Positions 1 to 39,739 of a DNA stretch of 39,739 bases are shown in pieces. Both the position numbers and the translations under genes were made by a program. Origin of the DNA: an uncultured SAR86 cluster bacterium (GTDB lineage: Bacteria; Pseudomonadota; Gammaproteobacteria; Magnimaribacterales; D2472); the NCBI GenBank assembly GCA_902623685.1, contig CACNUQ010000011.1:1-39739 (forward strand). Direction: 5' to 3'. Numbering within the stretch: the stretch's first letter is position 1; the number at the start of each line of letters is the position of its first letter. Below the pieces are notes generated by a model, which searched no databases, was not told where the DNA came from, and saw only the letters and a program-made list of their open reading frames with translations.

Positions 1-999
1 TTTTCCGCCCCCTCTTGCAACACATGTCAAAGGATCTTCTGCGCATATTACTGGAATTCCAGTAGATGAAGAGATTAATTTATCCAAGTCTGTCATTAAT
101 GCGCCTCCTCCAGTTAGAACAATGCCTCTTTCAGCTATATCAGCAGCTAATTCCGGAGGAGAAAGTTCAAGTGCATTTCTAATAGCCCTAATTATTCCAG
201 ATAAGGGATCTTTCATAGCTTCATATACTTGAGAACTCTTTAATGTAAATGTTTCCGGAATTCCTTCAGCTAGATTTCGACCTGTTACATTCATTTCAAG
301 TTCTTCAGACTCCGGTGATGCGCAACCAATGGTATATTTAATTTTTTCAGCAGTAGATTCTCCAATCACGCAGCCATAATTTCTTCTTACCCATGATGTA
401 ATTGAGCTATCCATGAGATCTCCACCTATTTTTACAGATTCTGCATAAACAACACCATTAAGAGAAAGTATTGCAATTTCTGAAGTACCTCCTCCAATAT
501 CCACAACCATATTTCCATTAGCCTCTTCGACTGGAAGACCTGCCCCAATAGCAGCAGCCATAGGTTCTTCAATTAACTTAACATCTCTAGCCCCGGCACC
601 CAAAACAGACTCTCTAATAGCTCTCCTTTCTACTTGAGTTGATCTGCAAGGCACACATACCAGAACTCTTGGACTTGGTTTTATAAATCTCTGTTCATGC
701 ACTTTTCCAATGAAATGCTGAAGCATCTTTTCAGTAACCTGGAAATCTGCTATCACTCCCTCTGACAAAGGTCTAATAGCTTTGATATTACCTGGAGTTC
801 TACCAAGCATTTTTTTTGCTTCATGTCCTACTGCAACAACTGTTTTTTGACCTCGACTTTCTCTAATAGCTACAACAGAGGGCTCATTAAGTACTATCCC
901 AATATCTTTGGTATAAATTAAAGTATTCGCGGTTCCTAGATCTATTGATAAATCATTAGAAAATAAGCCTCGAACAGTTTTAAATAAGTTGAAATCCAC
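1..999 (-). CDS. mreB: MreB, rod-shape actin homologue (3' end cut by window)
   Basis: Cytoplasmic actin-like ATPase that forms membrane-bound filaments and directs lateral cell-wall synthesis, so the host is probably rod-shaped or curved. The reverse strand reads [16 protein letters not shown], then [10 protein letters not shown] (phosphate-1 loop), then [15 protein letters not shown] (phosphate-2 loop), and near the window edge [14 protein letters not shown] (adenosine motif) and [13 protein letters not shown]. 333 codons are visible; by comparison with the E. coli protein only about 15-20 C-terminal residues are missing. The start is GTG at 999-997 with AGGGA 8 nt upstream; there is no suitable ATG. 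It is divergent from gatC with only 73 bp between the two starts. mreCD would normally follow beyond the left edge. Identification is very secure. Confidence 0.96.
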
Positions 1000-1055
1000 T
1001 ATGATATTCCCTGTAAATTCATTTTAAGATGCTTTTAGTTTAATATTTCGCATCA

Positions 1056-1072
1056 AAAATAGATAATATCAT
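1056..1072 (+). promoter_or_regulatory. Candidate gatCAB promoter, possibly leaderless
   Basis: GATAAT at 1062-1067 lies 5 nt before the gatC ATG, and no Shine-Dalgarno is visible. A weak -35 candidate, TTTAAT at 1039-1044, sits 17 bp upstream. If this box is used, transcription would begin at or next to the A of the start codon. Prediction only. Confidence 0.35.
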
Positions 1073-1354
1073 ATGGACCAAGAAACAGTCAGAACTATTT
1101 GCTATCTTGCAAGATTAGAAATAGATCAAAATAAGTCTGAAAAAATACAAAAAGATCTTGAAACTATTATTGAATTAATAGGAAGCCTTCAATCCATTGA
1201 CACATCTGATATAGAACCTCTTTATAATCCGCTTGAGATGACAGCTTTTAAGCATGAAGATTTAGTAATATCTGATAATAAAAAAAATAAATTTCTGAAA
1301 AATGCTGCTGAATCAAATGAGGATTACTTTCTTGTTCCTAGGGTGGTTGAATGA
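1073..1354 (+). CDS. gatC: GatC subunit of Asp/Glu-tRNA amidotransferase
   Basis: Small subunit (93 aa) of the GatCAB complex, which converts Glu-tRNA(Gln) and/or Asp-tRNA(Asn) to the amidated forms. It wraps around GatA and stabilises its contact with GatB. The N-terminus MDQETVRTICYLARLEID and the C-terminal [10 protein letters not shown] are typical of the family (the usual ending is a FKVPRVIE-like motif). Its ATGA stop/start overlap with gatA (1351-1354) marks translational coupling. There is no Shine-Dalgarno before the ATG; instead a GATAAT -10-like box ends 5 nt upstream (see promoter entry). Identification is secure by sequence plus operon. Confidence 0.95.
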   Translation: MDQETVRTICYLARLEIDQNKSEKIQKDLETIIELIGSLQSIDTSDIEPLYNPLEMTAFKHEDLVISDNKKNKFLKNAAESNEDYFLVPRVVE

Positions 1355-2811
1355 GTATTCAATTTAAATCCATAACCGAACTAAATGAGTTGCTGGATAA
1401 CAAAGCAATCTCAGTCTCAGAATTAACTCAAGAATCAATTCAGCTAGCTAAAAAATATGATGAATTGAACTGTTTTGTAACTTTAAATGAAGAAAATAGC
1501 TCTAAAAAAGCAAGTTCTATAGACCGAGATAAAAAAAATACCTCGTTGCTCTCAGGAATTCCATTAGCACAAAAAGATTTATTTTGTACGAAGGGTTTAA
1601 GAACAACATGCTCCTCAAAAATACTTTCAAATTTTATACCTCCATACAGCGCCACTGTAGTTGAAAAACTTGAAGATGCTGGTTCAATAACTATTGGGAA
1701 AACAAATATGGATGAGTTTGCAATGGGCTCCTCAAATGAAACCAGCTTTTTTGGAAGTGTGCATAATCCCTGGAAAAAAGGTTTTGTTCCTGGAGGAAGT
1801 TCTGGTGGATCAGCAGCAGCAGTTGCCGCTGGTATAGTGCCAGCTGCTACTGGAACGGATACAGGTGGATCAATTCGTCAACCTGCCGCACATTGTGGAA
1901 TTACCGGATTAAAGCCAACTTATGGAAGAATTTCAAGATGGGGAATGATAGCCTTTGCATCGAGTCTAGATCAAGCTGGACCATTAGCTAGAAGCGCTGA
2001 AGATTGTGCTATCTTGCTTAACTCAATGTCAGGATATGATTCAAAAGATACTACTTCGTTGAACTCAGATGTGCCAAATTTTTTAGAAAATATTAATCAA
2101 TCCATTAAAGGAAAAAAAATAGGCATTATTAAAGAATTTGATCTTTCTGGTCTAGATACAGAAGTTCAGAAACGTTTTGATGAATCTAAAAAAGCTTATG
2201 AAAATTTAGGTGCTGAATTCATCGAGGTCTCACTCCCGAATATTTCAGCATCTGTTCCGACATACTATTCTATTGCCCCTGCAGAGTGTTCATCAAATTT
2301 ATCAAGATATGATGGCGTACGTTTTGGACATAGGGCTGAAAATACAGATGATCTGAATGATCTATATATAAAATCAAGAAGTGAAGGGTTTGGAGATGAA
2401 GTGAAGAGAAGAATTCTTATCGGGACCTATGCGCTTTCTTCAGGTTACTATGATGCCTACTATAAAAAAGCACAACAGGTAAGAAGGTTAATTAAGAACG
2501 ATTTTGATCAAGTATTTAAATCCATAGATTTATTGATGACTCCTACCTCTCCGAATTCTGCTTTTAAATTTGAAAGTAAAGGTACCCAAAATCCAGTTGA
2601 GTTATACCTTGAAGATCTTTTTACAATCTCCTCAAATTTAGCTGGATTACCTGCTATTTCAATACCTCATGGACAAGTGCATTCACTACCAGTCGGATTG
2701 CAACTAATTGGAAATTTTTTAAGAGAGGATCTGTTGCTTAATGCTGCGCATGTCTTCCAACAGAACTCTGACTTTCATAATGCCAAACCCAATTTGGAGA
2801 ATTTTAAATGA
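1351..2811 (+). CDS. gatA: GatA, glutaminase subunit of Asp/Glu-tRNA amidotransferase
   Basis: Amidase-signature enzyme (486 aa) that hydrolyses glutamine and passes ammonia through a channel to GatB. The Ser-cisSer-Lys triad is visible: Lys75 in PLAQKD, cis-Ser150 in [11 protein letters not shown], and nucleophile Ser174 in [13 protein letters not shown]. The 75- and 24-residue spacings equal those of the Staphylococcus aureus enzyme (K79/S154/S178). Length is normal for the family. It overlaps gatC and gatB by 4 nt each (ATGA), so the three subunits should be made in equal amounts. No anomaly. Confidence 0.97.
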
Positions 2812-4238
2812 GTTGGGAAACTGTAATAGGCCTTGAGACTCATGTTCAACTATCAACAAAAACAAAATTATTTTCAAGAGCTTCAACTGCCTTTGGAGCT
2901 AGCCCAAATACAAATGTAAATCTAATAGATTGTGGTCTTCCAGGAGTTTTACCATCTGTTAATAAAGAAGCATTTTATAAAGCGATAAGATTTGGAATGG
3001 CTATAGGTGCTCATATAAACCAAACCTCCATTTTCGATAGAAAAAACTACTTTTATGCAGATTTACCTAAGGGATATCAAATCACCCAAATGGATTTGCC
3101 AATTGTATTAGGCGGATCAATAGAAATCCTTACAGATGATTCAACTAAAACCATAAATATTACAAGAGCACATTTAGAGGAAGATGCTGGAAAATCAATT
3201 CATGATGAATTTGATGGCTTCTCTGCAATAGACCTTAATCGAGCAGGAACTCCTCTTTTAGAAATAGTTTCAGAGCCAGAAATATCAAGCGCTAAAGAGG
3301 CAGTGGCGTATATGAAAGCAATGCATCAGCTTGTAACCTACTTGGATGTTTCAGACGGTAACATGGCCCAAGGCTCACTGAGATGTGATGCGAATGTATC
3401 CATTAGAAAAAGGGGAGATTCAGAACTTGGTATAAGAACTGAAATTAAAAATATTAATTCTTTTAAATTTATTGAGAAAGCTATTAATTTTGAGATTAAA
3501 AGACAGATAAAAGTCTTGGAAAGCGGAAAAAAAGTTACACAAGAAACTCGGCTTTATGACAGTGCCAAAGATGAAACTAGACCAATGAGGTCAAAGGAAT
3601 TTGCAAACGATTATAGATATTTTCCAGAGCCAGATCTTTTGCCAGTGGTAATTTCGGATGATGAGATGCAAAAAATTAAAGATGAATTTCCTGAGCTCCC
3701 AACTGAAAAAGAGATTCGTTATCAAAAGGAATATGGACTTTCATCTTACGATGCACAAATAATTGCATCCTCAAAGTCTATGGCTGATTTCTTTGAATCT
3801 TCGCTATCAGGTGTAAAAAATTATTCTCTGTTAGCAAATTGGTTGATAGGTGAAATCAGTGCCTATCTTAATAAAGAGCTAATTGAAATTCATGAATCAA
3901 AATTAAATCCTGAGAATATAGCAATGCTCATTAACCGAATCGACGATCAGACCATTTCGGGTAAAATTGGAAAATCTATTTTTGAGGAAATGTGCATTTA
4001 CGGATCTTCGCCAGATCAAATCATCGAGTCTAAAGGTTTAAAACAAATAACTGATGATGATTCCATCGAAAAAGTTGTTGATGAAGTTATCAGAAATAAC
4101 TCAGAGCAAGTTCAGGGTTACAAAAGCGGAAAAGAAAAATTATTTGGCTTTTTTGTTGGTCAAGTTATGAAGAAAACTCAGGGAAAGGCTAACCCTCAAA
4201 CAGTTAACAAGATTCTTAAAGAAAAGTTGAAAAAGTAA
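2808..4238 (+). CDS. gatB: GatB, transamidase subunit of Asp/Glu-tRNA amidotransferase
   Basis: Binds the mischarged tRNA, activates the Glu/Asp side chain with ATP and amidates it (476 aa). Visible family motifs: [12 protein letters not shown] with His12, LPKGYQITQ (88-95), HLEEDAGKS with Glu124-Glu125, [18 protein letters not shown] (142-159), [15 protein letters not shown], and a C-terminal helical YqeY-like domain ending [15 protein letters not shown]. The start overlaps the gatA stop by 4 nt. It converges on the fatty-acid hydroxylase gene with one base between the stop codons. GatCAB supplies Gln-tRNA and/or Asn-tRNA; which one depends on whether GlnRS or AsnRS is encoded elsewhere. Confidence 0.97.
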
Positions 4239-4239
4239 T

Positions 4240-5091
4240 TTATCCTTTGAAAGGATCCAATATCATTGATTTTATATTGTTTGCCAAATTTCCTTGAACA
4301 CCCACATTTATCAATTCTTCGTCATTATCTTTTGGCCAATAAAATGTCTTAAATACGTGATCCCAAATAATAAGATTATTTCCATAATTATGATTTGCTA
4401 TCTCTGGCTTTAAATTATGATGCCATCTGTGTAATTCTGGACCAGAAAAGAAGTAATTTAGAATTTTTTGATCTTGCTCAGCATTAACATGTTGCCAGAA
4501 TCCGTGTACAGTGCTGAAAATAGTTACTAATGCAATAATCTTTGCTTCTGCGCCTAAAATCAGCAAAGGCACTATTCCAAAAACCTGAAGCAGCGTCACA
4601 TCAACATAATGAAATCTTGTTGCATTAAACCAATAAAGTCTTTGTGGGTTGTGATGGATGCTATGAAATCTCCATAAAAGAGGAATCTCATGACAGCCCC
4701 TATGGAACCAATAAAGTCCAAATTCAGAAATTATTAAAGCAAAAACTAGTTGTATAAATATGTTTAAATCTGATGGCCACAGATCAAACCCTCCACCAGC
4801 AAATTTTAGAGCAATGGAAGTAAGAAAAATTTGTAACAATTGACTTTGTAACACAATGTAATTTAATACAAACAGTGAGGCATCTGGGAAAAAATTTTCT
4901 TTGAGGTTTGGTCTCCAATCTTTGTATAAAGGAACAAGAAACTCTCCAATTACAGTAAATGAAATTGAGCCAATACCAGCGAAAAGTAAGACTTGTAATT
5001 CGCTAAACCCGTTTTCAAGTAAAAAAATTGAGGCGCTTAAAACAGAAATGATACAAATTAAGTATCCATACCTAGAAAATATTAACTGCAT
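4240..5091 (-). CDS. Fatty-acid hydroxylase / sterol-desaturase superfamily membrane protein
   Basis: Integral membrane di-iron oxygenase of 283 aa. The histidine clusters expected for the non-haem di-iron site are complete: HRGCH (130-134), HSIHH (143-147), an HGFWQH stretch (196-201) and HRWHH (221-225). Hydrophobic segments lie near residues 8-25, 33-55, 72-95, 108-128 and 165-195. Superfamily members hydroxylate or desaturate fatty acids, sterols, carotenoids or ceramides; the substrate cannot be read from sequence. It is the last gene of a minus-strand module, 18 bp after a MaoC-like hydratase and behind an acyl-CoA synthetase, so an acyl-chain substrate is a reasonable guess. The family call is strong; the specific function is unknown. 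Confidence 0.88.
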   Translation of the reverse strand: MQLIFSRYGYLICIISVLSASIFLLENGFSELQVLLFAGIGSISFTVIGEFLVPLYKDWRPNLKENFFPDASLFVLNYIVLQSQLLQIFLTSIALKFAGGGFDLWPSDLNIFIQLVFALIISEFGLYWFHRGCHEIPLLWRFHSIHHNPQRLYWFNATRFHYVDVTLLQVFGIVPLLILGAEAKIIALVTIFSTVHGFWQHVNAEQDQKILNYFFSGPELHRWHHNLKPEIANHNYGNNLIIWDHVFKTFYWPKDNDEELINVGVQGNLANNIKSMILDPFKG

Positions 5092-5109
5092 TATTAAAAA
5101 TATTCTGCT

Positions 5110-5568
5110 TTAAGTAACCCACATAGATAATGTTTCTGCTATATATGCAGGCTTTTCAACACCTTCTATCTCCATAGATATAGATGCTTTAACTAGATAT
5201 TGGCCAGGATTCTTTTCTGTAATATCAACAATCTTGGTATGGAGCCTAACCCTAGAATCAACTGCTACTGGACTTAAAAATCTGACTTTATCAAGCCCGT
5301 AATTTAAACCCATTTTTGCCCCTTCAACAACGAGTGCAGTATCTTTGCCAAGACCTGCAACCAATGAAAGCGAAAGAAAACCATGCGCAATTGTTGAGCC
5401 AAAAATAGGAGTAGCCTTTTCAGGATCCACATGAATAAATTGATGATCTTCAGTTGCATCAGCAAATTTATTTATTCTGTCCTGATCAACTTTAAACCAA
5501 TCAGTCGCTTCTAACTCTTTTCCTATATAATCATTCAAATTTTCAGGTTTAACTATTGTTATTGCCAT
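5110..5568 (-). CDS. MaoC-like (hot-dog fold) acyl-CoA hydratase
   Basis: A 152-aa single hot-dog domain protein. FADATEDHQFIHVDPEKA (35-52), followed by an AHGFLSLSL segment, is the hydratase-2/MaoC signature. Asp41 and His46 match the Asp/His catalytic pair of (R)-specific enoyl-CoA hydratases such as PhaJ. Likely reaction: reversible hydration of a trans-2-enoyl-CoA. The start is one base after the acyl-CoA synthetase stop, so the two are co-transcribed and probably act on the same acyl-CoA. Whether it serves beta-oxidation, hydroxy-acid supply or another pathway is not shown by the sequence. Confidence 0.88.
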   Translation of the reverse strand: MAITIVKPENLNDYIGKELEATDWFKVDQDRINKFADATEDHQFIHVDPEKATPIFGSTIAHGFLSLSLVAGLGKDTALVVEGAKMGLNYGLDKVRFLSPVAVDSRVRLHTKIVDITEKNPGQYLVKASISMEIEGVEKPAYIAETLSMWVT

Positions 5569-5569
5569 T

Positions 5570-7186
5570 TTATTTCTCCATTAAATGATCTTTGTACTCG
5601 TCTCTTAATTCAACCTTTTGTAATTTTCCAGTTGCTCCATGCGGAAGTTCTTTTACAAAAATAATATCATCAGGCAACCACCATTTAACTACCTTCTCTA
5701 AAAGAAAATTATTAATCTCGTCTTTGTCCATTTCATTGCCATCTTTTGTTATTAAAAACAATAACGGTCTTTCATCCCATTTTGGATGAGGAACTCCGAC
5801 AACACATGCCTCAAGTACGTTTTCATGAGTCAGCGCAGCATTTTCTAAATCTATTGAGCTAATCCATTCACCTCCAGTTTTGATGACATCCTTCGCTCTA
5901 TCAACAATTTGCATACAACCATCGGGATGAATTGTTGCAACATCACCAGTATCAAACCAACCCTCATTATCAACTGCAGGACCTTCTGCTTTAAAGTATG
6001 TATGCATTATCCATGGTCCCTTTACCTTGAGAGCACCACTAGCCTCTCCATCTCTTGGAAGTTCATTATCTTCATCATCAACTGTCTTAATCTCTACACC
6101 AAATAAAGGATAGCCTTGCTTCGTTTGCAGCTGATATCGATCTTCTTTTGGAAGATTCATGGTTTTCTTTGTTGGAGAATTAATAGTTCCTAGTGGACTC
6201 ATTTCAGTCATCCCCCATCCATGAGTTAAAAATGCATCGTGCTGTTCATCAAATGCCTTAATCATTGCATATGGGGCTGCAGAGCCGCCAACCAAAACTT
6301 GATCAACTGTATCAAGCTTGAGCCCTTTTTCCTCAAGATACTGCAATAACCCCAGCCAAACTGTAGGAACACCTAACATTGAATCAACCGACTCCTGTTT
6401 CACAAGTTCATATAAAGACTCTCCATCAAGGGCATGTCCAGGAAGAACTAAAGTCATTCCACTTATTAATGCGCAATAAGGCACACCCCAAGCATTTACA
6501 TGAAACATAGGCACAACCGGCAATACTGAACTGGAAGAATTAAATCCAAGGCCTCCAGAAATTGAAATTGCATGCAATATAGTTGATCTATGTGAATATA
6601 ATACGCCTTTTGGATTGCCCGTCGTACCCGAGGTATAACATAAAGAAGCAGCATCATTTTCATCTACTTCAGGCCAATCAAATTGATCTGATTCATCTTG
6701 AATCAACTCCTCGTAACTTAATGCATTTTGTAAATTATTTTCAGGAATCTTATCTTTTGATGAGGCAATAATTATCTTATTAACAGTATCTAATTTATCT
6801 TGAACACTCTCAACCAAAGGGATAAATGATGGATCAACAATTAAAACTTCATCCTCAGCATGATTTAGTATGTATATAAGCTGATCAGGAGAGTATCTTG
6901 GATTGAGAGTATGCAAGATAGCCCCCATGCCTGAAACTGCAAAATAAGTCTCAAAATGTCTGCTGTTATTCCAAGCAATTGTTGCAACTCGATCATATGA
7001 ATTTACTCCAAGTTTTTTAAGGGCATTAGCAAGCTTTTTTGAGCGTCTAATTGAATCTCCATATGTAGTTGAATTTATTGAGCCATCCAATTCTCGTGAA
7101 ATCAACTTACCATCAAAATTATATTTTTCAGCATGTAAAATTGCCTGCGGGATTGTTAAACCCCAATTCATCATATTACCTTTCAT
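5570..7186 (-). CDS. Acyl-CoA synthetase, AlkK-like (AMP-forming)
   Basis: ATP-dependent ligase of 538 aa in the ANL superfamily that makes acyl-CoA from a free acid through an acyl-adenylate. Motifs: P-loop [12 protein letters not shown] (184-195), GWGMTEMSP (323-331), GWFDTGDVA (409-417), hinge [15 protein letters not shown] (429-443), and the C-terminal catalytic Lys521 in GATGKLQK. The KWWLPDD segment (501-507) is characteristic of the medium-chain AlkK/long-chain fatty-acid group. The related DMSP-pathway ligase DmdB is an alternative that cannot be excluded. The first ATG has AGGGG 7 nt upstream; the ATG at codon 5 also has an upstream AAGG, so either could be used. It heads the three-gene lipid module and has its own candidate promoter. 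Confidence 0.9.
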
Positions 7187-7208
7187 TAAAAACCCCTGTA
7201 TTTAAAAA

Positions 7209-7240
7209 ACTATATTTTTGAACACAATTTTGTTAATTGT
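7209..7240 (-). promoter_or_regulatory. Candidate promoter with overlapping dyad for the acyl-CoA synthetase operon
   Basis: On the minus strand TTAACA (7236-7231) and TATAGT (7214-7209) are separated by 16 bp, each one mismatch from the sigma-70 consensus. A perfect dyad, ACAATT-(5 nt)-AATTGT at 7224-7240, covers the -35 box, as expected for a repressor site. The predicted leader is about 16 nt and carries the AGGGG ribosome site. Predicted by eye only. Confidence 0.45.
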
Positions 7241-7278
7241 AAGTTCATAATCACAAATCTTATCATATGAAAAAATTA

Positions 7279-8100
7279 TTATTTACTAGCATAAGTATAT
7301 CGATCCAAGCCTTGGTAATCTTGATTTGAAACAATACTGTGAAAATCTTGCTCTTGTAAAATTTCGGCAACCTCTCTTGCTTGCAAATAACCATGCTCAA
7401 AGATAATTTTTCCACCAGGTTTTAAGGCAAATCTTGCTTGACGGGCAATATCAATGAAACTTTGAGATCCATTTTTTGAAGTCAAAGCCACCAAAGGCTC
7501 ATGAGTTAAATTTTTAAGATGACAGTCACTTGGCGTCAAATAGGGTGGATTAGAAATTATTAAATCTAAAGAATTCTCCATTGCAAAAGACATCCAATTA
7601 GAGTGTACTAATGAGACATTGCTAACTTTATGTAATTTTTTATTTACCTCGGCTACTTCCAAAGCAGAGTTTGAAATATCTGAGGCAATGATCTTAATTT
7701 CTGGCTTAAGCATAGCTAGCGTTAATGCAATACAACCGGATCCTGTGCCAACCTCTACAATCTTTGAGCTTTTCGTTAATTTTAAATCCAAAATATAATC
7801 TATGATTAGCTCTGTCTCTGGTCGAGGAATAAGAACTCTCGAATCCACAAAAAATTTAAATCCATAAAATATTGATTCATTTAAAATATAATCAATTGGC
7901 AATCCATCTAAATAAGATGTGAAAAAAGTTTCTATTTTTTTTATCTGATCTTTTGATAAATCAAAATTATCTTCAAGCTTGATAATTGCATCATTAATTC
8001 CTAAAGATTTTAAAAAAAACTCTAAATCTCGGACTATAAACTCATGAGTATGAGTATTTGATTTGGCAAGTGCAAAATATGATTTAATTGTTTGGTTCAA
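7279..8100 (-). CDS. prmC: PrmC, release-factor glutamine N5-methyltransferase
   Basis: SAM-dependent enzyme (273 aa) that methylates the glutamine of the GGQ motif in release factors. Visible: the N-terminal helical domain, IPRPETELI (91-99), the SAM loop EVGTGSG (116-122), and the NPPY catalytic motif (184-187) that positions the glutamine. The frame opens with TTG directly after the prfA TAA stop (zero spacing), and no in-frame ATG occurs near the N-terminus. Alignment to E. coli PrmC supports initiation at this TTG. Its substrate gene prfA lies immediately upstream, the usual hemA-prfA-prmC order. Confidence 0.95.
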   Translation of the reverse strand: MNQTIKSYFALAKSNTHTHEFIVRDLEFFLKSLGINDAIIKLEDNFDLSKDQIKKIETFFTSYLDGLPIDYILNESIFYGFKFFVDSRVLIPRPETELIIDYILDLKLTKSSKIVEVGTGSGCIALTLAMLKPEIKIIASDISNSALEVAEVNKKLHKVSNVSLVHSNWMSFAMENSLDLIISNPPYLTPSDCHLKNLTHEPLVALTSKNGSQSFIDIARQARFALKPGGKIIFEHGYLQAREVAEILQEQDFHSIVSNQDYQGLDRYTYASK

Positions 8101-9192
8101 TTATGAAGATTGTTCTAAATTAGAAAGTTGAGCCAATTGATTTTCTGTAATCAAAGCTTGGCAGATTGAAACCATATCTCCATCCATGACTTGATCTAAA
8201 TTATGCTGAGTTAATTTAATCCTATGATCTGTAATTCTCCCTTGAGGAAAATTATATGTTCTTATTTTTTCGCTTCTATCACCAGTTCCAACTAAAATTT
8301 TTCTTTCACTTGCAATAGTGTTTTGCTGCTCGTCAATCTCGTTTTGCTTCAATTTAGCAGCTAACAAAGCCATAGCTCTAGCTTTATTTTTATGTTGAGA
8401 TCTGTCATCTTGACACTCTACAACGACGCCGGTTGGAATATGGGTTAATCTAACTGCTGAATCAGTTTTATTAACATGCTGGCCTCCTGCACCGGATGCC
8501 CTATAAGTATCTATTCTTAAATCGCTTTTATCTATCTCTACATCTTGCACCTCATCAACCTCAGGTAAAATTGCAACTGTAACCGTTGAAGTATGAATTC
8601 TTCCCTGAGATTCAGTCTCTGGAACTCGTTGGACTCGGTGCACCCCAGATTCAAATTTAAGGAACTTAAAAACTCCTTGTCCATTTATCTTAACAACAGC
8701 TTCTTTTAAACCGCTAGGTTCTGAATGTTTAGTATTTACAATTTCAAATTTCCAACCTTGGCGCTCAGATAATCTAGAGTACATTCTAAATAAATCTGCA
8801 GCAAAAATAGCAGCCTCATCACCACCTGCTCCAGCTCTTATTTCAAGATAAGCGGCTCCATCATCAGCCTTATCTTTTGGTAGAAGCATGAATTTAATAT
8901 TTTTTTCAAGCTCTGTGATTTTTTCTTGATTAGTATTTATCTCATTTTTTGCTAACTCTACTAATTCTGAATCTCCAGATTCTAAAAGTTCTTGTGCACC
9001 AGATAGATCTGACTCAACATCTCTTAATGATTTAAATAAATCAACTATAGGAGTAATTTCAGCGTATTCTTTATTCAACTGTGTGTATAAAGCTATATCG
9101 TCAGTGGCACCCTCTTTTGCAATTGCATCACTGATTTCTAGGGATCTTAATCGCAAAGTTTCAAGCTTATTAATAATTGATTCTTCAAGCAC
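8101..9192 (-). CDS. prfA: Peptide chain release factor 1
   Basis: Recognises UAA/UAG in the ribosomal A site and triggers peptide release (363 aa). GGQ sits at 236-238 in RASGAGGQHVNKTDS; Gln238 is the PrmC target. The stop-codon reading tripeptide is PET (191-193) in VQRVPETESQGRIHTS, the RF1 form (RF2 has SPF). An acidic GAGGDEAAIF segment (121-130) is also present. The start is GTG, overlapping the hemA stop by 8 nt (GTGCTTGA) with AAGGAA upstream. Many genes here end in TGA, so a separate RF2 gene is expected elsewhere. Confidence 0.97.
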   Translation of the reverse strand: MLEESIINKLETLRLRSLEISDAIAKEGATDDIALYTQLNKEYAEITPIVDLFKSLRDVESDLSGAQELLESGDSELVELAKNEINTNQEKITELEKNIKFMLLPKDKADDGAAYLEIRAGAGGDEAAIFAADLFRMYSRLSERQGWKFEIVNTKHSEPSGLKEAVVKINGQGVFKFLKFESGVHRVQRVPETESQGRIHTSTVTVAILPEVDEVQDVEIDKSDLRIDTYRASGAGGQHVNKTDSAVRLTHIPTGVVVECQDDRSQHKNKARAMALLAAKLKQNEIDEQQNTIASERKILVGTGDRSEKIRTYNFPQGRITDHRIKLTQHNLDQVMDGDMVSICQALITENQLAQLSNLEQSS

Positions 9193-10399
9193 TTCTTATT
9201 TCCTTCAGCATAGAAAATATCGCATGAGAATTTAGAGCTGAAATTTGACTTAATTGATCAGCAGACACTCCATCTATTTTTTGCAAAAACTGATGAGGAT
9301 CATTAGATCTCAATAATTCAAAATAATCCTGTTGATTTATTGACGAAGATATTATCTTAAGGGCTTCGTAAGCTTCATTACGATACTGTCTTTTAAATCG
9401 ATCATGACTAAATAATTTAATGCGATCTTTAATTATTTGCCTTGCTTTAAGAGCCTCAGCAGATCGTTCATCTAAATTTTCTTGGGTAACAAGCTCTATA
9501 TCCTCTATTGTAAAAAGATATGCATATTCAAGATCTCGTACTTGATCCTCTACATTTCTAGGCACACCTAAATCAATTAACAACATTGGTTTATTTGATC
9601 TCAACCTCATTGCATCTTCGATAAGCCCTTTCCCTATAATAGGCAGTGGTGAATTTACAGATGTCACTAAAATATCAGTTGTTTGTATAAGTATTCCGAG
9701 CTTAGATAAATTATTGGTTACCAGGCTAAATGAGTCATTGATTTGCAAAAACTTTCTTGATCTATTGACTGCATGAATATTTGTTATTCCATTTTCATAA
9801 AAATTTTCAATGACGTTCATTGCCATCTGACCAGCGCCCACTATTGTAAGTTTTTGTTGAGTTGGATCTTCGAAAATCTCCTGAACAATTTTTAATGATA
9901 GGCCTGAAACAGATAATGGATTATAACCAACCTTTGTTTCGGTTCTGGCAGCTTTTGCTATCGATATTATTTCGTCAGTTGCTTTAAGAAGTTGATTATT
10001 TAACAATCCAAGTTTTGTGAAGTTTTGGACTGATTTCTTAAATTGTCCCAATATTTCCTGCTCTCCTAGGACTTGAGAATCTAAGCCACTTGCAACGCAA
10101 CACATATGCTCAATAGCTGCTTCTTCATTAAAAAAATATAAGCCGTCCCTGACATAATCATTACAACCTAAGAATTCAAGAGTTTTCTGAGCTATGGAAA
10201 TAGAAGTTCCAGGTGCTCCAAAATAATATATTTCTGTTCTGTTGCATGTAGAAAGTGCAAAAAAAGACTCTACAAAATGACCAAATTCCTCCTGAAAGAA
10301 ATTTATAAAGTCATCATGATTGGAGTCATTTATAATAAATAACTCTCTTTCAGATAACTTAGAAGTCTTATGATTTATGCCAAAAAGCTGTAATTCCAT
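9185..10399 (-). CDS. hemA: Glutamyl-tRNA reductase
   Basis: Reduces Glu-tRNA(Glu) to glutamate-1-semialdehyde with NADPH, the first committed step of C5-pathway haem synthesis (404 aa). The N-terminal catalytic domain has the nucleophile Cys52 in LSTCNRTEIYYF and the active-site His98; GLDSQVLGEQEILGQ (105-119) is the family signature. The NADPH domain shows IVGAGQMAMNVI (186-197), followed by the C-terminal dimerisation helix. The ATG start fits E. coli HemA (GINHKT). Its first 23 nt overlap head-to-head with the LolB-like gene, so its promoter must lie inside that gene's coding sequence; a GATAAT box ends 7 nt before the ATG. Confidence 0.96.
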   Translation of the reverse strand: MELQLFGINHKTSKLSERELFIINDSNHDDFINFFQEEFGHFVESFFALSTCNRTEIYYFGAPGTSISIAQKTLEFLGCNDYVRDGLYFFNEEAAIEHMCCVASGLDSQVLGEQEILGQFKKSVQNFTKLGLLNNQLLKATDEIISIAKAARTETKVGYNPLSVSGLSLKIVQEIFEDPTQQKLTIVGAGQMAMNVIENFYENGITNIHAVNRSRKFLQINDSFSLVTNNLSKLGILIQTTDILVTSVNSPLPIIGKGLIEDAMRLRSNKPMLLIDLGVPRNVEDQVRDLEYAYLFTIEDIELVTQENLDERSAEALKARQIIKDRIKLFSHDRFKRQYRNEAYEALKIISSSINQQDYFELLRSNDPHQFLQKIDGVSADQLSQISALNSHAIFSMLKEIRSA

Positions 10400-10868
10400 A
10401 ACAAAAATTATCTTAGCGTGTTGTGTGGTAATTTTAAGTGCTTGCTCATCTATATCTCAATCAACTAACCTAGAAAAAAGCTACATAGGTAAATTGAACC
10501 TTTCACAAAATAACCTAGTATCTAAATTCATTATTAGAATAAATGTATTTTCTGAAGATACTATTATACAGGTTAGTAAGCCAATATTAGGGAATCTTAT
10601 TAAGATAAAATTCAATCAAAATGATGGAATAACCACTAATCAAGAGCTTGATAGTAGTATTTTAACTTTGTTCAATAATTTTAATAAACAAGAATACACT
10701 TATTTTTTTAATTCCTGCTTCAAAAATTTAAATACTGATAAAAATGTATTTAAAATAATTAAAAACAACATTGAATTAAAATGCGAATATAAGGGACTAG
10801 ATACACTCTCAATATTTTTTGTTAATGATGATATTTTTTCAATAAATGGAATTTTAAAGCGTGAATAA
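10377..10868 (+). CDS. lolB: Diverged LolB-like outer-membrane lipoprotein
   Basis: A 163-aa lipoprotein. Residues 1-22 form a signal peptide with hydrophobic core IILACCVVIL and lipobox LSAC, giving Cys23 as the lipidated residue; Ser at +2 favours outer-membrane sorting. The rest is beta-prone and lysine/asparagine-rich, with no motif I can match confidently. Its place between hemA and ispE is that of LolB, the outer-membrane acceptor for lipoproteins delivered by LolA, and the size is slightly below the usual ~190-205 aa. The name rests mainly on position and the lipobox. The ATG at 10377 is the only start that keeps the signal peptide, and it overlaps the hemA 5' end by 23 nt. Its stop overlaps the ispE start by 8 nt. 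Confidence 0.6.
   Translation: MPKSCNSITKIILACCVVILSACSSISQSTNLEKSYIGKLNLSQNNLVSKFIIRINVFSEDTIIQVSKPILGNLIKIKFNQNDGITTNQELDSSILTLFNNFNKQEYTYFFNSCFKNLNTDKNVFKIIKNNIELKCEYKGLDTLSIFFVNDDIFSINGILKRE
10400..10412 (-). promoter_or_regulatory. Candidate hemA -10 box, possibly leaderless
   Basis: Minus-strand GATAAT (10412-10407) is 7 nt from the hemA ATG and there is no clear Shine-Dalgarno. It lies inside the signal-peptide codons of the divergent lipoprotein gene. The -35 region is poor. Confidence 0.3.
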
Positions 10869-11691
10869 GATAACGTTAGCTTGTCCAGCAAAGATAAACT
10901 TAAATCTATCGGTCTTAAGAAAAAAAATTGATGGAATGCATGAAATAAATTCACAATTTCAACTTATTAATTTGTTTGATGAGATGAAAATTGAAAAAAC
11001 AAGCTCTAAATTGATTAATGTATCAACAAATATCGATGCATCAATAAATGGAAAAAAAAATATTGTTTTTCAAGCTGTCAGTGAGCTATCAAAATATGTT
11101 GGAAGGCAAGTATATTGCAATATCAGTATTAAAAAGAATATTCCTTTGGGAGGTGGTCTTGGTGGAGGAAGTTCAAATGCTGCTGGAGCATTAATTGGAC
11201 TTAATGTATTGTTTGAGCTCGGTCTTTCATCAAAGGATTTAATAAAAATTGGAAAAAAGGTAGGCGCAGATGTACCCTTTTTTATCTTTGGAAAAAATGC
11301 ACATGCATCCGGTACTGGCGATGTTTTGATTGAAGCAAAAATTTCCTCTGAAAAAAAATATTTATTATTATTTCCTCAAATTCATTCCTCAACTAAAGAA
11401 TTATTTTCTCAATGGGATAAATTAAGCACGGATTCTCAAAATAAGATCTTAGAAAATGAAGAAAACTCATTCCTTCCCTTATTTCTTGAGAACAATATAG
11501 ATGTTAAAGAAAATTTCAATCAATTAAACAAACTTTGCTCTCTAAGATTATCTGGAACTGGATCGACAATGTTTTTTGAATACGAAAATATGAATGAAAT
11601 TGAAAAAACTTTAAAAAAAATTCCAAGTAAATGGAGACACTCTTTTTGTGAACCTTTACAATGTTCACCATTATTAACTTACTTAACATAA
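10861..11691 (+). CDS. ispE: 4-diphosphocytidyl-2-C-methyl-D-erythritol kinase
   Basis: GHMP kinase (276 aa) of the MEP isoprenoid pathway; it phosphorylates CDP-ME at the 2-hydroxyl. Lys11 in CPAKINLNL and Asp137 in GADVPFF match the catalytic pair, and the glycine-rich ATP loop PLGGGLGGGSSNAAGA spans 95-110. The start is GTG inside the overlap GTGAATAA with the upstream lipoprotein gene. The stop codon TAA (11689-11691) is directly followed by the first base of tRNA-Gln, so the message and tRNA must be separated by RNase P cleavage. Confidence 0.95.
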   Translation: MNKITLACPAKINLNLSVLRKKIDGMHEINSQFQLINLFDEMKIEKTSSKLINVSTNIDASINGKKNIVFQAVSELSKYVGRQVYCNISIKKNIPLGGGLGGGSSNAAGALIGLNVLFELGLSSKDLIKIGKKVGADVPFFIFGKNAHASGTGDVLIEAKISSEKKYLLLFPQIHSSTKELFSQWDKLSTDSQNKILENEENSFLPLFLENNIDVKENFNQLNKLCSLRLSGTGSTMFFEYENMNEIEKTLKKIPSKWRHSFCEPLQCSPLLTYLT

Positions 11692-11766
11692 TGGGGTGTG
11701 GCCAAGCGGTAAGGCAACGGGTTTTGATCCCGTCATGCGCTGGTTCGAATCCAGCCACCCCAGCCA
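11692..11766 (+). tRNA. tRNA-Gln (anticodon TTG)
   Basis: Full cloverleaf of 75 nt with encoded CCA. Acceptor TGGGGTG pairs with CACCCCA; anticodon arm is ACGGG-TTTTGAT-CCCGT; T arm is CTGG-TTCGAAT-CCAG; discriminator is G. The U1-A72 pair is retained, an identity feature for both GlnRS and GatCAB. It abuts the ispE stop codon and lies 12 nt before prs, so it is probably transcribed in one operon and processed out. Confidence 0.97.
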
Positions 11767-11778
11767 ATAATAAGAAAA

Positions 11779-12738
11779 ATGATTAATAAACAAACAGTTG
11801 GAATCTTCTCAGGCTCAGCTTCAAAAGTTTTATCTGAAGAAGTAGCAAAAATACTAGGCATAAAGCTAGGTGAAATTGATTTAGGTAAATTTTCAGATGG
11901 AGAAATTAAGGTTGAGGTTTTGGAAAATGTCCGAGGGCATGAAGCTTATATCATTCAATCAACGTGCTCTCCATCTAATGCAAATTTAATGGAATTAATG
12001 TTAATTACGGATGCTTTAAAGCGCTCATCTGCATCAAAAATTACAGCAATTCTTCCTTATTATGGTTATGCACGCCAAGATAGAAGAGTAAGATCAGCAA
12101 GAGTTCCAATAAGTGCAAAAGTAATTGCAGATATGTTGAATTCTGTTGGCGTTGATAGAGTTCTGACAGTAGATCTTCATTCTGAATCTATACAAGGTTT
12201 TTTTGATATGCCAGCTGATAATGTTTACGCAACAAAAATCATGCATGATGATATTAAGTCTAGAACAGCAACAGATGAGCAAATACTTGTTGTCTCTCCT
12301 GATGTAGGTGGTGTTGTAAGAGCGAGGGCATTGGCAAAATTTCTAGACGAATCTGATTTAGCAATTATTGATAAACGAAGAGCTTCATCAAATGAATCAG
12401 AGGTTATGAATATAATTGGAGACGTTAAGGGAAAAAGCTGTATTGTTCCTGACGATATAATCGATACAGCTGGCACTTTATGTAATGCAGCTAAGGCTCT
12501 AAAAGATGCTGGTGCTGCTAAGGTTAAAGCATATATCACTCATCCAGTATTATCTGGACCAGCTATTGAAAGAATTTCTGATTCGGCTATAGATGAATTA
12601 GTTGTAACCAATTCAATTTCTTTATCCCCAGAAGCAGAAAAATGCAGTAAAATACGCGTCATTTCTCTTGCCCCTACAATTGCAGAGTGCATTAGAAGAT
12701 TAAACAATGAAGAGTCGCTTAGTGCTCTATTTTTGTAA
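11779..12738 (+). CDS. prs: Ribose-phosphate pyrophosphokinase (PRPP synthase)
   Basis: Makes PRPP from ribose-5-phosphate and ATP for nucleotide, histidine and tryptophan synthesis (319 aa). Visible: [10 protein letters not shown], the ATP/catalytic segment YGYARQDRR (95-103), [13 protein letters not shown] (131-143) with His134, KRR in the flexible loop (199-201), and the PRPP loop [11 protein letters not shown] (224-234). Length is standard for class I enzymes. The ATG follows tRNA-Gln by a 12-nt leader containing only a weak AAGAAA ribosome site. The mature 5' end of the prs mRNA may be set by tRNA 3' processing. Confidence 0.97.
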
Positions 12739-12758
12739 GAATTAATTAAAAGGTAAGC

Positions 12759-13475
12759 ATGATGTCAGATGAAATTATATTAAACGCAGATCTTAGAGTT
12801 AGGACTGGTACAAACAAGACTAGAGAAATTAGACGAGAAGGTTCTATGGTTCCTGCCATCATCTATGGAAATGAAGAAGAAACGAAGAATATTAAAGTTA
12901 AGTTAAATGAGCTTACTAAAGCATCTGAAAATGAACTTTTCTACACTCAGGTTTTAAAAATTATACTTGAGGGCCAAGAAGAAAAAGTTGTTCTAAAGCA
13001 GCTTCAAAGAGAACCTGTAAAAGGGAAGTTTCTTCATGCTGATTTTCAAAGGGTTTCAAGAAAAACAAAATTAAAAGTAGTTGTTCCTTTCAGATTTATT
13101 GGAGAGGAAGAATGCGAGGGTGTAAAGATAGATGGTGGAGTTATTGCTAAGGCAATTTCAGAAATTGAAATTTCATGTTTAGCTGGAAATATTCCTGAAG
13201 CCATTGAAGTTAATATTACAAACTTAATGCTAAATGAAGCGGTACGTTTATCAGATATCACTTTGCCTGAGGGTGCAGAGATTCCTGGGTTTGATGAAGA
13301 AAATGACCAGATGATTGTTTCTGTCAATCCTCCTAGAGCAGAGGAAGAAGAACCAGAGATTGTTCCTGAAGGTGAGGAAGGTGAGGAAGGTGAAGTTGTT
13401 GAGGGAGAGGATTCATCCTCTGATCAAGATGATGCTGATAACGACTCTTCAGAAGATGCAGAATCAAGTGATTAA
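12759..13475 (+). CDS. rplY: Ribosomal protein bL25, long CTC/TL5 form
   Basis: Binds 5S rRNA in the large subunit. It is 238 aa long: the N-terminal L25 domain (ADLRVRTGTNKTREIRREGSMVPAIIYG), a beta-rich C-terminal CTC domain to about residue 192, and a strongly acidic tail of roughly 45 residues rich in E, D and S. E. coli L25 has only the first domain; the longer form is common in other proteobacteria. ATG codons occur at 12759 and 12762; AAAGG upstream suits either. Placement between prs and pth is the normal order. The tail includes an imperfect DNA repeat (see repeat entry). Confidence 0.95.
   Translation: MMSDEIILNADLRVRTGTNKTREIRREGSMVPAIIYGNEEETKNIKVKLNELTKASENELFYTQVLKIILEGQEEKVVLKQLQREPVKGKFLHADFQRVSRKTKLKVVVPFRFIGEEECEGVKIDGGVIAKAISEIEISCLAGNIPEAIEVNITNLMLNEAVRLSDITLPEGAEIPGFDEENDQMIVSVNPPRAEEEEPEIVPEGEEGEEGEVVEGEDSSSDQDDADNDSSEDAESSD
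13371..13397 (+). repeat. 9-bp in-frame tandem repeat in rplY
   Basis: GGTGAGGAA occurs twice in tandem (13371-13379, 13380-13388), followed by a degenerate third copy GGTGAAGTT. It encodes GEE-GEE-GEV in the acidic tail. Such repeats can gain or lose units by slippage without shifting the frame. Confidence 0.7.
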
Positions 13476-13489
13476 ACTCAAAAAAATCT

Positions 13490-14053
13490 GTGCCTAATAT
13501 CTGTATTATTGGATTAGGAAATCCTGGCACTAAATATAATGGAACCCGTCATAACATTGGAAAAGATTGGGTAAAAAGTGTTGCAATCGACACTGATTTA
13601 GATTTACAAGTAAAGAAAAAAATTGAATCCACAGTTGGATTGTCTGGTGATGAAAAAATTCTATGGGGATACCCCAATCAGTATGTAAATGAATCAGGTA
13701 ATTCAATTAACAAAATTCTGAAAACCAATAATTTTAATCTTGAACAAATAATAGTTATTCATGATGATTTAGATTTACCGCTTGGCACTCTGAAATTAAA
13801 AATTGGTGGTGGGCATGGTGGGCACAACGGATTGAAAAGTATCATATCTCATGCAGGTAAATCATTTATAAGGCTAAGAGTGGGAATTGGTCATCCAGGT
13901 AATAAAGTTGATGTAACCGATTGGGTCTTAGGTAAATTTAAAACTGCTGAAAAAGACTTAATTATAAAAAGCTTTTATAAGTTCAATCATGTCATAGAGC
14001 TCTTGAGCAACAACGATATTCATACAGCGCAATTAAAACTGCATACAGAATAA
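13490..14053 (+). CDS. pth: Peptidyl-tRNA hydrolase
   Basis: Releases tRNA from peptidyl-tRNA dropped by ribosomes (187 aa). Active-site residues are all present: Asn11 and His21 in GLGNPGTKYNGTRHNIG, Asn67 in QYVNESG, Asp92 in IHDDLDLPLG, and Asn113 in GGGHGGHNGLKS. The start is GTG at 13490, 14 nt after rplY, with only an A-rich leader and no good Shine-Dalgarno; the protein begins just before the first beta strand (NICIIGLGNPG), so this start is required. The stop is directly followed by the ychF ATG. Confidence 0.95.
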   Translation: MPNICIIGLGNPGTKYNGTRHNIGKDWVKSVAIDTDLDLQVKKKIESTVGLSGDEKILWGYPNQYVNESGNSINKILKTNNFNLEQIIVIHDDLDLPLGTLKLKIGGGHGGHNGLKSIISHAGKSFIRLRVGIGHPGNKVDVTDWVLGKFKTAEKDLIIKSFYKFNHVIELLSNNDIHTAQLKLHTE

Positions 14054-15139
14054 ATGGGATTTAAATGTGGAATTTTAGGCTTGCCTAATGTGGGCAAATC
14101 AACCTTATTTAATGCTATAACTAAGTCCTCTATCCCAGCTGAAAACTTTCCCTTTTGTACAATTGAACCAAATCTTGGAATCGTGAATGTTCCTGATAAA
14201 AGACTAGATAAAATAAATGATATTGTAAACTCTGAAAATGTAATACCAACTACAATGAGCTTCGTTGATATTGCTGGGCTAGTAAAAGGTGCGTCAAAGG
14301 GAGAGGGTTTGGGGAATGCATTCTTGTCCAACATTAGAGAGATGAATGCGCTTCTTCATGTTGTAAGATGTTTTGATGATGAAAATGTAGTGCATGTAGA
14401 TGGTTCGATCAATCCCCTGAAAGATGTAGAGACAATCAATCTTGAATTAGTATTTGCTGACCTTGAGGTCCTTGAAAAAAGAGATCAAAAATTAGAAAAA
14501 TTAATTAGATCTGGAGATCAAGATGCAAAAAAACAAAAAATAATAATCCAAACTCTAATGGAGTTGATGGAGAATGGAAATTTACCAAAGCTTGATAAAT
14601 TCAATGTTGAAGAAATAAAATTTATTGAAAGCATGAATTTGCTTTCAACAAAACCAATGGTTTTAATTGCAAATTTATCTGATGACCAGTCAAAAAATAA
14701 TCTTGATGGCCTCAAGAATTATGCAGAGACGAACAACATTAATATTATTTCGGCTGTAATAAAGGTTGAGCATGAGCTTGCAACACTGGAAATAGAAGAA
14801 CAAAAAGAATATCTAGAACTACTTGAAATGGATGAGCCTGTACTAAATAAAATTATTCTTGCAGGATATAAATTACTAAAATTAGAAACATTCTTTACCT
14901 CTGGACCGAAAGAATCTAGAGCTTGGACAATTCCAAAAGACTGCATGGCACCTCAAGCTGCAGGAGTTATCCACACTGATTTTGAAAGAGGTTTTATTAA
15001 GGCCGAAGTCATCTCATTTGAAGATTTTATTGATTGCAATGGGGAATCTGGTGCAAAGAAAAATGGCAAATTAAGACTAGAGGGAAAGGACTATTTAGTA
15101 AAGGATGGAGATATAATCCACTTCAAATTTAATGTTTGA
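14054..15139 (+). CDS. ychF: Redox-regulated ATPase/GTPase YchF
   Basis: Universally conserved Obg-family P-loop protein linked to translation and oxidative stress (361 aa). Walker A is GLPNVGKSTLFN (9-20) with Lys15; switch II is VDIAGLVKGASKGEGLG. The usual NKxD base-recognition motif is replaced by ANLSDD, as in YchF proteins that prefer ATP. A C-terminal TGS domain contains GVIHTDFERGFIKAEV. The ATG starts immediately after the pth stop with no gap, so expression is coupled to pth. Its TGA stop lies inside the -35 element of the next tRNA gene. Confidence 0.96.
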   Translation: MGFKCGILGLPNVGKSTLFNAITKSSIPAENFPFCTIEPNLGIVNVPDKRLDKINDIVNSENVIPTTMSFVDIAGLVKGASKGEGLGNAFLSNIREMNALLHVVRCFDDENVVHVDGSINPLKDVETINLELVFADLEVLEKRDQKLEKLIRSGDQDAKKQKIIIQTLMELMENGNLPKLDKFNVEEIKFIESMNLLSTKPMVLIANLSDDQSKNNLDGLKNYAETNNINIISAVIKVEHELATLEIEEQKEYLELLEMDEPVLNKIILAGYKLLKLETFFTSGPKESRAWTIPKDCMAPQAAGVIHTDFERGFIKAEVISFEDFIDCNGESGAKKNGKLRLEGKDYLVKDGDIIHFKFNV

Positions 15140-15163
15140 CTTATAAATCAAGTTCTTTATGAT
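15136..15163 (+). promoter_or_regulatory. Promoter of tRNA-Met
   Basis: TTGACT (15136-15141) and TATGAT (15158-15163) are separated by 16 bp, each one mismatch from consensus. The predicted start near 15170 is about 4 nt before the tRNA. The -35 box overlaps the ychF stop codon. Confidence 0.65.
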
Positions 15164-15173
15164 CATACCACTT

Positions 15174-15250
15174 GGCTATGTAGCTCAGATGGTTAGAGCA
15201 CAGCACTCATAACGCTGGGGTCGGTGGTTCAATTCCACCCATAGCCACCA
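15174..15250 (+). tRNA. tRNA-Met elongator (anticodon CAT)
   Basis: 77 nt with encoded CCA. Acceptor GGCTATG pairs with CATAGCC, discriminator A; the loop CTCATAA gives anticodon CAT. The acceptor resembles E. coli elongator tRNA-Met, and a Watson-Crick 1-72 pair rules out an initiator; the C4-G69/C5-G68 pairs of tRNA-Ile2 are absent. The anticodon stem is CAGCA/CGCTG, which leaves an A31-C39 mismatch next to the loop. Confidence 0.93.
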
Positions 15251-15275
15251 TATATTTTTATTTTAGATCAAAGAG

Positions 15276-15306
15276 AATATTCAGATAAGAAATTATCTGG
15301 AATATT
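15276..15306. terminator. AU-rich hairpin between tRNA-Met and the convergent small ORF
   Basis: AATATTCAGATAA and TTATCTGGAATATT pair across a GAAA loop with one bulged G. It lies where tRNA-Met transcripts (plus strand) and the small-ORF transcript (minus strand) converge, so it may end both. It has no strong T-run, so it could be a 3' stability hairpin instead. Confidence 0.4.
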
Positions 15307-15320
15307 AAATTCAATATTTA

Positions 15321-15554
15321 CTATTCTTTCTTTAAAAATATTAAAATTATTATTAAAGATACTAGTGCTAACAAAGCATCTTCGCCAAGCATATTCAAAA
15401 TATCTGTGACATTTCTGTATACATCGCCAACAAATGGAGTGGTAGGCCCAAAAATAATACCCAGCAACAGAGAAACAGCTACAAGAGGTAACAATAATTT
15501 TAATAATTTATTAAAAAAAGCAGTGAGTTTAATAAGAGAATTATTAAGATTCAT
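15321..15554 (-). CDS. Small two-helix membrane protein, second of a pair
   Basis: 77 aa; not a family I recognise. A lysine-bearing N-terminus is followed by hydrophobic helix 18-36 (LKLLLPLVAVSLLLGIIFG), a polar middle FVGDVYRNVTDILNMLGED (41-59), and helix 60-74 ending in KKE. The middle segment DVxxNVTxI is shared with the neighbouring 72-aa protein (DVIGNITSL), and the helix order is the same, so the two look like paralogues. Its ATG begins four bases past the T-run of an intrinsic terminator and has no Shine-Dalgarno, so expression probably needs read-through from the upstream gene. The shared pattern and clean frame argue that it is real. Confidence 0.6.
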   Translation of the reverse strand: MNLNNSLIKLTAFFNKLLKLLLPLVAVSLLLGIIFGPTTPFVGDVYRNVTDILNMLGEDALLALVSLIIILIFLKKE

Positions 15555-15556
15555 TT

Positions 15557-15593
15557 TAAAAAAGTTAGAAAGGGCCTAATGACCCTTTCTAAC
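15557..15593 (-). terminator. Intrinsic terminator between the paired small genes
   Basis: Perfect 11-bp inverted repeat GTTAGAAAGGG/CCCTTTCTAAC with an 8-nt loop (15564-15593). On the minus strand it is followed at once by TTTTTT (15563-15558). It ends transcription of the 72-aa gene and abuts the start codon of the 77-aa gene. Confidence 0.85.
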
Positions 15594-15610
15594 AATAACA
15601 AGCTTAATGC

Positions 15611-15829
15611 TTATCTGTTTAGCAAGCTGTATAGAACTGCTAATACAAGTAGCCCTACAACACCATTAGAAGCTAAAGACTCGACCAATGATGTAATATT
15701 TCCAATCACATCTAGTCCTAACATATCACCGAAAGCAAGGCTTCCAACAATACCAAGTCCCAAGATACCAATGATAACGCTAGTTAAATTACTAACTAGG
15801 TCGCTTAACATTCTAAATGCATTATCCAT
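15611..15829 (-). CDS. Small two-helix membrane protein, first of a pair
   Basis: 72 aa; function unknown. Layout: an amphipathic N-terminus (MDNAFRMLSDLVSNL), hydrophobic helix about 16-33 rich in glycine (SVIIGILGLGIVGSLAFG), a conserved-looking LDVIGNITSLVESL middle (39-52), and a second helix about 55-70 (NGVVGLLVLAVLYSLL). It shares DVxxN[IV]Tx[IL] and topology with the adjacent 77-aa product. It has the strongest ribosome site seen in the window, AGGGGG at 15840-15835, five bases before the ATG, and ends in a strong terminator, which together suggest high expression from its own transcript. Glycine-rich paired helices suggest a membrane oligomer, but this is only a guess. Confidence 0.75.
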   Translation of the reverse strand: MDNAFRMLSDLVSNLTSVIIGILGLGIVGSLAFGDMLGLDVIGNITSLVESLASNGVVGLLVLAVLYSLLNR

Positions 15830-15834
15830 AATTT

Positions 15835-15874
15835 CCCCCTATGGTTTGCATGGTTAGTTAACACATAAAACCAT
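15835..15874 (-). promoter_or_regulatory. Structured leader of the 72-aa membrane protein gene
   Basis: On the minus strand ATGGTTT (15874-15868) can pair with AACCAT (15855-15850) or with AAACCAT (15847-15841). The second copy touches the AGGGGG ribosome site (15840-15835). Two exclusive pairings beside the ribosome site could act as a switch; equally, this could be a protein-binding direct/inverted repeat. The rest of the 170-bp gap up to pnp is very AT-rich with no clear promoter or terminator that I could fix. Confidence 0.3.
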
Positions 15875-15999
15875 AAAAAGAAATTGTGAACAAGATATAT
15901 GAGTTAAAAATATCTGAAAATTTGACTTTTTAAAGATAAATATTACTAATATAAATAAAATTTCTTATATATTATAAATATCAATTATATTTAAATTAC

Positions 16000-18087
16000 T
16001 TAGATATCTAACGCTTTTTTAGAAAGTTTCATCTTTCCTCGGTCAAAACCTATCAACTTAACCTTGATAATATCTCCTTCACTTAGGACATCAGAAACAT
16101 TTTCAACTCTCTCTGAAGAAATTTCAGAAACATGTAATAGCCCATCTTTACCTGGCAAAATATTTACAAAAGCACCAAAATCTACAATCTTAACAACCTT
16201 ACCTTCATATACTTTATTTAGTTCAGGATCTTCTATTATGCCTTCAATGATTTCAAGCGCCGCATTCATAATAGATTGTGTTTCTCCAAATATGGTGACG
16301 ACTCCATTATCATCTATGTCAACTGATGCTCCGGTATCGGCTTGCATGCCTTTTATAACTGCTCCGCCCTTTCCAATAATTTCTTTAATCTTATCCTGAT
16401 CTACAGTGATCTTTTTCATTGCAGGGGTGTTATCTGACAATTCTTTTGGCGCGGAAATAACTTCGTTCATTTTGTCTAAAATATGCATGCGTGCATTTTT
16501 TGCTTTCTTTAAAGCAGACTCCATAATTTCAGATGTGATGCCTTGAACTTTTATATCCATTTGCAGTGCAGTGACGCCCTCTTTAGTACCAGCCACCTTA
16601 AAGTCCATATCACCAAGATGATCCTCGTCACCAAGAATGTCTGTTAAAACAGCAAAACTGTTTTCTTCTTTAATCAAGCCCATTGCTATTCCAGCAACTG
16701 GATTAGTGATGGGTACACCAGCATCCATCAACGAAAGAGAAGTTCCGCAGACTGAGGCCATTGAGCTTGATCCATTTGATTCTGTGATTTCTGAAACAAC
16801 CCTAATGGTATAACCAAATTCTTCAGAGTCAGGAAGAACAGCTTTGATTGCTCTTTTTGCAAGATTTCCATGGCCAATCTCTCTTCTCTTAGGACCTAAT
16901 GGCATACCAATTTCGCCAACGCTATATGCAGGAAAATTATAATGCAGCATGAAGGTATTAGATTCTTCGCCATTCAGCCCTTCTATTCTTTGAGCATCTC
17001 TTGTTGACCCAAGAGTGGCTGCAACTAATGCTTGTGTTTCTCCACGCGTAAATAAAGACGATCCGTGAACGCTTGGAAGGACATCAGTTTCAATATAGAT
17101 TGGTCTAACAGTATCTAAATCTCTTCCATCTATTCGCGGCTCATTTGCTAAAATGCTTTTTCTAACAACATCTTTTTCTACCAATTTGAAGGCATTCATT
17201 AATTTGCCTCTCTCTAAATCATCTAATTCATCATGAGCTTCATTTATTTTGACCCTTACAGCATTGATTGCTTCACCTCTACTTGCCTTATCCGCAATTT
17301 TAAATGCACTTGCTATTTCGTCTGTAAAAGAATCTGCAATCTTATTCTTAAATTCAGCTGTTCGCTCATCTTCAGAAAAATCCCATGGAGAAGGATCCAC
17401 TTTAGCTCTTAAATCTGAGCAGGCTTTAATAACTTTTTGCATTTCTTGATGACCATATAGCACTGAACCTAACATGAGATCTTCACTTAACTCATTTGCT
17501 TCGGATTCAACCATTAATACAGCATCTTCAGTTCCCGCTACGACCATATCCAACATAGATTCTTTCAACTCTTCTGGTGAGGGGTTTAAAACATAATTAC
17601 TATCGATAAAACCAACTCTTGCAGCTCCAAGTGGTCCCTGAAATGGAACCCCTGAAATTGAAAGCGCTGCAGAGGCACCAATCAGAGAAGCTATGTCAGG
17701 ATTAATATTTTTATCTGAAGATAATACTGTACAGAAAATCTGTATTTCATTTTTAAAATCCTCTGGGAATAGAGGTCTAATCGGTCTATCAATCAATCTG
17801 GAAGTTAATGTTTCTTGTTCAGTTGGTCTTGCCTCCCTTTTAAAATATCCGCCAGGAATTTTTCCAGCAGCGTAAAATTTCTCTTGATAGAAAACAGCTA
17901 ATGGAAAAAAATCTTTATAAGGATCAGCTTCCTTTCTGGCGACCATAGTTGTCAACACTACTAAATTATCAATTGTAACAATGATGCTTGATGTAGCCTG
18001 TCTTGCTATTTTGCCAGTTTCGATTTTGACAGTTTTATTTCCGTATTCGAATTCTACAGACTGAGTATTTAATTTATTTTCTTCCAC
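16000..18087 (-). CDS. pnp: Polynucleotide phosphorylase
   Basis: Phosphorolytic 3'-5' exoribonuclease and RNA-tailing enzyme, usually part of the degradosome (695 aa). Two RNase PH domains are visible; the second contains FTRGETQALV and GEIGMPLGPKRREIGHGNLAKRA, the phosphate and active-site region. The KH domain KITVDQDKIKEIIGKGG begins near residue 553, and the S1 domain VVKIVDFGAFVNILPGKDGLLHVSEIS ends the protein. The start is GTG with AAGGA upstream, 12 bp after rpsO, the normal rpsO-pnp pairing. No intrinsic terminator separates them. Confidence 0.97.
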   Translation of the reverse strand: MEENKLNTQSVEFEYGNKTVKIETGKIARQATSSIIVTIDNLVVLTTMVARKEADPYKDFFPLAVFYQEKFYAAGKIPGGYFKREARPTEQETLTSRLIDRPIRPLFPEDFKNEIQIFCTVLSSDKNINPDIASLIGASAALSISGVPFQGPLGAARVGFIDSNYVLNPSPEELKESMLDMVVAGTEDAVLMVESEANELSEDLMLGSVLYGHQEMQKVIKACSDLRAKVDPSPWDFSEDERTAEFKNKIADSFTDEIASAFKIADKASRGEAINAVRVKINEAHDELDDLERGKLMNAFKLVEKDVVRKSILANEPRIDGRDLDTVRPIYIETDVLPSVHGSSLFTRGETQALVAATLGSTRDAQRIEGLNGEESNTFMLHYNFPAYSVGEIGMPLGPKRREIGHGNLAKRAIKAVLPDSEEFGYTIRVVSEITESNGSSSMASVCGTSLSLMDAGVPITNPVAGIAMGLIKEENSFAVLTDILGDEDHLGDMDFKVAGTKEGVTALQMDIKVQGITSEIMESALKKAKNARMHILDKMNEVISAPKELSDNTPAMKKITVDQDKIKEIIGKGGAVIKGMQADTGASVDIDDNGVVTIFGETQSIMNAALEIIEGIIEDPELNKVYEGKVVKIVDFGAFVNILPGKDGLLHVSEISSERVENVSDVLSEGDIIKVKLIGFDRGKMKLSKKALDI

Positions 18088-18099
18088 GATTTTCCTTAT

Positions 18100-18369
18100 T
18101 TACCCTCTTAATTTAAGGGATTTGATTATGTCTTGATAACTTTCAAGATTTTTTCTTTTTAAATAAGCTAAAAGCTTTCTTCTTAAGTTAACCATTCTTA
18201 TAAGACCTGTTCTTGAATGATGGTCTTTTTTGTGAGTTTTAAAATGAGATTGTAATTTATTTATATTTTCTGTGAGAAGAGCTATTTGCACCTCAGGTGA
18301 GCCAGTATCAGTGTCACTATTTTGAAACTTTTTAACAATTTTATTTTTTTCTTCTTTTAGTAGAGCCAT
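18100..18369 (-). CDS. rpsO: Ribosomal protein uS15
   Basis: Binds the 16S central domain early in 30S assembly. 89 aa from the ATG at 18369, the same length as E. coli S15, with [51 protein letters not shown] matching throughout in shorter blocks. The open frame continues 16 codons upstream (MRGLRRF...), but that part overlaps a leader pseudoknot, and AAGGAG 9 nt before the inner ATG fixes the true start. Probably regulated by S15 itself through that pseudoknot. Confidence 0.96.
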
Positions 18370-18378
18370 AAGTATTTT

Positions 18379-18432
18379 CTCCTTGGATATGCTCCTAAAT
18401 CTTCTCAAACCTCGCATATCTAAAGTTTGAGA
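18379..18432 (-). promoter_or_regulatory. Putative S15 autoregulatory mRNA pseudoknot
   Basis: In the rpsO leader, read on the minus strand, two interlocked stems are perfect: TCTCAAAC (18432-18425) with GTTTGAGA (18410-18403), and GATATGC (18420-18414) with GCATATC (18392-18386). The loops are TTTA, GAG and a 10-nt AGATTTAGGA. The second stem ends one base from AAGGAG (18384-18379). This H-type arrangement is like the E. coli S15 operator, where S15 traps the ribosome on a pseudoknot. The pairing is seen directly; ligand binding is inferred. Confidence 0.7.
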
Positions 18433-18459
18433 TGATGTAGCTTATTACTTATTTACCTA

Positions 18460-19302
18460 TTAAACAAGGTATTCATGCTTGAAGCCATTGCTAGTATTTT
18501 TTCCTATTGCGATAAATTGATTTGAGGCATCATAAACTCTCAACAAATTTTCATGATCAAGGTTGATTTCAATTGGCCTGCCATTAAGAAATGCTCTGCT
18601 TTCTTTTTCATTTAGTTGAATAAAATCTAAATCCTCAAAAGCATTTTCCAATGATATAAGATTTTCTAAACTTAATTCGTCTAATGAGAACGAATCAGAT
18701 AGTAAAAATTTTTCCTGGCTTGTTCTAACTAATTTTGATAGATTGGCACCACAACCAAGCTTTAACCCAAAATCTCTTGCAATAGATCTAATATAAGTGC
18801 CCTTTGAGCAATTGATATCAAATGAAACTTTCGGCATTTCTATCGAAATATTATTTATATTTTTGATAAATATCTTTCTTGCAGCTTTTTCAATCTTGAT
18901 TCCATCTCTTGCATACCTATATAGAGGTTTGCCTTTATGCTTAAGTGCTGAGTAATTTGGAGGGAATTGGTCACTCTCGCCCAAAAAACTTAGCAAGGCT
19001 TTTTTAGCTTGAAAATCATTAATATTGACATCTTTGCAAGAAATAACCTCTCCTTCAGCATCGTCAGTATTTGTTTGAATGCCAAGTGTTACCTCAGCTC
19101 GATATGACTTTTCACTTTGCAAAAGAAGAGATGCAAATTTAGTTGCTCTATTTATAGCAATTATCAAAAGACCAGTTGCCATTGGATCTAAAGTGCCCAA
19201 ATGTCCAACCCTATCAAGATTAAATTGTTTTTTTATTATTTGAACAACTCTTGATGAAGTTATGCCAGAATCTTTATTAACTAATAGAAATCCACTAATC
19301 AC
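18460..19302 (-). CDS. truB: tRNA pseudouridine-55 synthase
   Basis: Converts U55 to pseudouridine in the T loop of most tRNAs (280 aa). The catalytic Asp39 lies in GHLGTLDPMATGLL, preceded by the N-terminal GFLLVNKDSGITSS motif. SYRAEVTLGIQTNTDDAEGE and NCSKGTYIRSIARDFG (the RNA-binding TYIRS motif) follow. The C-terminal PUA-like part is short. The start is GTG, overlapping the rbfA stop by 8 nt (GTGATTAG). Standard position between rbfA and rpsO. Confidence 0.96.
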   Translation of the reverse strand: MISGFLLVNKDSGITSSRVVQIIKKQFNLDRVGHLGTLDPMATGLLIIAINRATKFASLLLQSEKSYRAEVTLGIQTNTDDAEGEVISCKDVNINDFQAKKALLSFLGESDQFPPNYSALKHKGKPLYRYARDGIKIEKAARKIFIKNINNISIEMPKVSFDINCSKGTYIRSIARDFGLKLGCGANLSKLVRTSQEKFLLSDSFSLDELSLENLISLENAFEDLDFIQLNEKESRAFLNGRPIEINLDHENLLRVYDASNQFIAIGKNTSNGFKHEYLV

Positions 19303-19636
19303 TTAATGAGTTTAATAAGGTATCAATATTGTTATATCTCTCAAGACTCTTATCATATTTAAATATGAGTTTTGGAACTCTCCTGATTTGCATAAATTTT
19401 GAAAGCTTAGACCTTACCATTGATGCAAATTTTTCGAGAGATTTAAAATCAGGTGAGTCAGAAATATCACCGTCAATAATGGTATAAAAAACTGTTGCAA
19501 CGCCAAGGTCAGTTGAGCATTTAACATCAACTATATTTAAGAATTGATACCGAGGATCTCTGACTTGAGATGAAATAATTTGAGATATTTCTTTTTTTAA
19601 AAAATCTTCAACTTTCGGAACTCTTGTTAAAGACAT
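19295..19636 (-). CDS. rbfA: 30S ribosome-binding factor A
   Basis: Single KH-fold factor for late maturation of the 16S 5' end and cold adaptation (113 aa). Matches include VEDFLKKEISQIISSQVRDPR and the conserved VKCSTDLGVATVFYT strand. I chose the ATG at 19636, four bases after the infB stop; a TTG 12 codons upstream would extend the protein into infB but adds sequence not found in RbfA proteins. No clear ribosome site is present, consistent with coupling to infB termination. Confidence 0.93.
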   Translation of the reverse strand: MSLTRVPKVEDFLKKEISQIISSQVRDPRYQFLNIVDVKCSTDLGVATVFYTIIDGDISDSPDFKSLEKFASMVRSKLSKFMQIRRVPKLIFKYDKSLERYNNIDTLLNSLSD

Positions 19637-19640
19637 GGTA

Positions 19641-21944
19641 TTAAATGCTTTGAGCCTCTTCTTTTCTATCAAAAACTTCTACCTTATCGCCTGGTCTGAT
19701 ATCTTTGTAGTTCTTAATACCAACGCCACATTCTGTTCCAGATTTAACTTCACCGACATCATCTTTGAATCTTCTAAGCGAATCTAACTCTCCTTGATGG
19801 ATAACAACGTCATCCCTTAAAACTCTTACAGGTTTATTTTTTAATATAGATCCCTCTTCAACCATACAGCCTGCTACTTGACCAAATTTTGGAGAATTAA
19901 ATACCTCTAATACTTCTGCAATTCCAACAATTTCTTCTTTAACAATTGGATCTAATAAACCGCTTAATCTAGCTTTAACTTCATCAATAAGCTCATAAAT
20001 AATACTGTGGTAAGACAATATAAGGTCTTCACTTTCAACAATCTTCTTTGCGGAATTATCTGATCTAACATTAAAACCTAAAATAATTGATTCTGTAGCT
20101 AGTGCCAGATTGACATCAGATTCCGAAATTCCTCCAACCCCTGAAGCAACAATTTTTATTGACGCATCATCATTTCCAATATCAGACATAGCTGCAACAA
20201 TAGCCTCTGAGGTACCAGCAACATCAGATTTTAAGATAAGATTGAGTACTTTTTTATCAGATTGGCCCATGGATTCAAATATATTGCCAAGGCTTTCATC
20301 TCTTTGTTTTAATACTTTTCGATCTTTAATTTTATTTTCTCTAAATTCTGCAATTTCGCGCGCTTCTTTATCATTCTTTACAACTTGGAAGGTCTCGCCT
20401 GCATCAGGAACACTGTTAAGGCCTAATATTTCTACTGCAAATGATGGTTCGGCACTTTTTAATTTATTTCCATCGGAGCTAATAATACTTTTTACTTTTC
20501 CAACAGCAGATCCACAAACCACAATATCTCCGACTTTCAAAGTACCATTTTGTACAAGCAAAGTTGCTACAGCGCCTCTAAATTTATCTAATTCAGATTC
20601 AATTACAACTCCCTGAGCTTGTCCCTCATAGTGAGCCTTAAGCTCTAAAAGCTCAGATTCTAAGACAACAGCTTCTAAAAGTTTGTCGACTCCATCACCT
20701 TGAAGAGCAGAAACTGGTACCATCTGGATATTACCACCCCAATCCTCTGGAGTTAAGTCTTTAGCAGCTAAATCTCCTTTGATTCTTTCTACATCTGCTC
20801 CTTGAAGATCCATTTTGTTTATAGCAACAACAATAGAAACGCCAGCTGCTTTAGCATGATTGATAGCCTCTTCAGTTTGAGGCATGACTCCATCATTTGC
20901 TGCTACAACTAAAATGACAACATCAGTAGTATTAGCTCCCCTTGCTCTCATAGATGTAAATGCAGCATGACCTGGAGTATCTATGAATGTAATAACAGAA
21001 TCACCAACAGGCACTTGATATGCCCCAATATGCTGTGTAATTCCTCCAGCTTCTCCATCAACTACTTTAGTTTTTCTTATAAAATCAAGCAAAGTTGTCT
21101 TACCATGATCAACATGTCCCATAACTGTAATAACTGGAGCTCTTGTTTTTGGCGTATCCGTATAATTTATATTGCCAATAATTTCATCTTCTACAGACGA
21201 ATCACTAAGCGCAATTCCGTTATGACCAAGCTCTTCAGCGACTAAAATCCCTGTCTCTTGATCTATAGAGTCATTTATAGATGCAGCAACTCCCATGCTC
21301 ATCAATACTTTTACCACTTCTCCACCCTTTATGAACATAAGCTTAGCAAGTTCACCTACCAGTATCGTCTCTGGAACTTCTATATCACGCTTTATGAATT
21401 CAACAGGCTTTGCAAATTGATGTTCAGTTCCTTCATTAAAACTGGTCTCACGTCTAGAGTAATCCTTCGCTGCTCGTGACAATTGGTCTTTAACATTTAC
21501 CCGTGGCTGAGGTTTTTGTTGAGACTTAGACTGTGATTTTTGAGCTTTCTTGGCAGCTTGTTGCTGCTCTTGTTTTATACGAATAGCCTCTTTGATTTGA
21601 TCTTCTCTTTTTTGCTGCTGCTCTTTTAAATTTTCTGCAGCTGCCTGCCTTTTTGCTTCAATATTATCTGAAAGACCATCAGAAGGGCTTGGAGACGATG
21701 AGGTAGGTTGTGATAAAGTTCCTTTAGATTTAACTTTCACTCCACCACTACTTGAAGATGATGCAACAGCAGAGGCTGCAGAACTTTTTCGTTCTTTTAA
21801 TGATTTAAGTATTGCTAATTTGTCAGCAGGAGTAATTTCATCTGTAGGTTTGCTATGCGAAAGCCCAGCAGCCTTCATTCTCTCTAATAATGCATCATCC
21901 TTAATTTTTAAGGTTTTTGCGAAATCTTTTACAGTAAGTCCCAA
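19641..21944 (-). CDS. infB: Translation initiation factor IF-2
   Basis: GTPase that brings fMet-tRNA to the 30S P site and promotes subunit joining (767 aa). Domains: an IF2_N fold (1-50), a low-complexity charged/serine/glutamine linker (54-160), a second IF2_N-like unit (about 190-245), G domain with GHVDHGKT (276-283) and DTPGHAAF (322-329), then the beta-barrel and C2 fMet-tRNA-binding domains. The first in-frame start is TTG at 21944. AAGGAAG lies 8 nt before it, and an in-frame ATT two codons earlier is a rare alternative of the infC type; no ATG is available. Located between nusA and rbfA as expected. Confidence 0.96.
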   Translation of the reverse strand: MGLTVKDFAKTLKIKDDALLERMKAAGLSHSKPTDEITPADKLAILKSLKERKSSAASAVASSSSSGGVKVKSKGTLSQPTSSSPSPSDGLSDNIEAKRQAAAENLKEQQQKREDQIKEAIRIKQEQQQAAKKAQKSQSKSQQKPQPRVNVKDQLSRAAKDYSRRETSFNEGTEHQFAKPVEFIKRDIEVPETILVGELAKLMFIKGGEVVKVLMSMGVAASINDSIDQETGILVAEELGHNGIALSDSSVEDEIIGNINYTDTPKTRAPVITVMGHVDHGKTTLLDFIRKTKVVDGEAGGITQHIGAYQVPVGDSVITFIDTPGHAAFTSMRARGANTTDVVILVVAANDGVMPQTEEAINHAKAAGVSIVVAINKMDLQGADVERIKGDLAAKDLTPEDWGGNIQMVPVSALQGDGVDKLLEAVVLESELLELKAHYEGQAQGVVIESELDKFRGAVATLLVQNGTLKVGDIVVCGSAVGKVKSIISSDGNKLKSAEPSFAVEILGLNSVPDAGETFQVVKNDKEAREIAEFRENKIKDRKVLKQRDESLGNIFESMGQSDKKVLNLILKSDVAGTSEAIVAAMSDIGNDDASIKIVASGVGGISESDVNLALATESIILGFNVRSDNSAKKIVESEDLILSYHSIIYELIDEVKARLSGLLDPIVKEEIVGIAEVLEVFNSPKFGQVAGCMVEEGSILKNKPVRVLRDDVVIHQGELDSLRRFKDDVGEVKSGTECGVGIKNYKDIRPGDKVEVFDRKEEAQSI

Positions 21945-21961
21945 ATCAATAACTTCCTTTT

Positions 21962-23425
21962 TTAATTAAACCAATTTTCTCTGGCTTTCATAATAATATC
22001 TGCTGCCTTCTTTTCGTTTATTTCAATAACATCTAAAAGTTCATCAACAGCTAATTCTGCAATATCATCTTTACTTTTAAGAGCATTGGATACAAGAGTT
22101 TCTACCTCCTCTTCACTAAAGCCTAATTCTGTAAGTGACTCTAAGTTTGATTCTTCTTGAGTTATCTCGCCCATTGCCTCCATCAAAGCAGCATCTGCCG
22201 CTGCTGCTTTTATTTCCTCGGCTCTTGTTTCATCGATTTCCATTGTAGAAGATAGCTTTCCATCTTCAGCGTATGCAACATCATCAAAAGTCAAAAACCC
22301 TCCTCTAATTAACGCTTCGGCCTCTTTTTCGTCAATGCTCAAATTATCCATAAGCTTAGCCTGAAATTCTGCCTCTACAACTCTCTCTTTTGCCTCAGCT
22401 TCATTACTGCTAATAATGTTTAACTCCCAACCAACAAGTCTAGATGCTAATCTAATATTTTGACCTCTTGAACCAATTGCCAAAGCTAAATTTTCTTCAT
22501 TGACAGCTAATTCCATAGAACGAGAATCTTCATCCATAACTATTGATTCAACTTTCGCAGGAGCAAGAGAGTTAATCACCATTTGAGCTGGATTATCATC
22601 GTAAATAATAATATCTATTCTCTCATTTCCCAGTTCACCAGATACTGATTGCACCCTTGAACCACGCATTCCAACGCAGGCTCCAACGGGATCTATACGT
22701 CCATCATTTGTTTTAACAGTAATCTTTGACCTAGAACCGGCATCTCGAGCGATGCCTCTAATTTCAATAATATCTTCGTTAATTTCAGGAACTTCAACCC
22801 TAAATAACTCTGTTACCATTTCAGGACATGTTCTGCTAAGCATTAATTGAGAGCCTCTGCCTTCAATTTCTTTAATTTGTAAAATAGCTCGTATCCTGTC
22901 GTTAATTTTGTATATCTCGCCAGGGAGCAATTGATCTCTCGGAAGGATAGCTTCAACGTCATTTCCAATGTCAACGATTATATTGTCCCTCGTTACTCTT
23001 TTCACTGTTCCACTCATAAGGGAATTATCTTGAGATTTAAACATAGCCACAATTGTGTCTCTTTCAGCTTCCCTAACTTTTTGCATCATTACTTGGCGCG
23101 CGGCTTGAGTTTCAATCCGTCCAAAGACAATATTATCTACATCTTTTGAAAATGTATCGCCAATATGCATCTTAGAGTCTAATTCCGAAATATGACTTTC
23201 CTTATGAAAGTCCTCAGAATCCTCATTTTCTACAAGCCAATGTCTATGAGTAGTGTATTCTCCTGTTGATTGATCAATAGAGACTGATATGTTTGCATCT
23301 TCATGAAAATGCCTAAGAGATGCACTTGCAATAGCTGTTTCTAAAGCATTAAATATTATTTCTTCTTCAATGCCTTTCTCATTAGAAACAGATTCAACTA
23401 CTGCTAAAATTTCAATACTTTCCAT
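21962..23425 (-). CDS. nusA: Transcription termination/antitermination factor NusA
   Basis: Binds RNA polymerase and nascent RNA and modulates pausing, intrinsic termination and antitermination (487 aa). N-terminal polymerase-binding domain, S1 domain (about 135-200, beginning SGTVKRVTRDNIIVDIG), KH1/KH2 with VGACVGMRGSRVQSV and LAIGSRGQNIRLA, then two C-terminal helix-hairpin acidic repeats (about 355-485). The two C-terminal repeats match the E. coli-type proteobacterial form. The ATG shares one base with the rimP stop (TAATG). Confidence 0.97.
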   Translation of the reverse strand: MESIEILAVVESVSNEKGIEEEIIFNALETAIASASLRHFHEDANISVSIDQSTGEYTTHRHWLVENEDSEDFHKESHISELDSKMHIGDTFSKDVDNIVFGRIETQAARQVMMQKVREAERDTIVAMFKSQDNSLMSGTVKRVTRDNIIVDIGNDVEAILPRDQLLPGEIYKINDRIRAILQIKEIEGRGSQLMLSRTCPEMVTELFRVEVPEINEDIIEIRGIARDAGSRSKITVKTNDGRIDPVGACVGMRGSRVQSVSGELGNERIDIIIYDDNPAQMVINSLAPAKVESIVMDEDSRSMELAVNEENLALAIGSRGQNIRLASRLVGWELNIISSNEAEAKERVVEAEFQAKLMDNLSIDEKEAEALIRGGFLTFDDVAYAEDGKLSSTMEIDETRAEEIKAAAADAALMEAMGEITQEESNLESLTELGFSEEEVETLVSNALKSKDDIAELAVDELLDVIEINEKKAADIIMKARENWFN

Positions 23426-23901
23426 TATTTGTTTACCCTCATAAGTTCCTCAAAATTTGGTTTTAAACGACACAAATCAAGATCTGCAAAATTTAAAATC
23501 ATTTTTTCTTCTCCACTCTGAAATAAAATCTCATCATTGTCTATATTTATGAGCTTGGCTACAAGACTTCTCTTACCATCTTTCATTTCTCGTAACTTTA
23601 AATCAAAATCTTCCTTGAGAAATGCAGAAAGTTGTTCTATCTTAAAAATCTTTCTGTCTACGCCTGGTGTAGAAACCTCTAAAACAAAATCTTGATCAAA
23701 AAACGTATCGTTTAACGCGAGTTCATAATTTAAGTCTTTAGCTACCTTTTCACAGTCATCTATTGTTGCACCTGCAATAGCATCAATAAAGACTCTAATT
23801 GTTGGTCTTTTTTTTCCTCTCAATAATTCGATACCCCATAGCTCACAGCCATGACTGGTAACTACAGGCTCAATCGCAATTTCAAGTTCCTCTATTCTCA
23901 T
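23425..23901 (-). CDS. rimP: Ribosome maturation factor RimP
   Basis: Needed for early 30S assembly (158 aa). Visible: MRIEELEIAIEPVVTSHGCELWGIEL, then RPTIRVFIDAIAGATIDDCEKVAKDLN and VLEVSTPGVDRKIF, the family core. The ATG at 23901 is the natural start; the frame stays open for 26 more codons but runs back through a terminator hairpin into tRNA-fMet, so the longer form is not credible. First protein gene of the nusA-infB cluster. The intrinsic terminator at 23909-23935 separates it from metY. Confidence 0.94.
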   Translation of the reverse strand: MRIEELEIAIEPVVTSHGCELWGIELLRGKKRPTIRVFIDAIAGATIDDCEKVAKDLNYELALNDTFFDQDFVLEVSTPGVDRKIFKIEQLSAFLKEDFDLKLREMKDGKRSLVAKLINIDNDEILFQSGEEKMILNFADLDLCRLKPNFEELMRVNK

Positions 23902-23908
23902 ATCTCTT

Positions 23909-23935
23909 AAAAATAAAAATGGGGCAAATGCCCCA
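23909..23935 (-). terminator. Intrinsic terminator after metY
   Basis: Minus strand: TGGGGC-ATTT-GCCCCA stem (23935-23920), then TTTTTATTTTT. It lies 18 bp beyond the tRNA and just before the rimP start, so rimP-nusA-infB expression depends on read-through, as in the E. coli metY operon leader. Confidence 0.85.
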
Positions 23936-23952
23936 GTTCGTATCTCATTTAC

Positions 23953-24029
<77 letters not shown>

Positions 24030-24045
24030 TCGCAGAGGATTAGAG

Positions 24046-24073
24046 TTTATAGAAAGCAAGTACTTTAGGTCAA
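24046..24073 (-). promoter_or_regulatory. Promoter of metY-rimP-nusA operon
   Basis: Minus strand TTGACC (24073-24068), a 16-bp spacer, TATAAA (24051-24046); the predicted start near 24039 is about 10 nt before the tRNA. Confidence 0.65.
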
Positions 24074-24113
24074 GTTAATTCAAATTTATTTCGGTATTAA
24101 AAACTTATCTTGT

Positions 24114-24119
24114 TATAAT
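24114..24119 (+). promoter_or_regulatory. -10 box of tRNA-Leu
   Basis: Perfect TATAAT ending 10 nt before the tRNA, back-to-back with the metY promoter in a 100-bp gap. The -35 region (TTCGGT near 24090) is poor. Confidence 0.6.
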
Positions 24120-24129
24120 TGCTCACCTT

Positions 24130-24217
24130 GCCGAAGTGGTGGAATTGGTAGACACGCTAGCTTGAGGGGTTAGTGAGCGAAAGCTCGTGCGGGTTCAAGT
24201 CCCGCTTTCGGCACCAA
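24130..24217 (+). tRNA. leuU: tRNA-Leu (anticodon GAG)
   Basis: 88-nt class II tRNA with a long variable arm (GTGAGCGAAAGCTCGT) and encoded CCA. Acceptor GCCGAAG/TTTCGGC; anticodon arm CTAGC-TTGAGGG-GTTAG. It resembles E. coli leuU. It is on the opposite strand from secG and metY, its usual co-oriented neighbours. Its 3' end is 1 bp from the secG stop codon. Confidence 0.97.
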
Positions 24218-24218
24218 C

Positions 24219-24524
24219 TTAATCTACAGGGATTTCAGAAGTTTTTGTTGCTTCCTGAATTTCCTCATCAGTAAATAATACTTCAGTATTAGCATTTTTT
24301 AGTAATACTGCTTGCGCAAGGTTAAGAATCAAAAAAAGTGCAGCAATGATTCCTGTAAGTTTTCCAAGAAAATTAGAGGGTCCAACTGCTCCAAACATCG
24401 AATTTGATGATCCGCCCCCAAAAGCTGAACCAAGATCAGAACCTTTTCCCTGCTGCAATATAACTAAAGCAATAAGAATTATCGCAAGGATAATACAGAT
24501 GATTTTTATTGCTGTAATAATCAT
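24219..24524 (-). CDS. secG: Preprotein translocase subunit SecG
   Basis: Small inner-membrane partner of SecYE that assists SecA-driven secretion (101 aa). Two membrane helices (about 3-24 and 53-73) flank the cytoplasmic loop VILQQGKGSDLGSAFGGGSSN, whose QQGKG and FGGG motifs are the family signature. A short acidic C-terminal tail follows. It starts 4 bp after tpiA in the same operon and converges with tRNA-Leu, so read-through would make RNA antisense to that tRNA. Confidence 0.96.
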   Translation of the reverse strand: MIITAIKIICIILAIILIALVILQQGKGSDLGSAFGGGSSNSMFGAVGPSNFLGKLTGIIAALFLILNLAQAVLLKNANTEVLFTDEEIQEATKTSEIPVD

Positions 24525-24528
24525 TTTT

Positions 24529-25278
24529 TTACTTTATCTCATTAAAAATATTTACTATTTGCGCAAATTCCTTTCCATCAAGTGAGGCCCCTCCTACTAA
24601 GGCTCCATCAATATGCTCTTGAACGAATAAAGATGACGCATTCTCAGAATTTACACTCCCTCCATACAAAACTGATTTTAAATCAATTTTAGGAAATCGA
24701 GATTGTACTACATCTTTGATCATTTTATGAACGGAATTTATTTCCTCTGGGTTAGGAATTTTTCCAGAGCCAATTGCCCATACAGGCTCATATGCAATTA
24801 TTAAGGCACTTTGCTCAAAAAGATCTTTTAACGCTTCTTCAACCTGAAATTTTAGGATGTCATAAGTATCATTCCTTTCATTCTCTACAGCAGACTCCCC
24901 GATACATAAAATAGGCATTACAGAATTGTTGTTGGCCAGATTTAATTTTTTTGAAATTGTTTTGTTAGATTCATGAAAAAAAATGCGTCTCTCAGAATGA
25001 CCAATTAAGCTAAATTTACATCCTAAATCTTTAATCATCGAGGCTGAGATTTCACCGGTTCTTGCTCCAGATTCCTCCTCACAAATATTTTGCACGCCTA
25101 TATTAATCCCGGAATCTCCAATCAATTTTCTAATATGATCTATATATATAAAAGCTGGCGCTATCCCAATTGATTCAGAATTTAAACTTGAAAAATTTTT
25201 AAAAAAATCCTCAGCCCATTGATCATTAAATTGTATTGAACCATTTAGTTTCCAATTTGCAATTAATCTCAAAGACAT
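24529..25278 (-). CDS. tpiA: Triosephosphate isomerase
   Basis: Interconverts dihydroxyacetone phosphate and glyceraldehyde-3-phosphate (249 aa, TIM barrel). Catalytic residues: Asn8 and Lys10 in ANWKLNG, His94 in IGHSERR, Glu164 in AYEPVWAIG; the C-terminal phosphate loops (YGGSVN, GALVGGASL) are intact. It lies three bases after glmM, in the glmM-tpiA-secG order also found in Pseudomonas. Confidence 0.97.
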   Translation of the reverse strand: MSLRLIANWKLNGSIQFNDQWAEDFFKNFSSLNSESIGIAPAFIYIDHIRKLIGDSGINIGVQNICEEESGARTGEISASMIKDLGCKFSLIGHSERRIFFHESNKTISKKLNLANNNSVMPILCIGESAVENERNDTYDILKFQVEEALKDLFEQSALIIAYEPVWAIGSGKIPNPEEINSVHKMIKDVVQSRFPKIDLKSVLYGGSVNSENASSLFVQEHIDGALVGGASLDGKEFAQIVNIFNEIK

Positions 25279-25281
25279 TTT

Positions 25282-26598
25282 TTATCTTTTAAGAATTTTT
25301 TCAATATCTTTTGCATATTTGGTTGCAGTTGCTTCATCATCTGACTCAATCATTATCCTGATTTTACTTTCGGTGCCAGAGGCTCTTACGAGGATTCTAC
25401 CAATAGTGAGGTCTGATTCAATCTCCTTAATTTTTTGTTGGATCTGAGCATCAGAAAGGATATCTTTATTAGCCACATCAACATTAATATTAATTTGAGG
25501 CATTTTTTTGTAATTTTGCAGAACATCTTCAGGATCTTTTTCTAAAATCAATAAGGAAGATATTACTTTCAATGCCGCTATTGTTCCGTCACCAGTACTT
25601 ACAAGATCTCTGCAAATAATGTGGCCAGAGGGTTCTCCGCCTAGCATCCATCCTTCTTTTTTAAGCATTTGGTTAACGTGCTTATCGCCGACGTCTGCTC
25701 TTTTAAACTTATAACCCAATTTTTTTACTGCCTCTTCAAACCCAAAATTAGACATTGCTGTTCCAATGATGCCTGACCATGGCCCAGTTCTATTTGGATT
25801 AGCATATGCAAGAATATACATGATGTCGTCGCCATCTAATATGCTTCCTTTTCTATCGATTAAAACTACCCTATCACCATCACCATCAAGGGCAATTCCG
25901 AAATCTGCTCTCTGTTTTATAACTTCCTCTTGAACTTTTTCTGGATGAGTAGAGCCACATTCGTAATTTATGTTGTAACCATCTGGTTCAGTCCCTATTG
26001 AAATAACCTCTGCACCAAGCTCTCTAAAAATGGAAGGGCTAACTTTGTAGCAAGCTCCATTGGCACAATCTAATACTATTCTTAATGAATCAAAGGAAAC
26101 ATCTGGAGGAACTGTCGATTTACAAAACTCTATGTATCTGTCGCCAGATTCATCAAATCTTTGAGCCTTACCAAGCTCAGCAGTTTTAACTGGTTTAAGT
26201 TCGCCCACGAGTAACTTTTCAATTTTTCTTTCAGCATCTTTAGGAATTTTTTCCCCATTTCCATCAAAGAGTTTAATTCCGTTGTCTAAATAATTATTAT
26301 GGGATGCACTTATTACAAGCCCAAACTGGTTGCGCAATGATCTGGTTAAATATGCGACTCCAGGTGTGGGCAATGGTCCAAGCAACCTTACATTAACACC
26401 AGCGGCAATAAATCCTGCTTGAAGTGCTGATTCAAGCATGTAGCCAGATACTCGAGTATCTTTACCAATAAGAACAGTTTCCCAGCCCATATCTTTTAAA
26501 ACTAATCCAGAAGCATGACCAATTTTTAAGCATACCTCAGGGGTGATTTTAGATTCTACTGGGCCACGAATCCCATCAGTACCAAATTTTATAATCAT
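25282..26598 (-). CDS. glmM: Phosphoglucosamine mutase
   Basis: Converts glucosamine-6-phosphate to glucosamine-1-phosphate for UDP-GlcNAc, cell wall and LPS synthesis (438 aa). The phosphoserine is Ser99 in VISASHNNYLDNGIKLFDG; the Mg loop is ALDGDGDRVV; the sugar loop GGEPSGHI and the C-terminal phosphate loop RASGTESKIRIM are present. Nine bases after ftsH; folP, which often sits between them, is not here. Confidence 0.97.
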   Translation of the reverse strand: MIIKFGTDGIRGPVESKITPEVCLKIGHASGLVLKDMGWETVLIGKDTRVSGYMLESALQAGFIAAGVNVRLLGPLPTPGVAYLTRSLRNQFGLVISASHNNYLDNGIKLFDGNGEKIPKDAERKIEKLLVGELKPVKTAELGKAQRFDESGDRYIEFCKSTVPPDVSFDSLRIVLDCANGACYKVSPSIFRELGAEVISIGTEPDGYNINYECGSTHPEKVQEEVIKQRADFGIALDGDGDRVVLIDRKGSILDGDDIMYILAYANPNRTGPWSGIIGTAMSNFGFEEAVKKLGYKFKRADVGDKHVNQMLKKEGWMLGGEPSGHIICRDLVSTGDGTIAALKVISSLLILEKDPEDVLQNYKKMPQININVDVANKDILSDAQIQQKIKEIESDLTIGRILVRASGTESKIRIMIESDDEATATKYAKDIEKILKR

Positions 26599-26607
26599 GG
26601 AAAAAGA

Positions 26608-28521
26608 TTATAACTCTTCCGCGGGACCCTTTATTGAAGTTTTTTTGGAAGTTTTATTTTTTGGCGTTTTTGGCTCATCCCAATCCTTGGGTGCTCTTGG
26701 TTTTGCTCCAGCCATAATATCATCAATTTGATCAGCATCAATTGTTTCATAGGTCAGTAACGACTCAGCCATAGTATGTAATTTATCGATATTATCTTTA
26801 AGGATCTTTGTAGCTTTTTTATAATTAGTATTAATAATTTTTTTAACTTCAATATCAATACTATTAGAAGTTTCGCCACCAATGCCCTTTGGAGCCATTG
26901 ATGCAGACCTTCCTAAGAAAGGACTTGAGTCATCTTCTCCATATTTTAAGGGGCCTAGATCCGACATTCCCCATTTGGTTACCATATTTGTAGCTATGCC
27001 TGTTGCTACTTCAATATCATTTGATGCTCCAGTTGTTATTGCATCTTTACCATTAATAATTTCTTCAGCAATTCTGCCACCAAAAAGTGCTGCTATTCTA
27101 CTGTGAAGATATTGCTTACTTTGCATGTATTTATCTTCCTCGGGTAAAAACATTGTTACACCAAGCGCTCGACCTCTCGGGATGATGGTGACTTTGTACA
27201 CTGGATCATGTTCCGGACTTAAGCGACCTACTATAGCGTGACCTGCTTCATGATAAGCAGTTATTGTTTTTTGCTCTTCTGTCATGATCATTGACTTTCT
27301 TTCAGGTCCCATCATAATTTTATCTTTTGCAAGATCTAAATGACTTTGGTCAACTTTTTTATCTCCATATCTAGCAGCAAATAAAGCAGCCTCATTAATA
27401 AGGTTAGCTAGGTCAGCACCAGAAAAACCTGGAGTTCCTCTTGCTATTACTAAAGCATCTACATCTTTTGAAAGAGGGATTTTTTTCATATGAACTTTTA
27501 AGATTTGCTCTCTTCCTCTTAAATCGGGCAAATCAACAACGACTTGCCTATCGAAACGTCCAGGTCTTAGCAATGCAGGATCTAGAACATCTGGTCTATT
27601 GGTTGCTGCAACTACAATAACGCCATCATTACCATCAAAACCATCCATTTCAACTAACAATTGGTTAAGTGTTTGCTCTCTTTCATCATGTCCACCACCC
27701 ATTCCAGCGCCTCTATGTCTTCCAACAGCATCGATCTCATCAATAAAAACTATGCATGGAGAGTTTTTTTGCGCTTGCTCAAACATATCTCTGACCCTTG
27801 AAGCACCCACACCAACAAACATCTCAACAAAATCTGATCCAGAAATTGAAAAAAATGGAACTTTAGCCTCTCCAGCAATTGCTCTGGCTAAGAGTGTTTT
27901 TCCAGTCCCGGGAGGGCCAACCATCAGAACACCTCTTGGAATTTTGCCGCCTAGTTTTTGAAATTTTGTAGGATCTCTTAAAAAATCTACTAATTCTTGA
28001 ACGTCTTGCTTTGCTTCTTCACATCCAGCAACATCTTCAAAAGTTGTGGTGACTTTTCCTCCTTCCATTAACTTTGCCTTGCTTTTTCCAAATGCCATTG
28101 GGCCACCTCTTCCCGTCATGCCACCTTGCATTTGTCGCATGAAGAAAAAGAAAATTCCTAAAAGTAAAAGAATTGGGAAAGCTCCCACCAAAAGTTGAGA
28201 CCAAATTGAAGGTTGCTCTACGCTCTCAAAAACAGTTATAACACCATGCTCTTCAATTGCATTATCAACTGATTCATCTTTTTTATAGATTGGATGACGT
28301 GTTTCAAATCGGGTTCCATCAAGGCGGTCGCCAAAAATTGTCATTTGGTCGCCCTTATAGATTACCTTTGCAACTCTGTCAGAAAGCACCTCTTGTTTAA
28401 ACTGGCTGTAAGAAATCATTTCTCTCTTAGAGGAAGAGGCATTTTCCACATTGTTAAATATAAAAATTAGGGCTGAGCCCAACAAGACCCATACTAAAGC
28501 ATTTTTAAAAACTGAATTCAT
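26608..28521 (-). CDS. ftsH: ATP-dependent zinc metalloprotease FtsH
   Basis: Membrane-anchored AAA+ protease for misfolded membrane proteins and regulators such as LpxC (637 aa). Two membrane helices (about 7-24 and 108-128) flank a periplasmic domain. Walker A GPPGTGKT (202-209), Walker [10 protein letters not shown] (257-265), the pore motif FVEMFVG, SRH region [19 protein letters not shown], and the zinc motif HEAGH (424-428) are all intact. The ATG overlaps the rlmE stop by 4 nt (ATGA), the conserved rlmE-ftsH pairing. Confidence 0.97.
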
Positions 28522-29090
28522 AGTGGCCTTTCTCCGTATAAATAAATTTCGCCTGACTTACTCTTTGATGCAGCAGGTTTATAAGTTTGAACGATATTAA
28601 AACTCTTTTCCATTTCTAATCTTATTTTTTTAAATAAACTATTTTGAAAAGTTTTAAGAATAAATTTTCCATAACTTTTATTTAGATAGTTTACAGCCGT
28701 TTTAAGAGTAATTGAATTTAGCTCAAATATATTTTCTTCATCAACTGCACTTATACCAGTTAAATTTGGGGCTAAATCAGAAATAACAAGGTCAAATTTT
28801 GTTTTTAATAATGAAATTTCTTTTATTACATCAATATTTGTTATATCTTCTTGAAAAAAATAAACGCCTTTAATGGGGTCCATGGGTAAAAGATCGACTG
28901 CATATACATCTGATTTAGGCTCTAAGGTCTTTATAAGCTGAGACCAGCCTCCTGGAGCGGAACCAATATCGAGAACTAAACCATTACTTTTAAGTGCTTT
29001 AGTTTTTGTTAATATTTCTTCTAATTTAAATACTGCTCGAGAGCGAAGACCAAGTTTTTTTGCTTTTATAGCCCAAGAATCTGTATGCAT
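28518..29090 (-). CDS. rlmE: 23S rRNA 2'-O-methyltransferase RlmE (FtsJ)
   Basis: Methylates U2552 of 23S rRNA in the A-loop (190 aa). SAM motif [13 protein letters not shown] (39-51). The K-D-K-E catalytic tetrad is complete: Lys22, Asp105 ([10 protein letters not shown]), Lys146 and Glu181. The N-terminus is about 15 residues shorter than in E. coli and begins next to the [10 protein letters not shown] motif; the greA stop 5 nt upstream leaves no room for more. Co-transcribed with ftsH by ATGA overlap. Confidence 0.95.
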
Positions 29091-29095
29091 ATATT

Positions 29096-29572
29096 TTACA
29101 GATGTTGAACTTTTTCAATTTCAAGATCGATTGGTCCAGAAGGAGTAGAAATTGAAACCTGATCACCCACATTTTTTCCCATAAGTCCCTGAGCAATTGG
29201 AGTTTGAATGGAAATCAAACCTGCTTCTGGATCGGATTCTAAATTACCAACTATTTTATAGGTTATAGATTGATCATTAGTTAGATCATACAAATCAATA
29301 GTAGCACCAAATACAACTCTGCCTGTTTCAGGTATTTCTTTAACATCTATGACCTGAGCATTGGCAAGTGCGTGCTCAATTTCTTGAATTTTTGCCTCAA
29401 TAAAACCTTGTTGTTCTTTTGCAGCATGATACTCAGCGTTTTCTTTTAAATCTCCGTGAGCTCTTGCTTCTGCGATAGCTTGAGATATTTCAGGCCTATC
29501 TTTAGTCTTTAGCTGACGAAGTTTCTCATTAAGCTTTTGCTCTCCTGATTTAGTTAGAGGGAGTTTTTCCAT
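29096..29572 (-). CDS. greA: Transcript cleavage factor GreA
   Basis: Enters the RNA polymerase secondary channel and stimulates cleavage of backtracked RNA (158 aa, the same as E. coli). The N-terminal coiled coil includes [20 protein letters not shown], with the acidic tip DLKENAEY that holds the catalytic Mg. The C-terminal FKBP-like domain contains [15 protein letters not shown]. No Shine-Dalgarno precedes the ATG; a perfect TATAAT ends 6 nt upstream, suggesting a separate leaderless transcript for greA-rlmE-ftsH. Confidence 0.96.
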
Positions 29573-29578
29573 TCAAGC

Positions 29579-29584
29579 ATTATA
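29579..29584 (-). promoter_or_regulatory. Candidate greA -10 box (leaderless start)
   Basis: Minus-strand TATAAT (29584-29579) followed by GCTTGA and then the ATG. Standard spacing puts transcription start on the A of the start codon. The -35 region is poorly conserved. Confidence 0.45.
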
Positions 29585-29598
29585 ACAAATGAAAGAAA

Positions 29599-32500
29599 TT
29601 AATTTATTTCTTGTAAAGAGTTGTAAATCCAGTCATCTGAACTAGTGCTCATTGCTTCTAAAATTGCAAATGCACCAAAAATAGTGGTAACACAAAATAA
29701 TTTATTTTGTAATGCTGTTCTTCTTATAGAGGCTGAATCCTCTATAGATTGTCTTCCTTCAGTGGTATTAATTAAAATATTTACTCTATTATTTAATAAC
29801 TCATCAACAATATGAGGTCTACCCTCCGTAACTTTATTAATGATTTGAGCATCATGCCCGAGTTCTTTAATTGCATTAGCAGTTCCTCTAGTAGCAATCA
29901 ATGAAAAACCTTGCTCTAAAAGTAAGGGAACTAAATTTGGAAGATATTTTTTATCGGATTCTTTGACGCTTACAAATGCTAGTCCTGAATCAGGAAATAT
30001 CTTATTTGCTGCTCTTTGGGCTTTTGCATATGCCTCACCAAAACTCGAGCCAATGCCCATAACCTCTCCCGTAGATTTCATTTCTGGACCAAGAATAGGA
30101 TCAACCGCGGGAAATTTATCAAATGGCAAAACAGCTTCTTTTACAAAAAAATAATTTTTTGGCAATAAGTTAGAAAAACTAATACCTTTAAGAGTTTTTC
30201 CAACCATTATTTTTGTAGCGGACTTCACTAAAGACTCCCCCAAACATTTTGATATAAATGGAACGGTTCTTGAGGCTCTAGGATTTACCTCGATAATGAA
30301 GACATTATTATCTTGAACCGCAAACTGAATATTCATCAATCCAATCACATTTAACTCTGCAGCGATCTTTTTTGCTTGCTTTTCAATTTCTTTGATAACT
30401 ATTTCTGAGAGACTATATGGTGGCAAGGAACAAGCAGAATCGCCTGAATGAATTCCAGCTTGCTCAATATGCTGCAAAATGCCTCCGATCTCAATATCCT
30501 TTCCATCGGAAATTACATCCACATCAACTTCAATTGCATCAGTTAAATATCCATCCAGTAGAATTGGTTTTTTATCAGATACTTCCACAGCTTCTTTTAA
30601 ATACTTTTCAAGTTCAACCTGAGTATGAACAAGCTCCATTGCTCTCCCACCTAGGACATATGATGGTCGTACAACAATTGGAAATCCAATTTCTTCCGAT
30701 ACCTTTAATGCTTCTTTAAGATTTTTTACGGTACTATTTGGAGGTTGCCTAAGATTTAATTGATGAGCAAGAGATTGAAAACGTTTTCTGTCTTCTGATC
30801 TATCAATCGCGTCCACATCTGTACCAAGAATTTTAACATTATTGGATAACAAGACTTCCGAAAGTTTAAGAGGCGTCTGCCCTCCAAATTGAATAATTAC
30901 TCCCTCAGGTTTTTCTAAATCAATAATATCTAGAACTTTCTCTTCAGTTATAGGCTCAAAATATAGTCTGTTAGATGTGTCATAATCTGTAGACACAGTC
31001 TCAGGATTACAATTAATCATAATAGATTCATATCCCTCTTCCTGAAGTGCAAAAGAAGCATGAACGCAGCAATAGTCGAACTCTATCCCCTGTCCAATTC
31101 TATTGGGGCCACTTCCTAAAACAATAACTTTCTTATTATTTGTTGGTCGAGATTCACATTCTCCCTCATATGCTGAATACATGTATGCAGTTTCGGTGGC
31201 AAATTCTGCAGCACATGTATCAACTCTCTTGAAGGAAGGAGTAACGCCTAATTTTTTTCTAAAGTCTCTAACTTCTTTTGTGGATGAGCTTATTAAATCA
31301 GCAATTCTTCTATCAGCAAAACCCTTTTTTTTGAGGTTAAGCATTTTGTCAAAATCGATCTCATTTAATTTAGTATCTTGTAAAATATTTTCCTCATCAA
31401 TAAGATCGATAATTTGATGCAAAAACCAAAAATCAATTCCGGTCAATTGATTTATTTTTTCTGCATCCCACCCAAGCCTTATTGCTTCCGCAACATATAA
31501 AATTCTTTTTGAGCCAGCAAAGGTAAGTTGATAACGTAACGTTTCGTTTTGATCAGAAGAATTATCTATAATGTTTTCAAAGCCATGTAAATCTTCTTCC
31601 AGACTTTGGAGGGCTTTTTGAAGAGACTCTTGAAAAGTTCTTCCAATTCCCATCACTTCACCAACGGATTTCATTTGAGTTGTAAGCCTATCATTTGCTT
31701 GAGGGAATTTTTCAAAAGCAAACTTTGGGATTTTGGTAACTATATAATCAATAGAAGGTTCAAATGATGCTGGTGTTAGGCCATTAGTTATATCATTCTG
31801 TAATTCATCCAATGTAAATCCTACTGATAGCAAAGCAGCTACTTTAGCAATTGGAAAACCTGTTGCTTTTGAGGCCAGTGCAGATGATCTACTAACTCTT
31901 GGATTCATTTCAATAACAACAACTCTTCCATTCTCAGGATTGATGCCAAACTGAACATTGCTCCCTCCAGTCTCTACTCCTATTTCTCTTAAAATTTTGA
32001 ATGATTGATCTCGTAAAACCTGGTATTCCTTATCAGTTAAAGTTTGTGCTGGAGCTACGGTGATTGAATCACCGGTATGAACTCCCATGGGATCAAGGTT
32101 TTCTATGGAACATATTATTATACAGTTATCATTTTTATCCCTAACTACCTCTAACTCATATTCCTTCCATCCTAGCAATGATTCATCAATTAATAGCTCT
32201 GTTGTTGGGGAAAGATCTAGTCCTTTTTCACAAATTTCTTTGAATTCCTGAATATTGTAGGCTACTCCTCCTCCTGATCCACCAAGTGTAAATGAAGGGC
32301 GGATAATACAAGGAAATCCTAGATCCTCTTGAACGATCAAGGCTTCCTCCATTGAATGAGCAATTCCAGATCTGGGAGTCTCAATACCTATACCCTTCAT
32401 GGTTTTATCAAATAGTTCTCTATCTTCTGCTTTATCAATGGCTTCTCTTGATGCTCCGATTAACTCAACATTATATTTTTTTAGAACCCCTTCTTTGGCC

Positions 32501-32805
32501 AAGGTTAAAGCCGTATTAAGCCCAGTTTGTCCCCCCATAGTGGGTAACAATGCATCTGGAAGCTCTTTTGCAATTATTTGTTCAATTGATTTCCAGTGAA
32601 TTGGTTCAATGTAGGTTGCATCCGCGAGGAGAGGATCAGTCATAATGGTTGCAGGATTAGAGTTAACTAAAATCACCCTAAAACCCTCAGCTTTTAGTGC
32701 TTTACAAGCTTGTGCACCAGAATAATCAAACTCACAAGCTTGGCCTATTATTATTGGCCCAGCGCCAATGATCAAAACAGATTTGATATCAGTTCTTTTT
32801 GGCAT
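29599..32805 (-). CDS. carB: Carbamoyl-phosphate synthase large subunit
   Basis: Makes carbamoyl phosphate from bicarbonate, ATP and glutamine-derived ammonia for pyrimidines and arginine (1068 aa). Two homologous ATP-grasp halves are visible, the first beginning [18 protein letters not shown] and the second [19 protein letters not shown]. Signatures include [44 protein letters not shown] and [17 protein letters not shown]-terminal MGS-like allosteric domain follows. I use the ATG at 32805, which matches E. coli; a TTG three codons earlier is less likely. It overlaps the end of carA by 17 nt. Confidence 0.97.
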
Positions 32806-33913
32806 GATAATCAATCATAGAATTAAATTTAATAAAAAGTTCTTCTAGTTCATGTGGTCCTGGACTAGCCTCTGGATGCCCTTGAAAGCTAAATGCAGGC
32901 TTATCCTTGAAAATAATTCCTTGCAAACTCTCATCAAAAAGTGAAATATGGCTAGGTTCTATATTTGTAGGCAAGCTTGATAAGTCAACTGCAAAGCCAT
33001 GATTTTGGCTAGTTATGTAAACTATCTTTGAATGAAGGTCTTGCACAGGATGATTAGCACCATGATGACCAAATTTCATTTTATATGTTTTGCATCCTCC
33101 AGAAAGAGCTAGGAGTTGATGACCTAAACATATTCCAAAAATTGGCATATTAATATCAAGCAGTTGTTGAATTAAGCGGATGGCATAATCACATGGTTCA
33201 GGATCTCCTGGTCCATTGGATAAAAATACTCCATCAGGTTTATGCTTCATAAGCTCTTCAAAACTGATTTGAGCGTTTACTACTTGCACTTTTCCAACAT
33301 ATTTTCTTAAAAGCCTTAAGATATTTTTCTTAACTCCAAAATCAATAGCGACGATGAGTTTGTCATCTTTTACCTCCTGATAATTAGGCCAAGTGCCCTC
33401 TTCCCAAGAAAAGGAATTTTTAGTCGAAACTTTTTTAGCAAGATCAAGCCCCTCTAAACCACTAAAGTCATTAAGAGCTTTCTGAGCTGTTGACAAGGAA
33501 CTTTTATCTCCGGGTGAGATGCATGCTTTTAACGATCCATGGTCTCTTAGCTTTGCAGTTAACGCTCGTGTATTTATATTTGAAATTCCAATAGTTTTTT
33601 TTGATTTTAGAAAACTTTCGAGAGATTGTGTTGCTCGCCAATTACTATAATGATTTGGCAAATCCTTTATGACAATTCCCGAAGCGAAAATACTATCAGA
33701 TTCATTATCTTCATCATTTATTCCAGTGTTGCCAATGTGAGGATGAGTAAAAGCTATAATTTGTTTAGCATATGATGGATCTGTAATAATCTCTTGATAG
33801 CCTGAGATAGAGGTATTGAAAACAATTTCTCCAACTGATATCTCCTTAGCACCAAAGCCAGTACCTTCAATAAGAGAACCATCCTCAAGGATTAAAACAG
33901 CTGGAAAAGACAC
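32789..33913 (-). CDS. carA: Carbamoyl-phosphate synthase small subunit
   Basis: Glutaminase subunit (374 aa) that feeds ammonia to CarB. The N-terminal CPSase_sm domain contains [21 protein letters not shown]. The class I amidotransferase domain has nucleophile Cys262 in [11 protein letters not shown] and the His346/Glu348 pair in [11 protein letters not shown]. The start is GTG with a good AAGGAG 7 nt upstream. Divergent from map across 140 bp; dapB, often upstream of carA, is absent. I see no PyrR or arginine box that I can support. Confidence 0.97.
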
Positions 33914-34053
33914 TAAATTTTCTCCTTAATAAAGTGAGAAAAGAAAGCAAATAATTGTGAAAGTTTTGAATTTAATGAGCTAAAATTATGCGCTGACATT
34001 AAAAGGATACTTTATATTGATATGTTCTTTAGGTCTATAAAATTTTTAAAAAA

Positions 34054-34824
34054 ATGAGTATAAATTTAAAAAATTCTGAACAAATATCTAAGATGCAGAT
34101 TGCAGGCAAATTAGCAGCAGAAGTTATAGAAATGATTGAACCATTTGTGGTTCCTGGAGTCAGCACTGAGGAACTGGATAATAGATGTTACGAATTCATT
34201 GTAAATCAGCAAAAAGCAATACCAGCAAATATTGGTTACAACGGATTTGAGAAAACTATATGTTCAAGCATTAATCAAGTAATTTGTCATGGCATTCCAT
34301 CTGAAAAGAAAATTCTTAAAAACGGAGATATTATTAACATCGATGTGACGGTTATACGTGATGGATGGCATGGAGACACATCAAAGATGTTCTTAGTTGG
34401 AAAGACGCAACCTCATAATGAAAGGTTGGTTAAAGTAGCCCAAGAATGCTTGTATAAGGCAATTGATGTGGTTAAGCCAGGCGCACATCTAGGTGATATA
34501 GGCGCTGTGATACAAGAGCATGCTGAGAAAAATCACTATTCAGTTGTTGAGGACTATTGTGGCCATGGAATTGGAAGGGTCTATCATGAGGATCCTCAAG
34601 TTCTGCATTATGGTAAATTTGGAAGAGGAATTGAAATTCAAGAAGGCATGTGTTTTACAATTGAGCCCATGATCAATCAGGGTTCAAAATATACAAAAAT
34701 TCTCAGCGATGGTTGGACTGTTGAAACAAAAGATGGAAGAAATTCTGCCCAATGGGAACATACTCTTGCGGTGACCTCATCTGGCGTAGAAGTTCTTACA
34801 AAGCGGCGTGAAGAATCCTTTTGA
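34054..34824 (+). CDS. map: Methionine aminopeptidase, type I
   Basis: Removes the initiator methionine from nascent proteins (256 aa). The five metal ligands are present: Asp97 (NIDVTV), Asp108 (HGDTSKMF), His171 (CGHGIGRVYHEDP), Glu204 (IEPMI) and Glu235 (WEHTLAV), with His79 in the substrate pocket. The leader shows no Shine-Dalgarno, only A/T-rich sequence. -10-like TATAAA/TAAAAT lies at 34036-34043 with TTGATA (34017-34022) upstream, giving a predicted leader of under 10 nt. It overlaps glnD by 3 nt. Confidence 0.96.
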   Translation: MSINLKNSEQISKMQIAGKLAAEVIEMIEPFVVPGVSTEELDNRCYEFIVNQQKAIPANIGYNGFEKTICSSINQVICHGIPSEKKILKNGDIINIDVTVIRDGWHGDTSKMFLVGKTQPHNERLVKVAQECLYKAIDVVKPGAHLGDIGAVIQEHAEKNHYSVVEDYCGHGIGRVYHEDPQVLHYGKFGRGIEIQEGMCFTIEPMINQGSKYTKILSDGWTVETKDGRNSAQWEHTLAVTSSGVEVLTKRREESF

Positions 34825-37340
34825 TCAAACCACTAGAAAAAATAAATCTTGAATTTGAAAAAAATTTTCAAGCTATTTTTAATACGCCAAAATTAACTCA
34901 AAAATACTTAAATCAGAGATCAGATATATTTGATGAATTAATTATTGATGAGTTTTTAAAGAGAAAACTTGAAAATGATTTTGCAATAGTCGCTTTGGGG
35001 GGTTATGGTCGACGAGAACTATATCCCTCTTCTGATATTGACCTATCAATAATCCAGTTAACAAAAAAAACTAAAAAAATTGACGATGTTAGGGATTTTA
35101 TTGGATGGCTTTGGACTCTCAAAGTAAAAATAGGTCATTCAGTAAGAACCATAAAAGATATTGATAAAATTACTAAATCTGATTTAAAAGAGTTTACCTC
35201 TTACCTTTCAAATCGGGTCATTTATTGTCATAGGAATAATATTAATGATTTAAATCAAAATTTAAAAAAAATATCTTCTAATTGGAATAAAACTAAATTT
35301 TTCAATGCAAAGAAATTAGAGCAACAGAGAAGATATCAATCTTTTGACTCAACAGAATTCAGCCTTGAGCCAGATTTAAAAGAATCACCAGGATGCTTAA
35401 GGGATTTTCAAACTGCTTTGTGGGTTCTGGAACATTGCTTTGAAATAGAAAAACTAGAAGATTGTATAAAAATTAAGCTTTTTAAAAAAATAGAAATTAA
35501 AAATGTTAAAAAATCATATGATCATATTAAATCTTTAAGATACATATTGAACTTAAACAACCACTCAAATCGAATAAGTTTTGAGAATCAACTTTTGCTA
35601 GCAAAAAAATCAAAACTGAAGTCCTCAAAAAAATCTTCAGCTGTTGAAAAGTTTATGAGAACCTTTTTTTTGCATGCATCCAATCTTTCAGATTTTAATG
35701 AATTAGTTTTTCAAGCCTATGAAGATCAGTTAACTATTCTTAAAAGATCATATTCTAGAGATTTCTATATTTTCAAGGACCGTTTAGGGATATCTGATCG
35801 AATTAATCTGGTTAAAAAGCCTGAATTTATTCTTGAAAGTTTGAAAAAAGTTGGGGAGTTAAAAAAAATTAATGGTTTAGATTTTAAATCAATCAAAAAA
35901 ATTAAATCAGCTCTATCTCAAATTGATCCAAATTATTTTCTATCTCCACAAGCTGGAAACCAATTCATTGATATTTTAAAGTCAACAACAAACCTTTCAA
36001 CAATCCTAAAAAAACTTAAGCAGTTGGGCCTATTAAGACTTCTGATTCCTGAATTTGGGGAAATCGAGGGTCAGATGCAGTTTGATATGTTTCATATTTA
36101 CACAGTCGATGAGCATACTTTTAAGGTGGTTCGAAACATGAGACAAATGCAGATTGGAAAAGTGGATGAGGCTCTGAAAATTGAACATGAGTTAATAAAC
36201 AAATTGCCAAAAATTGAACTTTTATATCTTGCTGGCATATTTCATGACTTGGGCAAAGGAAAGGGAGGTAATCATTCTGAGATAGGTAAAAAAATGGTAA
36301 ATCAGTTTTGCAGAAGACTTAACTTTTCAATTCATGATACTGAGTTGTTATGTTGGCTGGTGAAAAATCATCTATTTATGTCTTCTATTTCTCAAAAAAC
36401 CGATGTGCATGATCCTGAAACCATAGATAATTTCATCAAGAAAGTAGACTCAACTGAAAAACTGAATTACTTATATATGCTCACAATCAATGATATCCGT
36501 GGAACCAATCCTAATTTATGGAATTCTTGGAAACATGACTTATTAAAGCAGCTGTTTATGTCATCTCGGAAAAAATTAAATTTAGAAGAAAGGCAATCAA
36601 ATCATTCAATCATTAAAGAGAGAAAATTAAGGTCGATACAATCAATACCTGGTGATAAAAATGAATTTTTAATTAAAGTTTGGGATCAATTGTCAAATAC
36701 TTATTTCTCAAAATATCAAATTCAACAACTTTCAGATCAAGCAAAGATAATTGCAAGCTCAAAAGGAAAAACATCAATACTTATCAAAAGCAGAAAGAAC
36801 TTAATCGAGATCTTTATCTTTACTTCAAACCAACCAGGTCTATTCTTTAAAACTGTTCAGAGCTTTGAAAATCTATCAATTGAAACTATCGACTCAGATA
36901 TTCACACAACTAATGATGGATTGTATGCATTGAATACTTTTATATGTAAGCATAAAGTTCTTGGTGGAAACTTAATACAAAGAGACATACAAAATATTCA
37001 GAAAAAAATTATAGCTGCGATTGACTCTGAAACCCCAAAATCAGCTGCCAAAGCTAAAACGAAAACTAAAAAAGTCTTTGAGTATCAAACTAAGGTTCGT
37101 ATAACTGATTCTTCAATAAAAACTATCAGCCTCATAACATTAGAAACATTAGATAAACCAAATTTACTTTCAGAGGTTGCAAAAATATTCTTAGATCATG
37201 GCGTCAGTATTGATTCTGCTAGAATAACAACACTTGGTGAGAAAGTTGAAGACAACTTTACAGTTACTGACGAAAAGACAAAATCAGCAATTAACAAAAA
37301 TAAAGCACAGCAGATACAAAAAAAATTAATAAGTCTCTAG
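34821..37340 (+). CDS. glnD: PII uridylyltransferase / uridylyl-removing enzyme
   Basis: Bifunctional nitrogen sensor that uridylylates PII when glutamine is low and removes UMP when it is high (839 aa; about 50 shorter than E. coli). The nucleotidyltransferase motif GGYGRRELYPSSDIDLS (60-76) has Asp72/Asp74. The HD domain has His432 and His475-Asp476 (FHDLGKGKGGNHSE). Two ACT glutamine-sensor domains are at about 670-725 and 780-839. It begins with TTG, which overlaps the map stop (TTGA); no nearby ATG exists. Both activities look intact; no PII gene lies in this window. Confidence 0.95.
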   Translation: MIKPLEKINLEFEKNFQAIFNTPKLTQKYLNQRSDIFDELIIDEFLKRKLENDFAIVALGGYGRRELYPSSDIDLSIIQLTKKTKKIDDVRDFIGWLWTLKVKIGHSVRTIKDIDKITKSDLKEFTSYLSNRVIYCHRNNINDLNQNLKKISSNWNKTKFFNAKKLEQQRRYQSFDSTEFSLEPDLKESPGCLRDFQTALWVLEHCFEIEKLEDCIKIKLFKKIEIKNVKKSYDHIKSLRYILNLNNHSNRISFENQLLLAKKSKLKSSKKSSAVEKFMRTFFLHASNLSDFNELVFQAYEDQLTILKRSYSRDFYIFKDRLGISDRINLVKKPEFILESLKKVGELKKINGLDFKSIKKIKSALSQIDPNYFLSPQAGNQFIDILKSTTNLSTILKKLKQLGLLRLLIPEFGEIEGQMQFDMFHIYTVDEHTFKVVRNMRQMQIGKVDEALKIEHELINKLPKIELLYLAGIFHDLGKGKGGNHSEIGKKMVNQFCRRLNFSIHDTELLCWLVKNHLFMSSISQKTDVHDPETIDNFIKKVDSTEKLNYLYMLTINDIRGTNPNLWNSWKHDLLKQLFMSSRKKLNLEERQSNHSIIKERKLRSIQSIPGDKNEFLIKVWDQLSNTYFSKYQIQQLSDQAKIIASSKGKTSILIKSRKNLIEIFIFTSNQPGLFFKTVQSFENLSIETIDSDIHTTNDGLYALNTFICKHKVLGGNLIQRDIQNIQKKIIAAIDSETPKSAAKAKTKTKKVFEYQTKVRITDSSIKTISLITLETLDKPNLLSEVAKIFLDHGVSIDSARITTLGEKVEDNFTVTDEKTKSAINKNKAQQIQKKLISL

Positions 37341-37365
37341 AACTTCAATATAAATAGAGACCTAA

Positions 37366-37371
37366 TATAAT
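37366..37371 (+). promoter_or_regulatory. Candidate dapD -10 box (leaderless start)
   Basis: TATAAT ends 6 nt before the dapD ATG, and AGCCCT is all that separates them, with no ribosome site. The predicted transcription start is the A of ATG. The -35 region is weak. Confidence 0.4.
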
Positions 37372-37377
37372 AGCCCT

Positions 37378-38385
37378 ATGAATAAATTTCCTTTAATTGG
37401 AGTTGGTATTACAACCAAAGGCAAATCTGGCAAGACGTTGGATGCGCATTTTCCATTTATTTTGTTTCAAAATGGTGAAAATAAGTTTGATAAGCATTTT
37501 CAGCAATGTAATGACTTAATGAAAAATGATCTGATGCATATAGAAAACATTAATTTACTAGAGGTTGATGACGAAGAATTTAATAACTCTTTTTCTAACT
37601 TAGAAACGAATAAAATCATTGCACTATGTAGAATTTCAGAGGATAAACCAATAAATAGTATTGAAGAGGCATACTTAAAACTACATCTAATTTCTTATAA
37701 ATTTTTCCTTCCAAATTCTTTAAATCTTGAGAATTTATTTGATAATTTAGAAAATGTTGCTTGGACCAACCAAGGACCAATTGAGGTTGAGGGGATTGAA
37801 AAGGAAATTCTTCTAGCTAAGCGCACTAATCAATCTCTTGAGATCAAATCAGTAGATAAGTTTCCTCCTCTAACCGATTACATTATTCCGCCCGGTGTTA
37901 GAATTGCTGATGCAAGCAGAGTTAGACTGGGTGCATATCTTAGTGAGGGCACAACCGTAATGCATGAAGGTTTTGTCAATTTTAATGCTGGCACATTAGG
38001 AGCTGCAATGATAGAAGGAAGAATTTCTGCAGGAGTTCTTGTAGGAAAAAATTCTGATTTAGGCGGTGGATGCAGCACCATGGGAACTCTTTCAGGAGGC
38101 AATAATATCAAAATCTCTATTGGTAAGAATTGTCTCTTAGGTGCCAATTCTGGATTAGGAATCCCAATAGGAGATAATTGCATTATAGAGGCTGGGCTTT
38201 ACATTACTGGCGGTTCAAAAGTTACTAGATTTTCTAAAAATAATGAACCTGAATCAATCGTAAAAGCATCACAGCTGGCTGGTGAGGATAACCTATTATT
38301 TATTAGAAATTCTCAAAGTGGAGCCATTGAAGCAAGAATTAATCCAAAATCTATTGCTTTAAATGAAACGCTTCACAAAAATTAA
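37378..38385 (+). CDS. dapD: Tetrahydrodipicolinate N-succinyltransferase (long form)
   Basis: Succinylates tetrahydrodipicolinate in the diaminopimelate/lysine pathway (335 aa). This is the longer Pseudomonas/actinobacterial-type DapD, not the 274-aa E. coli type. A left-handed beta-helix runs about 175-275 (RIADASRVRLGAYLSEGT, then GVLVGKNSDLGGGCSTMG and LGANSGLGIPIGDNC). The N-terminal domain is poorly conserved. It sits 37 bp after glnD and 6 bp before dapE, its partner two steps later. Confidence 0.94.
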   Translation: MNKFPLIGVGITTKGKSGKTLDAHFPFILFQNGENKFDKHFQQCNDLMKNDLMHIENINLLEVDDEEFNNSFSNLETNKIIALCRISEDKPINSIEEAYLKLHLISYKFFLPNSLNLENLFDNLENVAWTNQGPIEVEGIEKEILLAKRTNQSLEIKSVDKFPPLTDYIIPPGVRIADASRVRLGAYLSEGTTVMHEGFVNFNAGTLGAAMIEGRISAGVLVGKNSDLGGGCSTMGTLSGGNNIKISIGKNCLLGANSGLGIPIGDNCIIEAGLYITGGSKVTRFSKNNEPESIVKASQLAGEDNLLFIRNSQSGAIEARINPKSIALNETLHKN

Positions 38386-38391
38386 AAATCT

Positions 38392-39528
38392 ATGTCTGCT
38401 TTAAAATTAGCTCAATCACTCATTCAAATAAAATCTGTCTCGCCCTATGATGAAGGCTGTTTTGATCTAATTGAGACAGCGCTAGTGCCAATTGGGTTTG
38501 AAATTGAGAGAGTACCTGAGCTTAACTGTGAAACATTGTTAGCAAAATTTGGAGATTCAGGAAAAGTATTTTGCTTCCTAGGACACACAGACATAGTTCC
38601 TTCAGGGCCTGAGGAGGAGTGGATATCTCCTCCATTTGAAGCAAAAATTATTAATGGAGAGCTTATAGGGAGAGGGGCAGCTGACATGAAAGGTAGTGTT
38701 GCTGTATTTATTGAATCTGTGAAAAATTTTTTAAAAGATCATCCAAAGCCTAATTTTCAAATCTGGATAATGTTAACAAGCAATGAAGAAGGTGAGCCCG
38801 AAGATGGAAAGATTGATACCTTAATCAATTCATTAGCTGCTCAAAATAAGTTTATTGATTATTGTTTGGTGGGTGAGGCAAGTTCCTCTGAAAATGTTGG
38901 AGATGTTCTAAGGATTGGCAGGAGAGGATCTTTAAGCGGAAATCTTAAATTAATTGGCAAACAAGGCCATGTTGCATATCCACAAAAAGTATTGAGTCCA
39001 ATCCTAGAAGCAGGTCCAATTATAAATGAACTCATGCAAACCGAATGGGATGAAGGCAATAAATTTTTTGACCCAACCTCTTTTCAGATTTCAAATATAG
39101 AATCTGGAACTGGTGCTTCAAATGTTGTGCCCGGAAGCTTAAAAATGTTGTTTAATTTTAGATTTTCCCCAGAATCAACAGCGGAATCTTTAAAAGATAG
39201 ATTTACTAAGATTATTAGCAAGTCAAAATGTGAATTTGAAATTGAGTGGACGTTAAATGCAAATCCCTATTTAACAGAAAAAACTGATCTTCTCTCAATT
39301 ATACAAACGGCTTTAAAAAAAATTAATGGGAAGGAAGCTGAGGTTAATAATGGGGGTGGTACATCAGACGGAAGATGGGTTGCTCCTTCAGGCGCAGAAG
39401 TGATTGAGCTTGGACCTAAAAACGCAACTATTCATCAAATTGATGAAAAAATATCTTTAAAAGATTTAGATAAACTTCAAGAAATTTATCAACAAATTCT
39501 TTTAGAAACTAATAATACAATTAATTAG
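38392..39528 (+). CDS. dapE: Succinyl-diaminopimelate desuccinylase
   Basis: Di-zinc M20 peptidase-family enzyme that releases L,L-diaminopimelate and succinate (378 aa). Metal ligands: His65 in LGHTDIVPSGP with Asp67, bridging Asp98 in GRGAADMKGS, and catalytic Glu132 with Glu133 in TSNEEGE; a C-terminal IHQIDE supplies the last histidine. NNGGGTSDGRW is the DapE substrate loop. It overlaps tail-to-tail by 4 nt with the transporter gene on the other strand. Confidence 0.96.
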   Translation: MSALKLAQSLIQIKSVSPYDEGCFDLIETALVPIGFEIERVPELNCETLLAKFGDSGKVFCFLGHTDIVPSGPEEEWISPPFEAKIINGELIGRGAADMKGSVAVFIESVKNFLKDHPKPNFQIWIMLTSNEEGEPEDGKIDTLINSLAAQNKFIDYCLVGEASSSENVGDVLRIGRRGSLSGNLKLIGKQGHVAYPQKVLSPILEAGPIINELMQTEWDEGNKFFDPTSFQISNIESGTGASNVVPGSLKMLFNFRFSPESTAESLKDRFTKIISKSKCEFEIEWTLNANPYLTEKTDLLSIIQTALKKINGKEAEVNNGGGTSDGRWVAPSGAEVIELGPKNATIHQIDEKISLKDLDKLQEIYQQILLETNNTIN

Positions 39529-39739
39529 TCGGTCTGCTCTTTTGCAGTTTTTATAACAAAAGATAAGACAATCAATGCAAAAGCTATGATCAAGTAATAT
39601 TGAATCATAAATTCAAAAATTGGTGAGATTGTCTCTAGGCCTCCATCAAGTGCCTCTCCACCAAGCAGTCCGGCAAGAACCCCTCCTATTGCGCTTGCTA
39701 GGAACCAAAGGCCAAACATTTGACCCATATATCGCTTGG
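39525..39739 (-). CDS. POT-family peptide transporter, C-terminal fragment (cut by window)
   Basis: Only the last 71 codons are visible; the frame is open to the right edge (KRYMGQMFGLWFLASAIGG...). The MGQMFGLWFLASAIGGVLAG helix and the final helix YYLIIAFALIVLSFVI resemble the C-terminal two membrane segments of proton-dependent oligopeptide transporters (PTR2/Dtp). An internal ATG at 39728 is not a credible start, because the sequence before it continues the conserved KRYMG motif. The substrate cannot be assigned from this piece. Confidence 0.7.
   Translation of the reverse strand, partial: KRYMGQMFGLWFLASAIGGVLAGLLGGEALDGGLETISPIFEFMIQYYLIIAFALIVLSFVIKTAKEQTD

Follow-up and report, generated by a model that had tools for sequence, protein, structure and literature searches.

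Some regulatory RNAs are said to differ completely among lineages, a standard example being the leaders of rpsO, which encodes ribosomal protein S15. In the E. coli leader (Rfam RF00114), the far strand of stem 2 of an H-type pseudoknot lies in codons 2–4, and the Shine-Dalgarno (SD) sequence and the AUG are in a loop (PMC3858243, PMC10931766). E. coli S15 reads the U-G/C-G motif of stem 1 through His42, Asp49 and Ser52, and its Arg58 contacts the loop-1 base A-46 (PMC8470358). The pseudoknot of Mycobacterium smegmatis and M. tuberculosis is located upstream of the start site (PMC10931766) and has a U·G/C-G motif, a loop-1 A and a 10-nt loop between stems 1 and 2 (PMC8470358, PMC10931766). The motif is called crucial for mycobacterial rpsO (PMC10931766), and disruption of the pseudoknot abolished repression in M. 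smegmatis (PMC8470358). The leaders of Thermus and Geobacillus form a three-helix junction that mimics helices h20-h21-h22 of 16S rRNA (PMC4684408, PMC10931766). Weak homologues of the actinobacterial RNA were reported in Gammaproteobacteria without the E. coli regulator, such as Pseudomonas (Slinger 2014, PMC4137082). The available text of this S15-leader literature (PMC4137082, PMC4684408, PMC7247131, PMC8470358, PMC10931766, PMC3858243, PMC6429828, PMC5100602) was not found to describe an S15 leader from SAR86.

The rpsO leader of the SAR86 window

The DNA analysed, a stretch of 39,739 nt referred to as the window, is from SAR86, an abundant marine lineage. Translations of its minus strand gave the gene order nusA, infB, rbfA, truB, rpsO and pnp, the names being presumed from general knowledge and that of pnp likewise from its translation. 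The closest named relatives of rpsO were SAR86 records, for example SAR86E with an S15 identity of 96%. The start codon of rpsO is the ATG at 18369–18367, 9 nt past the AAGGAG, and a start at 18417 in the list of open reading frames was rejected as a mechanical upstream start. Two small open reading frames with long hydrophobic stretches (15321–15554 and 15611–15829, minus strand; 77 and 72 aa) were observed between pnp and a tRNA gene at 15174–15247.

The rpsO-pnp spacer (18088–18099, minus strand) is 12 nt long and by eye has no terminator, whereas rpsO of E. coli (L283) is followed by a hairpin and a T-run. Because the spacer is this short and without a terminator of the E. coli type, S15 repression may extend to pnp, resulting in co-regulation of rpsO and pnp.

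A scan for stems located two interlocked helices on the minus strand of the rpsO leader, exactly where the sequence-only reading had placed them: an 8-bp stem 1 (18432–18425 with 18410–18403) and a 7-bp stem 2. A single C separates stem 2 from the AAGGAG, again as described. No second perfect 8/7-bp interlocked pair with loops within the scanned ranges was present on either strand of the 39.7-kb window; of 20,000 dinucleotide-shuffled versions of the rpsO leader, 3 contained one.

The loops had been given as 4, 3 and 10 nt. These lengths were reproduced; however, the first two loops are probably not open. The presumed loops UUUA and GAG are complementary to each other and can form three extra pairs (U·G, U-A and U·G), extending stem 1 to 11 bp and leaving a single A in loop 1 and no nucleotide in loop 2. 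These hidden pairs were formed in the minimum free energy (MFE) fold of the window leader, and the hairpin energy was −11.3 kcal/mol with the extension compared to −6.6 kcal/mol without it, a gain of 4.7 kcal/mol. In the same nested fold, the far stem 2 strand was paired to the first codons and not to its knot partner, which counts against the S15 operator postulated below. The features are listed in Table 1.

Table 1. Features of the rpsO region of the window
Feature	Position	Strand	Description	Basis
pnp	16000..18087	−	presumed polynucleotide phosphorylase; 12 nt 3' of rpsO	
rpsO	18100..18369	−	ribosomal protein S15, 89 aa	
Shine-Dalgarno sequence	18379..18384	−	AAGGAG	
Stem 2, 3' strand	18386..18392	−	GCAUAUC	covariation and stem scan
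Loop 3	18393..18402	−	10 nt, stem 1 to far strand of stem 2	
Stem 1, 3' strand	18403..18413	−	11 nt (GAG + 8)	stem scan and MFE fold
U·G/C-G step	within 18410..18425	−	C18425-G18410, U18424·G18411	both pairs in 77/77
Stem 2, 5' strand	18414..18420	−	GAUAUGC	covariation and stem scan
Loop 1	18421	−	single A, positional counterpart of E. coli A-46	
Stem 1, 5' strand	18422..18432	−	11 nt (8 + UUU)	stem scan and MFE fold
−10-like element	18439..18444	−	TAAGCT	consensus match only
−35-like element	18462..18467	−	TTGTTT, overlaps truB end	consensus match only

Conservation and covariation in the SAR86 family

A match to rpsO was found in 90 of the 107 genomes of the window's family, and all 90 leaders were retrieved, of which 89 were readable. 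The conserved core was present in 88 of these 89, and the 90th leader (L065), which has undetermined bases, showed the same core by eye. The only readable leader without the knot was L029, which corresponds by position to L152 of isolate D2474-A1-1 and retains the −10-like element; the absence is considered a natural loss. Leaders L066–L069, from the same genus, carry the knot.

The 77 distinct cores were aligned with MAFFT on sequence alone (alignment A1). The proportion of paired cells was 85.4%, compared to 68.6 ± 0.9% after shuffling, and 218 cells were changed on both sides of a pair, compared to 85.8 ± 6.5, a number that none of 500 shuffles reached. When the partner was slid by 1–3 columns, paired cells fell to 27–40% and double changes to 19–51. 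This comparison among relatives was the decisive test of the pseudoknot. Both stems contributed to this covariation, which the sequence-only reading had put forward as its check. In stem 2, 96.8% of cells were paired over the 77 sequences with double changes at six of seven pairs; in the 8-bp stem 1, 75.1% were paired with double changes at seven of eight. There were 22 distinct versions of stem 2, and 21 of them kept at least six of seven pairs, with a U·U at the second pair in 12 of the 77 leaders. Exchange of partners between versions reduced the mean from 6.6 to 5.1 pairs; swapped combinations still gave at least six of seven pairs in 175 of 462 cases, which likewise counts against the postulated operator. 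The claim that the stems are perfect holds for the window but not for stem 1 across the family, as its middle pairs at columns 6/27 and 7/26 were unpaired in 26 and 40 of the 77 leaders, outside the window's genus. Columns 3/30 and 2/31 were unpaired in 45 and 32, respectively.

The pairs hidden in the presumed loops were conserved. U10·G23 was found in 77/77 distinct leaders and U11-A22 in 75/77, and columns 12 and 21 were paired in 77/77. The last of these pairs was U·G, U-A or C-G and never C·A; since column composition predicts just about two C·A, it is weak evidence when taken alone. Directly below U10·G23 is the equally invariant C9-G24 (77/77), and together they form a U·G/C-G step that occupies pairs three and four counted from the junction. 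A GU/GC step within the original 8-bp stem was also considered and rejected, as it is not conserved; the invariant step sits at the start of the extension. The second junction pair is U-A in the SAR86 window and mostly G-C elsewhere. The loop-1 base was A in 75 of the 77 leaders and G in two. Loop 3 ranged from 8 to 19 nt, and the distance from the end of stem 2 to the purine-GG-purine core of the SD sequence was 0, 1 or 2 nt in 4, 44 and 29 leaders, respectively. The four residues of E. coli S15 that contact the motif and loop-1 A, His42, Asp49, Ser52 and Arg58, were all present in each of the 28 SAR86 S15 proteins examined.

A promoter-like element, TTGTTT-N17-T(A/T)NNNT, was present in 80 of the 89 family leaders, and in 79 of those 80 it lay 3–6 nt before column 1 of A1. 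Transcription in the window probably starts 7 nt past the putative −10 element, at 18432, the 5' end of stem 1. The conservation of the element is partly that of the TruB protein, because the −35 element overlaps the end of truB.

Related leaders outside SAR86

A strict descriptor called for CU followed by two paired bases, then A and a stem 2 strand, then two paired bases and GG, with 6 bp or more in stem 2. It matched 70 of the 89 SAR86 leaders and 11 of 1780 shuffles. By eye, the 19 leaders missed could be ascribed to the U·U in stem 2, a loop-1 G, bulges or, for L029, true absence. Placement of the far strand in codons 2–4, as in E. coli, was not found among the SAR86 matches, all 70 of which had it upstream of the start codon (upstream type). 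In the other families of the SAR86 order, the descriptor matched 0 of 22 leaders; many of the rpsO genes at L033–L050, from such families, apparently use TTG as start codon and lack the knot.

Under the same descriptor, the E. coli leader L283 was read as gatcgctga, A, TTAGAGA, tcggcg, with the same step, the same A and no loop 2. A survey of the class gave six matches (four upstream, two with the far strand in the coding region) in 72 readable of 87 leaders, compared to 2 in 1440 shuffles; two of the matches, L246 and L257, appear to be fortuitous. Named loci outside SAR86 gave three matches in 36 readable of 38, compared to 3 in 720 shuffles, and L158 and L159 matched only when a looser stem 2 was allowed. 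The upstream type was found in the named loci Marinimicrobium L155 (Cellvibrionales in the NCBI taxonomy) and Porticoccaceae L163, and the coding type in E. coli L283, Glaciecola L156 and the class leaders L234 and L251. In the order of genome G400, another gammaproteobacterial order, 55 of 56 leaders were retrieved and 52 were readable, of which 38 matched compared to 2 of 1040 shuffles. In all 38, stem 2 precedes the start codon. Across L290–L344 of this order the knot was strikingly uniform, its usual form being CUGU A AAUAUGC ACGG ... GCAUAUU. The weak Pseudomonas homologues of Slinger 2014 are probably of this same upstream type.

Model R2, trained on another gammaproteobacterial order, comprised 33 leaders with no SAR86 row. 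The step, the A and the far stem 2 strand were the criteria for choosing the rows of alignment A2, so their invariance there is by construction; the outer pairs of stem 1 also covary in A2, and that covariation does not come from row selection. When R2 was run on the window's genome, the rpsO leader ranked first (23.9 bits, E 0.011), followed by a place with 13.3 bits, and its alignment was in register for the step and the A as well as for the two stem 2 strands. Among 30 SAR86-family sources R2 reached 12, namely all 11 of the window's genus and a partial match in L025, and missed 18, one of them knot-less, which comprise every other genus save the partial L025. For those other genera, the relationship to leaders outside SAR86 rests on geometry and on A1. 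R2 also missed E. coli L283.

Across 369 genomes of the class, R2 gave four matches at E ≤ 0.01, in G492, G400 and G137 just upstream of rpsO and in G383 on a different contig from rpsO; the window's genome, with E 0.011, falls outside these four. G492 and G137 were in the training set of R2 and G400 was not. Model R1, built from SAR86, matched one place in the window's genome. At E ≤ 0.05 with stricter filters it gave six matches across the 369 genomes, two in SAR86 and four weak ones in G168 and G373, both on other contigs than rpsO, and in G148 and G202.

RF00114 scored 26.7 bits on the window leader when the coding part was included, under the Rfam cut-off of 39.5, and gave no match on the leader without it. 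The cut-off was passed in the relatives L122 and L135 and in 2 of 19 SAR86 loci (L028 and L071). These matches span the rpsO coding start, and knot-less L152 still scored 23.5 bits, so the score does not single out the knot and was rejected as proof of membership. The MFE fold of the window contains an equivalent of the second RF00114 hairpin, which pairs the SD sequence with early codons, but by eye most relatives have different codons there. The cut-off was passed by 12 of 20 scanned leaders of G400's order, in which stem 2 is upstream of the SD sequence; thus, Rfam already covers part of that order.

Regulatory reading and relation to known S15 operators

The SAR86 pseudoknot is postulated to be an S15 autoregulatory operator, a divergent form of the S15 leader pseudoknot with the U·G/C-G step, with a probability of roughly 80%. 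It was placed in this known class because the hidden step and the loop-1 A match the determinants of E. coli S15. Against the operator count the SAR86 genera and the E. coli leader L283 that R2 missed, the low RF00114 score, the weakly paired columns of stem 1 and the U·U of stem 2, the leaders without the knot in L029 and in the order's other families, and the U-A at the second junction pair. The sequence-only reading, which could match the leader to no known class, thus needs correction on that point, the more so as R2 ranks the site first in its genome, while its proposal of S15 autoregulation was probably right.

In the proposed mechanism, the rpsO mRNA would probably begin at stem 1. The 11-bp stem 1 and stem 2 are predicted from conserved sequence and pairing to form the knot, with a single A in loop 1 and loop 2 absent, and the two stems could stack coaxially. 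Surplus S15, by analogy to E. coli and M. smegmatis, would grip the C-G/U·G step together with the loop-1 A, stabilizing the knot. The clamped knot would then either bar the 30S subunit or trap it in a dead-end complex; a block can be expected because stem 2 ends 0–2 nt before the SD core. With S15 bound at the junction, a rigid body of RNA and protein would abut the SD sequence. With S15 drawn off by 16S rRNA, the knot would melt and rpsO, perhaps with pnp, would be translated.

Of these two modes, occlusion of the ribosome-binding site appears likelier than entrapment of the E. coli type, by analogy with the upstream knot of mycobacteria, for which blocked ribosome binding and not entrapment was proposed (PMC10931766). 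In an E. coli-like mode, the 30S subunit would dock on the SD sequence and S15 would prevent positioning of the start codon. This is possible but rather doubtful: the SD sequence is unpaired in the SAR86 pseudoknot, and the folded E. coli knot is described as docking on the 30S platform and being melted there with the help of ribosomal protein S1 (PMC3858243), but the 0–2 nt left in 77/77 leaders offer scant room for an SD/anti-SD helix, and the coding start lies outside the SAR86 knot. The knot could also be an S15-binding structure of independent origin in this SAR86 family. That no leader of the order's other families matched, that R2 fails for most SAR86 genera and that S15-responsive RNAs are called frequent in sequence space in the title of a paper would all agree with convergence. 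It is nevertheless improbable, given the near-identical stem 2, the one-A loop 1, the absent loop 2 and the R2 match in register, which fit common descent with loss in the sister families.

A role without S15, as a constitutive 5'-terminal element that shields the mRNA from decay or offers ribosomal protein S1 a landing site, would suit the predicted start at stem 1, and pseudoknots are listed among high-affinity S1 targets in PMC10931766. However, such an element would need neither the invariant U·G/C-G step nor the loop-1 A nor a position in the rpsO leader, and R1 matched only once in the genome, all of which makes this role very improbable. Kinship among sequences can exceed a shuffle control without any RNA structure, but the slide control keeps relatedness and still lost most of the pairing (85.4% to 27–40%) and of the double changes (218 to 19–51), and 21 of 22 stem 2 versions kept six or more of seven pairs; chance or conservation of sequence alone is therefore given next to no probability.

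With the S15 operator as the preferred reading, the chances are about even for a broader view in which the gammaproteobacterial operator has kept its S15-reading half constant (stem 1 with the U·G/C-G step, the loop-1 A and the near stem 2 strand), while the far strand was relocated between codons 2–4 and a site next to the SD sequence, the mechanism switching with it if linked to the strand. If the mechanism does track the strand, a single relocation would have turned entrapment into exclusion, or the reverse, with the protein contact unchanged, and if the view is true SAR86 would be its tight extreme, with the knot 0–2 nt from the SD core. A leader that seemed unmatched shows an S15-reading core of the E. 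coli type once the hidden pairs are seen, with the far strand alone displaced, which suggests that some S15 leaders regarded as different are rearrangements of one operator. S15 autoregulation would likely be extended to SAR86. New here are the occurrence in SAR86, the number of upstream-type leaders counted and the hidden pairs, which link the leader to those of E. coli type.

With regard to the three-helix junctions of Thermus and Geobacillus, the conserved SAR86 pairs are accounted for by two interlocked helices. With the mycobacterial knots the SAR86 leader shares the upstream location, the U·G/C-G motif, the loop-1 A and, in the window, the 10-nt loop 3, whereas residue 58 of S15 is Leu in M. 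smegmatis (PMC8470358) and Arg in SAR86; mycobacteria belong to a distant phylum, and the likeness is one of published description. The knots of G400's order, Marinimicrobium and Porticoccaceae have the step and the loops of SAR86 and nearly the same stem 2 (AAUAUGC/GCAUAUU compared to GAUAUGC/GCAUAUC in the SAR86 window), its far strand likewise being before the SD sequence. They differ in the top of stem 1 (CUGU/ACGG compared to CUUU/GAGG in SAR86) and in the distance from stem 2 to the SD sequence, which by eye is 0 to roughly 40 nt. With the E. coli leader, the SAR86 leader has in common the H-type knot, the position of the step, the one-A loop 1 and the absence of loop 2, whereas its far strand is before the SD sequence. 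S15 leader pseudoknots are known already, and the SAR86 element is a variant of them.
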